A stretch of DNA of 47,282 bases, from contig CANQLR010000021.1 of assembly GCA_947624745.1 (NCBI GenBank), positions 1 to 47,282 on the forward strand. The letters are read 5' to 3'. This stretch comes from an uncultured Clostridia bacterium. GTDB lineage: Bacteria > Bacillota > Clostridia > Oscillospirales > Ruminococcaceae. The notes under the pieces are model-generated. The model was not told where the DNA came from, did no database searches, and saw nothing but the letters and a program-made list of their open reading frames with translations. Positions 1-47,282 of this stretch are shown piece after piece. The translations under genes were made by a program, and so were the position numbers. The first letter of the stretch is position 1; each line of letters opens with the position of its first letter.

Positions 1-401
1 TCCGAGAGCTGCTGTTCCATGAGCTTTTTCTCGGCTTGAGCGTGGTAAATCTCCGTCTTGTGGCGCTCGTTCCAATCGGTCGCAAAATCGGCGTAAGGCC
101 TCTTAATCGCCGAAATTACGGGGGATTTCTTGGTACTCGGTTCGGCAATAATCAGCGAATCGAGAACGAGAGGTTCGGTGTGGTCGCTCTTGCCCTGCAC
201 CCGATATACTCCCGAAAAGCAGTAGCTCAACGAGCTTAAAATCGCGGTGGCAGCCATAGCCGGGTCGGTCGAAGTGCTGACCGCAAGTGCCTCGGCAAAG
301 TCCTTGAGGACAGGCGGCAGAGCTGCGACGGGAAAAGGCGAGAGCCGCGCACCGTTCGCACGGATCGGGGTCGGAGTCTGCCAGTTGATGTTTTGTTCCA
401 A
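1..401 (-). CDS. DUF3987 (YfjI-like) protein, 5' part only
   Basis: This reverse-strand frame stays open from position 401 to the window edge, so only the first ~133 residues are visible. I chose a TTG start at 399-401: an in-frame TGA lies seven codons upstream, and a GGAAG-type ribosome binding site sits about 10 nt before the TTG. The translation contains a segment reading roughly FPVAALPPVLKDFAEAL, then TDPAMAATAIL, then a run ending in TKKSPV. These match the beginning of DUF3987 proteins, where the last piece belongs to a Walker-A-like GxRKSP loop. DUF3987 (YfjI-like) proteins are common on prophages and integrative elements and are thought to act in replication initiation or helicase loading; that role is family knowledge, not visible here. 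The gene diverges from the next one and marks the left side as mobile-element DNA. The rest lies outside the window. Confidence 0.6.
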   Translation of the reverse strand, partial: MEQNINWQTPTPIRANGARLSPFPVAALPPVLKDFAEALAVSTSTDPAMAATAILSSLSYCFSGVYRVQGKSDHTEPLVLDSLIIAEPSTKKSPVISAIKRPYADFATDWNERHKTEIYHAQAEKKLMEQQLS

Positions 402-492
402 TGTTCTGTTTTCTTCCTTTCATTTTAATTTCAGGCGGTTTTTTCCGTCTGTAATTTCAGGATAGCATTTCTTTTTTTGCCATGCTCGGACA

Positions 493-573
493 TTGCGTAT
501 GTGCGCAAACAAATACGCAAACTATTCTTAAATACGCAAAATCATTGACAAATTGCGTATTTTATGATAAGAT
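493..573 (+). promoter_or_regulatory. Promoter with four TTGCGTAT operator half-sites
   Basis: A TTGACA (545-550), 17-nt spacer and TAAGAT (568-573) precede the gene at 600. The 8-mer TTGCGTAT occurs at 493-500 and 553-560 on the plus strand, and inverted (ATACGCAA) at 513-520 and 532-539. One copy lies inside the promoter spacer, so a bound protein would be expected to block RNA polymerase. The sites form two inverted pairs with 12- and 13-nt spacing. The regulator is not identified. Confidence 0.7.
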
Positions 574-599
574 AGAACAAAACAACAGGGGGCGACGAC

Positions 600-1616
600 A
601 TGAAAACCGTCACGATTTACCGCATAAACGAAACAGACCGCACGATTGACATCGCACAGTCTGTTAATCAAGATAATGAAAGCGTTCGGGCGGCTATCCT
701 GAACGCGAGGACATTTACTTTTGATGAGATTTTACGGCAGCACCTTGCATTTTGCGACAAAGAAGCATTGGTCGAAAACTGCCGAAACAGGTTTTTGAGC
801 GCACTGCACATAGGGAGAAGTGTTCCCGTAAATGCCGATGATATGCTTGCGGGATTCACTGCGGAAAACGGCGAAAATATCTTTCTGCGCGGCATGATGA
901 CGGCGGCTCACGAGCTTTATGACGGTGAGCGGACGGCTCTATCGACCCCGAACGATGTCCTGCTCGCCACGCTCAACAAAAGCAGGATTCAAGCCGAGAT
1001 TTCCGCGAAAATCAACACTTTTTTTGACAGTAATTTTGCGGCAGTCGGCGACGCGGCATATTTTGAATGTGGGCAGAAACTGAACGCCTTTTCAGTTATA
1101 CCTTCCGAAACGGTTATTTTTTGCGATGATTACACGTTCAGCGCGTTTCGTGTATGCGATAATTGCTTAACCAATTTACTTTTTGAGCTTGGGCAGATAG
1201 TGCATCGAAATGCCCTCAGCCCCCGAAAATGCGGCTTTTGCGGGAAGATGTTCCTCGGGATAGAAGAGGAAGTCTGCTGCCGGCAGGCGTCCTGCCAAGC
1301 TGCCCACAAGGAGCAAAAAGAGGCAATCTACAAGGAGCACACCGAGGAGTATTCGCAGATAAAGCGCACCTATGACGCGTTCGTCAGGCGGTATGACGGT
1401 TATCTGAAAGCGGCGGGGATAAATGCGCGCTGCCCTGCGGAATACGACGAGTTTTGCCAAGCGAAAGAGGTTCGCAAGGCGGAGATGAACAGCCTTAAAA
1501 AGCGACTGATACGCAACGGACTGCCGACTGACGAGCTTTATGAAATGGGGGAAAAGTTTAAGGCGGAAATTCGGGCGATTGCGGAGGGGATAATGGAGAA
1601 GTGCGGAAACAAATAA
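600..1616 (+). CDS. DUF6076-like zinc-finger protein of unknown function
   Basis: A 338-residue protein starting at ATG 600, with an AGGGGG ribosome binding site 8 nt upstream. The only strong sequence signal is a C-terminal treble-clef-like finger, CGFCGKMF followed by CC and then C (residues ~203-227), which resembles the finger in DUF6076 and CGNR-type proteins. It is followed by a highly charged helical tail (KEQKEAIYKEHTEEY) and a basic C-terminus. The first ~190 residues are not recognisable. Genes of this type occur in integrative elements and defence islands of Clostridia, and here it sits between a DUF3987 gene and a restriction-modification locus. It has its own promoter with operator half-sites, so it is probably tightly controlled, perhaps by an element-encoded regulator. 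A nucleic-acid-binding role is inferred from the finger only. Confidence 0.6.
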   Translation: MKTVTIYRINETDRTIDIAQSVNQDNESVRAAILNARTFTFDEILRQHLAFCDKEALVENCRNRFLSALHIGRSVPVNADDMLAGFTAENGENIFLRGMMTAAHELYDGERTALSTPNDVLLATLNKSRIQAEISAKINTFFDSNFAAVGDAAYFECGQKLNAFSVIPSETVIFCDDYTFSAFRVCDNCLTNLLFELGQIVHRNALSPRKCGFCGKMFLGIEEEVCCRQASCQAAHKEQKEAIYKEHTEEYSQIKRTYDAFVRRYDGYLKAAGINARCPAEYDEFCQAKEVRKAEMNSLKKRLIRNGLPTDELYEMGEKFKAEIRAIAEGIMEKCGNK

Positions 1617-1640
1617 CAAGGCGTAAAGCGTTTATCCTCG

Positions 1641-1668
1641 TTGACATTTCGGATTTTCATGGTATAAT
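1641..1668 (+). promoter_or_regulatory. Promoter of the methylase gene
   Basis: TTGACA (1641-1646), 16-nt spacer and TATAAT (1663-1668) preceded by TGG, an extended -10 element. It lies 33 nt before the methylase ATG and probably drives the whole restriction-modification locus. Confidence 0.75.
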
Positions 1669-1700
1669 TATTATGTATAATTGTAAAAAGAGGTCGAGCA

Positions 1701-2576
1701 ATGAGATATATTGGCGGCAAAAGCCTTCTGACGGATAAAATCTGCGGCGTCATCAACTCGGAGATACCGAGGGTGTCGTCGGCGATTGATATATTTGCGG
1801 GCTCGGGAGCGGTTTCGCAGAGCTTCAAAAAAGCGGGATACAGAACCGTCAGCAACGACTTTCTGTATTTCAGCTATGTCATGTCCTATGCGTCGGTCGT
1901 GCTGAATAAAAGACCGAGTTTTCGCAATCTCGGCATCGCCGACCCGATAAAATATCTCAACGCGCTAAAGCCCGAAAATACCGACTTTAGACCTTCGGAA
2001 TGTTTTATCTACAGCAATTACAGCCCCGTCGGGGACTGCGAGAGAATGTATTTTCAACCCGACAATGCGCTTAAAATCGACGTAATCAGGCTGACCGTCG
2101 AGGAGTGGAAAAGCGAGGGGCTCATCGACGATGGCGAATATTTCTATCTTATATCTGCGCTTCTGGGCGCCGTTCCGTTCGTCGCGAATATCGCGGGGGT
2201 CTATGCGGCATATTTCAAATTCTGGGACAGCCGAACATATAAACATCTCGATCTTACGGAGCCTGTTATCATTAACAACGGCAGGAAAAACGAGAGCTAT
2301 AATCTTGACTATACGGAGCTTCTTTCAAAAAGGTTTGACTTGATGTATGCCGATCCGCCGTATAACTCTCGGGAGTATCTTCCGAATTATCATATTCTTG
2401 AAACGATCGCGAGATATGATTATCCCGAGATACACGGAGTTACGGGTATGCGGGAATACGGCAGGCAAAAATCGGTATTCTGCAAAAAGAACACGGTTCG
2501 CGAGGCTTTTGAAACGCTTATCAGGGATTGCAGGAGCGTGGTTGTTCAAGCCGATAATGCATTTAAAGCCGCATGA
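1701..2576 (+). pseudogene. M.FokI-like D12-class adenine methylase, N-terminal domain only
   Basis: The 291-residue product resembles the first of the two D12-class N6-adenine methyltransferase domains of M.FokI. It begins MRYIGGK, has AdoMet motif I DIFAGSG (Asp30), and catalytic motif DPPY (218-221). The blocks NYSPVGDCERMYF, FYLISALLGAVPF and NYHILETIARYDYPEI are typical of that domain. Homology stops abruptly near residue 275. Instead of the strand that normally continues as a SYSSEG-like block, there is a short unrelated tail and a stop. M.FokI is about 650 residues with a second methylase domain, which is absent here. The gene is therefore truncated at the 3' side, and the enzyme would at best methylate one strand of an asymmetric site; more likely it is inactive because the fold is incomplete. 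The junction lies about 60 bp before the HNH gene, consistent with replacement of the missing part. Confidence 0.75.
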
Positions 2577-2636
2577 TAAGCTGATTACCGAAATGCAAAG
2601 AACTAAAATTTACAAATAATTCAAGGAGGAGTGTTT

Positions 2637-3371
2637 ATGCCTAACGGTGTCAGTTATCTGTCCGAAATAGTATCTGCATTGTCCGAACTCGGGGGCATGG
2701 GTTCACTTCGAGAGATTACAGAACGCATCAAAAACCGTGGATTGTTGGCTTCTATTCATTCAAACAAAAACTGGCGGAATAATGTCAGGGCAGTTATCCA
2801 ACGGCATTGCAGTCAGACGCAATCATATCGGGGCGCAGAGGATCTGTTTTATTCGGTATACGGTCTCGGTGAGGGATATTGGGGATTACGCTCCATGCAG
2901 AATACCGACATCGACATAGCCGACGCGGTAAACCCGATAATACAGCGTGAAATCGGCGAGATAAATGAAAGCACAAGCCTTGACATCACCGAAAAGGAGA
3001 TGATAATTAAGGCAAGAGTGGGGCAGGGATTATTCAGGGATAGGATAATTCAAAAATACAAGATGTGCGTCGTCACGGGGATAGACGATGCAAGGCTGCT
3101 CACCGCAAGTCATATAAAGCCTTGGCGGTCAAGCAACAATGCTGAAAGGCTCAGCTCGGAAAACGGATTGCTGCTGTCTCCTCTGTATGACAGGCTTTTT
3201 GACAACGGACTCATAACATTTGACAACAGGTTAAATATTATTATTTCAAAGGAAATTTCCGAATATAACAAGGGAAAGATAGTGCGCGAAGTTCACATGC
3301 GCAATTTCACTATGTCGGCAGAGATGAAGATCAATCTTGATTATCATAGAGATGTGATTTTTAAGGGGTAG
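2637..3371 (+). CDS. HNH restriction endonuclease with N-terminal winged helix
   Basis: A 244-residue protein; start chosen at ATG 2637 because an AAGGAGGA ribosome binding site (2623-2630) is spaced 6 nt from it, better than the in-frame GTG at 2631. Residues ~1-80 form the winged-helix domain common in restriction endonucleases (VSYLSEIVSALSELGG, then a WRNNVRAVIQRHC helix and FYSVYGLGEGYWGLR). Residues ~130-215 are an HNH_2-type nuclease: CVVTG at 144-148, the catalytic ASHIKPW with His159, then NGLLLSP and DRLFDNGLITF. The C-terminus YHRDVIFKG looks like the natural end of this family. It therefore appears complete and is the only intact nuclease gene of the locus. It separates a truncated FokI-type methylase from a truncated FokI-type endonuclease, so it probably arrived by recombination from another restriction system. 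Its own methylase is not present. Confidence 0.75.
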   Translation: MPNGVSYLSEIVSALSELGGMGSLREITERIKNRGLLASIHSNKNWRNNVRAVIQRHCSQTQSYRGAEDLFYSVYGLGEGYWGLRSMQNTDIDIADAVNPIIQREIGEINESTSLDITEKEMIIKARVGQGLFRDRIIQKYKMCVVTGIDDARLLTASHIKPWRSSNNAERLSSENGLLLSPLYDRLFDNGLITFDNRLNIIISKEISEYNKGKIVREVHMRNFTMSAEMKINLDYHRDVIFKG

Positions 3372-4787
3372 GTAAGCGCCGATTCCTTCCTCAGATGGGC
3401 TGTAAGCATAGGCTTTCTCGACTATGACCGCCAAAAGGACACTTGCAGGATAAGTCCTCTCGGGCGGAGCTATGCCGATTCGGCAGACGGCAGCGTTGAG
3501 GAAAGAAAAGTCCTGACCGAAGCGTTTTTGTCCTATCCCCCGATATGCCGCATACTCGGTCTGCTTGAAAGCGGAGAAACGATGACAAAATTCGAAATAG
3601 GCTGTCAGCTCGGGTTCGTCGGAGAGGCGGGATTCACATCTATTCCTCAACACCTTATTCTTCAAGGCTTAAGCGTTGCCGCGTCAACCGAGGAGCGCAA
3701 CAAGCTCCTCACCGACACTGAGGGTACCTCGGATAAATATGTAAGAACGATATGCTCGTGGCTCAAAAGCGTCGGATGGGTCGTTCAGGTTCCGAAAGAG
3801 GTCAAGGCTGATTTGGGCTATACGGTCTACACCGACACCATCGCCCAGTCCTACCGCATCACGCTTGAGGGCAAGAAGATTTTGAAATACTCGGTCGGTG
3901 CTTCAAAGTTCAGGCGCATTGACAAGCGCATAATGTGGGATATGCTTGCGACAAAACCGTCGGACAGAAATTATCTCAGAAACAGAAGGACTTATCTCAT
4001 AAAGTATCTGGTGACCGACTACCGTACCGCCGAGGAAGCTGCGGAACATCTCAAGACAAAGGGCATGAGTGAGGACATAGGAACGGTTCTTGACGATATT
4101 CAGGGTCTGATGAACATAGGCATAAACATAAGAAAAAGCGGCGGAAAGTTCCGAATCACCGACAGCATAATCGGTCTTGATATTCCGAATATCGCCGCCT
4201 CGGAGCATACCTCAAAATCCGACGTTACGCTTCTTAAGGACAGCGTTCGCGGGCGGCTTAATCATATCAACCACAAATATCTTGTGCTTATCGATCTCGG
4301 GTTTGACGGCAGCGCGGACAGGGAATATGAGCTCCAGACTGCTGACCTGTTTACGGGTGAGCTCGGCTTCAGCGGCTCGCGGCTCGGCGATTCAAGAAAG
4401 CCCGACGTCTGCGTATATCACGGAAACAAAGGGCTTATCATCGACAACAAGGCATACGGCAAGGGGTATTCCCTGCCCATCACGCAGGCGGACGAAATGC
4501 TGAGGTATCTCGAAGAAAACCACAAGCGCGATAAAAATCTGAACCCGAACGAGTGGTGGAAAATCTTTGACAGCACCGTCAACAGCTTTAATTTTGCGTT
4601 CGTTTCGGGAGAATTTACTGGCGGATTCAGGGACAGGATTCTGAACATCAGCCAGCGGTCGTCAATTAACGGCGCAGCGATAAACTCGGTCAACCTCCTG
4701 CTCCTTGCCGAGGAGATTAAGTCGGGCAGGCTGAGCTACGCCGACGCGCTGGGTAAGTTTGAGTGTAATGATGAGATAATAATTTAA
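3372..4787 (+). pseudogene. FokI-like type IIS endonuclease, 5'-truncated
   Basis: The reading frame is open from 3372, directly after the HNH stop codon TAG, and similarity to FokI begins at once: SADSFLRWAVSIGFLDY, SADGSVEE, SYPPICRILGLLESG, TKFEIGCQLGF, SGESGFTS-like GEAGFTSIP, and KRIMWDMLATK. The cleavage domain is complete, with SRKPD (Asp345 counting from 3372), IIDNK (Asp358, Lys360), YSLPITQADEM, and NPNEWWKIF. FokI has 583 residues; about 470 remain here, and the first ~110, most of recognition subdomain D1, are missing. The only start in the usual place is a TTG at 3528 without a clear ribosome binding site, which would remove more of the recognition domain. I read it as a remnant whose nuclease domain is intact but whose target recognition is probably lost. 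Upstream sequence is in the same frame as the HNH gene, separated by one stop. Confidence 0.85.
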
Positions 4788-4801
4788 CTGAGAGGTGTAA
4801 T

Positions 4802-6442
4802 ATGAACGACGTTCAACCGGGTGCGATATCGCTCCTAAAAAATTGGTTTGAGAAAGCTGAAAAATGGCAGAAAGACCTTTTTTACCGTTTATGGCACGGA
4901 GACGACGATACAGAAAGGCTTATTTCAAGGGCATTCAGCCTTGCAAAGGCGGAATATCTCGGAGAGACGGGAAAATTTGCTCCATCGGTCGATTTTCCGA
5001 CCGAGATAAAGCTTTCGTCCTCGGAGGGCTGCCCTGTCATTTTAAAAAGCATATCGGAAGTTCAGGACGTTGGCGCATTGGCTCCGACAAAGCCTTTGGA
5101 GTTCGGAAATAACCTCACCATAGTATACGGCGAAAACGGCTGCGGAAAGTCGTCTTATGTCAAAATACTAAAGAGCGCGGTATCGCCCAAAAACTCAGTT
5201 GAAATTTTAGGAAATATCTATAAAGAGAGCGAAGCGAAGCCAAGAGCAATGTTGACATACAGCGACGACGGCAGTGAGAGAAATATTCCTTGGCGCCCGA
5301 ATCTTGACAGCAACTGCCCGCTGAATATTTACGATTCATCGGTGGCGAAAAGATTTGTCGAAGAGAAAAACGAGGTCGTTTATGAGCCGCATGCACTGTC
5401 AATGCTGTCGGCTATGGCGAGGGTGTACGAAGGTGTTAAAGAAAAGTTTGAGGACTTGAAGAAGGAAAATTCGGCTCTCATGACCAAGCCCGATGAGGCA
5501 ATTTCTGCACAGAAATCAGTGAGCGCTTTTCTTAATCTCAATTCGCTCAAACAATTTGATAATTTTATTTCGGAAATTATCTGGACGGAAAAGGAGCAGA
5601 CGGAGCTTAGCATGCTTCGGGAAGATTTAAAAGAACAGGACCCCGCGCAAAAGCTTAGGGAGCTTAAATCTCAGAAGGCGTTTATCGAAAAGCGGTTTGA
5701 AGAGTTGGCGGCTTTAATCGCAAAAACGGGAAACAGCGCGAGCGAGAAATATTTAACCTTGCGGCAGGCTCAGATAGACGCCAAGAATGAGGCGGACAGG
5801 ACGATAGACGGACTGAAAAGCGTTTCGTTGTTAAACCGTACAGGCTCTGATAAATGGAAAACAATGTGGTCAAATGCGGTCAATTATGTAAAGGACGCGG
5901 GCATCGAATCTGCCGACAGCATAGTCGTTGACGGCAAGTGCGCTTTGTGTCAGCAAAATCTTTCTGAGGACGCTCTGAAACGCATTGAAGAATTTGCAAA
6001 ATACGCATCATCTTCGGCTATAAAGAAAGCGGAAAAAACTCTTAACGATTTTGATAAATCAAAGAACGAAATTCAAGACATATATAGGAATATAAATACA
6101 GAGAACACCGAAAGCACGCTTAGAGCTATAAGCTTGCCCGATGATTTGATCAATTTTATTATTTCGGTATGTAAAACAGCCGCGTCAAGGTGCAAATGGC
6201 TTTTGGAATACACAAGCGACGTAAAGACTGAAATCCCCAAATTTGTCGAGCTAAAGGCTTTGCAGGAAGTAAAGGACAGATATATATCCGCTTATGACAG
6301 CAGAATAGAATCGCTTAAAAATCTCATCGAAAACAGAGAGGAGCATATAAAACGGGTAAACGACCTTCTGACTGCAAAATGGATAAACGAGAATATAATA
6401 ATGAAAAACACGCGGAACTTAAACTTAAGTTGGTTGAGCTGA
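4802..6442 (+). pseudogene. AAA ATPase (RloC/PrrC-like family), N-terminal fragment
   Basis: The 546-residue frame starts at ATG 4802, 14 bp after the FokI-like stop, behind a GAGAGGTG ribosome binding site. It has the N-terminal W-x-x-x-W-Q-K-D leader of restriction-associated AAA ATPases, a Walker A loop GENGCGKSS (residues 110-118), long coiled coils, and a zinc-hook-like CALC (Cys380/Cys383) in the middle. This is the layout of AAA_13-type ATPases such as RloC and PrrC. The ABC signature, Walker B and D-loop that should follow the second coiled coil are absent. Instead the frame changes composition after NDLLTAKW and stops. The C-terminal family block reappears in another frame immediately downstream (6379-6891). 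I infer an internal deletion of about 150-200 residues plus a frame change, leaving no working ATPase. Confidence 0.7.
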
Positions 6443-6891
6443 GAAACAGTCCGTTGGGAGAGCCTTCCGAGCTTCAATATATCGGCTCGGCAAGCATAGA
6501 TAAGGCTCTCGGCAAACTATCCGACAAAATTCCCAGACTCAAAAAGCTTCAAAAAGAAGGAAGCTATGATGAGTACGACAACGGCATAAAATCGTTGTGT
6601 TCGGATCTCAGAAAAGCCGTAGAGCACGGAATAGAGACGGATCTTCTCAACAATATCGTCATGCGTTTCAGACCTTCGGTACAATCGCAGAGATTAAGAT
6701 ATCTAAAGATTGTTACGAACGATGATGTCGCCTTGTTTGACAGCATGATGACAAAATATTCCGAATATGAGCACTCTCAATCCTTGGAGCGACCGGTAAG
6801 TTTGCCGGAATTGAGCGATATAGAGAATGATATTGACCGCCTTAAAAAGTGGCATGAAGATTTTGCGAGAAGGTGTAAAGTGGTAGACTAA
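6379..6891 (+). pseudogene. C-terminal fragment of the same AAA ATPase
   Basis: This 170-residue frame overlaps the previous one by 64 bp. Its sequence matches the conserved tail of restriction-linked AAA ATPases: a helical stretch ending in LLNNIVMRFRPSVQSQRL, then a conserved acidic segment, MMTKYSEYEHSQ, a PVSLPEL segment and a final helical block. This tail normally follows the Walker B half of the ATPase core, which is missing. No good ribosome binding site precedes the ATG at 6379. It is probably the remnant 3' end of the 4802 gene and not an independent gene, although translation by reinitiation cannot be excluded. Confidence 0.65.
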
Positions 6892-7111
6892 AAGAAGACG
6901 TGATTGTATTTTAGCAGAGATATGCCATGTGGTAATGTTGTTGGTCAACCTTTGGTCAACAAAGCTGCAAAAAGACGCAAAAAATTAGGAAAAGTCGGGG
7001 AAAGCGAGTTACCTGTCGTTTACGCTATCACGGCGCGGTTTGGATACGCAAGTGAAAATAAAACAAGTTGCGCGAAATGATAGTTTAAACTCGAAGAGAT
7101 AACCCATCCCC

Positions 7112-7140
7112 TATCCCCGGCTATCCGGGGATATTTTTTT
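7112..7140 (+). terminator. Terminator at right end of the defence island
   Basis: TATCCCCGG and CCGGGGATA pair around a CTAT loop, followed by seven T residues. It ends rightward transcription from the island. The 220 bp before it (6892-7111) hold no gene I can support; they include the tandem-like words TTGGTCAACCTTTGGTCAAC and could be an old element border. Confidence 0.8.
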
Positions 7141-7144
7141 GCAC

Positions 7145-7173
7145 AAAAATCCCCGCCCGGGCTTCGGACGGGG
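7145..7173 (-). terminator. Terminator of the NCS2 permease gene
   Basis: Read on the minus strand, CCCCGTCC pairs with GGGCGGGG around a 7-nt loop and is followed by ATTTTT. It lies 19 bp after the permease stop and faces the preceding terminator. Confidence 0.75.
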
Positions 7174-7191
7174 TTTTGTGTTTTTCGGCTG

Positions 7192-8634
7192 TCAGATCGT
7201 GATGAAGAACTTTACGAGGAAGATAAGCGAGATGACCATGGTGAGCCAGGAGACATCCTTTATCTTGCCGGTGCAGATCTTGATGACGCTGTAGGTGATG
7301 AGACCGAGGCCTATGCCGTGTCCGATCGAGCCGGAGATAGGCATTGCAAGAAGCATGATGAACACGGGAGCCGCGATGGCGATATCCGAGAAGTCGATGT
7401 TCTTGAGGCCGCTGAGCATCAGTATGCCGACGTAGATGAGCGCTGCCGAGGTGGCAGCGGCGGGGATTATCGCAGCGATCGGGCTGATGAACATGCAGGC
7501 GAGGAACAGAATGCCGGTCGTGAGAGCGGTAAGGCCTGTTCTGCCGCCCGCCTCAACGCCGGAAGCGGATTCGACGAAGGTGGTAACGGTGGAGGTACCG
7601 GTGCAGGCGCCCGCCACGGTGCCGATGGCGTCAGAGAGCAGAGTCTCGCGCATCTTCGGCATATTGCCCTTTTCGTCGACCATGCCGGCGCGGTTCGCGG
7701 TCGCGATAACGGTGCCTATGGTGTCGAACATGTCTATGATGCAGAAGGTGATGATGAGTATGACGACGGTGCCCCATCCGATCGAGAAGAGGGTGCCGAA
7801 GTCAAACTTGAAGAGGGTGGTCCTTGCCATGTCGCCGAACGGAGGAAGCCAGTTGGCGGACGCCAAAGACGCAAACGGGTTGGTGCCTAAGAATACGAAC
7901 TGTCCCGCCCAGTTGAGGACCGAGGCGGCGAGCATTCCGACGAGCACCGCGCCCTTGACCTTGTAGTGGTCAAGAATAATGATCGCAAAGAGACCGACGA
8001 ACATGGTCACAACGGTGAGGACCATGTTGGGCCAGTAATCGCCGAGGGCTTCCTTGGCCGAACGCGCAGCCAGAGCGCCGAAGAAGTCGCGCATGACATA
8101 GTGCTCGCTCGAAGCGCCCACGCCGGCGTTGGAGCCGAAGCCGATGTTCATGAGCATAAGGCCGATGCCGGGGCCGATGCCGAGACGAACTCCCAGAGGG
8201 ATAGCCTCAACGATCTTCTGACGGATGTTGAACACCGACAGCAGCAGGAACACGATACCCTCGATGAGTATGATGCAAAGACCCGCCTGAAGGCCCGCAA
8301 GATAGGTGCAGCCCGCAACGCCGGCTATCTGAGCGATAACGACGGCGAAGTAGGAGTTGAGTCCCATGCCGGGGGCAAGCGCAAACGGCTTGTTCGCGAG
8401 GAAGGCCATGCAGAACATGGCGATGGCGGAGGCAAGGCAGGTTGCCATGAACACGCCGTTCCACGCGGCAAAGGCGTCATCGCCGAAAGCGCCGAATTCG
8501 CCGTGACCGAAGCCTACGATGAGGTTCGGGTTCAGGGCGATTATGTACGCCATGGTCATGAACGTCGTGATGCCGGCAAGGATCTCAGTGCGGACGTTGG
8601 TTTTGTTTTCTTTGAGCTTGAAAACTTTTTCCAT
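7192..8634 (-). CDS. NCS2 family purine (guanine/hypoxanthine) permease
   Basis: A 480-residue polytopic membrane protein. I placed the start at ATG 8634 (MEKVFKLKENKTNVRTEILAG) because an AAAGGATG ribosome binding site lies 6-7 nt upstream; the longer frame adds 27 residues with no start signal. Diagnostic AzgA/PbuG-type segments are the N-terminal EILAGITTFMTMAYII, LAPGMGLNSYF, the TFCIIDMFDTIGT block, and TGTSTVTTFVESASGVEAGGRTGLTAL, which carry substrate-contacting residues in this family. It should import adenine, guanine or hypoxanthine with protons; which base cannot be told from sequence. It is monocistronic between a promoter at 8720-8748 and a terminator at 7145. No purine riboswitch is visible in its leader. 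Confidence 0.9.
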   Translation of the reverse strand: MEKVFKLKENKTNVRTEILAGITTFMTMAYIIALNPNLIVGFGHGEFGAFGDDAFAAWNGVFMATCLASAIAMFCMAFLANKPFALAPGMGLNSYFAVVIAQIAGVAGCTYLAGLQAGLCIILIEGIVFLLLSVFNIRQKIVEAIPLGVRLGIGPGIGLMLMNIGFGSNAGVGASSEHYVMRDFFGALAARSAKEALGDYWPNMVLTVVTMFVGLFAIIILDHYKVKGAVLVGMLAASVLNWAGQFVFLGTNPFASLASANWLPPFGDMARTTLFKFDFGTLFSIGWGTVVILIITFCIIDMFDTIGTVIATANRAGMVDEKGNMPKMRETLLSDAIGTVAGACTGTSTVTTFVESASGVEAGGRTGLTALTTGILFLACMFISPIAAIIPAAATSAALIYVGILMLSGLKNIDFSDIAIAAPVFIMLLAMPISGSIGHGIGLGLITYSVIKICTGKIKDVSWLTMVISLIFLVKFFITI

Positions 8635-8658
8635 TTTTATCATCCTTTCTACTGATTT

Positions 8659-8693
8659 GGGGGCGAAATTGCGTGGAAGATTTTCCCGCCCCC
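8659..8693 (-). promoter_or_regulatory. Hairpin in the permease 5' leader
   Basis: In the ~75-nt leader, GGGGGCG and CGCCCCC form a 7-bp GC stem around a ~21-nt loop, ending about 25 nt before the start codon. It does not resemble the purine riboswitch core. A regulatory role is only inferred from its position. Confidence 0.4.
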
Positions 8694-8719
8694 GAATACC
8701 GATAAAACAGTACATATCT

Positions 8720-8748
8720 ATAGTACTATTTTATGTAAGGTTTGTCAA
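8720..8748 (-). promoter_or_regulatory. Promoter of the NCS2 permease
   Basis: On the minus strand TTGACA (8743-8748), a 17-nt spacer and TACTAT (8720-8725). Transcription would start about 80 nt before the permease ATG. Confidence 0.8.
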
Positions 8749-8849
8749 CATATTGTGATAAATTTTTTCGGAAAAAATTTGGGGGAGGAACGAACAAGCT
8801 TACCAACAGTGCAGCGCCTGAACTGCTTCTAATCTTCAACCATGAGTTA

Positions 8850-8976
8850 AGTTTGCCTCGCTCATCGCTCGGCAAATAGGGGACCCCCGGCGAGAACGCA
8901 ACGCCCAATCGACTTCTGACCCGTACCTTAGTGCCCGTTGCGCAGCGAACCCGCCGGAGCGGCGGCTTCGCCCGGG
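8850..8976 (-). repeat. Dispersed 127-bp repeat, copy A
   Basis: Reverse complement is similar over its length (roughly 80-85% by eye) to 42916-43043. Shared words include CGCAACGGGC, GTCAGAAGTCGA and TGGGCGTTG. It lies in the gene-free stretch 8749-9877, which otherwise contains GC-rich palindromes and two copies of the structured element. Both copies are open in the same frame, but codon structure, start and ribosome site are absent, so I read it as a non-coding dispersed repeat. Confidence 0.75.
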
Positions 8977-9000
8977 CAGTAGCTTGTACTTGACCGCAGT

Positions 9001-9368
9001 GAGACAGCATAGTCGGGGTAAATCCCCGGAAACGCGTTGAGCTGCCGCCAAGGGGCTTCGCCGCGCAGGGTCTGCAGTTTGCTGCGGTGAGGCAGTGGGT
9101 GGGGGCGAAGCCCCCGTCGGCCACTCCGTGGCCGGCGTGCCGGGAGGCGGAGCCTCCCGGCCGCGCGGAGCGCAGCCCCGCGCATGGGGCTTCGCCTGCA
9201 GGCAGGTTGCACCCCCTCCCACCGGGAGGGGGATTTCACATAGCAGCAAGTCCGCTCAAACCTTGGAGGGGGTGGGGCTAAAGATAGCATTCGCTCGCCT
9301 GCGAGCGAATACCTTTTGGCAGCTAATGCAGGGCTATAACGAAATTTAGTAAAACGCAGCGAGCAGGA
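9001..9368. repeat. GC-rich palindrome cluster 1
   Basis: A run of short perfect hairpins joined by the word GGGGCGAAGCCCC or GGGGCTTCGCC. Examples are CCGGCCACGGAGTGGCCGG-like at ~9117-9134, a GGGAGGCGGAGCCTCCC palindrome after it, and ATTCGCTCGC/GCGAGCGAAT at 9289-9310. Frames crossing it are proline/arginine-rich and lack starts. No gene is supported. Confidence 0.75.
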
Positions 9369-9522
9369 GGCGAAGCCCTTAGCGCGTCGGAGACGCGCTA
9401 CCCGCCGCGAGACGAATTTTAAAACTTTGCAAAACTCCGAATTTAGTGCCTTTTAAAAGGATACCGCAAATCTTTACTCGCGGCGGACAACGCCCACTCC
9501 GTGGGCGTTGGGGCTTCGCCCC
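9369..9522 (+). repeat. Structured ~150-bp element, copy 1
   Basis: Bounded by GGCGAAGCCC and GGGGCTTCGCCCC, which are inverted relative to each other. Inside are hairpin 1 (TAGCGCGTC/GACGCGCTA), the words CCCGCCG and GACGAATTTTA, AACTTTGCAAAA, GCCTTTTAAA, GGCGGACAA, and hairpin 2 (AACGCCCAC/GTGGGCGTT). Copies 2 and 3 have the same layout with different stem sequences. Confidence 0.8.
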
Positions 9523-9611
9523 CTGTCTCACCCTACTTCCGTCGTCAGCCGCACTCCCGTGTTGCTTCACAACCTTCTTCGCTTTATGTTCGGTATCATC
9601 ACTATGCCGAA

Positions 9612-9766
9612 GGGCGAAGCCCTAATCGCGCCCTGCGGGCGCGATTCCCGCCGTAGTAGACTTTACAAAACTTTGCAAACGTCGAACTTTTTGCCTTTTA
9701 AAGACATTGAGCAGACCATTCCGACGGCGGACAACATTCGCTCCGCGAATGTTGGGGCTTCGCCCC
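9612..9766 (+). repeat. Structured ~150-bp element, copy 2
   Basis: Same boundaries and order as copy 1. Hairpin 1 is AATCGCGCCC/GGGCGCGATT and hairpin 2 is AACATTCGC/GCGAATGTT. The interior AAAACTTTGCAAAC, GCCTTTTAAA and CGGCGGACAAC words are conserved. Confidence 0.8.
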
Positions 9767-9877
9767 ACCCCTCCCTATTCTTACCATTAGAACTTTTCTC
9801 CCTCCACAAGTTATTGACCCGCGTGCGAAAATGTGAAATAATATTCTCGCCGGTGAAATTTACTCTGGAGGTCAAAA

Positions 9878-10054
9878 ATGTTTCCCAAAAAACTTCTGAA
9901 GCTCGGCGGGAACCGCTTTGTGTCGCGGCTCGAGGCCGTTTTTCGGACCGATATCCCGTCGCTCATGCGCGCTCAACCGCCGGTTGAAAAAATCTCAAAC
10001 AACTGGTTATTTACTTTGCGCGACGGTGTGGTATACTTAAAGCATCACCGGTGA
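9878..10054 (+). CDS. Possible 58-residue protein of unknown function
   Basis: An ATG at 9878 follows CTGGAGGTCAAAA, a good ribosome binding site, and the frame runs 58 codons (MFPKKLLKLGG to YLKHHR). A TTGACC with a TAATAT-like -10 lies about 50 bp upstream. I recognise no family. The leader word CCGGTGAAAT before it recurs just before the following XRE gene at 10049, and the XRE promoter -10 TATACT (10031-10036) lies inside this frame. It may be a real small protein or a relic of a duplicated gene start; composition is plausible, with basic N-terminus and no membrane segment. Confidence 0.35.
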   Translation: MFPKKLLKLGGNRFVSRLEAVFRTDIPSLMRAQPPVEKISNNWLFTLRDGVVYLKHHR

Positions 10055-10076
10055 AATAATTAAAGAGGTAAAAATT

Positions 10077-10862
10077 ATGATCAACTTAGGTACAAAAATC
10101 AGGGAGCTCCGCAAGAAAAGAGACATCTCGCAGGAAGTCCTTGCCGAGGCGCTCTGCGTGAGCTTCCAGGCCGTAAGCAAGTGGGAGACCGGCACCGCGC
10201 TCCCCGACGTGACCCTCGTCCCCGCGATAGCATCGTTTTTCGGGGTGAGCACCGACGAGCTCTTCGACTATGACCGCTTCAAGACCGAGCAGAAGCTTGA
10301 GGAGATAGTCACGAAGGCCGCCGAGATCCGCGCGGACCGCCCCGCCGAGGCCGAAAAAATAATCCGCGACGGGCTGAGGCAGTTCCCGGGGAACGAGATC
10401 CTCCTCAACAACCTGCTTTACACGATCGACTCGCCAGAGCGCCGCGACGAGGCCCTGAACATCTGCAAAAGCCTTGTTGAAGCCGCTTCGGACGACGCCG
10501 TGAAATACGACGCGCTGCGGATTATGGCGGGGATCTACTCCGAGCGGGGCGACGAGGCGCTTTGCGAGGAGACTCTCGAAAAAATTCCCGAGATATATTT
10601 CACGAAGCTGGAGCTTGCGGCGGGGCTTCTTTGCGGCGAAAAGTCGTTTAAGGCGGCGAGGTCCCAGCTTGCGCTCAATCTTGATTCGGCGGTGGAGATG
10701 CTTGCGATAATTCGCCGGCACCTTTCGGAGAGCGGCGACCGCGACGGCGCGGAAAAGGCCAAAACCGCCGCTCTTTCGGTCGTTGAGATCATCAAAAGCT
10801 TCGAGCCGAAGTGGTATGACGACGGCTGCCGCGAGCTCTGCGAAAAACTGCTCGCGGACTGA
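10077..10862 (+). CDS. XRE-family transcriptional regulator with helical repeat C-terminus
   Basis: A 261-residue protein with an AGAGGT ribosome binding site before ATG 10077. Residues ~5-60 are a Cro/C1-type helix-turn-helix: IRELRKKRDISQEVLAEALCV, then VSFQAVSKWETG, then the FFGVSTDELF ending characteristic of clostridial XRE regulators. The remaining ~190 residues are all helical with TPR-like repeats (AEAEKIIRDGLRQFPGNEILLNNLL and similar), a ligand- or partner-sensing arrangement common in such regulators. It is monocistronic, with a TATACT -10 element at 10031-10036 and a terminator at 10873. The target genes are unknown; it may control itself. Confidence 0.85.
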   Translation: MINLGTKIRELRKKRDISQEVLAEALCVSFQAVSKWETGTALPDVTLVPAIASFFGVSTDELFDYDRFKTEQKLEEIVTKAAEIRADRPAEAEKIIRDGLRQFPGNEILLNNLLYTIDSPERRDEALNICKSLVEAASDDAVKYDALRIMAGIYSERGDEALCEETLEKIPEIYFTKLELAAGLLCGEKSFKAARSQLALNLDSAVEMLAIIRRHLSESGDRDGAEKAKTAALSVVEIIKSFEPKWYDDGCRELCEKLLAD

Positions 10863-10872
10863 CCCAAAACAA

Positions 10873-10899
10873 AAAGCAGACCCGGCGGTCTGCTTTTTT
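10873..10899 (+). terminator. Terminator of the XRE regulator gene
   Basis: AAAGCAGACC and GGTCTGCTTT pair around a CGGC loop, followed by T residues. The same stem core recurs in the terminator after the Rrf2 gene (37160-37188). Confidence 0.85.
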
Positions 10900-10957
10900 G
10901 CATTATAGAAGCGCGCAATCCTTCCGGCAGATACGCGGGAATTTGAAACTATACTTT

Positions 10958-11665
10958 CTATACGGTAAACCGGAACACGTTCGGCACGGATCTGTCGCCA
11001 AAAGTCTTTACCGCCATTCGGTACATAGCCTTTGCATGGATCCTGTCGTGCCAGATAAAACGCCTCAAGACCTTTCTTAGCGACCATTCTTCGTCATAGC
11101 TGCCAAGGCAGACTGCGCTTTTCAAAAAATCCGGCCGGTTTTCAAGAGCCGCAAATCCGCGCTCTCTGCATTCTAAAATCGTACCTTCATTATCCGCGGG
11201 AACGCCGATTTCTCCGAAATAATACTCGTTGACGTTTTTTGTATGCTCATACATTTCCTGTGCTGTCCGCGGGACCTGCCCGTAAAAAGTTTTTCGGACC
11301 GGCAGGCAGCTTTTATTTTTATCGGGAACGGCCTGATACAGCGTCAAAAAGTCCCGCGCTGATTTTAGGGCGAGCGCTTTCAATTCCGCATATTCGGTCG
11401 GGCTCAGTTCTTTCCTTTCGGAATCAAAGATGACGTCCGAATCGGCGTCGGAAACGGTCAGGTCGGACCGCTTTTCCTGAATGATCTCACATTCAAAAGA
11501 ATCGGGCATCAGGCCGCCTTTCCAGCCGATATAAGACCTTATTTCGGCCGGCATTTTCTCAAGGATCGAATCCTTGGAGGCGCCGCGTGTAAAGGCTCCG
11601 ACATAGTTATCCGCAAATAAAAGACTGTCGCCGCCGTTGTGCTCCCATACGCATAATATTTTCAT
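10958..11665 (-). CDS. DinB-like protein with HicB-like N-terminus
   Basis: A 235-residue protein, start ATG 11665 behind AGGAGGG. The C-terminal half contains IWHDRIHAKAMYRMAVKTFG, the conserved last helix of a DinB-superfamily four-helix bundle subgroup, with histidines of the kind that bind metal in this fold. The N-terminal ~55 residues (MKILCVWEHNGGDSLLFADNYVGAFTRGAS) resemble the short beta-alpha-beta module of HicB-like antitoxins. DinB-like proteins are mostly metal-dependent thiol transferases or uncharacterised; no catalytic role can be assigned. It follows the acetyltransferase gene on the same strand with an 84-bp gap and may share its transcript. Confidence 0.55.
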   Translation of the reverse strand: MKILCVWEHNGGDSLLFADNYVGAFTRGASKDSILEKMPAEIRSYIGWKGGLMPDSFECEIIQEKRSDLTVSDADSDVIFDSERKELSPTEYAELKALALKSARDFLTLYQAVPDKNKSCLPVRKTFYGQVPRTAQEMYEHTKNVNEYYFGEIGVPADNEGTILECRERGFAALENRPDFLKSAVCLGSYDEEWSLRKVLRRFIWHDRIHAKAMYRMAVKTFGDRSVPNVFRFTV

Positions 11666-11749
11666 GGGTATCCCTCCTTATAAACGTCGGTTTATCGCAT
11701 TAACTTTCCCTTTTACGCCTTCTTTTTGCGTAAAAAGGCATATTAAAAT

Positions 11750-12334
11750 TCATCTTACCGATTGTTGCCCGTTCGCGCGCCGACGGAAATCGTCACGGAT
11801 ATATCCGAAAATATTGTAAGTGCAGTAGCTGCCGGCCATCTTTCCGTTTCTGATACAGCCTTCATGCATAAATCCGCATTTCTTTAAAACCGCATTTGAG
11901 GCCGCGTTTTCCACGTCCGCTTCCGCATGCAGTCTGTCAAGCGCCGTTTCCGAAAAGATAAAGTCCACAACCTTGGTCAACGCCTCGGTACAAACGCCTT
12001 GGTTCCAGCGGGCGGGATCTACTCTGTATGCGATCTTGCCCAGTCTGTCATTTTCCACGTCGAATACTTCTATAATCCCGATCACTCGATGATCATCTTT
12101 GCTTTCGATCCCCCATATGAAATCATGGGTCGGTTTGCGCTTGACATTAGGTCTCGGGTCGATAAACAGCAGTTCCGGATTTTTCTCGTCTTTGTTTGCA
12201 GGCCGTCCCCAATATTTATATATAGCGTCCGACCCCAGCCATCCGCGCAGATCATCAACGTCGTCCGGCGTCAGTTTGCGCAAAATGAGCCGTTTTGTTT
12301 CAAGCTCGGGGATCCACAAACATTCTTTCAGCAT
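11750..12334 (-). CDS. GNAT N-acetyltransferase (RimJ/RimL type)
   Basis: A 194-residue protein with AGGAG 7 nt before ATG 12334. It has the Acetyltransf_3 layout: LETKRLILRKLTPDDVDDL at the N-terminus, the central DHRVIGIIEVFDV strand, the acetyl-CoA loop VDPARWNQGVCTEAL, and NAASNAVLKKCGFMHEG near the C-terminus. The acetyl-CoA binding loop reads WNQGVCTEA, where most relatives have Q/R-x-x-G-x-G/A, so Val replaces the central residue but the fold should hold. Members acetylate ribosomal protein N-termini or small molecules; the substrate here is unknown. It starts 40 bp after the GH43 gene on the same strand. Confidence 0.85.
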   Translation of the reverse strand: MLKECLWIPELETKRLILRKLTPDDVDDLRGWLGSDAIYKYWGRPANKDEKNPELLFIDPRPNVKRKPTHDFIWGIESKDDHRVIGIIEVFDVENDRLGKIAYRVDPARWNQGVCTEALTKVVDFIFSETALDRLHAEADVENAASNAVLKKCGFMHEGCIRNGKMAGSYCTYNIFGYIRDDFRRRANGQQSVR

Positions 12335-12374
12335 AGATATCTCCTGTTTTCATTCTCGCAGAGGACAATATCGC

Positions 12375-13793
12375 TCAATCGAAGGTGAAGCAGTCGAACT
12401 CGGCCTCGCCGCCGCCCGAAAACTCGAAGTACACCGCCCTTTTGCCAATGACCCCTGCCGTCAGCGGCGCGCGGTGCTCGGTCTCGCCGGGTTTTATCTC
12501 AAACTCCGCGATCACCCTGCCGCGGAAACTGTCGACGCGCACCTTAACGCTCATCGGCTTGTCTGCAGAGGCGCTGACCGTCACCGTCTTCGGGGCGCTT
12601 GTGCCGAATTGCAGATACCTAAGCCCCACAGTTGTGCCGTCCTTTATCCCGACAACCGGCGCGGAGACCCCGTCGACCTGTTCATATACCGGCTTTACAT
12701 ACGCCTGCCGGAGCGGGCTGATGTGGCAGGCATACCCCGCCGAGATGATCTTATAGGCGTCAAGACCGTTCACCGAAGCGCCGGAGGAGGTCTCTTCGAC
12801 CGGCTTTGAGCTCACCGGCTCGCCGTTTACATAGGTGATGTCGCCGATGTAGATCTTCCCGTCTTGGCCCATTGCGATGTCCACCGGCTCGATCATTCCC
12901 TGCCGCGCGAACTCGTCGGTGCCGGTGTGGCGGTGATAGAAGATGTACCACTGCCCGTTGATCTCGACGAGGCCGCCGTGGTTGTTGCCCCAGCGGTAGG
13001 TCTGCTGCCCCGTGCCGTCGGGGAGCTTAATTATCTCTCCGCCGTTGAAGCTTATGTCCCCGCCCTCCTTAAAGCCGTCGAGCGGGCTGTCCGACCACTT
13101 ATAGCTCAAAAAGCCGTTGCAGGGCTCATATACCCCGAGCTCCGGAACAGGGGTCATATAGCGCTTAGAGTACACATAGACGTACTTCCCGTTTATCTTT
13201 CTCGGGCTCGAAGCCTCGAAGAACGCGTCCCGAAGGTCGATATGCTCTTTGTCGGCGTTGGGGTTCCAGCCGTCCGGGACGTGCCCCATCGGGTGAGCGC
13301 GCAGGGTGCCCTCTTTAATAGTCGCCATGTCGTCCTCAAGCTCGGCGCAGTAGCAGGAGCAGAATCCCCAGTAGGCGTAAACTCTGCCGTCGTCGTCCAC
13401 TAAGACCCCGGGGTCAAAGCCCAATTTCGTTGGCTTGGGGTCGGTAAAGGGCCCGGCGGGGTTCTTGGACGAAGCGACCATCACCCTGCCGCCGCAGCAT
13501 TCCGCCGCGTAGAGATAAAACGTGTCGCCCTTTTGCACCACGTCCGGCGCATAGAGCACCGAGCCGTCGGTCGCAGTGTAGCATACCCCGTGGTATTTCC
13601 AGTCGGTCAGATCGTCCACGGGAGCGCTCCAGACCACCTGGTCGCGCCCGCAGTAGGCGGTCTTAAGGGTGTCGTGCGAGCCGTAGACGTAAACGCGCTT
13701 TTCGCCGTTGTACTCAAATACGCGCGGCTCGCCGTCGGGAATGTGCTCCCAAAGGGGGAGATATGGATTTGCGGATCTTAAACGTTGTTTCAT
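12375..13793 (-). CDS. Glycoside hydrolase family 43 with C-terminal beta-sandwich
   Basis: A 472-residue protein, start ATG 13793 behind TAAGGAG. There is no signal peptide, so it should act in the cytoplasm on imported oligosaccharides. The N-terminal ~320 residues form a GH43 five-bladed propeller: NPYLPLWEHIPDGEPRVF carries the likely Asp base, the VLYAPDVV segment the second Asp, and FEASSPRKINGKYVYVYS the Glu acid. The C-terminal ~130 residues (CHISPLRQAYV, RYLQFG, VYFEFSGGGEAEFDCFTF) look like a CBM6-type carbohydrate-binding sandwich. Likely activity is beta-xylosidase or alpha-arabinofuranosidase on xylan fragments, which fits the GH8 exo-oligoxylanase two genes upstream. Substrate is inferred, not shown. 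Confidence 0.85.
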   Translation of the reverse strand: MKQRLRSANPYLPLWEHIPDGEPRVFEYNGEKRVYVYGSHDTLKTAYCGRDQVVWSAPVDDLTDWKYHGVCYTATDGSVLYAPDVVQKGDTFYLYAAECCGGRVMVASSKNPAGPFTDPKPTKLGFDPGVLVDDDGRVYAYWGFCSCYCAELEDDMATIKEGTLRAHPMGHVPDGWNPNADKEHIDLRDAFFEASSPRKINGKYVYVYSKRYMTPVPELGVYEPCNGFLSYKWSDSPLDGFKEGGDISFNGGEIIKLPDGTGQQTYRWGNNHGGLVEINGQWYIFYHRHTGTDEFARQGMIEPVDIAMGQDGKIYIGDITYVNGEPVSSKPVEETSSGASVNGLDAYKIISAGYACHISPLRQAYVKPVYEQVDGVSAPVVGIKDGTTVGLRYLQFGTSAPKTVTVSASADKPMSVKVRVDSFRGRVIAEFEIKPGETEHRAPLTAGVIGKRAVYFEFSGGGEAEFDCFTFD

Positions 13794-13803
13794 AGCGGTC
13801 TCC

Positions 13804-14139
13804 TTATTTTAAATATTTTTCTATTGATTTTTTTGCCGACCTGAGAATTTCGGCCAGCGCCTTGAGCTCGTTTGCGCCGCACCCCTCAAGCTCCGCCGCG
13901 ATGCCGTCTATAAGCGACACCCGCCCCGAGGTCTCGCGCCCGTATAAAAGGTCGTCGCAGCGCACCTCGAGCGCCTCGGCCAGCGATACCAAGACCGGCA
14001 GGCTGAGCTTTGTGTTTCCCGTCTCGATGTGGCTCATGTGGGTGACGGAGATACCGACCTTTTCCGCGAGCTGATCCTGCGACAGCCCGCTCGCCTTCCT
14101 GAATTTTCTGATTCTTTGCCCTATTTCAAAATAATTCAC
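13804..14139 (-). CDS. Small XRE-family regulator of the xylan cluster
   Basis: A 111-residue protein starting with GTG at 14139. Residues ~8-62 are a helix-turn-helix: IRKFRKASGLSQDQLAEKVGI, VTHMSHIETGNTKL, SLPVLVSLAEALEVRCDDLL. The last 45 residues form a helix that may dimerise. It sits between the GH8 and GH43 genes on the same strand, only 10 bp before the GH43 start, so it is probably co-transcribed with GH43 and may control the cluster. A TATAAT lies about 35 bp upstream of its start, within the gap after the GH8 gene. Confidence 0.85.
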   Translation of the reverse strand: MNYFEIGQRIRKFRKASGLSQDQLAEKVGISVTHMSHIETGNTKLSLPVLVSLAEALEVRCDDLLYGRETSGRVSLIDGIAAELEGCGANELKALAEILRSAKKSIEKYLK

Positions 14140-14192
14140 AACTTTTCCGCCTTTCTAAGTAAAATACACTTGCATTATAAAGGCAGTTTCAA

Positions 14193-15332
14193 TCAGTACT
14201 CCCCATACTCCCCGGCGAGCATCAGCAGCGAGAACATATACAGGCAGTTGTCGTAATACCTTCTCTTGCCGGTGCGAAGGGGCATTTCAAAAAACTCCCT
14301 GACGAGGCGCTCCGAAAGCTCCCGCTCGTCTTCGTTCGCGCCGTCGATCGCCGCTATCGAGGCCGCGGCCTTCGTCGCCTTTATCGCCACCGGGTGCATA
14401 GCCTTCTCCTCGGTCAGCGTTCCGTCCGGGTGGGGGACGGCGTCCCAGCTCTCCCCCGCGTTTTCAAAATATTTCTGCACCATGCGGCACTCGCCCGGCT
14501 GCCAGGGGTCTTTTTTGTTCCACGCCCAGTCGAGCGCGATGTTATACACCGTTCTGTAGCTGTCCGAATAGTGCAGCCCTGCGTTCGGGTTGAAGCTTTT
14601 TTCTAAGACCGTGCCGTCGAAGTTCGCGTAATCGCTGCAAAGCCCGGTCTCGGGGTGGCAGGCGAGGTGGAGATACTCCCTGCTCGCCTGCGCCGCTTTA
14701 AGCCAGAAATCGCGGTCGCGTTCGTCGCAGTTATCCGCAAAGAGCTCATAAAAATGCGGCAGGTGATATGACGCGTCGGTAAACGGGCAGCCGGGGACGA
14801 ATTTTATCAGATAGTTGTCGCTTGTCCACATCGGTGCGCCCTCTTTATCCCCCTCGCCGCCGCGGTGAATACAGTCGCGGAGGATGGTTTTCGCCCACTC
14901 CGAATAGTTATAGATCCCCTCGCCGTCGCCCCAGCGGTGAGAGGCGAAGATAAGCGCCATGGCGTAGTACTCCTCGCCGTCGGGGGCGGGGCCGTAGGCG
15001 TTTTTCGTTCCGTCCGGCTTGCATGACCACGCGAAATACCCGGCGTTTTTGCCCTCGGGCATATACATATTGGTCATCGACCACTTCCATATGCGGTCGA
15101 ATTCCTCCTTTTTGCCGAGCTGCACGCATATCATCATGCCGTAGGACATTCCCTCGGTGCGCGCGTCGACGTTGCCGGTGTCCTCGATGTAGCCCATATC
15201 CTCCCCAACGGGGTGATAGATACGCTCATCCTCGCTGCCGTAAAACATCGCGTCAAAGGTATCGCTTATCTTTTTTTGTATTCTCTCCTCGGGTATGCCG
15301 AGCTTAGAAAGCAGGTTTTCGGTCCTCCTCAT
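14193..15332 (-). CDS. GH8 reducing-end xylose-releasing exo-oligoxylanase (Rex)
   Basis: A 379-residue enzyme. I chose ATG 15332 (MRRTENLLSKLG) because AAGGAG lies 8 nt upstream. It lacks a signal peptide, as expected for an intracellular Rex. Key GH8 features are the catalytic acid in VDARTEGMSYGMM (Glu60), WSCKPDGT, PDGEEYYAMAL, and the segment LHYSDSYRTVYNIALDW (Asp257 and Asp268), which contains the base. Family EC 3.2.1.156 releases xylose from the reducing end of xylo-oligosaccharides. It pairs functionally with the GH43 enzyme downstream. Its start codon overlaps the stop of the DUF1292 gene (ATGA at 15329-15332), so translation of the two is probably coupled. Confidence 0.9.
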   Translation of the reverse strand: MRRTENLLSKLGIPEERIQKKISDTFDAMFYGSEDERIYHPVGEDMGYIEDTGNVDARTEGMSYGMMICVQLGKKEEFDRIWKWSMTNMYMPEGKNAGYFAWSCKPDGTKNAYGPAPDGEEYYAMALIFASHRWGDGEGIYNYSEWAKTILRDCIHRGGEGDKEGAPMWTSDNYLIKFVPGCPFTDASYHLPHFYELFADNCDERDRDFWLKAAQASREYLHLACHPETGLCSDYANFDGTVLEKSFNPNAGLHYSDSYRTVYNIALDWAWNKKDPWQPGECRMVQKYFENAGESWDAVPHPDGTLTEEKAMHPVAIKATKAAASIAAIDGANEDERELSERLVREFFEMPLRTGKRRYYDNCLYMFSLLMLAGEYGEY

Positions 15333-15604
15333 TTTTCTTCCTCCTTTTTCCTTTCGTATTCTCTGAGCTTCGATTCGAGCAGCGCCCACTCCTCCTCCGT
15401 CTCGATGGGGTGAAGGGCGAGGGTCTTGTCCTCGGGGTCGAATATCGAGGCGTAGACCTCGGTGTTGCCCTTTTCGTCGAGAGTGTTTTCGGTGTAAACG
15501 ATGTAGCAGACCCCGGTCGCGGTGTTTTTGAAGGTGAAAAGCACGTCGACGTCCATTATCTCGTTTTGCTCGTTTATCACGGTCATAACAGCCTTCTCGG
15601 CCAT
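15329..15604 (-). CDS. DUF1292 family protein
   Basis: A 91-residue acidic protein starting at ATG 15604 (MAEKAVMTVINEQNEIMDVDVLFTF) with AAGGAGG 8 nt upstream. The sequence has the DUF1292 pattern: a short N-terminal beta-rich half, YIVYTE, VYASIFDPED, then WALLESKLREY as the C-terminal helix. DUF1292 proteins are widespread in Firmicutes, usually beside yrrK and yrrL-like housekeeping genes, and have no known function. Here it is first in the transcript of the GH8 exo-oligoxylanase, with a 4-bp overlap, which is an unusual neighbourhood. Confidence 0.9.
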   Translation of the reverse strand: MAEKAVMTVINEQNEIMDVDVLFTFKNTATGVCYIVYTENTLDEKGNTEVYASIFDPEDKTLALHPIETEEEWALLESKLREYERKKEEEK

Positions 15605-15644
15605 ATATCTTCCTCCTTGTCGGGTGATGTCGGGTGATACAGAA

Positions 15645-15673
15645 ATTTTACCATATCCCCGCGCATATTTCAA
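15645..15673 (-). promoter_or_regulatory. Promoter of DUF1292-GH8 transcript
   Basis: On the minus strand TTGAAA (15668-15673), 17-nt spacer, TAAAAT (15645-15650) preceded by TGG. The leader that follows contains the 10-mer ATCACCCGAC twice in tandem just before the ribosome binding site. Confidence 0.7.
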
Positions 15674-15716
15674 CGGTATTTTTTCATCTTGAATATGACT
15701 TTTCTTGCAAAAAGGC

Positions 15717-15749
15717 AGAAAAACCGGGCAGGGGGTGCATACCTGCCCG
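15717..15749 (-). terminator. Terminator of carbohydrate-binding protein gene
   Basis: CGGGCAGG and CCTGCCCG pair around a 9-nt loop and are followed on the minus strand by GGTTTTT, immediately after the stop at 15757. Confidence 0.75.
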
Positions 15750-15756
15750 TATTGTA

Positions 15757-17757
15757 TTACTGTTCAAGAGTAGGAGCTTCGCCCTCCGGCATATCCGGGG
15801 GAGCTTCTCCGTCCGGCATTTCGGGGCGCCCTCCCCATTGGCCGAAGCCGCCCTGCGGAATGTCCTGCGGATCTCCGCGGCCGCCCATCGGGTTCTTCTT
15901 GCCCTCGCCCATCGTGCCGTCAAGGCCGCCCTGCATGCCGAAGCGCATACCTCCGCGCGAGCCGCCGATACCTACCGAGCCGTAGGAGCTTAGCCCCGCG
16001 GTCTCAAGAGTTACGGAGCAGATCTCGTTTCCGCCCGAATAGGAGCCGCCCGAGCATACCCCGAAGCTTGCCTCGCCCGAGTATTTTCCGCCCGCAGAGA
16101 CGGTATAGGTCCCGCCGCTCACAAGATCAGGCGAGCCGAAGACGATGTTCCCGGTGTCCTTTTCGAGCTTAAAGACGAACTCGCTGCCCTCGCCCGAGAC
16201 CGACACATAGGTGCCCGCAGAAAGAGTGCCGTCAAAGGTCACCGAAAGGGCGTTGAGGCTTAAATTGTCGGGAGCCTGCGCCATCTGCGGCGAGCCCGCG
16301 GCAAACAGAAGCCCTCCGTCGTAGTGGAAATCGCCCGCGTAGTCGATAGCGCCGTCTCCGCCCGAGGTCGGACCCGCGACGATGAGCGTTCCGCCCGACA
16401 TATAGATGTCTCCGTTCGAGTCTATGCCGTCGCCCTGCGAGTTGATGTAGACGAACCCGCCGGATATCCCGAGATAAGACCCGTCGCTTTCAAACATCAT
16501 GTTCTCGCCGCTCGAATCGTTTCCGCCAGAGGCGTTGATGCCGTCGTCGTCCGCGACGATATACACCTCGCCGCCCGAAATTTCGACCAGCGCGGCCTCG
16601 AGACCCTCGTGGCAGTCGGGCATTTCGACCTTGCCGCCGCTTATATAAATATTTCCGTCCGAGTGAACGGCGTCGTCTCCCGTAGATACCGAGATCTCGC
16701 CGCCAGAGATATTTATGTCTCCCGCCGAGTGGAACGCGTCGTCGGAGGTGTCGATGATAATGGTGCCGCTGTTCACGGTTATCCCCGCGAGGTTCGATTT
16801 GAAGCCCTTCCGCGAGCTCTCGGAGTAGGCGCTCTGCGCGCCGTTATCCCCCGCGCGAAGGCTCATCGAGCAGCTGTCCACCGTAATTCCGCGCTCGGTC
16901 TGAACGCAGTCGCCCCCGGTGGTGTAAAGGTAGATGTTCGAGTTTTTGAAGCTCGCCCAGCCGAGGCTTACGTCCTTTTCCTGCGTCGAGCGCAGGCAGT
17001 CGCCCGCGGCGGTGACCTTAAGCTCCGAATTTTCGACGTAAAGGCTGTCCTTGCCGTTAATGCCGTTGTTAGAAGCGCTCACCTCGACCGTGGTGTTTAA
17101 GATCTGCAGGGTGTCCTTCCCGATTATCCCGGAATTATAGACCCCGTTGACCCGAAGCGAGCCGGTGCCGCGAATGACAAGGTCGCCCTTCGAGAATATG
17201 CAGGCGTTGGGCTCCTCCTCGGCGGCGTTGCAGTATTCAAGGCTGTAGTCATAGCTTTCGCCGTCGGTGAAGATATTCTCGCTCTCGCCGTTTAAAAGAA
17301 GCGTGACCGACGCGGCCTTATATACATAAAGAGGTGAAGAGTTTTTCGAGGTCACGTTCACGCCGTCCAAAAGAAGCACTACGTCCTGACCCTTGGCATT
17401 TACGACGATGCGCCCGTCGTCAAGCTCTCCCGTTAAGCGGTAGACCCCGCTCTGGACGATGATGACGGTGTTGCCCTCGGCGGCCGCGCCCCCGCCGGTG
17501 ACGGTTATATCCGAGCCGTTGAACTCGATAAGCGTGTCGCCGAGCTCATTTGTGGTCTTTACCGGCGCGGTGGAATCGGGGAGATTTGCCTCGTCCATCA
17601 TGTCTATCTCGGGGACTGAATTTTCGGAATTTCCGCCGTTTTGGGAGAAAACGCCTCCTCCCCCGGGGGAGAGGAAAATAAACGCCGCCGCGCAGAGAAC
17701 TATCACGAGAACCGCGATCAGGATTATTGCCGGCGCTGCGGAACTTTTTCTTTTCAA
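15757..17757 (-). CDS. Membrane-anchored carbohydrate-binding protein (Cthe_2159/DUF4353-like)
   Basis: About 666 residues. The best start is TTG 17757, since AAGGAG lies 8 nt upstream; the GTG at 17766 abuts the ribosome site. After a short KRK stretch comes one membrane segment (PAIILIAVLVIVLCAAAFIF), so the protein is anchored with its bulk outside. The rest is a right-handed parallel beta-helix with repeats of ISGG and D-G-I/D-A-F/H-S, for example DDAFHSAGDINISGG, DDAVHSDGNIYISGG, DDGINASGG, GDGIDSNGDIYMSGG. This is the DUF4353 fold known from the cellulose- and pectin-binding protein Cthe_2159 of Clostridium thermocellum. The C-terminus is Gly/Met/Pro-rich (GGMRFGMQGG, then PEMPDGEAPPDMPEGEAP). 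Acidic repeats suggest calcium binding. It likely helps attach to plant polysaccharide, in line with the neighbouring uronate isomerase and xylan genes. Confidence 0.85.
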   Translation of the reverse strand: MKRKSSAAPAIILIAVLVIVLCAAAFIFLSPGGGGVFSQNGGNSENSVPEIDMMDEANLPDSTAPVKTTNELGDTLIEFNGSDITVTGGGAAAEGNTVIIVQSGVYRLTGELDDGRIVVNAKGQDVVLLLDGVNVTSKNSSPLYVYKAASVTLLLNGESENIFTDGESYDYSLEYCNAAEEEPNACIFSKGDLVIRGTGSLRVNGVYNSGIIGKDTLQILNTTVEVSASNNGINGKDSLYVENSELKVTAAGDCLRSTQEKDVSLGWASFKNSNIYLYTTGGDCVQTERGITVDSCSMSLRAGDNGAQSAYSESSRKGFKSNLAGITVNSGTIIIDTSDDAFHSAGDINISGGEISVSTGDDAVHSDGNIYISGGKVEMPDCHEGLEAALVEISGGEVYIVADDDGINASGGNDSSGENMMFESDGSYLGISGGFVYINSQGDGIDSNGDIYMSGGTLIVAGPTSGGDGAIDYAGDFHYDGGLLFAAGSPQMAQAPDNLSLNALSVTFDGTLSAGTYVSVSGEGSEFVFKLEKDTGNIVFGSPDLVSGGTYTVSAGGKYSGEASFGVCSGGSYSGGNEICSVTLETAGLSSYGSVGIGGSRGGMRFGMQGGLDGTMGEGKKNPMGGRGDPQDIPQGGFGQWGGRPEMPDGEAPPDMPEGEAPTLEQ

Positions 17758-17792
17758 AAAGATCACTCCTTATTATTTCGGTCTTCGTTTCA

Positions 17793-17820
17793 ATTATATC
17801 AGACCCGCCGCCGATGTCAA
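17793..17820 (-). promoter_or_regulatory. Promoter of carbohydrate-binding protein
   Basis: On the minus strand TTGACA (17815-17820), 16-nt spacer, TATAAT (17793-17798), about 35 nt before the TTG start. Confidence 0.8.
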
Positions 17821-17873
17821 CTTTAATTCCGAAATTTTAATCGAATCTTCATAATTTTTCATCTTTGTGAAAA

Positions 17874-18293
17874 TTATTTCCCGCCGTTTTCAACTGCGCT
17901 TTTCATGGCTTCGTCAAACTCGGGGCAGACCTTTGAAAGCCTTATCGGCCTTCCGTTTTTTCCGACAAAGCAGTGCTCCGACACGCCCTCAAAGACCGGC
18001 GTGCCGTCCCGTTTTGACATTTTATAGCCGACCTTTAGCCGCGCGCCCTTATACTCCAAAACCTCCGCCGAGATCTCGATGACGTCGGAAAATGTGGTCG
18101 GGGAGAGATAGCAGCAGCTTAAGCCGATGACGGGGGAGAAAAGCCCGAGCTCCTCCAGTTTTTCATAAGGCCAGCCGAGCTTTTCGAGCAGGTCGACCCT
18201 TGCCTCCTCCATAAAGCGGATATAGTTCGAGTGGTGGGTGAGCCCCATTTTGTCCGTCTCGTAATACATCACCCGGTGAAGATACTTTTCCAT
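17874..18293 (-). CDS. Acyl-CoA thioesterase, 4-hydroxybenzoyl-CoA (YbgC) type
   Basis: A 139-residue hot-dog fold protein. The start ATG 18293 overlaps the uxaC stop by one base (TGATG), so translational coupling is likely. The catalytic motif is YYETDKMGLTHHSNYIRFMEEAR near the N-terminus (Asp in TDKMG is the expected nucleophile/base), and VGYKM and the GVSEHCFVGKNGRPIRL strand follow the family pattern. YbgC-like enzymes hydrolyse short-chain acyl-CoA; the natural substrate is unknown. Why it is coupled to uronate isomerase is unclear; the pairing may only reflect shared transcription. Confidence 0.85.
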   Translation of the reverse strand: MEKYLHRVMYYETDKMGLTHHSNYIRFMEEARVDLLEKLGWPYEKLEELGLFSPVIGLSCCYLSPTTFSDVIEISAEVLEYKGARLKVGYKMSKRDGTPVFEGVSEHCFVGKNGRPIRLSKVCPEFDEAMKSAVENGGK

Positions 18294-19693
18294 CACTCTA
18301 TACCGAAATACTTCGCGGCGTTATAGTAGCACACGCCCTCGACTATCCTTTTGAGGCGCTTTTCGTCGTTCGGGTACTCTCCGTTCTCGACGAGCTCGCC
18401 GAGCATGTTGCAGAATATCCTGCGGAAATACTCGTGGCGGGTATAGCTCAAAAAGCTGCGCGAATCGGTGAGCATACCGACGAAACCGCCGATGGGAAGC
18501 AGGTTTGAAAAGCTCCGAAGCTGCGCCTCCATGCCGAATTTTGTGTCGTTGAACCACCACGCCGCGCCGTGCTGGACCTTCATTATGCCCTCCTCGCCCG
18601 GGAAGGACCCCGCGACGGTGTCCAAAAGCTCGTTGTCGGCGGGGTTGAGGGAGTAAAGTATCGTCTTCGGGAGGCACCCGCGGCTGTCGAGGTCGTTTAA
18701 GAGCCCGGTTACCGCTTCCCCGCCGTTGTCGGTCCTTATGCAGTCAAAGCCGGTGTCGGGTCCGAGCATTTTTGTGTAGCGGGAATTGACCCTGCGCTGG
18801 CAGTTGTAGTGCAGCTGCATGACTACCCCGAGGCGGGCATATTCCGAGCCGCAGTGCAAAAGCATCGCGGTTTTGAACTTATCTGCGTCCTCCCGGGTCA
18901 CGGGTTTTCCGAGCATCGCGTCCGCAAAGATCCTCTCGATTTCGTCCTCATCGGCAGGCGAATATACGGCATAATCAAGGCCGTGATCGGTGGCCTTGCA
19001 GCCGTGCGCGCAGAAATATTCAAGACGGTTCGTGAGGGCTTTCATGATATCCCGTGCGGAATTTATTTTGATATCGGCCGCTTTCCCGAGCTTTTCAAGA
19101 TACTCGCTAAACCCGGGTTTATCGATGTTTAAAGCGTTATCCGGACGGAAGGAGGGCAGCACCAGCGTCTCAAAAGACCTGTCCTCGCGGATCTTTTCGT
19201 GCCACTCGAGTCTGTCGGCGGGGTCGTCGGTGGTGCCGATCATCTTCACCCCCGAGCGCCGAATAATGCCGCGCGCGCTCATGTCGGGGCGCTTTAAGGC
19301 GGCGTTGCAGATGTCGTAGATCTCGTCGGCGGTGTCCTCGGAGATGTCGAGGTCGCAGTCGAAATACCGCTTCAGCTCGAGGTGGGTCCAGTGATACATC
19401 GGGTTCCCGGGAGCGCTCGCCAAAGCCTCGCAGAAGCGCCGAAAACGCACCCTCGGCTCGGCCCCGCCGGTGATCTCGCTTTCCGGGGCGCCCGTCATTC
19501 TTTCGAGCCGCCACTTGTAGTGATCCCCTCCGAGCCAGACCTCGGTGATGTCGGAAAAGCGCTTGTCAAGGGCTATCTCCATCGGCGAAATGTGGCAGTG
19601 GTAGTCGATTATCGGCAGCCCCTCGGCGTATTCGTGATAAAGCCTCCGCGCCGCCTCGCTCTTTAAAAGAAAGTTGTCGCAAATGATTGACAT
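18293..19693 (-). CDS. uxaC: Uronate isomerase
   Basis: A 466-residue enzyme, close to the usual 467-470. The start is ATG 19693 (MSIICDNFLLKSEAARRLYHEYAEGLP) with AAGGAGG 7-8 nt before it; the longer open frame upstream is noise. It is an amidohydrolase-superfamily protein with the metal ligand pair in IDYHCHISP, WKLE-like YKWRLERMTGAP, the MIGTTDDPAD segment, LHCGSEYARLG with MQLHYNC, and LTDSRSFLSYTRHEYFRRI near the C-terminus. It converts glucuronate and galacturonate to fructuronate and tagaturonate (EC 5.3.1.12), the first step of hexuronate breakdown from pectin or glucuronoxylan. No other hexuronate genes are in the window. Confidence 0.95.
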   Translation of the reverse strand: MSIICDNFLLKSEAARRLYHEYAEGLPIIDYHCHISPMEIALDKRFSDITEVWLGGDHYKWRLERMTGAPESEITGGAEPRVRFRRFCEALASAPGNPMYHWTHLELKRYFDCDLDISEDTADEIYDICNAALKRPDMSARGIIRRSGVKMIGTTDDPADRLEWHEKIREDRSFETLVLPSFRPDNALNIDKPGFSEYLEKLGKAADIKINSARDIMKALTNRLEYFCAHGCKATDHGLDYAVYSPADEDEIERIFADAMLGKPVTREDADKFKTAMLLHCGSEYARLGVVMQLHYNCQRRVNSRYTKMLGPDTGFDCIRTDNGGEAVTGLLNDLDSRGCLPKTILYSLNPADNELLDTVAGSFPGEEGIMKVQHGAAWWFNDTKFGMEAQLRSFSNLLPIGGFVGMLTDSRSFLSYTRHEYFRRIFCNMLGELVENGEYPNDEKRLKRIVEGVCYYNAAKYFGIE

Positions 19694-19721
19694 GTCAAGA
19701 CCTCCTTGGTGTTTTGGGGAT

Positions 19722-19750
19722 ATTATACTACAGATTGAGGGGAAAATCAA
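19722..19750 (-). promoter_or_regulatory. Promoter of uxaC and thioesterase
   Basis: On the minus strand TTGATT (19745-19750), 17-nt spacer, TATAAT (19722-19727), about 29 nt before the uxaC start. Confidence 0.8.
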
Positions 19751-19805
19751 GGTGGGGGAACACGGATTCAATGGTAGTATGAAAACATGGGGACTTTCAT
19801 GACCC

Positions 19806-19834
19806 CCAAAAAAGAACCCCCTCCCGGGGGCTCT
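19806..19834 (-). terminator. Terminator of mgtE
   Basis: GAGCCCCC and GGGGGTTC pair around GGGA, followed by TTTTTT on the minus strand, directly after the mgtE stop. Confidence 0.85.
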
Positions 19835-19836
19835 TC

Positions 19837-21204
19837 CTATATATTCAGCAGCGTCTGCGCAATAATAAAGTACGCCAGCAGGGACACCGCGTCGACTATG
19901 GTCGTGATGAACGGGCTCGCCATGACCGCCGGGTCGAAGCCTATCGCCTTGGCTGCTATCGGCAGCGAGCAGCCGATAATTTTCGCGATGAACACCGCGA
20001 CTATCATCGTCAGGCACACCACCAGCGCCACCGTCACCGTTATCGCGGAGTTCCCGAGGATCAGCCTGTCGACAAGAAGCATCTTCCCGAAGTTCACCGC
20101 CGCGAGGACCGCTCCGCAGATGACCGCCACCCGTATTTCCTTCCAGATGACCCGCAAAACGTCTTTAAGCTCAATGTCGCCGAGCGAAAGCCCGCGGATT
20201 ATCGTGACGCTTGCCTGTCCGCCCGCGTTGCCGCCGGTGTCCATCAGCATCGGTATGAACGCGGTCAAAACAACGCTCGTGGCGAGCTTGTCCTCGAACC
20301 CCGTGATTATCATTCCCGTGAAGGTCGCCGAGACCATTAAAAGCAGCAGCCACGGTATCCTTTTTAAAAACGTCTCGAAAACGCCGGTCTTGAAGTAAGG
20401 CTTGTCGGTCGGGACGATAGCCGCCATCTTTTCGATATCCTCGGTGTTCTCGTCCTGCAAGACGTCGATGGCGTCGTCGACCGTCACGATGCCGACGATG
20501 CGGTTCTCGCCGTCGACCACCGGGATAGCCAGAAGGTCGTATTTCGCGAACGCCGCCGCGACGGCCTCCTTGTCCTCCTTGGTGCCGACCGATATGACGT
20601 TCGTGTCCATGATGTCCCCGACGACCGTCTCATACGAGGCGGTGAGAAGGTCCAAAAGCGACACCACGCCGACGAGCTTTCTCTCCTCGGTCACATAGCA
20701 GGTGTATATCGTCTCCTTCGCGACGCCTACCTGTCTGATTTTTTGGAAGCACTGCTCGACGGTCATGTCCTTTTTGAAGTAGACGTATTCGGGAGTCATA
20801 AGGCTGCCGGCCGAATCGTCGGGATAGGCCAAAAGCTCGTTAATCTGCGCTCTCGTGCGCGAGTCGGTGTTCTTTAGGATCCTGTTGACGATATTCGCGG
20901 GCATTTCCTCGATCAGAGTCACCGTATCGTCCAAAAACAGCTCGTCTATGACTTCCTTGAGCTCGCGGTCGGTAAACGCCAGAATCAGCTGCTCCTGCTG
21001 GTCCGAGTCGATATAGGCAAACGCCTCGGTTGCAAGCTCCTTCGGAAGAAGTCTGAACAGCGCGATAACGTCCCTTCCGTCGGCGCTTTCGATGATATTC
21101 GCGACGTCCGCGGGGTTCATCTGCCCCATGATGGTCTTGAGCTCGGCAAATTTTTTCTGCCGATAGAGGTTCATAATGACCTCAAAAAGCGTAGTCTGTT
21201 CCAA
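19837..21204 (-). CDS. mgtE: Magnesium transporter MgtE
   Basis: A 455-residue protein with TTG start at 21204 (MEQTTLFEVIMNL), 7 nt after AAGGAGG. It has the full MgtE order: an N-terminal superhelical domain (residues ~10-130), a CBS pair (~135-255, with SLMTPEYVYF, VVSLLDLL, IMDTNVISV, VVDGENRIVGIVTVDDAIDVL), a plug helix, and five membrane helices with the signature GGNAGGQASVTIIRGLSLGDI and PLAAKAIGFDPAV-like SLPIAAKAIGFDPAVMASP pore segments. It imports Mg2+ and closes when cytosolic Mg2+ binds the CBS and N domains. Upstream lies a ~200-nt leader with a strong promoter, so Mg-dependent transcript control is plausible. Confidence 0.95.
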   Translation of the reverse strand: MEQTTLFEVIMNLYRQKKFAELKTIMGQMNPADVANIIESADGRDVIALFRLLPKELATEAFAYIDSDQQEQLILAFTDRELKEVIDELFLDDTVTLIEEMPANIVNRILKNTDSRTRAQINELLAYPDDSAGSLMTPEYVYFKKDMTVEQCFQKIRQVGVAKETIYTCYVTEERKLVGVVSLLDLLTASYETVVGDIMDTNVISVGTKEDKEAVAAAFAKYDLLAIPVVDGENRIVGIVTVDDAIDVLQDENTEDIEKMAAIVPTDKPYFKTGVFETFLKRIPWLLLLMVSATFTGMIITGFEDKLATSVVLTAFIPMLMDTGGNAGGQASVTIIRGLSLGDIELKDVLRVIWKEIRVAVICGAVLAAVNFGKMLLVDRLILGNSAITVTVALVVCLTMIVAVFIAKIIGCSLPIAAKAIGFDPAVMASPFITTIVDAVSLLAYFIIAQTLLNI

Positions 21205-21224
21205 TATTTTTCCTCCTTAACAAT

Positions 21225-21405
21225 AAAATAAGACACAACAAACCGTGGGAAGGCAGCTGCCTTCCCACACCGTCTGTAATGCCTCGCGGAGGGTATATAC
21301 GGCTATGAGCCCGAACGCGGCAGGCTTAGCTGTATTCTACCTCGCGGGGTACTGCCGGCGTCCATTTACTCACATCCTTTTAAAAATAATGTCGCATTTG
21401 CGCTT
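21225..21405 (-). ncRNA. Structured 5' leader RNA of mgtE, class unassigned
   Basis: Between the promoter and the mgtE ribosome site lies about 200 nt with clear folding potential: GGCAG/CTGCC (enclosing ~34 nt), GGCT-CAT-AGCC, CCTC-CGC-GAGG, and the perfect 24-nt palindrome GTGGGAAGGCAG/CTGCCTTCCCAC (21245-21268) just before the start region. The block C-C-N-CGCGAGG followed by TACAG occurs twice (around 21284-21293 and 21334-21344). mgtE is classically controlled by the M-box Mg riboswitch, but I do not see its conserved GTTAGGTGAGGC core. It may be a divergent M-box or another cis-regulatory RNA. Confidence 0.5.
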
Positions 21406-21410
21406 AATAT

Positions 21411-21439
21411 ATTTTATACAAAAATCCCCGACTTGTCAA
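21411..21439 (-). promoter_or_regulatory. Promoter of mgtE
   Basis: On the minus strand TTGACA (21434-21439), 17-nt spacer, TAAAAT (21411-21416), about 200 nt before the mgtE start. Confidence 0.8.
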
Positions 21440-21498
21440 CCCCGCCTGGGGCGAAAACAGAAAAAATTTTTTTAGGGCTTTTATTTGGACAGATCATG

Positions 21499-21507
21499 TG
21501 CTATAAT
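21499..21507 (+). promoter_or_regulatory. Extended -10 promoter of pcrA operon
   Basis: TGC immediately before TATAAT (21502-21507), 41 nt before the pcrA start; no good -35 hexamer is seen. Confidence 0.6.
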
Positions 21508-21547
21508 AGAAAGCGGGGGAGGGGATTACACTTTTTTGGAGGATAAA

Positions 21548-23908
21548 ATGACCGATCAGGAATTCATGTCCGTCAAGAGGGCGGCGCTTAAAAAATATTT
21601 CGACAACCTGAACCCGATGCAGCAGGAGGCGGTATTTACCGTCAACGGCCCGCTCCTCATTCTTGCCGGCGCGGGCAGCGGAAAGACCACCGTTTTGGTC
21701 AACCGCGTCGCGAACATGATCTACTTCGGGAACGCCTACAACGACGCCACCCGCTTTTCGGGCGTCAGCGCCCAGGACGAGCAGTTTTTGAAGGACTACG
21801 CCGCCGGGCTCACCCGGGACAGCGAGCGCCTTAAGCAGATAACCGCCGTCGACTGCGTGAACCCCTGGAACATCTTGGCGATCACCTTCACGAACAAGGC
21901 CGCCTCCGAGCTAAAGACCCGCCTCGGGCTGATGCTCGGCGAGAGAGCCGACGGCATTATGGCCGCGACCTTCCATTCTGCGTGTGTAAGGATACTACGC
22001 CGCGAGATAGAAAACCTCGGCTACGCTTCGAGCTTTACGATATACGACACCGACGACTCGGTCAGGGTGATAAAATCCTGCCTCGAGGACATGAATATCT
22101 CGGACAAGCTCTTCGCCCCGAAGATGATTCTCTCCGAGATCTCCCACGCGAAGGAATCGGAAATTTCCGCCGACGACTACATACTGTCAAATCAGAACGA
22201 CTACCGCAAAAAGCGCATCGGCGAGGTCTATAAGGCATACCAGTCGAGGCTCAAATCGGCAAACGCGGTCGACTTTGACGACATAATCCTTTTAACGGTC
22301 AGGCTTTTCGACAGCTTCCCCGACGTTCTGGAGCACTACCAGAACCTGTATAAATATATCCTCGTCGACGAGTATCAGGACACCAACACCGTGCAGTACC
22401 GGCTGGTATCGCTGCTCTCACAAAAGCGGAAAAACATCTGCGTTGTCGGCGACGACGACCAGTCAATCTATAAATTCCGCGGCGCGACGATAGAAAATAT
22501 CTTAAGCTTTGAAAACCAGTTTGAAAACGCCAAGGTCATTCGCTTGGAGCAGAACTACCGCTCGACCCAGAACATCTTAAACTGCGCGAACGGGGTCATA
22601 AAAAACAACCGTTCCCGAAAGGGAAAATCGCTCTGGACTTCGGGCGACGACGGCGACAAGGTAGTAATTTACAGCGCCGCGAGCGAGCAGGGCGAGGCAA
22701 GGTTCGTCGCGCAGACCATCTATGACGGCGTGAAAAACGGCGGAAAATGGAGCGACAACGCGGTTTTGTACCGCATGAACGCGCAGTCGAACGCCATCGA
22801 GCGGGCGCTTATGGCGGCGGGGATAAGCTATAAGGTCATAGGCGGCGTGAAATTCTACGAGCGCAAGGAGATCCGCGACATCATCGCCTATCTATCGATC
22901 ATCAACAACGAAAACGACATCGTCCGCCTTCGCAGGATAATCAACGAGCCGAAGCGCGGCATAGGCGACGAGAGCGTGAATAAGTTAGAGGCGGTCGCCT
23001 CCGGCCTCGGCGAGAGCCCGATGGCGGTAATGCGCCGCGCGGGGGACTATCCCATGCTGTCGAGGGTCGCGGGGAAGCTTTCCGACTTCGCCTCTATGTT
23101 AGACGAGCTTAAGCAGGCCGCCGAGACCGAGGAGCTCGATACGCTTTTGGACATTCTCATGGAAAAGACCGGCTATCTCAATATGCTCCGCTCGCAGGGC
23201 GAGGAGGGCGCGGGCAGGCTCGAAAACATCGAGGAGCTCAAGTCCACCATGGTGAACTACTCCCAGAACGCCGATGAGCCCTCTCTTTCCGGCTTCCTGG
23301 AGGAGATAGCGCTTTACACCGACATCGACAGCTTAGATACCGACGCCGACGCGGTCACCCTCATGACGGTGCACGCGGCAAAGGGTCTCGAATTCAACAA
23401 CGTATTCGTCGTCGGCATGGAGGAGAACATCTTCCCGTCCTCCCGTTCGACCGACACCGAGGAGGACACCGAGGAGGAGCGCAGGCTCTGCTACGTCGCG
23501 ATAACGCGGGCGAAAAAGCGGCTCTACATATGCAGTGCGAGGCAGAGAATGCTCTTCGGCCAGACCCAGTACAACAAGCCCTCCCGCTTCGTGGGCGAGC
23601 TCCCGAAGGAATACTGCGTCAAAAAAACCGAGGGACAGCCGCAGGGCGCTTCTTCCGGCTCATCAGGCGCAAGAGCGGCATATCAGACCTCCGGCTTCGG
23701 CTCTTCTCAGGCTCCCGGCGTGCGCACTTCCTCTCAGGCGGTGTTTAACGTCGGCGACAGGGTATCCCACAACGTCTTCGGCGAGGGAGTCGTCGTCAAG
23801 TCGGTGAAGATGTCTAACGATACCCTTTTGGAGATCGACTTCGAGAGGGTCGGCAAGAAAAAGATAATGGCAAACTTTGCTAAAATAAGAAAGGTCGGGC
23901 AGCAATGA
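21548..23908 (+). CDS. pcrA: ATP-dependent DNA helicase PcrA/UvrD
   Basis: A 786-residue superfamily 1A helicase. I start it at ATG 21548 (MTDQEFMSVKRAALKKYFDNLNPMQQEAV), with GGAGG 5 nt upstream. Motifs appear in order: Q-motif LNPMQQEAV, motif I AGAGSGKTTVLVNR, Ia ILAITFTNKAA, II VDEYQDTN, III GDDDQSIYKFRGA, IV LEQNYRST, V VTLMTVHAAKGLEF, VI EERRLCYVAITRAKK. The C-terminus has the small Tudor-like domain typical of PcrA (FNVGDRVSHNVFGEGVVV) that contacts RNA polymerase. An insertion of ~50 residues lies between motifs I and Ia. It acts in nucleotide excision repair and in removing obstacles from DNA. It leads an operon overlapping DUF4364 by 4 bp. Confidence 0.95.
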   Translation: MTDQEFMSVKRAALKKYFDNLNPMQQEAVFTVNGPLLILAGAGSGKTTVLVNRVANMIYFGNAYNDATRFSGVSAQDEQFLKDYAAGLTRDSERLKQITAVDCVNPWNILAITFTNKAASELKTRLGLMLGERADGIMAATFHSACVRILRREIENLGYASSFTIYDTDDSVRVIKSCLEDMNISDKLFAPKMILSEISHAKESEISADDYILSNQNDYRKKRIGEVYKAYQSRLKSANAVDFDDIILLTVRLFDSFPDVLEHYQNLYKYILVDEYQDTNTVQYRLVSLLSQKRKNICVVGDDDQSIYKFRGATIENILSFENQFENAKVIRLEQNYRSTQNILNCANGVIKNNRSRKGKSLWTSGDDGDKVVIYSAASEQGEARFVAQTIYDGVKNGGKWSDNAVLYRMNAQSNAIERALMAAGISYKVIGGVKFYERKEIRDIIAYLSIINNENDIVRLRRIINEPKRGIGDESVNKLEAVASGLGESPMAVMRRAGDYPMLSRVAGKLSDFASMLDELKQAAETEELDTLLDILMEKTGYLNMLRSQGEEGAGRLENIEELKSTMVNYSQNADEPSLSGFLEEIALYTDIDSLDTDADAVTLMTVHAAKGLEFNNVFVVGMEENIFPSSRSTDTEEDTEEERRLCYVAITRAKKRLYICSARQRMLFGQTQYNKPSRFVGELPKEYCVKKTEGQPQGASSGSSGARAAYQTSGFGSSQAPGVRTSSQAVFNVGDRVSHNVFGEGVVVKSVKMSNDTLLEIDFERVGKKKIMANFAKIRKVGQQ

Positions 23909-24492
23909 ACTACGACAAATACATCACCCCGAATATGCTTAACCTCACCGACCCCTATGCGGTGAAGATACTTCTCTGCTACTTTCTTCGTCAGATAAAC
24001 CGCCCGATAACCCCGAACCAGCTCGCCGAAATAGCCACCGACGACGGTATAGTCAACTACTTCGTCTACACCGAGGCGATAAACGAGCTTTTGGAGGCCG
24101 GTACTATCACCCTCGAGGAAGAAAACGGCGAGGAGTTCTACGTCCTTTCCGAGATAGGAAAATTCGGGGCGGAGGACTTCAAGAGCATGGTGCCGAAAAG
24201 CTTTCGGGACAAAATTTTGGGCTCGGGGCTGAAATTCTTCGCGAAGATGAAAAACCAAAACGACGTGAGCGTTCTTGTCTCCGAGCAGGAAAAAGGCTAT
24301 CTCGTCACGGTGCACTGCAGCGAGGGCGGGCTGACCTTAATGGACCTCAAGCTCTACGCGCCGGACAGAGAGCAGGCGGAGCTTTTGCGGGACAAGATAG
24401 CGCAGAACCCGGTCGATTTTTACTCCCGCGTTCTTGATTTTGCGCTTGAAAACCCCGAGTATAAGCCGGAGGTAAGGGAGGTAGAGCTGTGA
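23905..24492 (+). CDS. DUF4364 family protein
   Basis: A 195-residue protein whose ATG overlaps the pcrA stop (ATGA, 23905-23908). The N-terminal ~75 residues look like a winged-helix domain (LTDPYAVKILLCYFLRQINRPITPNQLAEIA, then an LLEAGTITLEEENG wing), and the C-terminal half is an alpha/beta domain (VSVLVSEQEKGYLVTVHCSEGG, LMDLKLYAPDREQAELLRDKI). This is the DUF4364 pattern, found almost only in Clostridia. Function is unknown; DNA binding is inferred from the winged helix. Conserved linkage to a repair helicase is only seen here and would need other genomes to confirm. Confidence 0.85.
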   Translation: MNYDKYITPNMLNLTDPYAVKILLCYFLRQINRPITPNQLAEIATDDGIVNYFVYTEAINELLEAGTITLEEENGEEFYVLSEIGKFGAEDFKSMVPKSFRDKILGSGLKFFAKMKNQNDVSVLVSEQEKGYLVTVHCSEGGLTLMDLKLYAPDREQAELLRDKIAQNPVDFYSRVLDFALENPEYKPEVREVEL

Positions 24493-25067
24493 ACGGAAGC
24501 TTTTTCGCGCTCTGCTCGCGAATGAAATACATCGACCGCTGGGGGCTGATGAGAAACTCCCGCGAGGAAAACATCGCCGAGCACTCCCTCGAGGTCGCGA
24601 TGCTTACCCACCTTCTCTGCGAGCTTAAAAACCGCCGCTTCGGGGGCAGCGTCGACACCGACAAAGCCGTCATGCGGGCTTTATATCACGACGTTCCCGA
24701 GATCATCACCGGCGACATGCCCACCCCGGTCAAATATTACGACCCCGGCATCCGCGAGGCTTATAAAAGGGTCGAGGCGGCGGCGGTAGATAAGCTTTTG
24801 GACTGCATTCCCGAGGATCTTCGCGATGCCTACCGCCCGGTCCTCAACGAGCTTGACGGCGAGGAGGAGAAACTCGTCAAGGCAGCCGACAAAATTTCCG
24901 CACTGATAAAGTGCATTGAGGAGCGCCGAAGCGGCAACACCGACTTTTCGGAGGCCGAGGCCGCGACTCTTAAGAGCATAAAGGCGATGGGGCTTAAGGA
25001 GGCCGACGTCTTTTTAGAGGAGATCCTGCCGCTATACTTCCTGACCCTCGACGAGCAGACGGGATAA
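24489..25067 (+). CDS. yfbR: HD-domain 5'-deoxynucleotidase, YfbR type
   Basis: A 192-residue protein, close to YfbR's 199. It starts with GTG 24489, overlapping the previous stop by 4 bp (GTGA). The HD metal site is visible as EHSLEVAMLTHLL (His), LYHDVPEIITGDMPTPVKYY (His-Asp and the YfbR-specific TGDMPTPVKY), and LVKAADKISALIKC (Asp). YfbR dephosphorylates deoxynucleoside 5'-monophosphates (EC 3.1.3.89) and helps balance dNTP pools. It ends the pcrA operon, a sensible partner for DNA repair. Confidence 0.9.
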   Translation: MNGSFFALCSRMKYIDRWGLMRNSREENIAEHSLEVAMLTHLLCELKNRRFGGSVDTDKAVMRALYHDVPEIITGDMPTPVKYYDPGIREAYKRVEAAAVDKLLDCIPEDLRDAYRPVLNELDGEEEKLVKAADKISALIKCIEERRSGNTDFSEAEAATLKSIKAMGLKEADVFLEEILPLYFLTLDEQTG

Positions 25068-25102
25068 ATTACTGTCGGAAAAATTTTCATGCCCGTCCTC
25101 TA

Positions 25103-25131
25103 TTGCAAAGAGCGCGGGCAGATGATATAAT
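25103..25131 (+). promoter_or_regulatory. Promoter of CDF transporter gene
   Basis: TTGCAA (25103-25108), 17-nt spacer, TATAAT (25126-25131), 34 nt before the GTG start. Confidence 0.75.
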
Positions 25132-25164
25132 ATAGTAAGATCACATTTTGGGGGAGGCTTTACG

Positions 25165-26076
25165 GTGGACAGTTCCGACGAAAGATCCAAGCGCTCGAAA
25201 ACCGGCTTTGCCGCCGGCGTCTTCGGGATAGTATCGAACATCGCGGCTTTTGCGGTAAAAACCGCTGCGGGCGCGGCCGCGGGCAGCGTCACCGTCGTCG
25301 CCGACGCGGTAAACAGCCTTACCGACGCGGGCTCGTCCGTCCTGACGCTCATAGGCTTTAGGCTCGCCTCGAAGCCTGCTGACCGCGAGCACCCCTACGG
25401 CCACGCGAGATACGAGGACATAACCGCGCTCCTGATTTCGGTAATAATGCTTCTTGCGGGACTTATTTTTGCAAAAAACTCCGTTGAGAAGATAATCACC
25501 CCGACCCCGCTCGCCTTCGGGATCTGGACTTATGTCTCGCTTCTCTGCGCCATCGCGATAAAGCTCGCCCAGTGCGCCTATTATCTCAGCTGCGCGCAAA
25601 AGACCGACTCGGGTGCTTTGAAGGCCGCCGCGCAGGACTCGAAAAACGACGTCATCATAACCTCCTCGGTGCTTTTAAGCGTCATCGTCATGCACCGCTT
25701 CTCGGTGAATATCGACGGTTGGACGGGGCTTCTGGTCTCGCTCATAGTGATACGCTCCTCGGCGCTGACCTTAAAAAGCGCCATCAGCCCGATGCTCGGC
25801 TCCTCTCCTCCCGAGGAGATGATTAACGGGGTGGTCGAAATAATCTCGGAGCGCCCCGAGATCTTAGGCTATCACGACCTCGAGATACATAACTACGGCT
25901 CGGGCGTGAACTTCGGCTCGGTGCACTGCGAGGTCGACGGCGAGAGGAAGATAAAGGAAATTCACAGTGTTTTCGACGGCATAGAAAACGAGGTGCGCGA
26001 GCGGCTCGGCGTGGTGCTCACAATTCATGCCGACCCCGTCGCGGCGGAAACGGAGGACAGCGTTGAAAAGATTTAA
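25165..26076 (+). CDS. Cation diffusion facilitator, predicted manganese exporter
   Basis: A 303-residue CDF protein, GTG start at 25165 with GGGGGAGG upstream. It has six membrane segments and a C-terminal cytoplasmic ferredoxin-like domain (ISERPEILGYHDLEIHNYGSGVNFGSVHCEVDG, IHADPV). Site A is formed by Asn50 and Asp54 (NSLTD in helix 2) and Asp158 and Asp162 (DSKND in helix 5). Zinc exporters such as YiiP have Asp-Asp and His-Asp there; the Asn-Asp-Asp-Asp pattern is the hallmark of manganese CDFs such as MntE. Mn2+/H+ antiport out of the cell is therefore predicted. The following gene begins inside its last codons, so the two are probably translated together. Confidence 0.85.
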   Translation: MDSSDERSKRSKTGFAAGVFGIVSNIAAFAVKTAAGAAAGSVTVVADAVNSLTDAGSSVLTLIGFRLASKPADREHPYGHARYEDITALLISVIMLLAGLIFAKNSVEKIITPTPLAFGIWTYVSLLCAIAIKLAQCAYYLSCAQKTDSGALKAAAQDSKNDVIITSSVLLSVIVMHRFSVNIDGWTGLLVSLIVIRSSALTLKSAISPMLGSSPPEEMINGVVEIISERPEILGYHDLEIHNYGSGVNFGSVHCEVDGERKIKEIHSVFDGIENEVRERLGVVLTIHADPVAAETEDSVEKI

Positions 26077-27196
26077 AAAAGGCGATATCTGCCTTATCGG
26101 GATATTTCTGGCGCTTGTTCTGATCAACGCGCTCTCGTGGATTTCTACCGGCTTTTCGGACTTTTACGTCCAAAAGATCTACCCCGTCATAAGCGCCCCG
26201 TTCATCTTTTTAATGGGGCATATCGGCTTCTCTGTCGGTGAGATAATGATAATAATCTTCGTCCTGATGGCCGTGATAGGCATTCCCGCGGTGATAATCT
26301 TCGTCATCGTCAAGCGAAAGGACCCCAAGAAGACCAAAACGGTCCTTATCGGCTCGCTTCGGGTTTTAAGCTGGATCCTCGCCTATATCTTCGCGACCGA
26401 GACCCTCGGCTGCTTCGTGATGTATCACTGCACCACCTTCTCGGACAGATATTTCGAGCCCACCGAGCACACCGAGGAGCTTCTTTTAGACACCCTCGGG
26501 GCGTTCTCGCAGCGTATAGCCGATATCGAGCCGCGACTTACCCGCGACCAAGACGGCTACATAGTGCTTTCAAAAGACCCCGATGAGGACTGCAAGGAAG
26601 CTATGAAAAAGCTCGGCGAGGAGTACAGCCAGCTAAAAGGCTACTATCCGAACCCCAAGCGCATAATAAACTCCTTTTTCATGGCGCAGGAGGGGATAAT
26701 CGGGCTTTACATACCCTTCGCCTTCGAGGCGACATATAACCGCGACATTCAGCCCATCGCCGTCCCCGCGACGGTCTGCCACGAGCTTTCCCACCTTAAG
26801 GGGATAATCCAGGAAAACGAGGCGAGCTTCACCGCCGTCATCGCCTGCTTAAAATACGGCAGCGACGAGCTTAAATACTCGGCCTGCCTCGACGCGTTCT
26901 ACTATCTCTATAAAAACGCCCTCGAGCTCAAGGGCACCGACTATGAGGACAGGCTCTGGGAGGCGGTCGCCGTCGTGCCGCAGAACGTCTGGGACTATGA
27001 CATCGGCTCCTACCGCGCCGATTACTGGGAGAAAAACGCCGACAAGGAGATCATCCCGACCGAGACGGTAAGCGCGATATCCGACGCCTTCACCGAGGCG
27101 AATCTCACCATGAACGGTGTAAAGGACGGCATAAACGCCTATAACCGCGTGGTGGAGCTTCTGATGGACTACTACGCCTCGGGCGGTCAGGTTTAA
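26063..27196 (+). CDS. DUF3810 membrane protein with HExxH motif
   Basis: A 377-residue protein. The start is TTG 26063 (LKRFKKGDICLIGIFLALV), with GGAGGA 5 nt before it; it overlaps the CDF gene by 14 bp. Three membrane helices occupy the first ~125 residues, followed by an extracytoplasmic or cytoplasmic domain that contains CHELSHLKG with the zincin motif HELSH at 240-244 and a downstream Glu (QENEASF) as possible third ligand. This matches DUF3810, a family of putative membrane metalloproteases without a known substrate. Coupling to a metal exporter is of interest, but a direct link is only an inference. Confidence 0.85.
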   Translation: MKRFKKGDICLIGIFLALVLINALSWISTGFSDFYVQKIYPVISAPFIFLMGHIGFSVGEIMIIIFVLMAVIGIPAVIIFVIVKRKDPKKTKTVLIGSLRVLSWILAYIFATETLGCFVMYHCTTFSDRYFEPTEHTEELLLDTLGAFSQRIADIEPRLTRDQDGYIVLSKDPDEDCKEAMKKLGEEYSQLKGYYPNPKRIINSFFMAQEGIIGLYIPFAFEATYNRDIQPIAVPATVCHELSHLKGIIQENEASFTAVIACLKYGSDELKYSACLDAFYYLYKNALELKGTDYEDRLWEAVAVVPQNVWDYDIGSYRADYWEKNADKEIIPTETVSAISDAFTEANLTMNGVKDGINAYNRVVELLMDYYASGGQV

Positions 27197-27269
27197 GCTT
27201 AGGATATATCATTTTTTATAGCATTTTTTGCAAATCCGCTGCAACTTTTTGCAAAATTAGCTTTTAATG

Positions 27270-27298
27270 TTGACTTTTCTGTTCATTTGTGAGAAAAT
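27270..27298 (+). promoter_or_regulatory. Promoter of secreted repeat protein
   Basis: TTGACT (27270-27275), 17-nt spacer and GAAAAT (27293-27298), 42 nt before the start codon. Confidence 0.6.
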
Positions 27299-27339
27299 AA
27301 AAGCAGGGTAATTCCCTTGAATTTAAAGGAGGAATTTTT

Positions 27340-28041
27340 ATGAAAAAAATCATAGCCATGGCTGTTGCCCTCGTTATGGTACTTTCTCTCGGCGTTACCG
27401 TTTTTGCCGCCGACGAGTACGAGGCTAAGCTTATGTTCACCGCCAACGGCTGGTATCCGAGCCTTATGGCGAACGACGACCCCGCGCAGGATAACCGTCC
27501 GACCGTGACAGTTACCGGCGACGGCACCTACACCATCGAGACGTCCGACGCCGCCGGCACCGCAGGCGTTCTGATCTTCTGCATCGACTTCATCGGCATG
27601 CACGCCGATCATCCCGACGCCACCGTTACCCTCGACTCCATCGAGGTCGACGGCGAGGCCAAGGAATTCGACGCTTCCAAGATCCTCTACGGAGACATCG
27701 AGGAAAACGGCAACCTCAGAATCGAAGTCCGCAACGAATACGGCGCCACCAAGGACGACGCCCCCTTCAACGCGAACACCTTCATGGTAAAGGACACCCT
27801 TAAGGTAACCTTCACCGTTTCGGGTCTCGGGTCCGCCGAGGAGGAAGCCCCCGCCGAGGCCGAGACTACCGCCGAAGCCGAAGCTCCCGCAGAGGCAGAG
27901 GCCCCCGCAGAAGCCGAAGCTCCCGCCGAGGCTGAAGCTCCCGCCGAGACGACATCTGCCGCTCCTTCGACCGGCATAGCCTTCATTGCTATCCCCGCCG
28001 TAGCCGCTTTGGCAGCCATCGCGGTATCCAAGAAGCACTAA
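27340..28041 (+). CDS. Secreted Ala/Glu/Pro-repeat surface protein
   Basis: A 233-residue protein beginning with a clear signal peptide (MKKIIAMAVALVMVLSLGVTVFAA, cleavage after VFA-A). Residues ~27-165 form a beta-rich domain (TVTVTGDGTYTIET, GVLIFCIDFIGMHADHP, VTLDSIEVDGEAKEF) of the kind seen in cellulosome-like or dockerin-associated clostridial surface proteins. A low-complexity linker of repeated AEAEAPAE units follows (~167-205). The C-terminus is a hydrophobic helix (IAFIAIPAVAALAAIAV) ending in KKH and preceded by APSTG, which looks like a degenerate sortase signal. No function is assigned. It has its own promoter, an AAAGGAGG ribosome site and a strong terminator. Confidence 0.8.
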   Translation: MKKIIAMAVALVMVLSLGVTVFAADEYEAKLMFTANGWYPSLMANDDPAQDNRPTVTVTGDGTYTIETSDAAGTAGVLIFCIDFIGMHADHPDATVTLDSIEVDGEAKEFDASKILYGDIEENGNLRIEVRNEYGATKDDAPFNANTFMVKDTLKVTFTVSGLGSAEEEAPAEAETTAEAEAPAEAEAPAEAEAPAEAEAPAETTSAAPSTGIAFIAIPAVAALAAIAVSKKH

Positions 28042-28055
28042 ACAAAATTAAGCGT

Positions 28056-28083
28056 AAAAGCCCTCTTTAACGGAGGGCTTTTT
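28056..28083 (+). terminator. Terminator after secreted repeat protein
   Basis: AAGCCCTC and GAGGGCTT pair around a 7-nt loop, followed by T residues. Confidence 0.85.
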
Positions 28084-28111
28084 GCCTATTCGGACAAATT
28101 CGGAGGAAAAT

Positions 28112-29299
28112 ATGTATAGTCTAAAAAAGGAGCTTGAGGAGCTCATAAGGTTCGAGGTCGAAAACAGAAAATTCTCCTCGGGCGCGAACATTCTGGTCAT
28201 CAAGGACGGCAAGGAGCTCGCCTACGCCGAATACGGCTGGCGCGACCTTGAAAACAAAATTCCCTTTTCCCGCGACACGATAGTTCGGCTCTATTCGATG
28301 TCGAAGCCGATAACCGCGGCGGCGGTGATGATACTTGTGGATCGGGGTCAGCTCGACCTCGCGGACTGCCTTTGCTGGACGATGCCGGGCTGGAGCGAGG
28401 CGTATTATCTCGCCCCCGACGGCAGCAGGGTCAAATCGGGCAGCCAGATAATGATAAAGGACCTTATGAATATGACCTCGGGCCTGCCGTATCCCGGCGG
28501 CGAGGGGAGCTCATTGCAGGTCGCGGAGATCTTCACCGAGCTTGACCGCAGGCTCAAAACCGACGACCCGATGAGCACCGGCGAGCTTGTAAGGCGGCTC
28601 GGCAAGGTCGACCTTTGCTTCGCGCCGGGCGAGAGGTTCATGTACGGCACCTCGGCCGACGTTCTCGGGGGAGTGATCGAAAACGTCACCGGCATGAGCT
28701 TCGGCGAATTTCTCAAAAAGAACATCTTCGACCCCCTCGGGATGTGCGACACCGGCTTCTGGGTCCCCGAGGAGAAGCGCCAAAGGCTCGCCAAGGTCTA
28801 CCGCACGAATTACGCCGAGTGGCGAGTCGAGCACTGCCCGACGAACCACCTCGGCATAGATTACGAATTGAGCCGCGAGCCCGCGTTCCAGTCGGGCGGC
28901 GCGGGGCTGGTCTCGACGCTCGACGATTACGCGAAATTCGCGGCGATGCTCCTCGGCGGGGGAGAGCTGAACGGCGTTCGGGTTCTATCCGAGGCCGCTG
29001 TCAGGTATATGACCTCCCCGAGCCTCACCGACAGGCAGAGGCAGACCCTTGATTGGGCGGGGCTTCAGGGCTACAGCTACGGGAACCTGATGAGAAACCT
29101 CGTCGACCCGGGCCAGGCGGTCACGATGAGCGAAAAAGGGGAGTACGGCTGGGACGGCTGGCTCGGCTGCTACTTCGCGAATTTCCCAAGCAGCAATATG
29201 ACGATCCTCCTCGGCACCCAGCGCACCGACTGCGGCACCTCCGCCCTCTCAAGAAAAACGGTCAATGTCGTGAGAAGAGCAATAGGGGAGGGGAGGTAA
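28112..29299 (+). CDS. Serine hydrolase, class C beta-lactamase fold
   Basis: A 395-residue protein; start ATG 28112 (MYSLKKELEELI) with CGGAGG 6 nt upstream. The catalytic SxxK is SMSK (Ser62-Lys65) in LYSMSKPITAAAV, the second motif is the Tyr of MYGTSADVLGGVIE, and the third strand region is YGWDGWLGCYF in place of H-x-G. No signal peptide is present, so it should be cytoplasmic, which argues for an esterase or peptidase, not an antibiotic-degrading lactamase. The family (PF00144) covers EstB esterases, D-aminopeptidases and related enzymes; the substrate cannot be predicted. It stands alone after a terminator. Confidence 0.85.
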   Translation: MYSLKKELEELIRFEVENRKFSSGANILVIKDGKELAYAEYGWRDLENKIPFSRDTIVRLYSMSKPITAAAVMILVDRGQLDLADCLCWTMPGWSEAYYLAPDGSRVKSGSQIMIKDLMNMTSGLPYPGGEGSSLQVAEIFTELDRRLKTDDPMSTGELVRRLGKVDLCFAPGERFMYGTSADVLGGVIENVTGMSFGEFLKKNIFDPLGMCDTGFWVPEEKRQRLAKVYRTNYAEWRVEHCPTNHLGIDYELSREPAFQSGGAGLVSTLDDYAKFAAMLLGGGELNGVRVLSEAAVRYMTSPSLTDRQRQTLDWAGLQGYSYGNLMRNLVDPGQAVTMSEKGEYGWDGWLGCYFANFPSSNMTILLGTQRTDCGTSALSRKTVNVVRRAIGEGR

Positions 29300-29367
29300 G
29301 CCTCTCCCATACGGGTAACCTACTTAAATAATTTTGGGAGCGTTACGGTAAAATTTTCGGGAGGCTC

Positions 29368-29396
29368 TTGACTTTTTCGGCATAATTGCGTATAAT
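29368..29396 (+). promoter_or_regulatory. Promoter of the toxin-antitoxin pair
   Basis: TTGACT (29368-29373), 17-nt spacer, TATAAT (29391-29396), 44 nt before the antitoxin start. Confidence 0.8.
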
Positions 29397-29439
29397 AATA
29401 TTGTAAGAAATTCAGAATTTCCGAAAAGGAGTGATAATT

Positions 29440-29697
29440 ATGCTGGCAGAGATCAGAGGGCGCTCGCAGATCACGATACCCGCCGAAATAATAAAAAGCC
29501 TCGGGATATCGGAGGGCGATAAATTCGAGGTCATCGAGAAGGACGGCGGCATATTCCTGTGCCCCGTGGTCGTGTATCCGAAAGACAAGCTTGTTAGGAT
29601 CGCGAAGATCATCAAGGAGTCCGAGACCGATCCCAAGGCGCAGAAGGTATTTGACAGCGTAGAGGATCTGTTTGCAGATATGGGAATAGATGTATAA
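29440..29697 (+). CDS. AbrB/MazE-type antitoxin
   Basis: An 85-residue protein, start ATG 29440 with AAAAGGAG upstream. Residues ~1-47 are an AbrB swapped-hairpin domain: LAEIRGRSQITIPAEIIKSLGISEGDKFEVIEKDGGIFL. The acidic C-terminal half (IIKESETDPKAQKVFDSVEDLFADMGI) is the expected toxin-wrapping tail. It overlaps the RelE-type gene downstream by 8 bp. The pair forms a type II toxin-antitoxin module in which the antitoxin neutralises the toxin and represses the promoter. Confidence 0.85.
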   Translation: MLAEIRGRSQITIPAEIIKSLGISEGDKFEVIEKDGGIFLCPVVVYPKDKLVRIAKIIKESETDPKAQKVFDSVEDLFADMGIDV

Positions 29698-29953
29698 GTT
29701 AAAATATACCAAGGCCTTTGAAAAGGACCTCAGATCGCTTTCCCAAAAAGAGCAGAAGGCGGCGGCGCAGAAGCTGAAGATATTGACCGAGGATCCGTTT
29801 TACCCGTCTCTGCGCGCCAAAAAGGTGCAGGGCTTGAAAAACGTGTTTGAAATGAGCGTGAATATGGATATACGGATCCTGTGGAAATATGATGAAGGTG
29901 TAATTATCCTGCTTCTGGACGTAGGACATCATAAGGATATTTTAGGAGTGTAA
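29690..29953 (+). CDS. RelE/YafQ-type mRNA interferase toxin
   Basis: An 87-residue basic protein starting at ATG 29690 inside the last codons of the antitoxin (8-bp overlap). It has the RelE/ParE fold pattern: YKLKYTKAFEKDLRSLSQKEQ helix pair, the central VQGLKNVFEMSVNMDIRILWKYD strands, and the C-terminal LLLDVGHHKDI, whose His and Lys/Arg residues are typical of YafQ/RelE ribosome-dependent nucleases. Most relatives cut mRNA in the ribosomal A site. AbrB-type antitoxins with RelE-type toxins are a known combination. Confidence 0.85.
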   Translation: MYKLKYTKAFEKDLRSLSQKEQKAAAQKLKILTEDPFYPSLRAKKVQGLKNVFEMSVNMDIRILWKYDEGVIILLLDVGHHKDILGV

Positions 29954-30014
29954 TTCGGCAGAGGTGCAAAGTGACGTTGAAACATTAGACCAAGTAAAAA
30001 TGGCACAGGTTAAA

Positions 30015-30179
30015 GGGTCCCCGCGAAATACGTGGATTTCGTGGGGAGTATGCCGGTAACAGTAAGCTTCGCTTCTGTCGACGCAGTGAATGAGTGACGG
30101 CATAAACAGTTATAAAAATGCCGTCGCGAACGATACGAAGTCCGCGACGGCGTGGTCTGAGCGACGGGACTTGTAACCC
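30015..30179 (-). repeat. Duplicated tRNA-Pro 3' segment, copy 1 (partial tRNA)
   Basis: Nearly identical (about 90% by eye) to 30381-30547. It contains the 3' end of a tRNA-Pro (T arm, acceptor strand and CCA, at 30153-30179 on the minus strand), its terminator, a long TATGCCG/CGGCATA hairpin and a CCCCGCGAAAT/ATTTCGTGGGG hairpin. The 5' two thirds of the tRNA are absent. The stretch 30180-30380 between copies holds no gene I can support. Confidence 0.8.
30114..30151 (-). terminator. Terminator in copy 1 of duplicated segment
   Basis: GCCGTCGCG and CGCGACGGC pair around a 14-nt loop and are followed by ATTTTTAT on the minus strand. Confidence 0.7.
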
Positions 30180-30350
30180 TAACGTAAGCGCCGCTTTCAA
30201 CCGCTCGGCTTCCCTCGCGATAGCGTACCGCTTCGGTCGCCTTGCGGGAAAGCGGTCGCTTCCGTACGAAGCCAAAGCGCCCGAACCTTCTGCAAAAAGT
30301 GAATCTCCGTTGCGCTTTGACGTGGTTTCTCACCCACCACATATACACAA

Positions 30351-30374
30351 ATAAAAAAGGACACTGATGTGTCC
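30351..30374 (-). terminator. Second hairpin terminator downstream of tRNA-Pro
   Basis: On the minus strand GGACAC-ATCA-GTGTCC is followed by TTTTTTAT. It lies between the two duplicated segments. Confidence 0.7.
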
Positions 30375-30380
30375 CCAAGG

Positions 30381-30547
30381 GGGCCCCGCGAAATCCGTGG
30401 ATTTCGTGGGGAGTATGCCGGTAACAGTAAGCTTCGCTTCTGTCGACGAAGTGAATGAGCGACGGCATATATTCGGTTATAAAAAATGCCGTCGCGAACG
30501 ATACGAAGTCCGCGACGGCGTGGTCTGAGTGACGGGACTTGAACCCA
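30381..30547 (-). repeat. Duplicated tRNA-Pro 3' segment, copy 2
   Basis: Matches 30015-30179 in the same orientation. This copy begins with the 3' end of the complete tRNA-Pro and carries its functional terminator and two further hairpins. Confidence 0.8.
30481..30519 (-). terminator. Terminator of tRNA-Pro
   Basis: GCCGTCGCG/CGCGACGGC stem followed by ATTTTTTAT on the minus strand, starting 2 nt after the CCA end. Confidence 0.85.
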
Positions 30548-30597
30548 CGGCCTCTACCACCCCAAGGTAGCGCTCTACCAAGCTGAGCTACACCCAG
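30521..30597 (-). tRNA. tRNA-Pro (anticodon GGG)
   Basis: The minus strand folds into a cloverleaf: acceptor CTGGGTG/CACTCAG (with a wobble pair), D arm GCTCAGCTTGGTAGAGC, anticodon stem CTACC/GGTAG around loop TTGGGGT, giving anticodon GGG, and T loop TTCAAGT with stem GTGGG/CCCGT. Discriminator A and an encoded CCA follow. It has its own promoter (30628-30656) and terminator, and diverges from the glycosyltransferase gene. Confidence 0.92.
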
Positions 30598-30627
30598 AAA
30601 TTCTCGGCGCTTTTAACGCCGCAAATC

Positions 30628-30656
30628 ATTGTACCACATCTCCGCGAAAAATGCAA
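30628..30656 (-). promoter_or_regulatory. Promoter of tRNA-Pro
   Basis: On the minus strand TTGCAT (30651-30656), 17-nt spacer, TACAAT (30628-30633), 30 nt before the tRNA 5' end. Confidence 0.75.
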
Positions 30657-30690
30657 GCCCTTTTTTGAAAAAAATTTAATTTTTTTGTGA

Positions 30691-30719
30691 TTGCGCTTTC
30701 CCGACAAAAGTGTTATAAT
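30691..30719 (+). promoter_or_regulatory. Promoter of glycosyltransferase-HTH gene
   Basis: TTGCGC (30691-30696), 17-nt spacer, TATAAT (30714-30719), 52 nt before the start codon. Confidence 0.75.
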
Positions 30720-30771
30720 TAGTTTAAAGGTTTTGGGGAGTTTCACTACCTCCCCCGAGAAAGGAGCAGCT

Positions 30772-32115
30772 ATGAAAGCGTTAATACTGACCTGCAACAC
30801 GGGGCAGGGACACAACTCGGTCTCCGCCGCCGTTATAAATGAGCTTGAAAAAAGGGGAGTGCCCGCCGAGACCGCCGATTCGCTGGCGTTTGTTTCGGAG
30901 TGGGCGTCAAAGACGGTCTGCGAGTGGCACACGCGGCTCTACCGCTATTTCCCGAAGGCCTCGGGGCAGGGCTACAGCTTCATCGAGCAGCACCCCGAGC
31001 TTTTCGACGCGCGCTCGCCGATCCACAGGATACTGAACCTCGGGGTCGACCGCCTTTATTCCTATATTTCGGAGGGAGGGTTCGACGTCGTCATCTGTCC
31101 GCACGTCATTTCGGGGCTTATGCTGACCGAGATGATGCGCCAGTACCCCGAGGCAAGGCTTCGCACGGCGTTTATCGCGACCGACTACACCTGCTCGCCG
31201 ATGGCTGAGGAGAGCTGCCTCGACCTGTATTTTATCCCCGACAAGTCGCTCATCCCCGAGTTTGAGGCGATAGGCGTGCCGAAGGAAAAAATTAGGGTGA
31301 TCGACGGCATACCCGTCCGGGGCGTGTTCTATAACACCGTCCCCAAGGGCGAGGCCAAGCGCGCCCTCGGCCTTTCGGAAAATTCTCCGCACGTTCTGAT
31401 GATGTTCGGCTCGATGGGCTGCGGGAATATCCCCGAGCTGACGGCTTTAATAAGCGACAGCCTTCCCGACGGCGCGGCCCTCACCGTCGTCTGCGGCACA
31501 AACACCGCCGTCAAAGATAAGCTCGGGCGTGAGCTTCCGGGGAGGAAAAACCTGCGTATAGAGGGCTTTGTGAAGGACGTTCCCGCGCTGATGGACTCGG
31601 CCGACCTGTTTATTACGAAGCCGGGCGGGCTGTCGACCGCCGAGGCCGCAGTAAAGCGCCTGCCGATGCTTTTGGACAACGCGGTCTCTGGCTGCGAGCA
31701 GTATAACCTCGAATTTTTCTGCAAAATAGGCGCCGCCGTCACCGCCGCGGGGGAGCGGGAGATCGCCGAGCTCTGCATAAATCTCCTGAACAGCCCCGAG
31801 ACGCTTTTACGAATGCACGAAGCCCTTTGGCCGAGGCAGAACGCCGCCTCGCAGCTCTGCGACGAGCTTTTGAATGATTGCGGCGAGATATCCGCGCCCG
31901 AGCCGATAGCTAACGATATTAAATACTGGCGGGAGCGCACCGGGCTTTCGCAGTCCTCTGTGTCGAAAATCTTGGGGATCCCCGAGGCGACCCTTCAAAG
32001 CTGGGAGAGCGGCGAGTCGTCTCCTCCGCCGTATTTCAAGCGCCTTCTGACCGCCGAATTCAAGCGGATCGAGAGAAGGATCAAGCGCGCGGAAGAGCAG
32101 AATAACAAACATTGA
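30772..32115 (+). CDS. MGDG synthase/UgtP-type glycosyltransferase fused to a C-terminal HTH
   Basis: A 447-residue protein; ATG 30772 with AAAGGAG upstream (the longer frame starts inside the promoter). Residues ~1-170 are an MGDG_synth N-terminal domain ([25 protein letters not shown] with the lipid-acceptor GHNSVS loop; [28 protein letters not shown]). Residues ~190-370 are a GT28 C-terminal domain with nucleotide-binding [16 protein letters not shown], and the sugar-nucleotide site [21 protein letters not shown]. The enzyme should move a sugar from a UDP-sugar onto diacylglycerol at the inner membrane face, making glycolipid anchors. After that, residues ~378-447 form an XRE-type helix-turn-helix ([30 protein letters not shown]) with a basic tail, unusual for this family. 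Whether it binds DNA is unknown. Confidence 0.8.
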
Positions 32116-32287
32116 GCCGGAACGCGGCATGCCCGGGCGAAAACGCCCCGCCGATTTTCCCTGTTATCGCCAAAATTCCCGACGTATAGCGCCACCCGCC
32201 TCCTTCGGACATACAATGCTAATGCGGGCCTGTATAAAGCCTCTCGAAACAGGCAACACTATCAGCATAAACCAAAGGAGGTCCCAA

Positions 32288-32644
32288 ATGATGACAAACG
32301 TTTACCGCGGGGAGATATACTATGCAGACCTAAGCCCTGTAGTCGGCTCGGAGCAGGGCGGGATACGCCCGGTACTTATCGTTCAGAACGACGTCGGCAA
32401 CCGCCACAGCCCGACCGTGATAGCGGCGGCGATAACGTCGCGGCAGGAGAAAACGCGCCTGCCGACCCATATCGAGATAGACTCGCAGTCCTGCGGGCTT
32501 GCGAAAGACAGCGTAGTGCTTTTGGAGCAGATACGCACCATTGATAAAAAGCGGCTGAAGGAGCGCATGGGTACCCTCACCCCGCAGGCGATGGATAGGG
32601 TAAATAACGCCCTGTCGATAAGCTTCGGGCTGACAGGGTTTTGA
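32288..32644 (+). CDS. MazF/PemK-family mRNA interferase, no visible antitoxin
   Basis: A 118-residue protein (or 117 if the adjacent ATG 32291 is used; AAGGAGGT at 32275-32282 fits either). It has the MazF pattern: [66 protein letters not shown] with the catalytic-site Arg and Thr. Members such as Bacillus NdoA/EndoA cut mRNA at short motifs. They usually follow a ribbon-helix-helix antitoxin gene, but the 170 bp upstream contain no such frame, so it is either an orphan or partnered from elsewhere. It is followed by a terminator. Confidence 0.9.
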
Positions 32645-32664
32645 AAAATATTGAAAGGTAAGGT

Positions 32665-32696
32665 AAGGGCCGCAACAAAAGCGGCCCTTTGGTTTG
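32665..32696 (+). terminator. Terminator of mazF-like gene
   Basis: AAGGGCCGC and GCGGCCCTT pair around an AACAAAA loop, followed by a short T-rich tail. Confidence 0.75.
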
Positions 32697-32742
32697 GAGA
32701 AAAGGGTAGCACGGTATTACTTTTTGTGACAATCCCCTCCCC

Positions 32743-32771
32743 TTGACACCACCCCCTCCCCGTGCTATAAT
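32743..32771 (+). promoter_or_regulatory. Promoter of secreted protein gene
   Basis: TTGACA (32743-32748), 17-nt spacer, TATAAT (32766-32771), 27 nt before the start codon. Confidence 0.85.
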
Positions 32772-32798
32772 ATCCCCATCACCCAAAGGAGGCGCGCT

Positions 32799-33740
32799 AT
32801 GCTTAACATGACTAAGAATTTTTCCTCTCTTCTTGCCCTTGCTCTTTCCCTCATTCTTGCGATTTTTGCCCTTAATATGCCTGTTTTCGCGGCCGAGGCG
32901 GTATACGTGCCGGGCGATGAGATAACCTTTCCACAGGCGAGGCTTTATCTGACCGATGAACAGGCGGAGAATTTTTCCTCCCTTCGTCTGACCGACGCCG
33001 TTCACATTGTCGACGGCTACACCGAGCACCTTACGCCGGTTTTTGAGAGCTTTGTCGACGAAAACGGCGAGCAGGTCGAGCGGATCGCTTCAATTCAGTC
33101 TTCGGTCGTTCACGACGGCGAGGTCTGTGAGTTCGGCTATGTCGGCAGGCTGTTTTACGACCTCATGACCGGCGAGGAGGGGCGCGCGCTTCTTGAGGCT
33201 CACCCCGGCTGGACGGTCATCACGGGGTTCGATTGGGAGAGCCTTGTTTTGCCCGGGAAAACCGCCGAGGAGGACTGCTATCTCGACCTTGTAAACTACT
33301 ATTACGACGTCGTGGTGAACGGCGCCGACAAGTCCTTGGGCGATTATATCGTGCCGGGCTGGGAAATGCTGTATAGGCTTCGGGACGAGTACGATTATTA
33401 TACATCTCTTGATGAGCCTGTCGAGGGCGGCCCGCCGCTCCACCGTTTTGACCGCTCGGGCAACTATCTCAGCGGCCTGCTGAAGTCCCCAGACACCGGA
33501 TTTTGCGAGCTTTACAAGGACGGCGTCCTCGTCGGCCCCTATTCGGGATACACAAAATCGAGCGCCGGCCGCAGTTTCTATATCGACGGCAGGATCGTCA
33601 GGGACTGCTGGCTTTTGGTGAGGGGCGAGAGGAAGTACTACGCCGGGCCGGACGGCATTTTCCTGACCGGCGAGCACACCCTTAGGGACGGAAAGACCTA
33701 CGCCTTTGCCGCCGACGGAAGCCTTATAAACGGCGGCTGA
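32799..33740 (+). CDS. Secreted protein with cell-wall-binding-like C-terminus
   Basis: A 313-residue protein, start ATG 32799 with AAAGGAGG 8 nt upstream. It begins with a signal peptide (SLLALALSLILAIFALNMPVFA, cleaved before AEAVYV). The middle (~40-230) is acidic, tyrosine-rich and not recognised. The last ~80 residues (FYIDGRIVRDCWLLVRGERKYYAGPDGIFLTGEHTLRDGKTYAFAADGSLINGG) look like two copies of a choline- or wall-binding repeat, W-x-x-x-x-G-x-x-Y-Y-A-x-x-D-G-x-x-x-T-G. It is probably held at the cell surface. Function unknown. Confidence 0.75.
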   Translation: MLNMTKNFSSLLALALSLILAIFALNMPVFAAEAVYVPGDEITFPQARLYLTDEQAENFSSLRLTDAVHIVDGYTEHLTPVFESFVDENGEQVERIASIQSSVVHDGEVCEFGYVGRLFYDLMTGEEGRALLEAHPGWTVITGFDWESLVLPGKTAEEDCYLDLVNYYYDVVVNGADKSLGDYIVPGWEMLYRLRDEYDYYTSLDEPVEGGPPLHRFDRSGNYLSGLLKSPDTGFCELYKDGVLVGPYSGYTKSSAGRSFYIDGRIVRDCWLLVRGERKYYAGPDGIFLTGEHTLRDGKTYAFAADGSLINGG

Positions 33741-33789
33741 TCGTCGGGAAAATTCAGACGGTCGGGACTCAAAAAGGAGCGATTTTACC

Positions 33790-34146
33790 GTGAAAAAAGC
33801 GTTTTTATCATTCGTTGCTATCATAATCCTTGCCGCTTCCCTCTGCGCCTGCTTTCAGAATGATCTGGCGGAGATGACTTCGGGGGAGGGCGACGGGTAC
33901 GCGACCATAGTGTGGGGCGACAAGACCTATGTGCCGTTCGGGGCGCTGTCCGCATACGGCGAGCGCGGAAAGCAGATCGGGATCGTAGACGGGAATAAGG
34001 ACGACCGGGTATATGAATTAAAGGGCTATTCGGCGGACGAGTGGATCGTAAATTCGTTCCCCCACGACCCCGGAATGCTTTTGAAGGAAGAGAGCGTAAC
34101 CGACATTCCCGCCGGCTGGCAGTCGGAATACTGGTGGAATAATTAA
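33790..34146 (+). CDS. Small lipoprotein
   Basis: A 118-residue protein with GTG start 33790 behind AAAGGAG. The N-terminus has a lipoprotein signal (AIIILAASLCAC) with the lipobox LCAC, so Cys20 or the following Cys should be lipidated. The mature part is short and acidic with strands such as YATIVWGDKTYVPFGAL and ADEWIVNSFPHDPGMLLKEES. I do not recognise a family. It follows the secreted protein by about 50 bp on the same strand and may share its transcript. Confidence 0.75.
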   Translation: MKKAFLSFVAIIILAASLCACFQNDLAEMTSGEGDGYATIVWGDKTYVPFGALSAYGERGKQIGIVDGNKDDRVYELKGYSADEWIVNSFPHDPGMLLKEESVTDIPAGWQSEYWWNN

Positions 34147-34205
34147 AGATACGGGGGAGGAAAATACCGCCCTATCCTGCCCGAAAAAAATTTTTTATTT
34201 TCCTA

Positions 34206-34256
34206 TTGACAAGATAGGTTTTGTATGATATAATCAAAACCAACCTACTAAGTAGG
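34206..34256 (+). promoter_or_regulatory. Promoter and palindromic operator of metY-cysK-rrf2
   Basis: TTGACA (34206-34211), 17-nt spacer, TATAAT (34229-34234), then the palindrome CCTACTAAGTAGG (34244-34256) just after the expected start site. The last gene of the operon encodes an Rrf2-family regulator, the likely binder. Confidence 0.75.
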
Positions 34257-34281
34257 AATTAAAAGGTAAGAGGGCAGAGGC

Positions 34282-34356
34282 ATGAAAAACCTGTTTGAGC
34301 TTTTGGTGAGACATAACTTCCGGTTCGGGCGAATGCGCCGGATTTCCGCCCGATAA
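34282..34356 (+). CDS. Possible 24-residue leader peptide
   Basis: An ATG at 34282 with AGAGG upstream opens a 24-codon frame (MKNLFELLVRHNFRFGRMRRISAR) ending 35 nt before the metY start. Its last third is rich in Arg. GGGCG/CGCCC-type pairing over CGGGCG (34325-34331) and CGCCCG (34347-34352), and CCGG/CCGG, overlaps the coding part, so translation of the peptide could alter folding ahead of metY. The function is inferred from position only. Confidence 0.45.
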   Translation: MKNLFELLVRHNFRFGRMRRISAR

Positions 34357-34391
34357 CGTAAAAATATTTAACTTTTGAAAGGAAGATCACT

Positions 34392-35675
34392 ATGTCTTAT
34401 AAATTTGAAACTTTACAGCTCCACGTCGGTCAGGAGACCCCGGATCCCGCTACGGACGCCCGCGCGGTGCCTATTTACGCGACCACATCATACGTTTTCC
34501 GCAACTGCGAGCACGCCGCCGCACGCTTCGGCCTCGCCGACGCGGGGAACATCTACGGACGGCTGACAAACTCGACCCAGGACGTTCTGGAAAAGAGGGT
34601 CGCCGCCTTGGAGGGAGGAGTAGCGGCGCTGGCTCTGGCGTCGGGCGCGGCTGCTATAACCTATATTCTGGAAGCACTGGGGCAGAACGGCGGTCACTTC
34701 GTCGCCCAAAAGACCATCTACGGCGGCAGCTATAACCTTTTGGCCCACACCCTCCCCGGGCTCGGAATAACCGCCACATTCGTAAATATCCACGACCTTA
34801 ACGAGGTCGAGGCGGCGTTTAAGGACAACACCCGCGCCATATACATTGAGACCCTCGGCAACCCGAACAGCGACATTCCCGACATCGACGCGCTCGCCGA
34901 GATCGCCCACAGGCACGGTGTTCCGCTCGTCGTCGACAACACCTTCGGCACGCCCTATCTCATTCGCCCCATCGAGCACGGCGCGGACATCGTCGTTCAT
35001 TCCGCGACCAAGTTCTTGGGAGGTCACGGCACCACCCTCGGCGGGGTCATCGTCGATTCGGGAAAGTTCGACTGGGCGGCGAGCGGCAAGTACCCCGCGA
35101 TTTCGGAGCCCAACCCGAGCTATCACGGCGTATCGTTTGTGAAGGCTGCCGGGCCGGCGGCGTTCGTCACATATATCCGCGCGGTGCTGCTTCGCGACAC
35201 CGGGGCGACGATCTCGCCGTTTGCGGCGTTTTTGCTTTTGCAGGGGATCGAGACCCTCTCGCTGAGAATAGAACGCCACGTCGAAAACACCAAAAAGGTC
35301 GTGGAGTTCCTCAAAAATCACCCGCTTGTCGAGAAGGTCAATCACCCGTCGCTGCCGGATCACCCCGACCACGCGCTCTATGAGAAGTACTTCCCGAACG
35401 GGGGAGGCTCGATCTTCACATTTGAGATAAAGGGCGGCGTAGAGGAGGCCCACAGGTTCATCGACAGCCTGAAAATATTCTCGCTTTTGGCGAACGTCGC
35501 CGACGTGAAGAGCCTTGTCATTCACCCCGCGACCACTACCCACAGCCAGCTCAGCGAGGAGGAGCTTTCGGACCAGGGGATCAAGCCGAACACGATCCGC
35601 CTGTCCATCGGAACGGAGCACATCGACGATATTTTAGACGATCTGCGGCTCGGATTTGATTCATTAAGTAAATAA
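34392..35675 (+). CDS. metY: O-acetylhomoserine sulfhydrylase
   Basis: A 427-residue PLP enzyme, ATG 34392 with GAAAGGAAG upstream; length matches the family's ~430. The signature includes the cofactor-binding [33 protein letters not shown], the Schiff-base lysine in [17 protein letters not shown], and the C-terminal [10 protein letters not shown] and [12 protein letters not shown]. It makes homocysteine from O-acetylhomoserine and sulfide in methionine synthesis. It is the first structural gene of an operon with cysK (17-bp gap) and an Rrf2 regulator. It could be the related cystathionine gamma-synthase, but length and N-terminus favour MetY. Confidence 0.95.
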
Positions 35676-35692
35676 TTTTTAGGAGCATAATT

Positions 35693-36625
35693 ATGTCGAA
35701 AATTTATATCTCTGCCGACCAGCTTATCGGAAGGACGCCTCTTTTGGAGCTCACCCACATCGAGAAGGAGCTCGGACTTAAGGCAAAAATAGTTGCGAAG
35801 CTTGAATATTTTAACCCCGCCGGGTCGGTCAAAGACAGGGTCGCGAAGGCGATGCTCGACGACGCGGAGAAAAAGGGTATCCTGAAGCCGGACACGGTGA
35901 TCATCGAGCCGACGAGCGGAAACACAGGAATCGGGCTCGCATCGGTTGCGGCGGCGAGGGGGTATAGGCTCATCATCGTAATGCCCGAGACGATGAGCGT
36001 CGAGCGCCGCCAGATCATGAAGGCATACGGCGCGGAGCTCGTCCTTTCGGACGGCTCTAAAGGCATGAGCGGTGCTATCGCGCAGGCGGAGGAGCTGCAC
36101 AGAGAGATCAAAAACAGCATTATCGCCGGGCAATTCGTGAATCCCGCGAACCCGCAGGCTCACCGCGAGACCACAGGCCCCGAAATTTATGAGGACACCG
36201 ACGGCGAGGTGGATATCTTCGTCGCGGGAGTCGGCACCGGCGGCACCGTCACCGGCGTCGGGGAGTATCTTAAATCGAAAAAACCGGACGTTAAAATTGT
36301 CGCGGTGGAGCCGAAGACATCGGCCGTACTCTCGACCGGAAAGGCCGGAAAACACGGTATCCAGGGGATCGGCGCGGGTTTTGTCCCCGAGATACTCAAC
36401 ACAAAAATTTACGACGAGATAATTCCCGTCAGCGACGAGAGCGCGTTTGAGTACGGCAGGCTCGTCGGCAAAAAAGAGGGCGTTTTGGTGGGAATTTCCT
36501 CCGGCGCGGCCCTTTGCGCGGCGGTGGAGCTCGCGAAGCGTCCCGAAAACGAGGGGAAGACCATTGTTGTGCTTCTGCCCGACACAGGAGATCGGTACCT
36601 TTCGACGGCGCTTTTTGCGGAATGA
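35693..36625 (+). CDS. cysK: Cysteine synthase A
   Basis: A 310-residue enzyme, ATG 35693 with TAGGAGC upstream. PLP lysine lies in [15 protein letters not shown], the substrate loop in [20 protein letters not shown], the phosphate loop in [16 protein letters not shown], and the C-terminal [14 protein letters not shown] and [12 protein letters not shown] are typical. It makes L-cysteine from O-acetylserine and sulfide. CysK in Firmicutes can also bind CymR and act as its corepressor; an Rrf2/CymR-type gene follows 15 bp downstream, so this complex is plausible here. Confidence 0.95.
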
Positions 36626-36640
36626 GCGAGTGATGAGGGG

Positions 36641-37045
36641 ATGCTGATATCGACGAGAGGCCGCTATGCGCTCCGGGTGCCGGTCGACCTTGCAGAGCAC
36701 TCGGACGGCGGCTATGTGCCGATTAAGGAAATTGCCGCGAGGCAGGAAATTTCTCTCAAATATTTGGAGCAGATACTGCCTGTTCTGACAAAAAACGGCA
36801 TAATTGAGGAGCTCCGGGGCAAGTCGGGCGGGTACCGGCTTTTGGTGGAGCCGAAAAAGCTTAAGATAGGCGACGTGCTGCGGCTGACCGAGGGAGACCT
36901 CGCGCCGGTCGCCTGTCTTATGTGCGGCGCGAAGCCCTGTCCGCGGGCGGAAAATTGCCGCACTTGCCCCATGTGGAGGGAGTTTTACCGCACGATCGAG
37001 GAGTTTTTCGACGGCAAGACGCCGGGGGATATCGCGGGGGAGTGA
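36641..37045 (+). CDS. Rrf2-family regulator (CymR-like) with cysteine-rich C-terminus
   Basis: A 134-residue protein, ATG 36641. The N-terminal winged helix reads STRGRYALRVPVDLAEHSDGGYVPIKEIAARQEISLKYLEQILPVLTKNGIIEELRGKSGGYRL, the Rrf2 signature. The C-terminal part has five cysteines in CLMCGAKPCPRAENCRTC, spaced C-x2-C-x4-C-x5-C-x2-C. This could bind an Fe-S cluster as in IscR or NsrR, or sense redox. Its place at the end of the metY-cysK operon argues for a role in cysteine regulation, as for CymR; it may act at the palindrome at 34244-34256. Confidence 0.85.
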   Translation: MLISTRGRYALRVPVDLAEHSDGGYVPIKEIAARQEISLKYLEQILPVLTKNGIIEELRGKSGGYRLLVEPKKLKIGDVLRLTEGDLAPVACLMCGAKPCPRAENCRTCPMWREFYRTIEEFFDGKTPGDIAGE

Positions 37046-37091
37046 GGAGGGCAGAGGGGAATTTTGAGAGAACATTTGTGCTCCTAAGGAT

Positions 37092-37120
37092 AGTATAGCA
37101 CATTTGTTCGGGATTGTCAA
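37092..37120 (-). promoter_or_regulatory. Consensus promoter facing the rrf2 gene
   Basis: On the minus strand TTGACA (37115-37120), 17-nt spacer, TATACT (37092-37097). Transcription would run leftward, antisense to the rrf2 and cysK genes; no minus-strand gene is apparent there. Confidence 0.6.
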
Positions 37121-37159
37121 GGGGTGGGGGAAAATTTTTTTGTGTGGATTATAGGGTTT

Positions 37160-37188
37160 AAAGCAGACTGAGGGGGTCTGCTTTTTTT
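37160..37188 (+). terminator. Terminator of metY-cysK-rrf2 operon
   Basis: AAAGCAGAC and GTCTGCTTT pair around a 7-nt loop, followed by T residues. Confidence 0.85.
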
Positions 37189-37599
37189 GAGGGGTGGAAA
37201 GAAAGGGGGAGGGGCGAAGCCCCCGCCGGCCACGGAGTGGCCGGTGGGCCGTGGACCGCAGGTCCACGGCCGCGCGGAGCGAAGCGACGAGCAGGGGGTT
37301 CGCCATGCGGGGGCTGCGCTTTGGTGCGGTGAGGCAGGGTGTGGGGGCGAAGTCCCGAGGCGCCCGAAGGGCGCCTATGCCAAACCCGCTTGAGGGTTTG
37401 GCAGGGCGGCAGCGGAGCTGCCGCCGGGGCTGCGCAGCGCGGGGTCTGCGCTTTTACGCGGGGAAGGGGCGAAGCCCCGCGTTTGCGGAGCAAACGCGCC
37501 CCGGGCTGTGCGAAGCACAGCCGGGGCGGGCGGACTTCACGTCCGCCCGTGGGCTTCGCCCCATGCGGGATCCCGCAGCAAGGCGCGGGAAGAGGCGAA
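37189..37599. repeat. GC-rich palindrome cluster 2
   Basis: A gene-free stretch built of different hairpins joined by GGGGCGAAGCCCC-like words: CCGGCCACGGAGTGGCCGG, GCCGTGGAC-CGCAG-GTCCACGGC, GGCGCCCGAAGGGCGCC, CAAACCC-GCTTGA-GGGTTTG, GCGTTTGCGGAGCAAACGC, GGGCTGTGCGAAGCACAGCC, GGGCGGACTTCACGTCCGCCC. Apparent frames have no start signals. Confidence 0.75.
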
Positions 37600-37750
37600 G
37601 GCGAAGCCCTAAGCACGCTGCCGCGTGCTTCCCGCCGCGCGACGAATTATATAAATTAGCAAAAAGTCGAATCTTGTACCGTAAAATGGCCAGCACAGCC
37701 CCCACTTGTGGCGAACAACATTTGCTCCGTAAATGTTGGGGCTTCGCCCC
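37600..37750 (+). repeat. Structured ~150-bp element, copy 3
   Basis: Same order as copies 1 and 2: GGCGAAGCCCTAA, hairpin 1 (AAGCACGC/GCGTGCTT), CCCGCCG and GACGAATTATA, a degenerate interior, GCGAACAAC, hairpin 2 (AACATTTGC/GTAAATGTT with one wobble pair), and GGGGCTTCGCCCC. It is in the same orientation as the copies near 9.4-9.8 kb. Confidence 0.8.
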
Positions 37751-37806
37751 CTTTCTCTGCACTCTCACAAACTCCCTGCTGCCGTTTGTGCCTATCTGTT
37801 TCTTTT

Positions 37807-38868
37807 TTATTCCGCCCTTGCCCCGGGGAGGATGAGCATGGCGTCGCCGAAGGAGAAGAAGCGGTAGCGCTCGGCGACGGCGACGTTATAGGCGCGCATG
37901 GTGTTCTCGTAGCCCAAAAACGCGCTCACGAGCATGATCAGCGTGCTCTCGGGGAGGTGGAAGTTCGTGATGAGCCCGTCAATCGCGCCGAAGCGGTAGC
38001 CGGGGTAGATGAAGATGTCGGTGGAGCCGCTGTCGGGGGCGATCTTCCCGAATTTCTGGTAAACGCTTTCGAGTGTCCGGCAGGAGGTGGTGCCGACGGC
38101 GACGACGCGGCCTCCCGAGGCCTTTGTTTTGTTGATGATCTCCGCTGTCTCGGGCGGGAGGACGTAAAATTCGGAGTGCATTTTGTGCTCGGTGACGAGC
38201 TCCTCCTTGACCGGCCGGAAGGTGCCGAGTCCGACGTGAAGGGTCACACGGGCAATGTTTACGCCCATTTCGGCGAGATCACTAAGCTGCTCCTCGGTGA
38301 AGTGCAGGCCGGCGGTAGGCGCGGCGGCTGAGCCTGTTTCGCGGGAATATACTGTCTGGTAGCGCTCCTTATTTTCCAATTTTTCGGTGATATACGGCGG
38401 CAGGGGCATCTGGCCGATCTCGTCAAGAACGGTGAAAAGATTTTCGTCGCAGAAAAAGCGGGCGACGCGGTTGCCGTCCTCCAAAACTTCCAGAATTTCG
38501 GCGGTGAGCTTTCCTCCGCCAAAGACAAAACGGGTGCCGACCTTCGCCTTTTTGCCGGGGCGGCAGAGTATCTCCCAGACGTTCTGCGCGCGCTGCTCAA
38601 GAAGAAGAAATTCGATGAAGCTGCCGTTCGACTCGCGCTCGCCGTAAATTCGCGCGGGGAGCACCCGCGAATCGTTTATGACGAGGCAGTCGCCTTTTTT
38701 GAGGTGGCTGCATAGATTGTAGAAGCGGTCATGGGTGATCTCGCCGGTGTCGCGGTCGATGACCATGAGGCGGGAGTGGTTGCGGGGCTCGATCGGCGTC
38801 TGCGCGATGAGCTCCTCGGGGAGGGCGTAGTTGAAGTCGGATCTTTTCAGATTGGATAAATCAAGCAT
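37807..38868 (-). CDS. queA: S-adenosylmethionine:tRNA ribosyltransferase-isomerase
   Basis: A 353-residue enzyme; start ATG 38868 ([25 protein letters not shown]) with AGAGG upstream. Open frame beyond it is repeat DNA and not coding. Family landmarks: DYELPEELIA-like N-terminus, [76 protein letters not shown], and the C-terminal [16 protein letters not shown]. It transfers and rearranges the ribose of AdoMet onto preQ1 at position 34 of tRNA to make epoxyqueuosine. No tgt is beside it, which is unusual, as queA and tgt often adjoin. Confidence 0.95.
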
Positions 38869-38929
38869 GGTTGGGCCTCTTTTGGGGATTTGGGATTTTT
38901 GGGGGGAGTATCGGGGGCGGAGCGGGACA

Positions 38930-39010
38930 TATGGCGGGGGGGCGAAGCCCCGGGGCGCCCGAAGGGCGCGCCGCCACGCCCCGAAGGGGCGGGGGTGAGC
39001 GAAGCGAACT
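38930..39010. repeat. GC-rich palindrome cluster 3
   Basis: Upstream of queA, GGGGCGAAGCCCC leads GGGGCGCCCGAAGGGCGCGCC and GCCCCGAAGGGGC palindromes. It runs into the tandem repeat that follows. No gene is supported between 38869 and 39536 apart from the asd promoter. Confidence 0.7.
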
Positions 39011-39289
39011 GGGCTTCGCCGCGCAGTAGGTGCGATAGACCCGGGAAAGGTGCAGGCAACGGGTGGGGGCGAAGCCCCGCCGCCCGCAGAGCGGGCGGCT
39101 GCCGGCCCCCGCTTCGCGGGGCCGGCCTGTGCGCCCTTCGGGCGCACAAGGGGCTTCGCCGCGCAGTGGGTGCGATAGACCCGGAAAAGGTGCGGACAGC
39201 GGGTGGAGCGAAGCCCCGCCGCCCGCGGAGCGGGCGGCCGCCGGCCCCCGCTTCGCGGGGCCGGCCTGTGCGCCCGAAGGGCGCACAGG
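39011..39289 (+). repeat. Tandem repeat, two ~140-bp units
   Basis: Unit 1 (39011-39150) and unit 2 (39151-39289) are almost identical. Each reads GGGCTTCGCCGCGCAGT, then GTGCGATAGACCCG, a GGAAAGGTGC-like word, GCGAAGCCCCGCCGCCCG, a CCGCCCG/CGGGCGG hairpin, a GGCCCCCGCTTCGCGGGGCC hairpin, and TGTGCGCCC/GGGCGCACA. The third stem differs in loop (TTC versus GAA) but stays paired. Confidence 0.85.
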
Positions 39290-39437
39290 GGGCTTCGCCC
39301 CCGGTCAGACGGCAGATTATCAGACAGTCAGAAGTCAGATGCACTGCCACCGCCCTTGCCTTTGATCCCATCGCCGCAGGCGATACCTTTCACCCTCTGT
39401 TTTCTGATTTCCGCCCTCTGTCTTCTTCCCGCGCCTC

Positions 39438-39466
39438 TTGACATCTTCGCGCCGTTGTGCTATTAT
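39438..39466 (+). promoter_or_regulatory. Promoter of asd-dapA-dapB
   Basis: TTGACA (39438-39443), 17-nt spacer, TATTAT (39461-39466), 70 nt before the asd start. Confidence 0.8.
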
Positions 39467-39536
39467 TTCAGTACATTATAACCTATTCCGCCCGCGATTT
39501 CAAGTCCTGCGGGAAAAAATGAAAGGATCTGACCCT

Positions 39537-40616
39537 ATGAAAAATTATAACGTCGGCGTTATCGGAGCTACGGGCATGGTCGGCCAGCGCTTCGTGACCC
39601 TTTTGAGCGAGCACCCTTGGTTCCGCATTAAGGTCCTCGCGGCTTCCGAGAGATCTGCCGGAAAAACTTACCGCGAGGCCGTCGGCGCGAAGTGGGCGAT
39701 GAAGACCCCGCTCCCCGAAAACGTCGCGGATATCGTCGTCAAGGACGCTCTGAAGGATATGAAGGAGATAGCTTCCGAGGTCGACTTCGTCTTCTGCGCG
39801 GTAGATATGCCCTCGGAGGAAATAGTCAAACTCGAGGAGGCCTACGCCAAGCTTGAGTGTCCCGTCGTCTCGAACAACAAGGAGCACCGCCACACCCCCG
39901 ATGTTCCCATGCTCATACCCGAGTGCAATTCGGAGCACATCGCCGTCATCGAGACTCAGAGAAAGCGCTTCGGCACCAAGCGCGGCTTCATCGCGGTAAA
40001 GCCGAACTGCTCGATACAAAGCTATGTCCCGGCGCTCCACCCGCTGAGAAAATACGGGATCAAAACGGTCGTCGCCTGCAACTATCAGGCCATCTCCGGC
40101 GCTGGGAAGACCTTCGAGACCTGGCCCGAAATGGTCGACAACCTCATTCCTTTTATAAAGGGAGAGGAGCAGAAGTCCGAGATCGAGCCGCTCAAGATCT
40201 GGGGCGAGATCAAGGACGGCGTTATCGTCCCCGCAACGTCGCCGCTCATCACGACGCAGTGCCTTCGGGTGCCGGTTTCCGACGGCCATACCTCGGCGGT
40301 GTTCGTTAAGTTTGAAAACAAACCCTCCAAGGAGGAAATTTTAAAGGCTTGGGCTGAATTCAAGGGCGAGCCGCAGCTTTTAGAGCTTCCCTCGGCGCCA
40401 AAGCAGTTCCTCAACTATTTCGAGGAGGACAATCGCCCGCAGGCGAAGCTCGACCGCGACCTTGAGGGCGGCATGGCGGTGTCAATAGGAAGGCTTCGCG
40501 AGGATACTCTCTTTGATTACAAGTTCGTCTGCCTCTCGCACAACACTCTTCGCGGCGCGGCCGGCGGGGGAGTACTCGCGGCGGAGCTTCTGGCCGCAAA
40601 GGGCTATTTCGATTAA
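39537..40616 (+). CDS. asd: Aspartate-semialdehyde dehydrogenase
   Basis: A 359-residue enzyme. Start ATG 39537 (MKNYNVGVIGATGMVGQRF) after an AAAGGAT site; the in-frame upstream extension overlaps the promoter and was rejected. NADP loop GATGMVGQ, catalytic Cys in VKPNCSIQSYVPAL, SGAGK, and the C-terminal GGMAVSIGRLRED and VCLSHNTLRGAAGG place it in the archaeal/clostridial-type Asd branch (about 350-360 residues). It makes aspartate semialdehyde for lysine, methionine and threonine. It leads the asd-dapA-dapB group. Confidence 0.95.
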   Translation: MKNYNVGVIGATGMVGQRFVTLLSEHPWFRIKVLAASERSAGKTYREAVGAKWAMKTPLPENVADIVVKDALKDMKEIASEVDFVFCAVDMPSEEIVKLEEAYAKLECPVVSNNKEHRHTPDVPMLIPECNSEHIAVIETQRKRFGTKRGFIAVKPNCSIQSYVPALHPLRKYGIKTVVACNYQAISGAGKTFETWPEMVDNLIPFIKGEEQKSEIEPLKIWGEIKDGVIVPATSPLITTQCLRVPVSDGHTSAVFVKFENKPSKEEILKAWAEFKGEPQLLELPSAPKQFLNYFEEDNRPQAKLDRDLEGGMAVSIGRLREDTLFDYKFVCLSHNTLRGAAGGGVLAAELLAAKGYFD

Positions 40617-40680
40617 GTTATTAAACAATTTCTAATCTCTAACATTCTAACAATCTAACTTCTATGAGTCGGAGCAAACC

Positions 40681-41574
40681 ATGAAAACAACTGTTTTTAC
40701 CGGCACGGCGACCGCTTTGGTCACGCCGTTTGATCCGGACGGAAGTATAAATTTCGATTCGTACAGGGCGCTCATCGAAAGGCAGATAGCGGCCGGGGTC
40801 GACGCGCTCGTCGCCGTCGGCACAACGGGGGAAAACGCCTCGGTGTCGGCTCAGGAGCACGAGGCACTGATGAAATGCGCGGTAGAGACCGCAAAGGGCC
40901 GCGTCCCGGTGATCTGCTCGACCGGCTCGAACGACACCGCCTACTGCATAAAGACCTCGCTCGCGGCAAAAAGCTGCGGCGCCGACGCGCTTTTGCTCGT
41001 GACGCCTTATTACAACAAGACCTCGCAGTCGGGTCTCGTGAAGCACTATCACGCGATTCTGGACGCGGTCGGCCTCCCGGCGATACTTTATCACATACCG
41101 TCGCGGACCGGCCTGAGCGTAAAGGCGGAGACCTTTAAGGTGCTCTCGAAGCACCCGCTCGCGGTCGGGCTGAAGGAGGCATCGGGGGACGTTTCCTACG
41201 CCGAAAAGGTGATGGATCTCTGCGGAGACGACCTGCCGGTGTACTCGGGAAACGACGACCTGACCCTGCCGCTGATGGCGCTCGGCGCAAAGGGCGTAAT
41301 TTCGGTATTTTCAAACATTCTGCCGCGCGAGATGAAAGGCATCACCGACCTCTGCCTTGAAAACGATTTCTTCGGGGCGAGGGAGGCCGCAAAAAAATAT
41401 CAGCGGCTGATGAGGCTCCTGTTTTCGGACGTCAACCCGGTGCCGGTCAAGGCCGCGATGGGGCTGATGGGACTGTGCTCTTCATACGCCCGCCCGCCGC
41501 TTTTCGAGATGGAAACCGCACCCTTTGAGGAGCTCAAAGAGGAACTCACAAGGCTTGAACTTGTAAAGCAGTAA
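40681..41574 (+). CDS. dapA: 4-hydroxy-tetrahydrodipicolinate synthase
   Basis: A 297-residue TIM-barrel enzyme, ATG 40681; the upstream ribosome site is weak (GTCGGAGCAAACC). The Schiff-base lysine is in VGLKEASGDVSYAE, the pyruvate loop in VGTTGENASVSAQEHEALM, and the YYNKTSQSGLVKHY and LYHIPSRTG segments are typical. It condenses pyruvate with aspartate semialdehyde in the lysine and diaminopimelate route. The gap to dapB is 180 bp. Confidence 0.95.
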   Translation: MKTTVFTGTATALVTPFDPDGSINFDSYRALIERQIAAGVDALVAVGTTGENASVSAQEHEALMKCAVETAKGRVPVICSTGSNDTAYCIKTSLAAKSCGADALLLVTPYYNKTSQSGLVKHYHAILDAVGLPAILYHIPSRTGLSVKAETFKVLSKHPLAVGLKEASGDVSYAEKVMDLCGDDLPVYSGNDDLTLPLMALGAKGVISVFSNILPREMKGITDLCLENDFFGAREAAKKYQRLMRLLFSDVNPVPVKAAMGLMGLCSSYARPPLFEMETAPFEELKEELTRLELVKQ

Positions 41575-41753
41575 GGCTTTACAGGCGGCGCCGAAGCGGC
41601 GCAGGAATCATGAAAAAAGCCCGACGTAAAAGCGCTTGGGAGAGTATCACAAAAACAAAAAGCAGGGCGCGGAGGAGGCAGCATCGTAAAGCTGAAAAAC
41701 TTTACAGCCGAATTTGCGCCCGGCGAAAAATTTCTACGGGGAAGTGTAATTTT

Positions 41754-42503
41754 ATGGTAAAAATTTGCTTGAGAGGGTCGTCCGGGAAGATGGGCAGGAT
41801 CATCGCCGACATCGTTTCAAAGCGGGACGACTGCGAGATCATCGCCGGGGTCGACCTGAATCCCGTAAAGTATTCCGACTTTCCGGTCTTTAAAACGCTC
41901 GCCGAGGTGAACGGGCGGCCGGACGTCGTCATCGACTTTACGCGGCCCGACGAGCTGGAGGAAATGCTCGGATACTGCCTCACGAACGGCGTTGCGCTGG
42001 TCGCGGCGACAACCGGCTACACTCCCGAGCAGGTCGAGAGGATCAAGTACGCCGGCTCGAAGATCCCGGTGTTTTTCACCGCGAATATGTCCCTCGGGAT
42101 CAACCTTTTAAGCGAGCTCGCCAAGAAGGCCGCGGCGTTTTTGGGCGCGCAGTTTGACGTCGAGATCGTCGAGCGGCACCACAATCAGAAGGTCGACGCC
42201 CCGAGCGGCACCGCGCTCATGCTCGCGGAAGCCGTCAGCGAGGCGCGCGGCGGGCTCGTCAATACATACGACCGGCATTCGGTGCGGAAAAAGCGCGACC
42301 CGAAGGAGATCGGCATCCACAGCGTCCGCGGGGGAACGATCGTCGGCGACCACGAGATTATTTTCGCCGGGCGGGACGAGGTCATCACGCTCAGCCACTC
42401 GGCGCACTCGAAGGAGGTATTCGCGGTCGGCGCGGTCAATGCGGCGATTTTCGTCGCAGGCAAGCCCGCGGGAATGTACTCGATGGGGGATTTGATGAAG
42501 TAG
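41754..42503 (+). CDS. dapB: 4-hydroxy-tetrahydrodipicolinate reductase
   Basis: A 249-residue enzyme. I set the start at ATG 41754 (MVKICLRGSSGKMGRIIAD); a longer in-frame start at 41610 would add 48 very basic residues absent from the family, although its reading frame is open. NAD(P) loop GSSGKMG, TTGY, the catalytic ERHHNQKVDAPSGTALMLAEA, and C-terminal MYSMGDLM are diagnostic. It reduces dihydrodipicolinate. The ribosome site (GGGGAAG) is 11-12 nt from the ATG, so expression may be weaker than for asd. Confidence 0.92.
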   Translation: MVKICLRGSSGKMGRIIADIVSKRDDCEIIAGVDLNPVKYSDFPVFKTLAEVNGRPDVVIDFTRPDELEEMLGYCLTNGVALVAATTGYTPEQVERIKYAGSKIPVFFTANMSLGINLLSELAKKAAAFLGAQFDVEIVERHHNQKVDAPSGTALMLAEAVSEARGGLVNTYDRHSVRKKRDPKEIGIHSVRGGTIVGDHEIIFAGRDEVITLSHSAHSKEVFAVGAVNAAIFVAGKPAGMYSMGDLMK

Positions 42504-42510
42504 AATGGGA

Positions 42511-42534
42511 AAGGCCGTCGGGGGCGGCTTTTTT
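42511..42534 (+). terminator. Weak terminator after dapB
   Basis: AAGGCCG...CGGCTT stem with T residues following; short and with a bulge, so less certain than the others. Confidence 0.5.
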
Positions 42535-43675
42535 CATGGGGGTATGTTTGGGGGAGTGATGGTTGCTTGAGGGGGATAGAGAGAAAAGGTTTTGCCACGT
42601 TTTTCTTTATTGAGACAAAATACTAAAAAGGTTTCGCCGGCCTTTCCTCAAAAGGCCGCGGGATTCAAATGCAAGCTGGTTTTGTTACTGCTCGACTGCC
42701 CTCGGTAAACAAAGCGTTAAAACTTTCTTTTCGTCTTCCTTCGGCAAAAACGACCGCCTCGTTCGGCTCAAAGAGTTTTAATCGCGTTGTTAAACGATTG
42801 CCTCGGTTGTCTTGCAGACAAAACCCCGCGTGCATAGGGCAGAGCTCTTTGGTCGCGACCGCAGTCGCGAAATCCCCATCAAAACTATCGCAGGAGGATA
42901 GCGAAAACAGTCGCCCCCGGGCGAGGCCGCCGCTTCGGCGGGTTTGGTGCGCAACGGGCGCTAAGGTGCGAGTCAGAAGTCGAGTGGGCGTTGTGTTCTC
43001 GGAGGGGGTCTCTCTATTTGCTGAACGGGGAGGGAGGCAAGCTCTGCACCAAAGTTCGGTCAATACTTTGGGCGGGAGGTGTGCTGTCGGCGCCCGGGGC
43101 TTCGCCACGCGGGGTCTGCACGGTGCCGCGGTGAGGTAGGGAGCGGGGCGAAGCCCGGGCGGCAGCTCCGCTTCCGCCGTGCCCTCCGAGCTTGCTCGGA
43201 GGGCGGTGCGCCTGCTTTGCAGGCGCACACGGGGCTTCGCCCATGCGTGTCCACCACTTTCCATCATTAGCGCTGCAAAGTGCAGACTCCCACGGGCAGA
43301 AGCACAAAGCTTGTGCCCCTCAGCAAACTGCGGTAGGGGCACTGTGCGGGGGCTTTGCCCGGTGCGGGTCTTCACTTTGCTGCGGTGGGGCAGAAAAGTG
43401 CGGCGATAAACCCCTCCCGCAGGGAGGGGCAGGGGAGGGGGCTTAAAATAGTATTCGCTCGCTTGCGAGCGAATACCTTATACTCCTCACCCGCAGTATG
43501 CTCCAACTCACCATGAACTTCCCCAAAAATCCCATTCCCCTTTTCACCGCAAAACCCCCTACCGTAGAGGAGCAGGGGAGTGGCTAAAAATAGCATTATC
43601 TCCGCGAATACCTTATCCCCCTCCCCCTTAACCTCCCCCGAATCTTCCCCAAAAAATCCCATCACCCTTCCCCCA
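42535..43675. repeat. Repeat-filled intergenic region (clusters 4)
   Basis: A gene-free 1.1 kb. In order: AT-rich sequence with a GGCCTTT/AAAGGCC hairpin near 42640, an unexplained 250 bp whose frames look weakly coding but lack a start signal, copy B of the 127-bp repeat (42916-43043), GGGGCTTCGCC/GGGGCGAAGCCC palindromes with CTCCGAGC/GCTCGGAG and TGCGCCTGC/GCAGGCGCA hairpins (43080-43250), ATTCGCTCGC/GCGAGCGAAT (43453-43474), then pyrimidine-rich sequence. I support no gene here. Confidence 0.7.
42916..43043 (+). repeat. Dispersed 127-bp repeat, copy B
   Basis: Matches the reverse complement of 8850-8976 from CCCGGGCGA to GGCAAGCT with scattered substitutions and no large gap. Confidence 0.75.
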
Positions 43676-43707
43676 CAAAACACCCCCTCCCTTTCGGGAG
43701 AGGGCCC
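43676..43707 (-). terminator. Candidate terminator after asnB
   Basis: CCCTCTCC and GGGAGGG pair around a short GAAA-like loop on the minus strand, followed by GGGTGTTTTG; the T-tract is weak. Confidence 0.5.
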
Positions 43708-43723
43708 TTTATATTTCCTTTTC

Positions 43724-45301
43724 TCACACCCCGCTGCCGCCGTAGTTTGACAGCACCCGCGCGGAGGGGTCGTTGACGTTGCAGCCTTCCCAATCCTTGT
43801 TCGGCATCCAGAAGTCCTTGATCATCTCGGACTGGCCGGGGTAGGACTGCTCGAATATCTCGCGGTAGAGGAGCGACTCCTTCGTGAACGGCTGCGAGTG
43901 GGTGTATTTTTTGCGCAGGCGCTCGAACTCGGCGTCGGTGTAGAAGCTCTCGGCGTACTCCTTGAGGTAGTCGACCATCGAGTGGCCGACGGCGTCCGAA
44001 AACGCGGCTTTTTCGCGGAAGAGTATGTCGCGGGGGAGGTAGTCTCCGTCCTCGAAGGCGTGGCGCAGAAGGTACTTGCCCTTGTTGTAGCGGTTGAGCT
44101 TCAGCTCGGGGTTTACAGACATCACATACTCCACGAAATCAAGGTCGCCGAAGGGCACTCTTGCCTCGAGGCTGTTGACCGAAATGCAGCGGTCGGCGCG
44201 CAGGACGTCGTACATGTGGAGCTCGCGGATACGCTTTTCCGCCTCCTTTTGGAAAGCATCGGCAGAGGGCGCAAAATCGGTGTATTTATAGCCGAAAAGC
44301 TCGTCCGAGATCTCTCCCGTCAAAATTACGCGGATATCCGTCTGCTCGTGGATTGCCTTGCAGACAAGATACATTCCTATCGAGGCGCGGATAGTCGTGA
44401 TGTCAAAGGTTCCGAGGAGGTTTATGACCGTTTGGAGGTTAGACAGAACGTCCTCCTTGGAAATTATTACCTCGTGATGGTTAGAGCCTATGTAATCCGC
44501 GACCTGGCGGGCGTACTTAAGATCAATAGCGTCGCCACTCATGCCGATGGAGAAGGTCTCGATGGGCTCCTTAGAGCACTTTTGGGCGACCGCGCAGACG
44601 AGCGAGCTGTCCAGCCCGCCGGAGAGGAGATACCCCACCTTGGCGTCGGCCAGAAGCCTCTTTTCGATGCCCTTTATAAGCAGGTCGTGGATCTTATGGC
44701 AGACCGTCTCAAGGCCGTCCTCGGAATATTTTTCGACGGCGGCGACGTCGCGGTAGCAGATGAATTTTCCGCCCTTATAGTAATGCCCGGGAGGGAAGGG
44801 CATGATCTTATCGCAGAGGCCGACGAGGTTTTTCGGCTCGGAGGCGAAGCATATCGCGCCGGCGGCGTTATAGCCGTAATAGAGCGGGCGAATGCCGATG
44901 GGGTCGCGGGCGGCGATAAACTCGCTGGTCTTGCCGTCGTATAAAACAAGGGCGAATTCGGCGTCGAGCTTTTCAAACATTTTTTCGCCGAGCTCGAACC
45001 AGAGGGGGAGAAGTATCTCGCAGTCGGAGCCGGATACGAAGCTGTATTTTTCGGAAAGCTTCCGCTTTATCGGCTCGAAGCCGTAGATCTCGCCGTTGCA
45101 GACTATATAGCTGCCGTCCCGCTCGAAGGGCTGCATACCCTCCGGCGTGAGGCCCATTATCGCGAGGCGGTGAAAGCCCATCAGCCCCCGCCCGGTGTCG
45201 ATTATTCTGGTATCGTCCGGCCCGCGCGACTTGGTGCGGGCAAATCCGTCGCGGAAAACGCGGATATCGCAGGGTTCCGTCACGGTCATTATTGAACACA
45301 T
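43724..45301 (-). CDS. asnB: Asparagine synthase (glutamine-hydrolysing), AsnB type
   Basis: A 525-residue protein. I choose ATG 45301 because it places Cys at position 2 (MCSIMTV), the N-terminal nucleophile that cleaves glutamine after Met removal; CGGAGGA lies 6-7 nt upstream. The glutaminase domain shows SRGPDDTRI, FHRLAIMGLTPEGMQPF and CNGEIYG. The synthetase domain has the ATP PP-loop LLSGGLDSSLV, the TGEISDELFGY motif and SLEARVPFGDLDFVEYVM. It makes asparagine from aspartate, ATP and glutamine. It lies downstream of the ammonium transporter on the same strand, 171 bp away, with a GC hairpin in between. Confidence 0.95.
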   Translation of the reverse strand: MCSIMTVTEPCDIRVFRDGFARTKSRGPDDTRIIDTGRGLMGFHRLAIMGLTPEGMQPFERDGSYIVCNGEIYGFEPIKRKLSEKYSFVSGSDCEILLPLWFELGEKMFEKLDAEFALVLYDGKTSEFIAARDPIGIRPLYYGYNAAGAICFASEPKNLVGLCDKIMPFPPGHYYKGGKFICYRDVAAVEKYSEDGLETVCHKIHDLLIKGIEKRLLADAKVGYLLSGGLDSSLVCAVAQKCSKEPIETFSIGMSGDAIDLKYARQVADYIGSNHHEVIISKEDVLSNLQTVINLLGTFDITTIRASIGMYLVCKAIHEQTDIRVILTGEISDELFGYKYTDFAPSADAFQKEAEKRIRELHMYDVLRADRCISVNSLEARVPFGDLDFVEYVMSVNPELKLNRYNKGKYLLRHAFEDGDYLPRDILFREKAAFSDAVGHSMVDYLKEYAESFYTDAEFERLRKKYTHSQPFTKESLLYREIFEQSYPGQSEMIKDFWMPNKDWEGCNVNDPSARVLSNYGGSGV

Positions 45302-45401
45302 ATCCATTCCTCCGAATAATAAAAAATTTGCGGAAAATAAAAGTCAGAGGACAGCGGCACTGTCCTTTCATTTTTATCCTCCGTGGGGGGAGCTTGCCCG
45401 T

Positions 45402-45426
45402 CCCGCCCGGAAAGGCTCCGGGCGGG
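45402..45426 (-). other. Ten-base-pair hairpin between amt and asnB
   Basis: CCCGCCCGGA and TCCGGGCGGG pair around a 5-nt loop. There is no T-tract, so it may be a processing or stabilising element and not a terminator. A second hairpin, GGACAG/CTGTCC, follows nearer asnB (45347-45366). Confidence 0.6.
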
Positions 45427-45472
45427 GGAGAAGCTCCATCACTCTTTATAACAGGAGCAGGAGAAAGCTTAT

Positions 45473-47197
45473 TTATTCGACGTCCTGAAGAGCGTCGTAG
45501 CCCTCTTCGCCGGTCCTTACCTTGACGACGTTCTCTACATCGTAGACAAATATCTTGCCGTCGCCGATGTGACCGGTATAGAGTACCTTCTTTGCGGTCT
45601 CGATGACCGTTCTTACGGGTATCTTCGAGACAACTATGTCGACCTGTACCTTAGGCAGCAGGTTCGTTTCGACGGGAACGCCGCGGTAATACTCCGGCTT
45701 GCCCTTCTGCTGGCCGAAGCCCATGACGTGAGATACCGTCATGCCGGTGATTCCGAGCTTCGACATGGCCGTCTTGAGGGCGTCGAAGCGGGACTCCTTG
45801 CAGATGATCTCGATCTTGGTGAACTTCGGAGTGCCCTCGGGAACGAAGGAAGGCATTTTCTTGACCTCGACCGCCTCAGACTCGGGTACGTCGCCCGAGA
45901 CTGCCGGGACCTCGACGTCGCCGTAGCTGACGAACTTGTCGACGGCGGGCATGAAGTCGGGATATGCCGACGGAAGGCCGTGCTCGGGAATGTCAAGACC
46001 CATTATCTCCTCCTCGGCGGTAACGCGGAGGCCGTGGAACTTCTTGATGAGCCCGAAGAATATGCACATCATGACGGCGGCGTAAATCGCTACGGTCGCG
46101 AAGCCCAAAAGCTGGAGGCCGAGCTGCTTGAAGCTGCCGGTGTAGAAGAGGCCGGAAAGACCCGCGGGTGCGTCGGGGTTCGCAAGAAGGCCGACCGCAA
46201 TGGTGCCCCAGATGCCGTTTGCCATGTGAACGCCCACGGCGCCGACGGGATCGTCGATGTGAAGCTTCATATCAAGGACCTCAACGACGACGACGACCAG
46301 AATGCCGGAGACGATACCGACAACGCAGGCGCCTATCCAGTCCATGGCGTCGCAGCCGGCGGTGATGCCGACAAGACCCGCAAGAGAGGCGTTAAGGCAC
46401 ATCGAAACGTCGGGCTTGCCGTTCTTGACCCAAGTGTAGATCATGGTGGTGCAGGTCGCGACGGAGGGGGCGACGGTGGTGGTCAGGAAAATGGAGGCGA
46501 GCTCGGATACGCTTGTTGCGGCGGCGCCGTTGAAGCCGTACCAGCCGAGCCAGAGAATGAACACGCCCAGAGCGCCGAGGGTGATCGAGTGGCCGGGAAT
46601 GGCGTTTACCTTTACGACCTTGCCCTTTTTATCGCGGACGTACTTGCCGATACGCGGGCCTAAGAAGATAGCGCCGACGAGAGCGGCGATACCGCCGACC
46701 ATGTGGATGGCGCAGGAGCCGGCGTAGTCGTGGAAGCCGAGCTGTGCAAGCCAGCCGCCGCCCCAGATCCAGTGAGCCTCGATCGGGTATACTATCAGCG
46801 AGATGACCGCCGAGTAGATGCAGTAGGCCGAGAACTTGGTCCTCTCTGCCATAGCGCCCGAGACGATGGTTGCGGTGGTGGCGCAGAACACGAGGTTAAA
46901 GACAAACGTGGAAGCGCCGGTGAAGCCCTCCTCGGGGGAGGCGATGAAGTTTTTGAAGTTTGTGAAAAGATCCATGTTCGGAATACCTATAAGGCCGAAC
47001 AGTGCGTCCTCGCCCATCATGAGGGTATAGCCGAGGAGCGAGAAAACTACGGTGCCGATGCAGAAGTCCATGAGGTTTTTCATGATGATGTTGCCGGCGT
47101 TCTTGGCTCTTGTAAAGCCGGTCTCGACCATCGCAAAGCCTGCCTGCATCCAGAAAACGAGCGCGGCGCCTATCAGGTACCAAAATTCAACAGTCAT
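45473..47197 (-). CDS. Ammonium transporter fused to a PII signalling domain
   Basis: A 574-residue protein; start ATG 47197 (MTVEFWYLIGAALVFWMQAGFAMVETGF) with AAAGGTGA upstream. Residues ~1-400 form the eleven-helix Amt channel: ETGFTRAKN, GGGWLAQLGFHDYAGSCAIHMVGG with the first pore His neighbourhood, WLGWYGFN, and DDPVGAVGVHMANGIWG with the second pore His. A linker of ~55 acidic residues follows, then a PII (GlnB/GlnK) domain at ~458-574, with the T-loop GQQKGKPEYYRG carrying the uridylylation-type Tyr, and the nucleotide-binding TGHIGDGKIFVYDVE. PII normally blocks Amt when nitrogen is plentiful; here the regulator is tethered to its channel. It probably imports ammonium under nitrogen limitation, feeding AsnB and glutamine synthesis. 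Confidence 0.9.
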   Translation of the reverse strand: MTVEFWYLIGAALVFWMQAGFAMVETGFTRAKNAGNIIMKNLMDFCIGTVVFSLLGYTLMMGEDALFGLIGIPNMDLFTNFKNFIASPEEGFTGASTFVFNLVFCATTATIVSGAMAERTKFSAYCIYSAVISLIVYPIEAHWIWGGGWLAQLGFHDYAGSCAIHMVGGIAALVGAIFLGPRIGKYVRDKKGKVVKVNAIPGHSITLGALGVFILWLGWYGFNGAAATSVSELASIFLTTTVAPSVATCTTMIYTWVKNGKPDVSMCLNASLAGLVGITAGCDAMDWIGACVVGIVSGILVVVVVEVLDMKLHIDDPVGAVGVHMANGIWGTIAVGLLANPDAPAGLSGLFYTGSFKQLGLQLLGFATVAIYAAVMMCIFFGLIKKFHGLRVTAEEEIMGLDIPEHGLPSAYPDFMPAVDKFVSYGDVEVPAVSGDVPESEAVEVKKMPSFVPEGTPKFTKIEIICKESRFDALKTAMSKLGITGMTVSHVMGFGQQKGKPEYYRGVPVETNLLPKVQVDIVVSKIPVRTVIETAKKVLYTGHIGDGKIFVYDVENVVKVRTGEEGYDALQDVE

Positions 47198-47282
47198 AAA
47201 TTTCACCTTTGCTAATATAATAAATACGGACAAGATGCGGAGCTTTCCGTGTCTTGTTTGTCTTTATTGCCTAAGCTACAAT

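Follow-up and report, generated by a model that had tools for sequence, protein, structure and literature searches.

A putative methylation-dependent HNH nuclease gene in place of the middle of a FokI-type operon: one of a repeated series of apparent replacements in adenine methylase loci

A FokI-type restriction–modification system of a gut Clostridia bacterium appears to have been invaded by a gene for an HNH nuclease, which probably cuts methylated DNA, and its methylase was destroyed. Related genes were found within other broken methylase loci of related bacteria, suggesting that this nuclease and an active methylase are unable to coexist in one cell. FokI is a type IIS system, in which a two-domain methylase adjoins the endonuclease. 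As judged from the sequences, the locus represents a real gene replacement of recent date that belongs to a repeated series, and is best read as the takeover, by a type IV nuclease, of a restriction–modification locus incompatible with that nuclease. More specifically, we propose, with a probability of roughly 0.6, that positions 2637–3371 of the window (the whole stretch of 47,282 nucleotides analysed) encode a stand-alone methyladenine-dependent (type IV) nuclease, which would be lethal beside an active m6A methylase and which replaced the middle of the FokI operon.

Organization of the locus

The region is composed of the following features.

1701–2540, + strand: remnant of M1, the first M.FokI-type D12 adenine methylase, with DPPY kept; lost after about residue 280 of 342, the open reading frame running to 2576
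2541–2630, + strand: leader of about 90 nt, for which no homology to the FokI locus was found
2637–2906, + strand: N-terminal domain of the HNH protein, winged-helix-like, with remote similarity to the DpnI/HhiV4I-type winged helix (wH) and weak matches to HARE-HTH and Forkhead
2940–3368, + strand: HNH_2 nuclease domain, VcaM4I-like, with H159, N176, D185 and D189 corresponding to VcaM4I H224, N241, D250 and D254
3369–3371, + strand: stop codon (TAG) of the HNH gene; FokI homology starts 6 nt later
3378–4787, + strand: FokI remnant, residues 107–575 of 575 of the intact L208 enzyme, with the end of D1, D2, D3 and the cleavage domain with its catalytic residues

The open reading frame at 1701–2576 encodes a D12-class adenine methylase (PF02086, E 3.5e-37), and was aligned with the intact M1 of locus L208 over residues 2–280 of 342 at 74% identity; about 62 C-terminal residues are thus missing, and the frame closes with 12 foreign codons. 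Both the family profile and this comparison confirmed the early end of an M.FokI-type first methylase domain, which the first-pass annotation had described within 1701–4787. The HNH gene (frame 2631–3371, likely ATG at 2637) matched HNH_2 (PF13391, E 4.3e-14) and is complete in comparison with its relatives, as had also been claimed. Downstream, the FokI frame is open from 3372, and homology to the solved FokI starts from chain residue 103 or 106 (E 2.8e-113). The same annotation had reported a FokI body lacking its N-terminus, and this agrees with the start of homology at residue 107 of the L208 restriction endonuclease (REase): residues 1–106, most of the D1 subdomain, are absent, and D2, D3 and the cleavage domain are present. 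The PD...D-x-K residues are kept, and the numbers Asp345, Asp358 and Lys360 given earlier are exact if counting starts at 3372. The first possible start codon of the remnant is TTG at 3528.

The second methylase domain, M2, was not found at the window locus. The locus thus holds neither the two complete D12 domains of a FokI system, M1 being cut and M2 absent, nor a REase with full D1–D3 plus cleavage domain. The FokI remnant is debris, and the truncated methylases and REases of this debris and of the AlwI-type debris described below are judged here to be dead. Comparison of the leader with that of the sister locus L003 gave nothing convincing. A location of M2 or of the FokI start elsewhere in the genome (2.57 Mb in 100 contigs) was rejected, because PF02086 gave no match over the cut-off except for the M1 fragment, and FokI occurred at a single place.

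Intact relatives and a sister species

The comparison with homologous sites in relatives, proposed in the first-pass annotation, yielded full methylase–FokI loci. In G208 (locus L208), a member of the same family but of another genus, the intact order is M1 (347-aa frame), M2 (282 aa) and R (575 aa), and the same two kinds of gene lie upstream as in the window; we take these to be DUF3987- and DUF6076-like. In L002, on a contig of a metagenome-assembled genome (MAG), M2 and R are complete and M1 runs off the contig start. With these intact relatives, the earlier reading proved right: an HNH gene has taken the place of a stretch comprising the end of M1, M2 and the beginning of the FokI gene.

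A sister species of the same genus (G026, locus L003) carries the same layout at the same site. Its M1 breaks off at about residue 134, upstream of the DPPY motif, and its FokI resumes at residue 215 of 575, losing part of D2. Identical truncations in distant strains, which had been named as evidence against replacement, were thus not found; the sister species shares the layout and differs in the truncations. Between window and L003 the HNH proteins are 82% identical (dS 0.74, dN/dS 0.13), and the shared parts of M1 and FokI gave dS 0.196 with dN/dS 0.10 and dS 0.212 with dN/dS 0.065, respectively. Silent-site divergence of the HNH gene is about 3.5 times that of its FokI-locus flanks (0.74 vs 0.20–0.21) which, together with the different breakpoints, indicates two recent, separate replacements of an intact L208-like locus, with entry of two different HNH alleles. 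The low dN/dS of the flanks indicates that selection acted on the two FokI loci during most of the time since they diverged, and that the truncations are recent and independent. At both loci the G+C content is lowest in HNH: in window and L003 it is 0.44 and 0.42 for HNH, 0.51 and 0.50 for FokI, and 0.48 and 0.47 for M1.

Two simpler accounts were set aside. One ancestral insertion with later deletions in the flanks was rejected, because the HNH dS is about 3.5-fold that of both flanks and because the dN/dS of 0.065 over a dS of 0.21 in the FokI body is not pseudogene-like. An assembly artefact is unlikely, since the independent assembly of a second species has the same layout with its own breakpoints.

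The surroundings were also compared. Outside the HNH gene, window positions 1–7102 are 82% identical to L003 up to about 868 and then 91–95% identical to 7102, where identity ends; the stretch 868–7102 looks as if it had been exchanged between the species. The gene after FokI (4802–6891) matches the PADLOC candidate defence family PDC-S06 and is split over two frames, with about 485 bp missing near 6394 relative to the 862-aa gene of L003.

Recurrence in broken methylase loci

Searches with the HNH protein or its profile covered overlapping samples of 396 family, 31 genus, 394 order and 391 class genomes. In five genomes, a match spanned both domains at 53% identity or more. All five genes lie in wrecks of D12 methylase loci (two FokI-type, two AlwI-type and one solitary), in the orientation of the broken operon, and two bacterial families are represented. 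In L037, residues 1–180 of 353 of an AlwI M1 are followed by one other gene, the HNH gene and an AlwI REase from residue 425 of 658. The gene in between (6760–8118) has a C-terminal HTH and presumably an AlbA-like start. In L177, all that is left of AlwI M1 is a piece of 26 residues (E 8.9e-5), which precedes the HNH gene and an AlwI REase from residue 246 of 658. In L068, a solitary-type D12 methylase is cut at residue 114 of 328 and followed by the HNH gene, and no REase remnant was found. The AlwI identity is based on PF09491 (E 2.5e-45) for L037 and on locus L205, itself labelled AlwI by that likeness. No intact partner methylase was seen beside any of the five full-length homologs, either in lists of open reading frames or by tblastn with seven methylase and REase references.

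A sixth wreck, L050, consists of an AlwI M1 cut at 267, an AlwI REase from residue 49 and a nuclease gene in between, frameshifted in the assembly. The N-terminal domain of its product is 37% identical to that of the window, and its nuclease is of a different HNH type, assigned by likeness to L047 (PF01844). Across the six wrecks, then, the nuclease varies, and a reader-like domain and a victim of the same kind are common to all. The same N-terminal domain with the other HNH type occurs outside wrecks in L047, L220, L221 and L222, so that this class stands in a wreck in one of five loci examined. Those at L220 (5989–6618), L221 (5986–7008) and L222 (5989–6618) are three of four plasmid hits (H80 being the fourth) and lie on Ligilactobacillus salivarius and Priestia plasmids, and no match to the methylase and REase references was found in about 12 kb around each.

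For comparison, 128 control loci with HNH homologs were collected, eight of which had any match to the methylase and REase references; with L050 and L051 removed as case loci, the count became 6 of 126, in a set in which some places appear twice, some loci bear a wH and many are short, with only about 1.5 kb of flank. Of these six (L071/L205, L095, L096, L126, L144 and L148), the first three were read further. One of the controls, L087, belongs to G814, which gave a weak extra hit over parts of both domains (positions 35–241, 52 bits), and has no methylase match. A Fisher test of the association used hand-judged counts (6/10 vs 0/119) and was not relied on.

A phage or plasmid source of the HNH gene was rejected. 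No relative was detected in viral contigs with HNH, FokI or N-terminal queries, and a four-sequence HNH profile found there HNH-domain relatives only, at no more than 53% identity among the best 80 of 100 matches. Phages gave none for FokI, and HNH-domain or chance matches only for the HNH queries; plasmids gave only matches under 60% identity.

These counts bear on the best-surviving alternative, which we consider possible though rather unlikely: turnover of a defence island without incompatibility, in which an ordinary HNH restriction gene, whatever its specificity, took the place of an adjacent restriction system through illegitimate recombination, and loss of the methylase followed only from its location. 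Occurrence of two-domain HNH genes in D12 loci in all five cases, over FokI, AlwI and solitary contexts and in two families, argues against it, as does the low count among the control loci with their short flanks and duplicates. Turnover agrees, on the other side, with the neighbours of L003, L037 and L177, which we take to be mobile-element-like. It also agrees with L005 of another Clostridiales MAG, where a FokI remnant with an apparent internal deletion lies at 3955–4392 and no HNH frame of the window kind is among the listed frames, indicating that FokI loci also decay without replacement. Part of the wrecks could be due to such turnover. Simple decay, which had been considered at first for the window locus, is too weak an account in view of the purifying selection on HNH and its recurrence in methylase wrecks.

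The methylase content of the carriers likewise fits turnover, since other D12 methylases are not depleted: a clear second one was present in two of the five carriers, G026 (328 aa, DPPY, at L202 4843–5829) and G749 (249 aa, presumably phage-like), with a marginal 22-bit hit in G007, compared with any match in 11 of 28 non-carrier members of the genus. Over 114 residues, the broken methylase fragment of G749 shares 58% identity with the methylase that is intact in G026. For the incompatibility that we propose, G026 poses a direct problem, unless the solitary methylase of this genome recognizes another target or marks one strand only. A further point against it is that three proteins encoded in the genome of the window matched PF01555 (N6/N4 methylase family).

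Methylase breakpoints are scattered, at about 114 (L068), about 134 (L003), 180 (L037), 267 (L050) and 280 (window), and L177 keeps only a piece, 276–301; site-specific homing was rejected on this ground. The REase debris begins 6 nt after the HNH stop in the window, 2 nt after it in L003 and 78 nt after it in L177, and overlaps the last nuclease codons in L037 and L050. Given the precision of the tblastn edges (a few codons), the distance between debris and nuclease stop is thus about 10 nt or less in four of the five loci that have REase debris, a set that includes two types of HNH and two families of REase. Against this nearly fixed 3' edge, the 5' side is variable and ranges from about 20 nt to a whole gene.

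Domains of the HNH protein

The nuclease domain is closest to that of VcaM4I, a modification-dependent endonuclease. By hand count in the alignment, H159, N176, D185 and D189 align with their VcaM4I counterparts at one constant offset, so that the H-N-D-D residues of the VcaM4I/TagI group are all present, and they are invariant in a 12-sequence alignment. In VcaM4I, the residues of the HNH motif are given as H224, N241 and D250, and D254 is described as binding metal; activity was drastically impaired in H224A, D250A and D254A, and only mildly by changes of N241 (PMC7897488).

The N-terminal domain of about 88 aa remotely resembles, as far as profiles indicate, the winged helix with which DpnI and HhiV4I recognize N6-methyladenine. 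Pfam gave no more than HARE-HTH (E 0.037) and Forkhead (E 0.069). No scanned member matched DpnI_C (PF17726) at E values up to 10, under HMMER filters that drop most matches above 0.1; HhiV4I and the DpnI fragment do match it. A 12-sequence N-terminal profile aligned with a three-sequence profile of the DpnI-type wH at E 5.9e-5, a score reached by none of 200 shuffles. When 45 targets were compared singly, a DpnI-type piece from Lactiplantibacillus came first after self (26.1) and HhiV4I second (20.9), next to an unrelated window frame at 20.8, and the DpnI fragment was outside the top 20. AlphaFold models of the domain are of low confidence; the full model gave weak winged-helix matches and the isolated domain none, and the absence of DpnI among matches to such models proves nothing. 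In L041 and L042 the domain precedes NTPase domains, presumably McrB-like, beside other genes, presumably McrC-like. This architecture resembles the NTD-wH-NTPase fusions that have been described (PMC11037411).

The resemblance to VcaM4I raises a second alternative, that the protein reads a cytosine mark, as VcaM4I does or as proposed for HARE-HTH (PMC11037411), and that its link to adenine methylases is historical. The closest solved HNH domain comes from an enzyme whose cleavage depends on 5mC/5hmC (PMC7897488), and the genome of the window, without a PF00145 (C5 methylase) match, would fit as well. All six broken systems are, however, of the D12 (adenine) class, and the N-terminal profile aligns with the DpnI-type wH; we hold a cytosine target to be improbable.

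Very little speaks for the nuclease pair or fusion of new specificity suggested in the first-pass annotation, in which HNH and FokI body cooperate, for example through TAG readthrough: the window FokI frame is in phase after the HNH stop and keeps its catalytic residues, but no start codon lies ahead of TTG 3528, the L003 remnant starts from residue 215 out of phase, those of L037 and L177 are AlwI and out of phase, L068 has none found, the HNH gene alone recurs at the other broken systems, and the FokI dN/dS of 0.065 is explained by selection that preceded two recent truncations.

Discussion

We favour incompatibility of a methyladenine-dependent nuclease with the methylase that it replaced. 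The enzyme would consist of a winged-helix-like reader followed by a VcaM4I-type HNH nuclease, and its gene took over the central part of a FokI-type operon, at the cost of the end of M1, the whole of M2 and the start of the REase. From the methylases destroyed and the remote homology, we infer as target N6-methyladenine in fully methylated ApT sites, for example GGATG (FokI) and GGATC (AlwI). A FokI-like system is reported to place 6mA at both GGATG and CATCC (PMC5608340; PMC4081073), and the methylases of AlwI modify GGATC and GATCC at positions identical to those of Dam (PMC4081073); both marks should give fully methylated ApT flanked by G or C. The winged helix of DpnI recognizes ApT that is fully methylated, with relaxed flanks (Sm6ATS; PMC11037411), and an enzyme with a reader of this kind would kill cells carrying a FokI or AlwI methylase. 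Methylation by one system has been noted as potentially lethal with a modification-dependent enzyme targeting it (PMC12707154), and PD-(D/E)XK-wH enzymes are described beside methylase genes inactivated by frameshift (PMC11037411). If the enzyme cuts DNA with the cognate methylation, a cell with active methylase would die, and only recombinants without methylase would survive. A single event breaking methylase and REase together would then be a safe exit from the restriction–modification system.

A bolder version, which we offer as doubtful, is that the wH-HNH gene acts as a cassette that replaces adenine-methylase systems and establishes itself in their place. On arrival, the methylated chromosome would be attacked, and the breaks would both select for and help to make recombinants carrying the cassette inside the methylase gene, with a nearly fixed 3' edge and a variable 5' edge.

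An intact-looking AlwI system was observed (L205, 4077–8049) about 3.8 kb upstream of a gene for a 524-aa HNH protein (L071, 4837–6411) with, we presume, an EVE-like start. This would be another modification-dependent-looking enzyme living beside an m6A system.

The principle of a methyl-dependent nuclease replacing a methylase is already known. In Neisseria, drg (NmeBII/Drg), for a DpnI-like GmeATC-cutting endonuclease, stands in place of the adenine methylase gene dam, which it replaced (PMC516771), and the two states are reported to be mutually exclusive (PMC516771; PMC4269198). In contrast to DpnI-like drg and solitary dam, here a wH-HNH enzyme replaced parts of type IIS systems, and methylase and REase were both hit, several times, with variable breakpoints. 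In Streptococcus pneumoniae, the methyl-dependent DpnI and the methylase-protected DpnII and DpnIII systems alternate at one locus (PMC12707154); those are alternative cassettes, whereas here the displaced system remains as truncated debris. The known wH-HNH enzymes agree with ours in size (224–283 aa) and in the order of wH and HNH (PMC11037411), and HhiV4I also has an HNH_2 domain, but the window N-terminal domain is outside the DpnI_C family by Pfam and related to it by remote profile similarity only. VcaM4I (EVE-HNH) shares the HNH domain and the four motif and metal-site residues, and differs in its EVE reader for 5mC/5hmC in place of the winged-helix-like domain. From the FokI and AlwI type IIS systems the debris clearly derives, although its methylases and REases are truncated. 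In the open-licence literature searched, we came across no account of wH-HNH genes replacing type IIS operons repeatedly.

If the favoured reading is true, the wreckage records which DNA mark a nuclease cannot tolerate, and the specificity of an uncharacterised type IV enzyme could be read from the methylases that it destroyed. The drg/dam and DpnI/DpnII principle would extend to type IIS systems and to repeated parallel events, and a methyladenine reader outside the DpnI_C family would be indicated. It would also show one route by which cells shed an addictive restriction–modification system.
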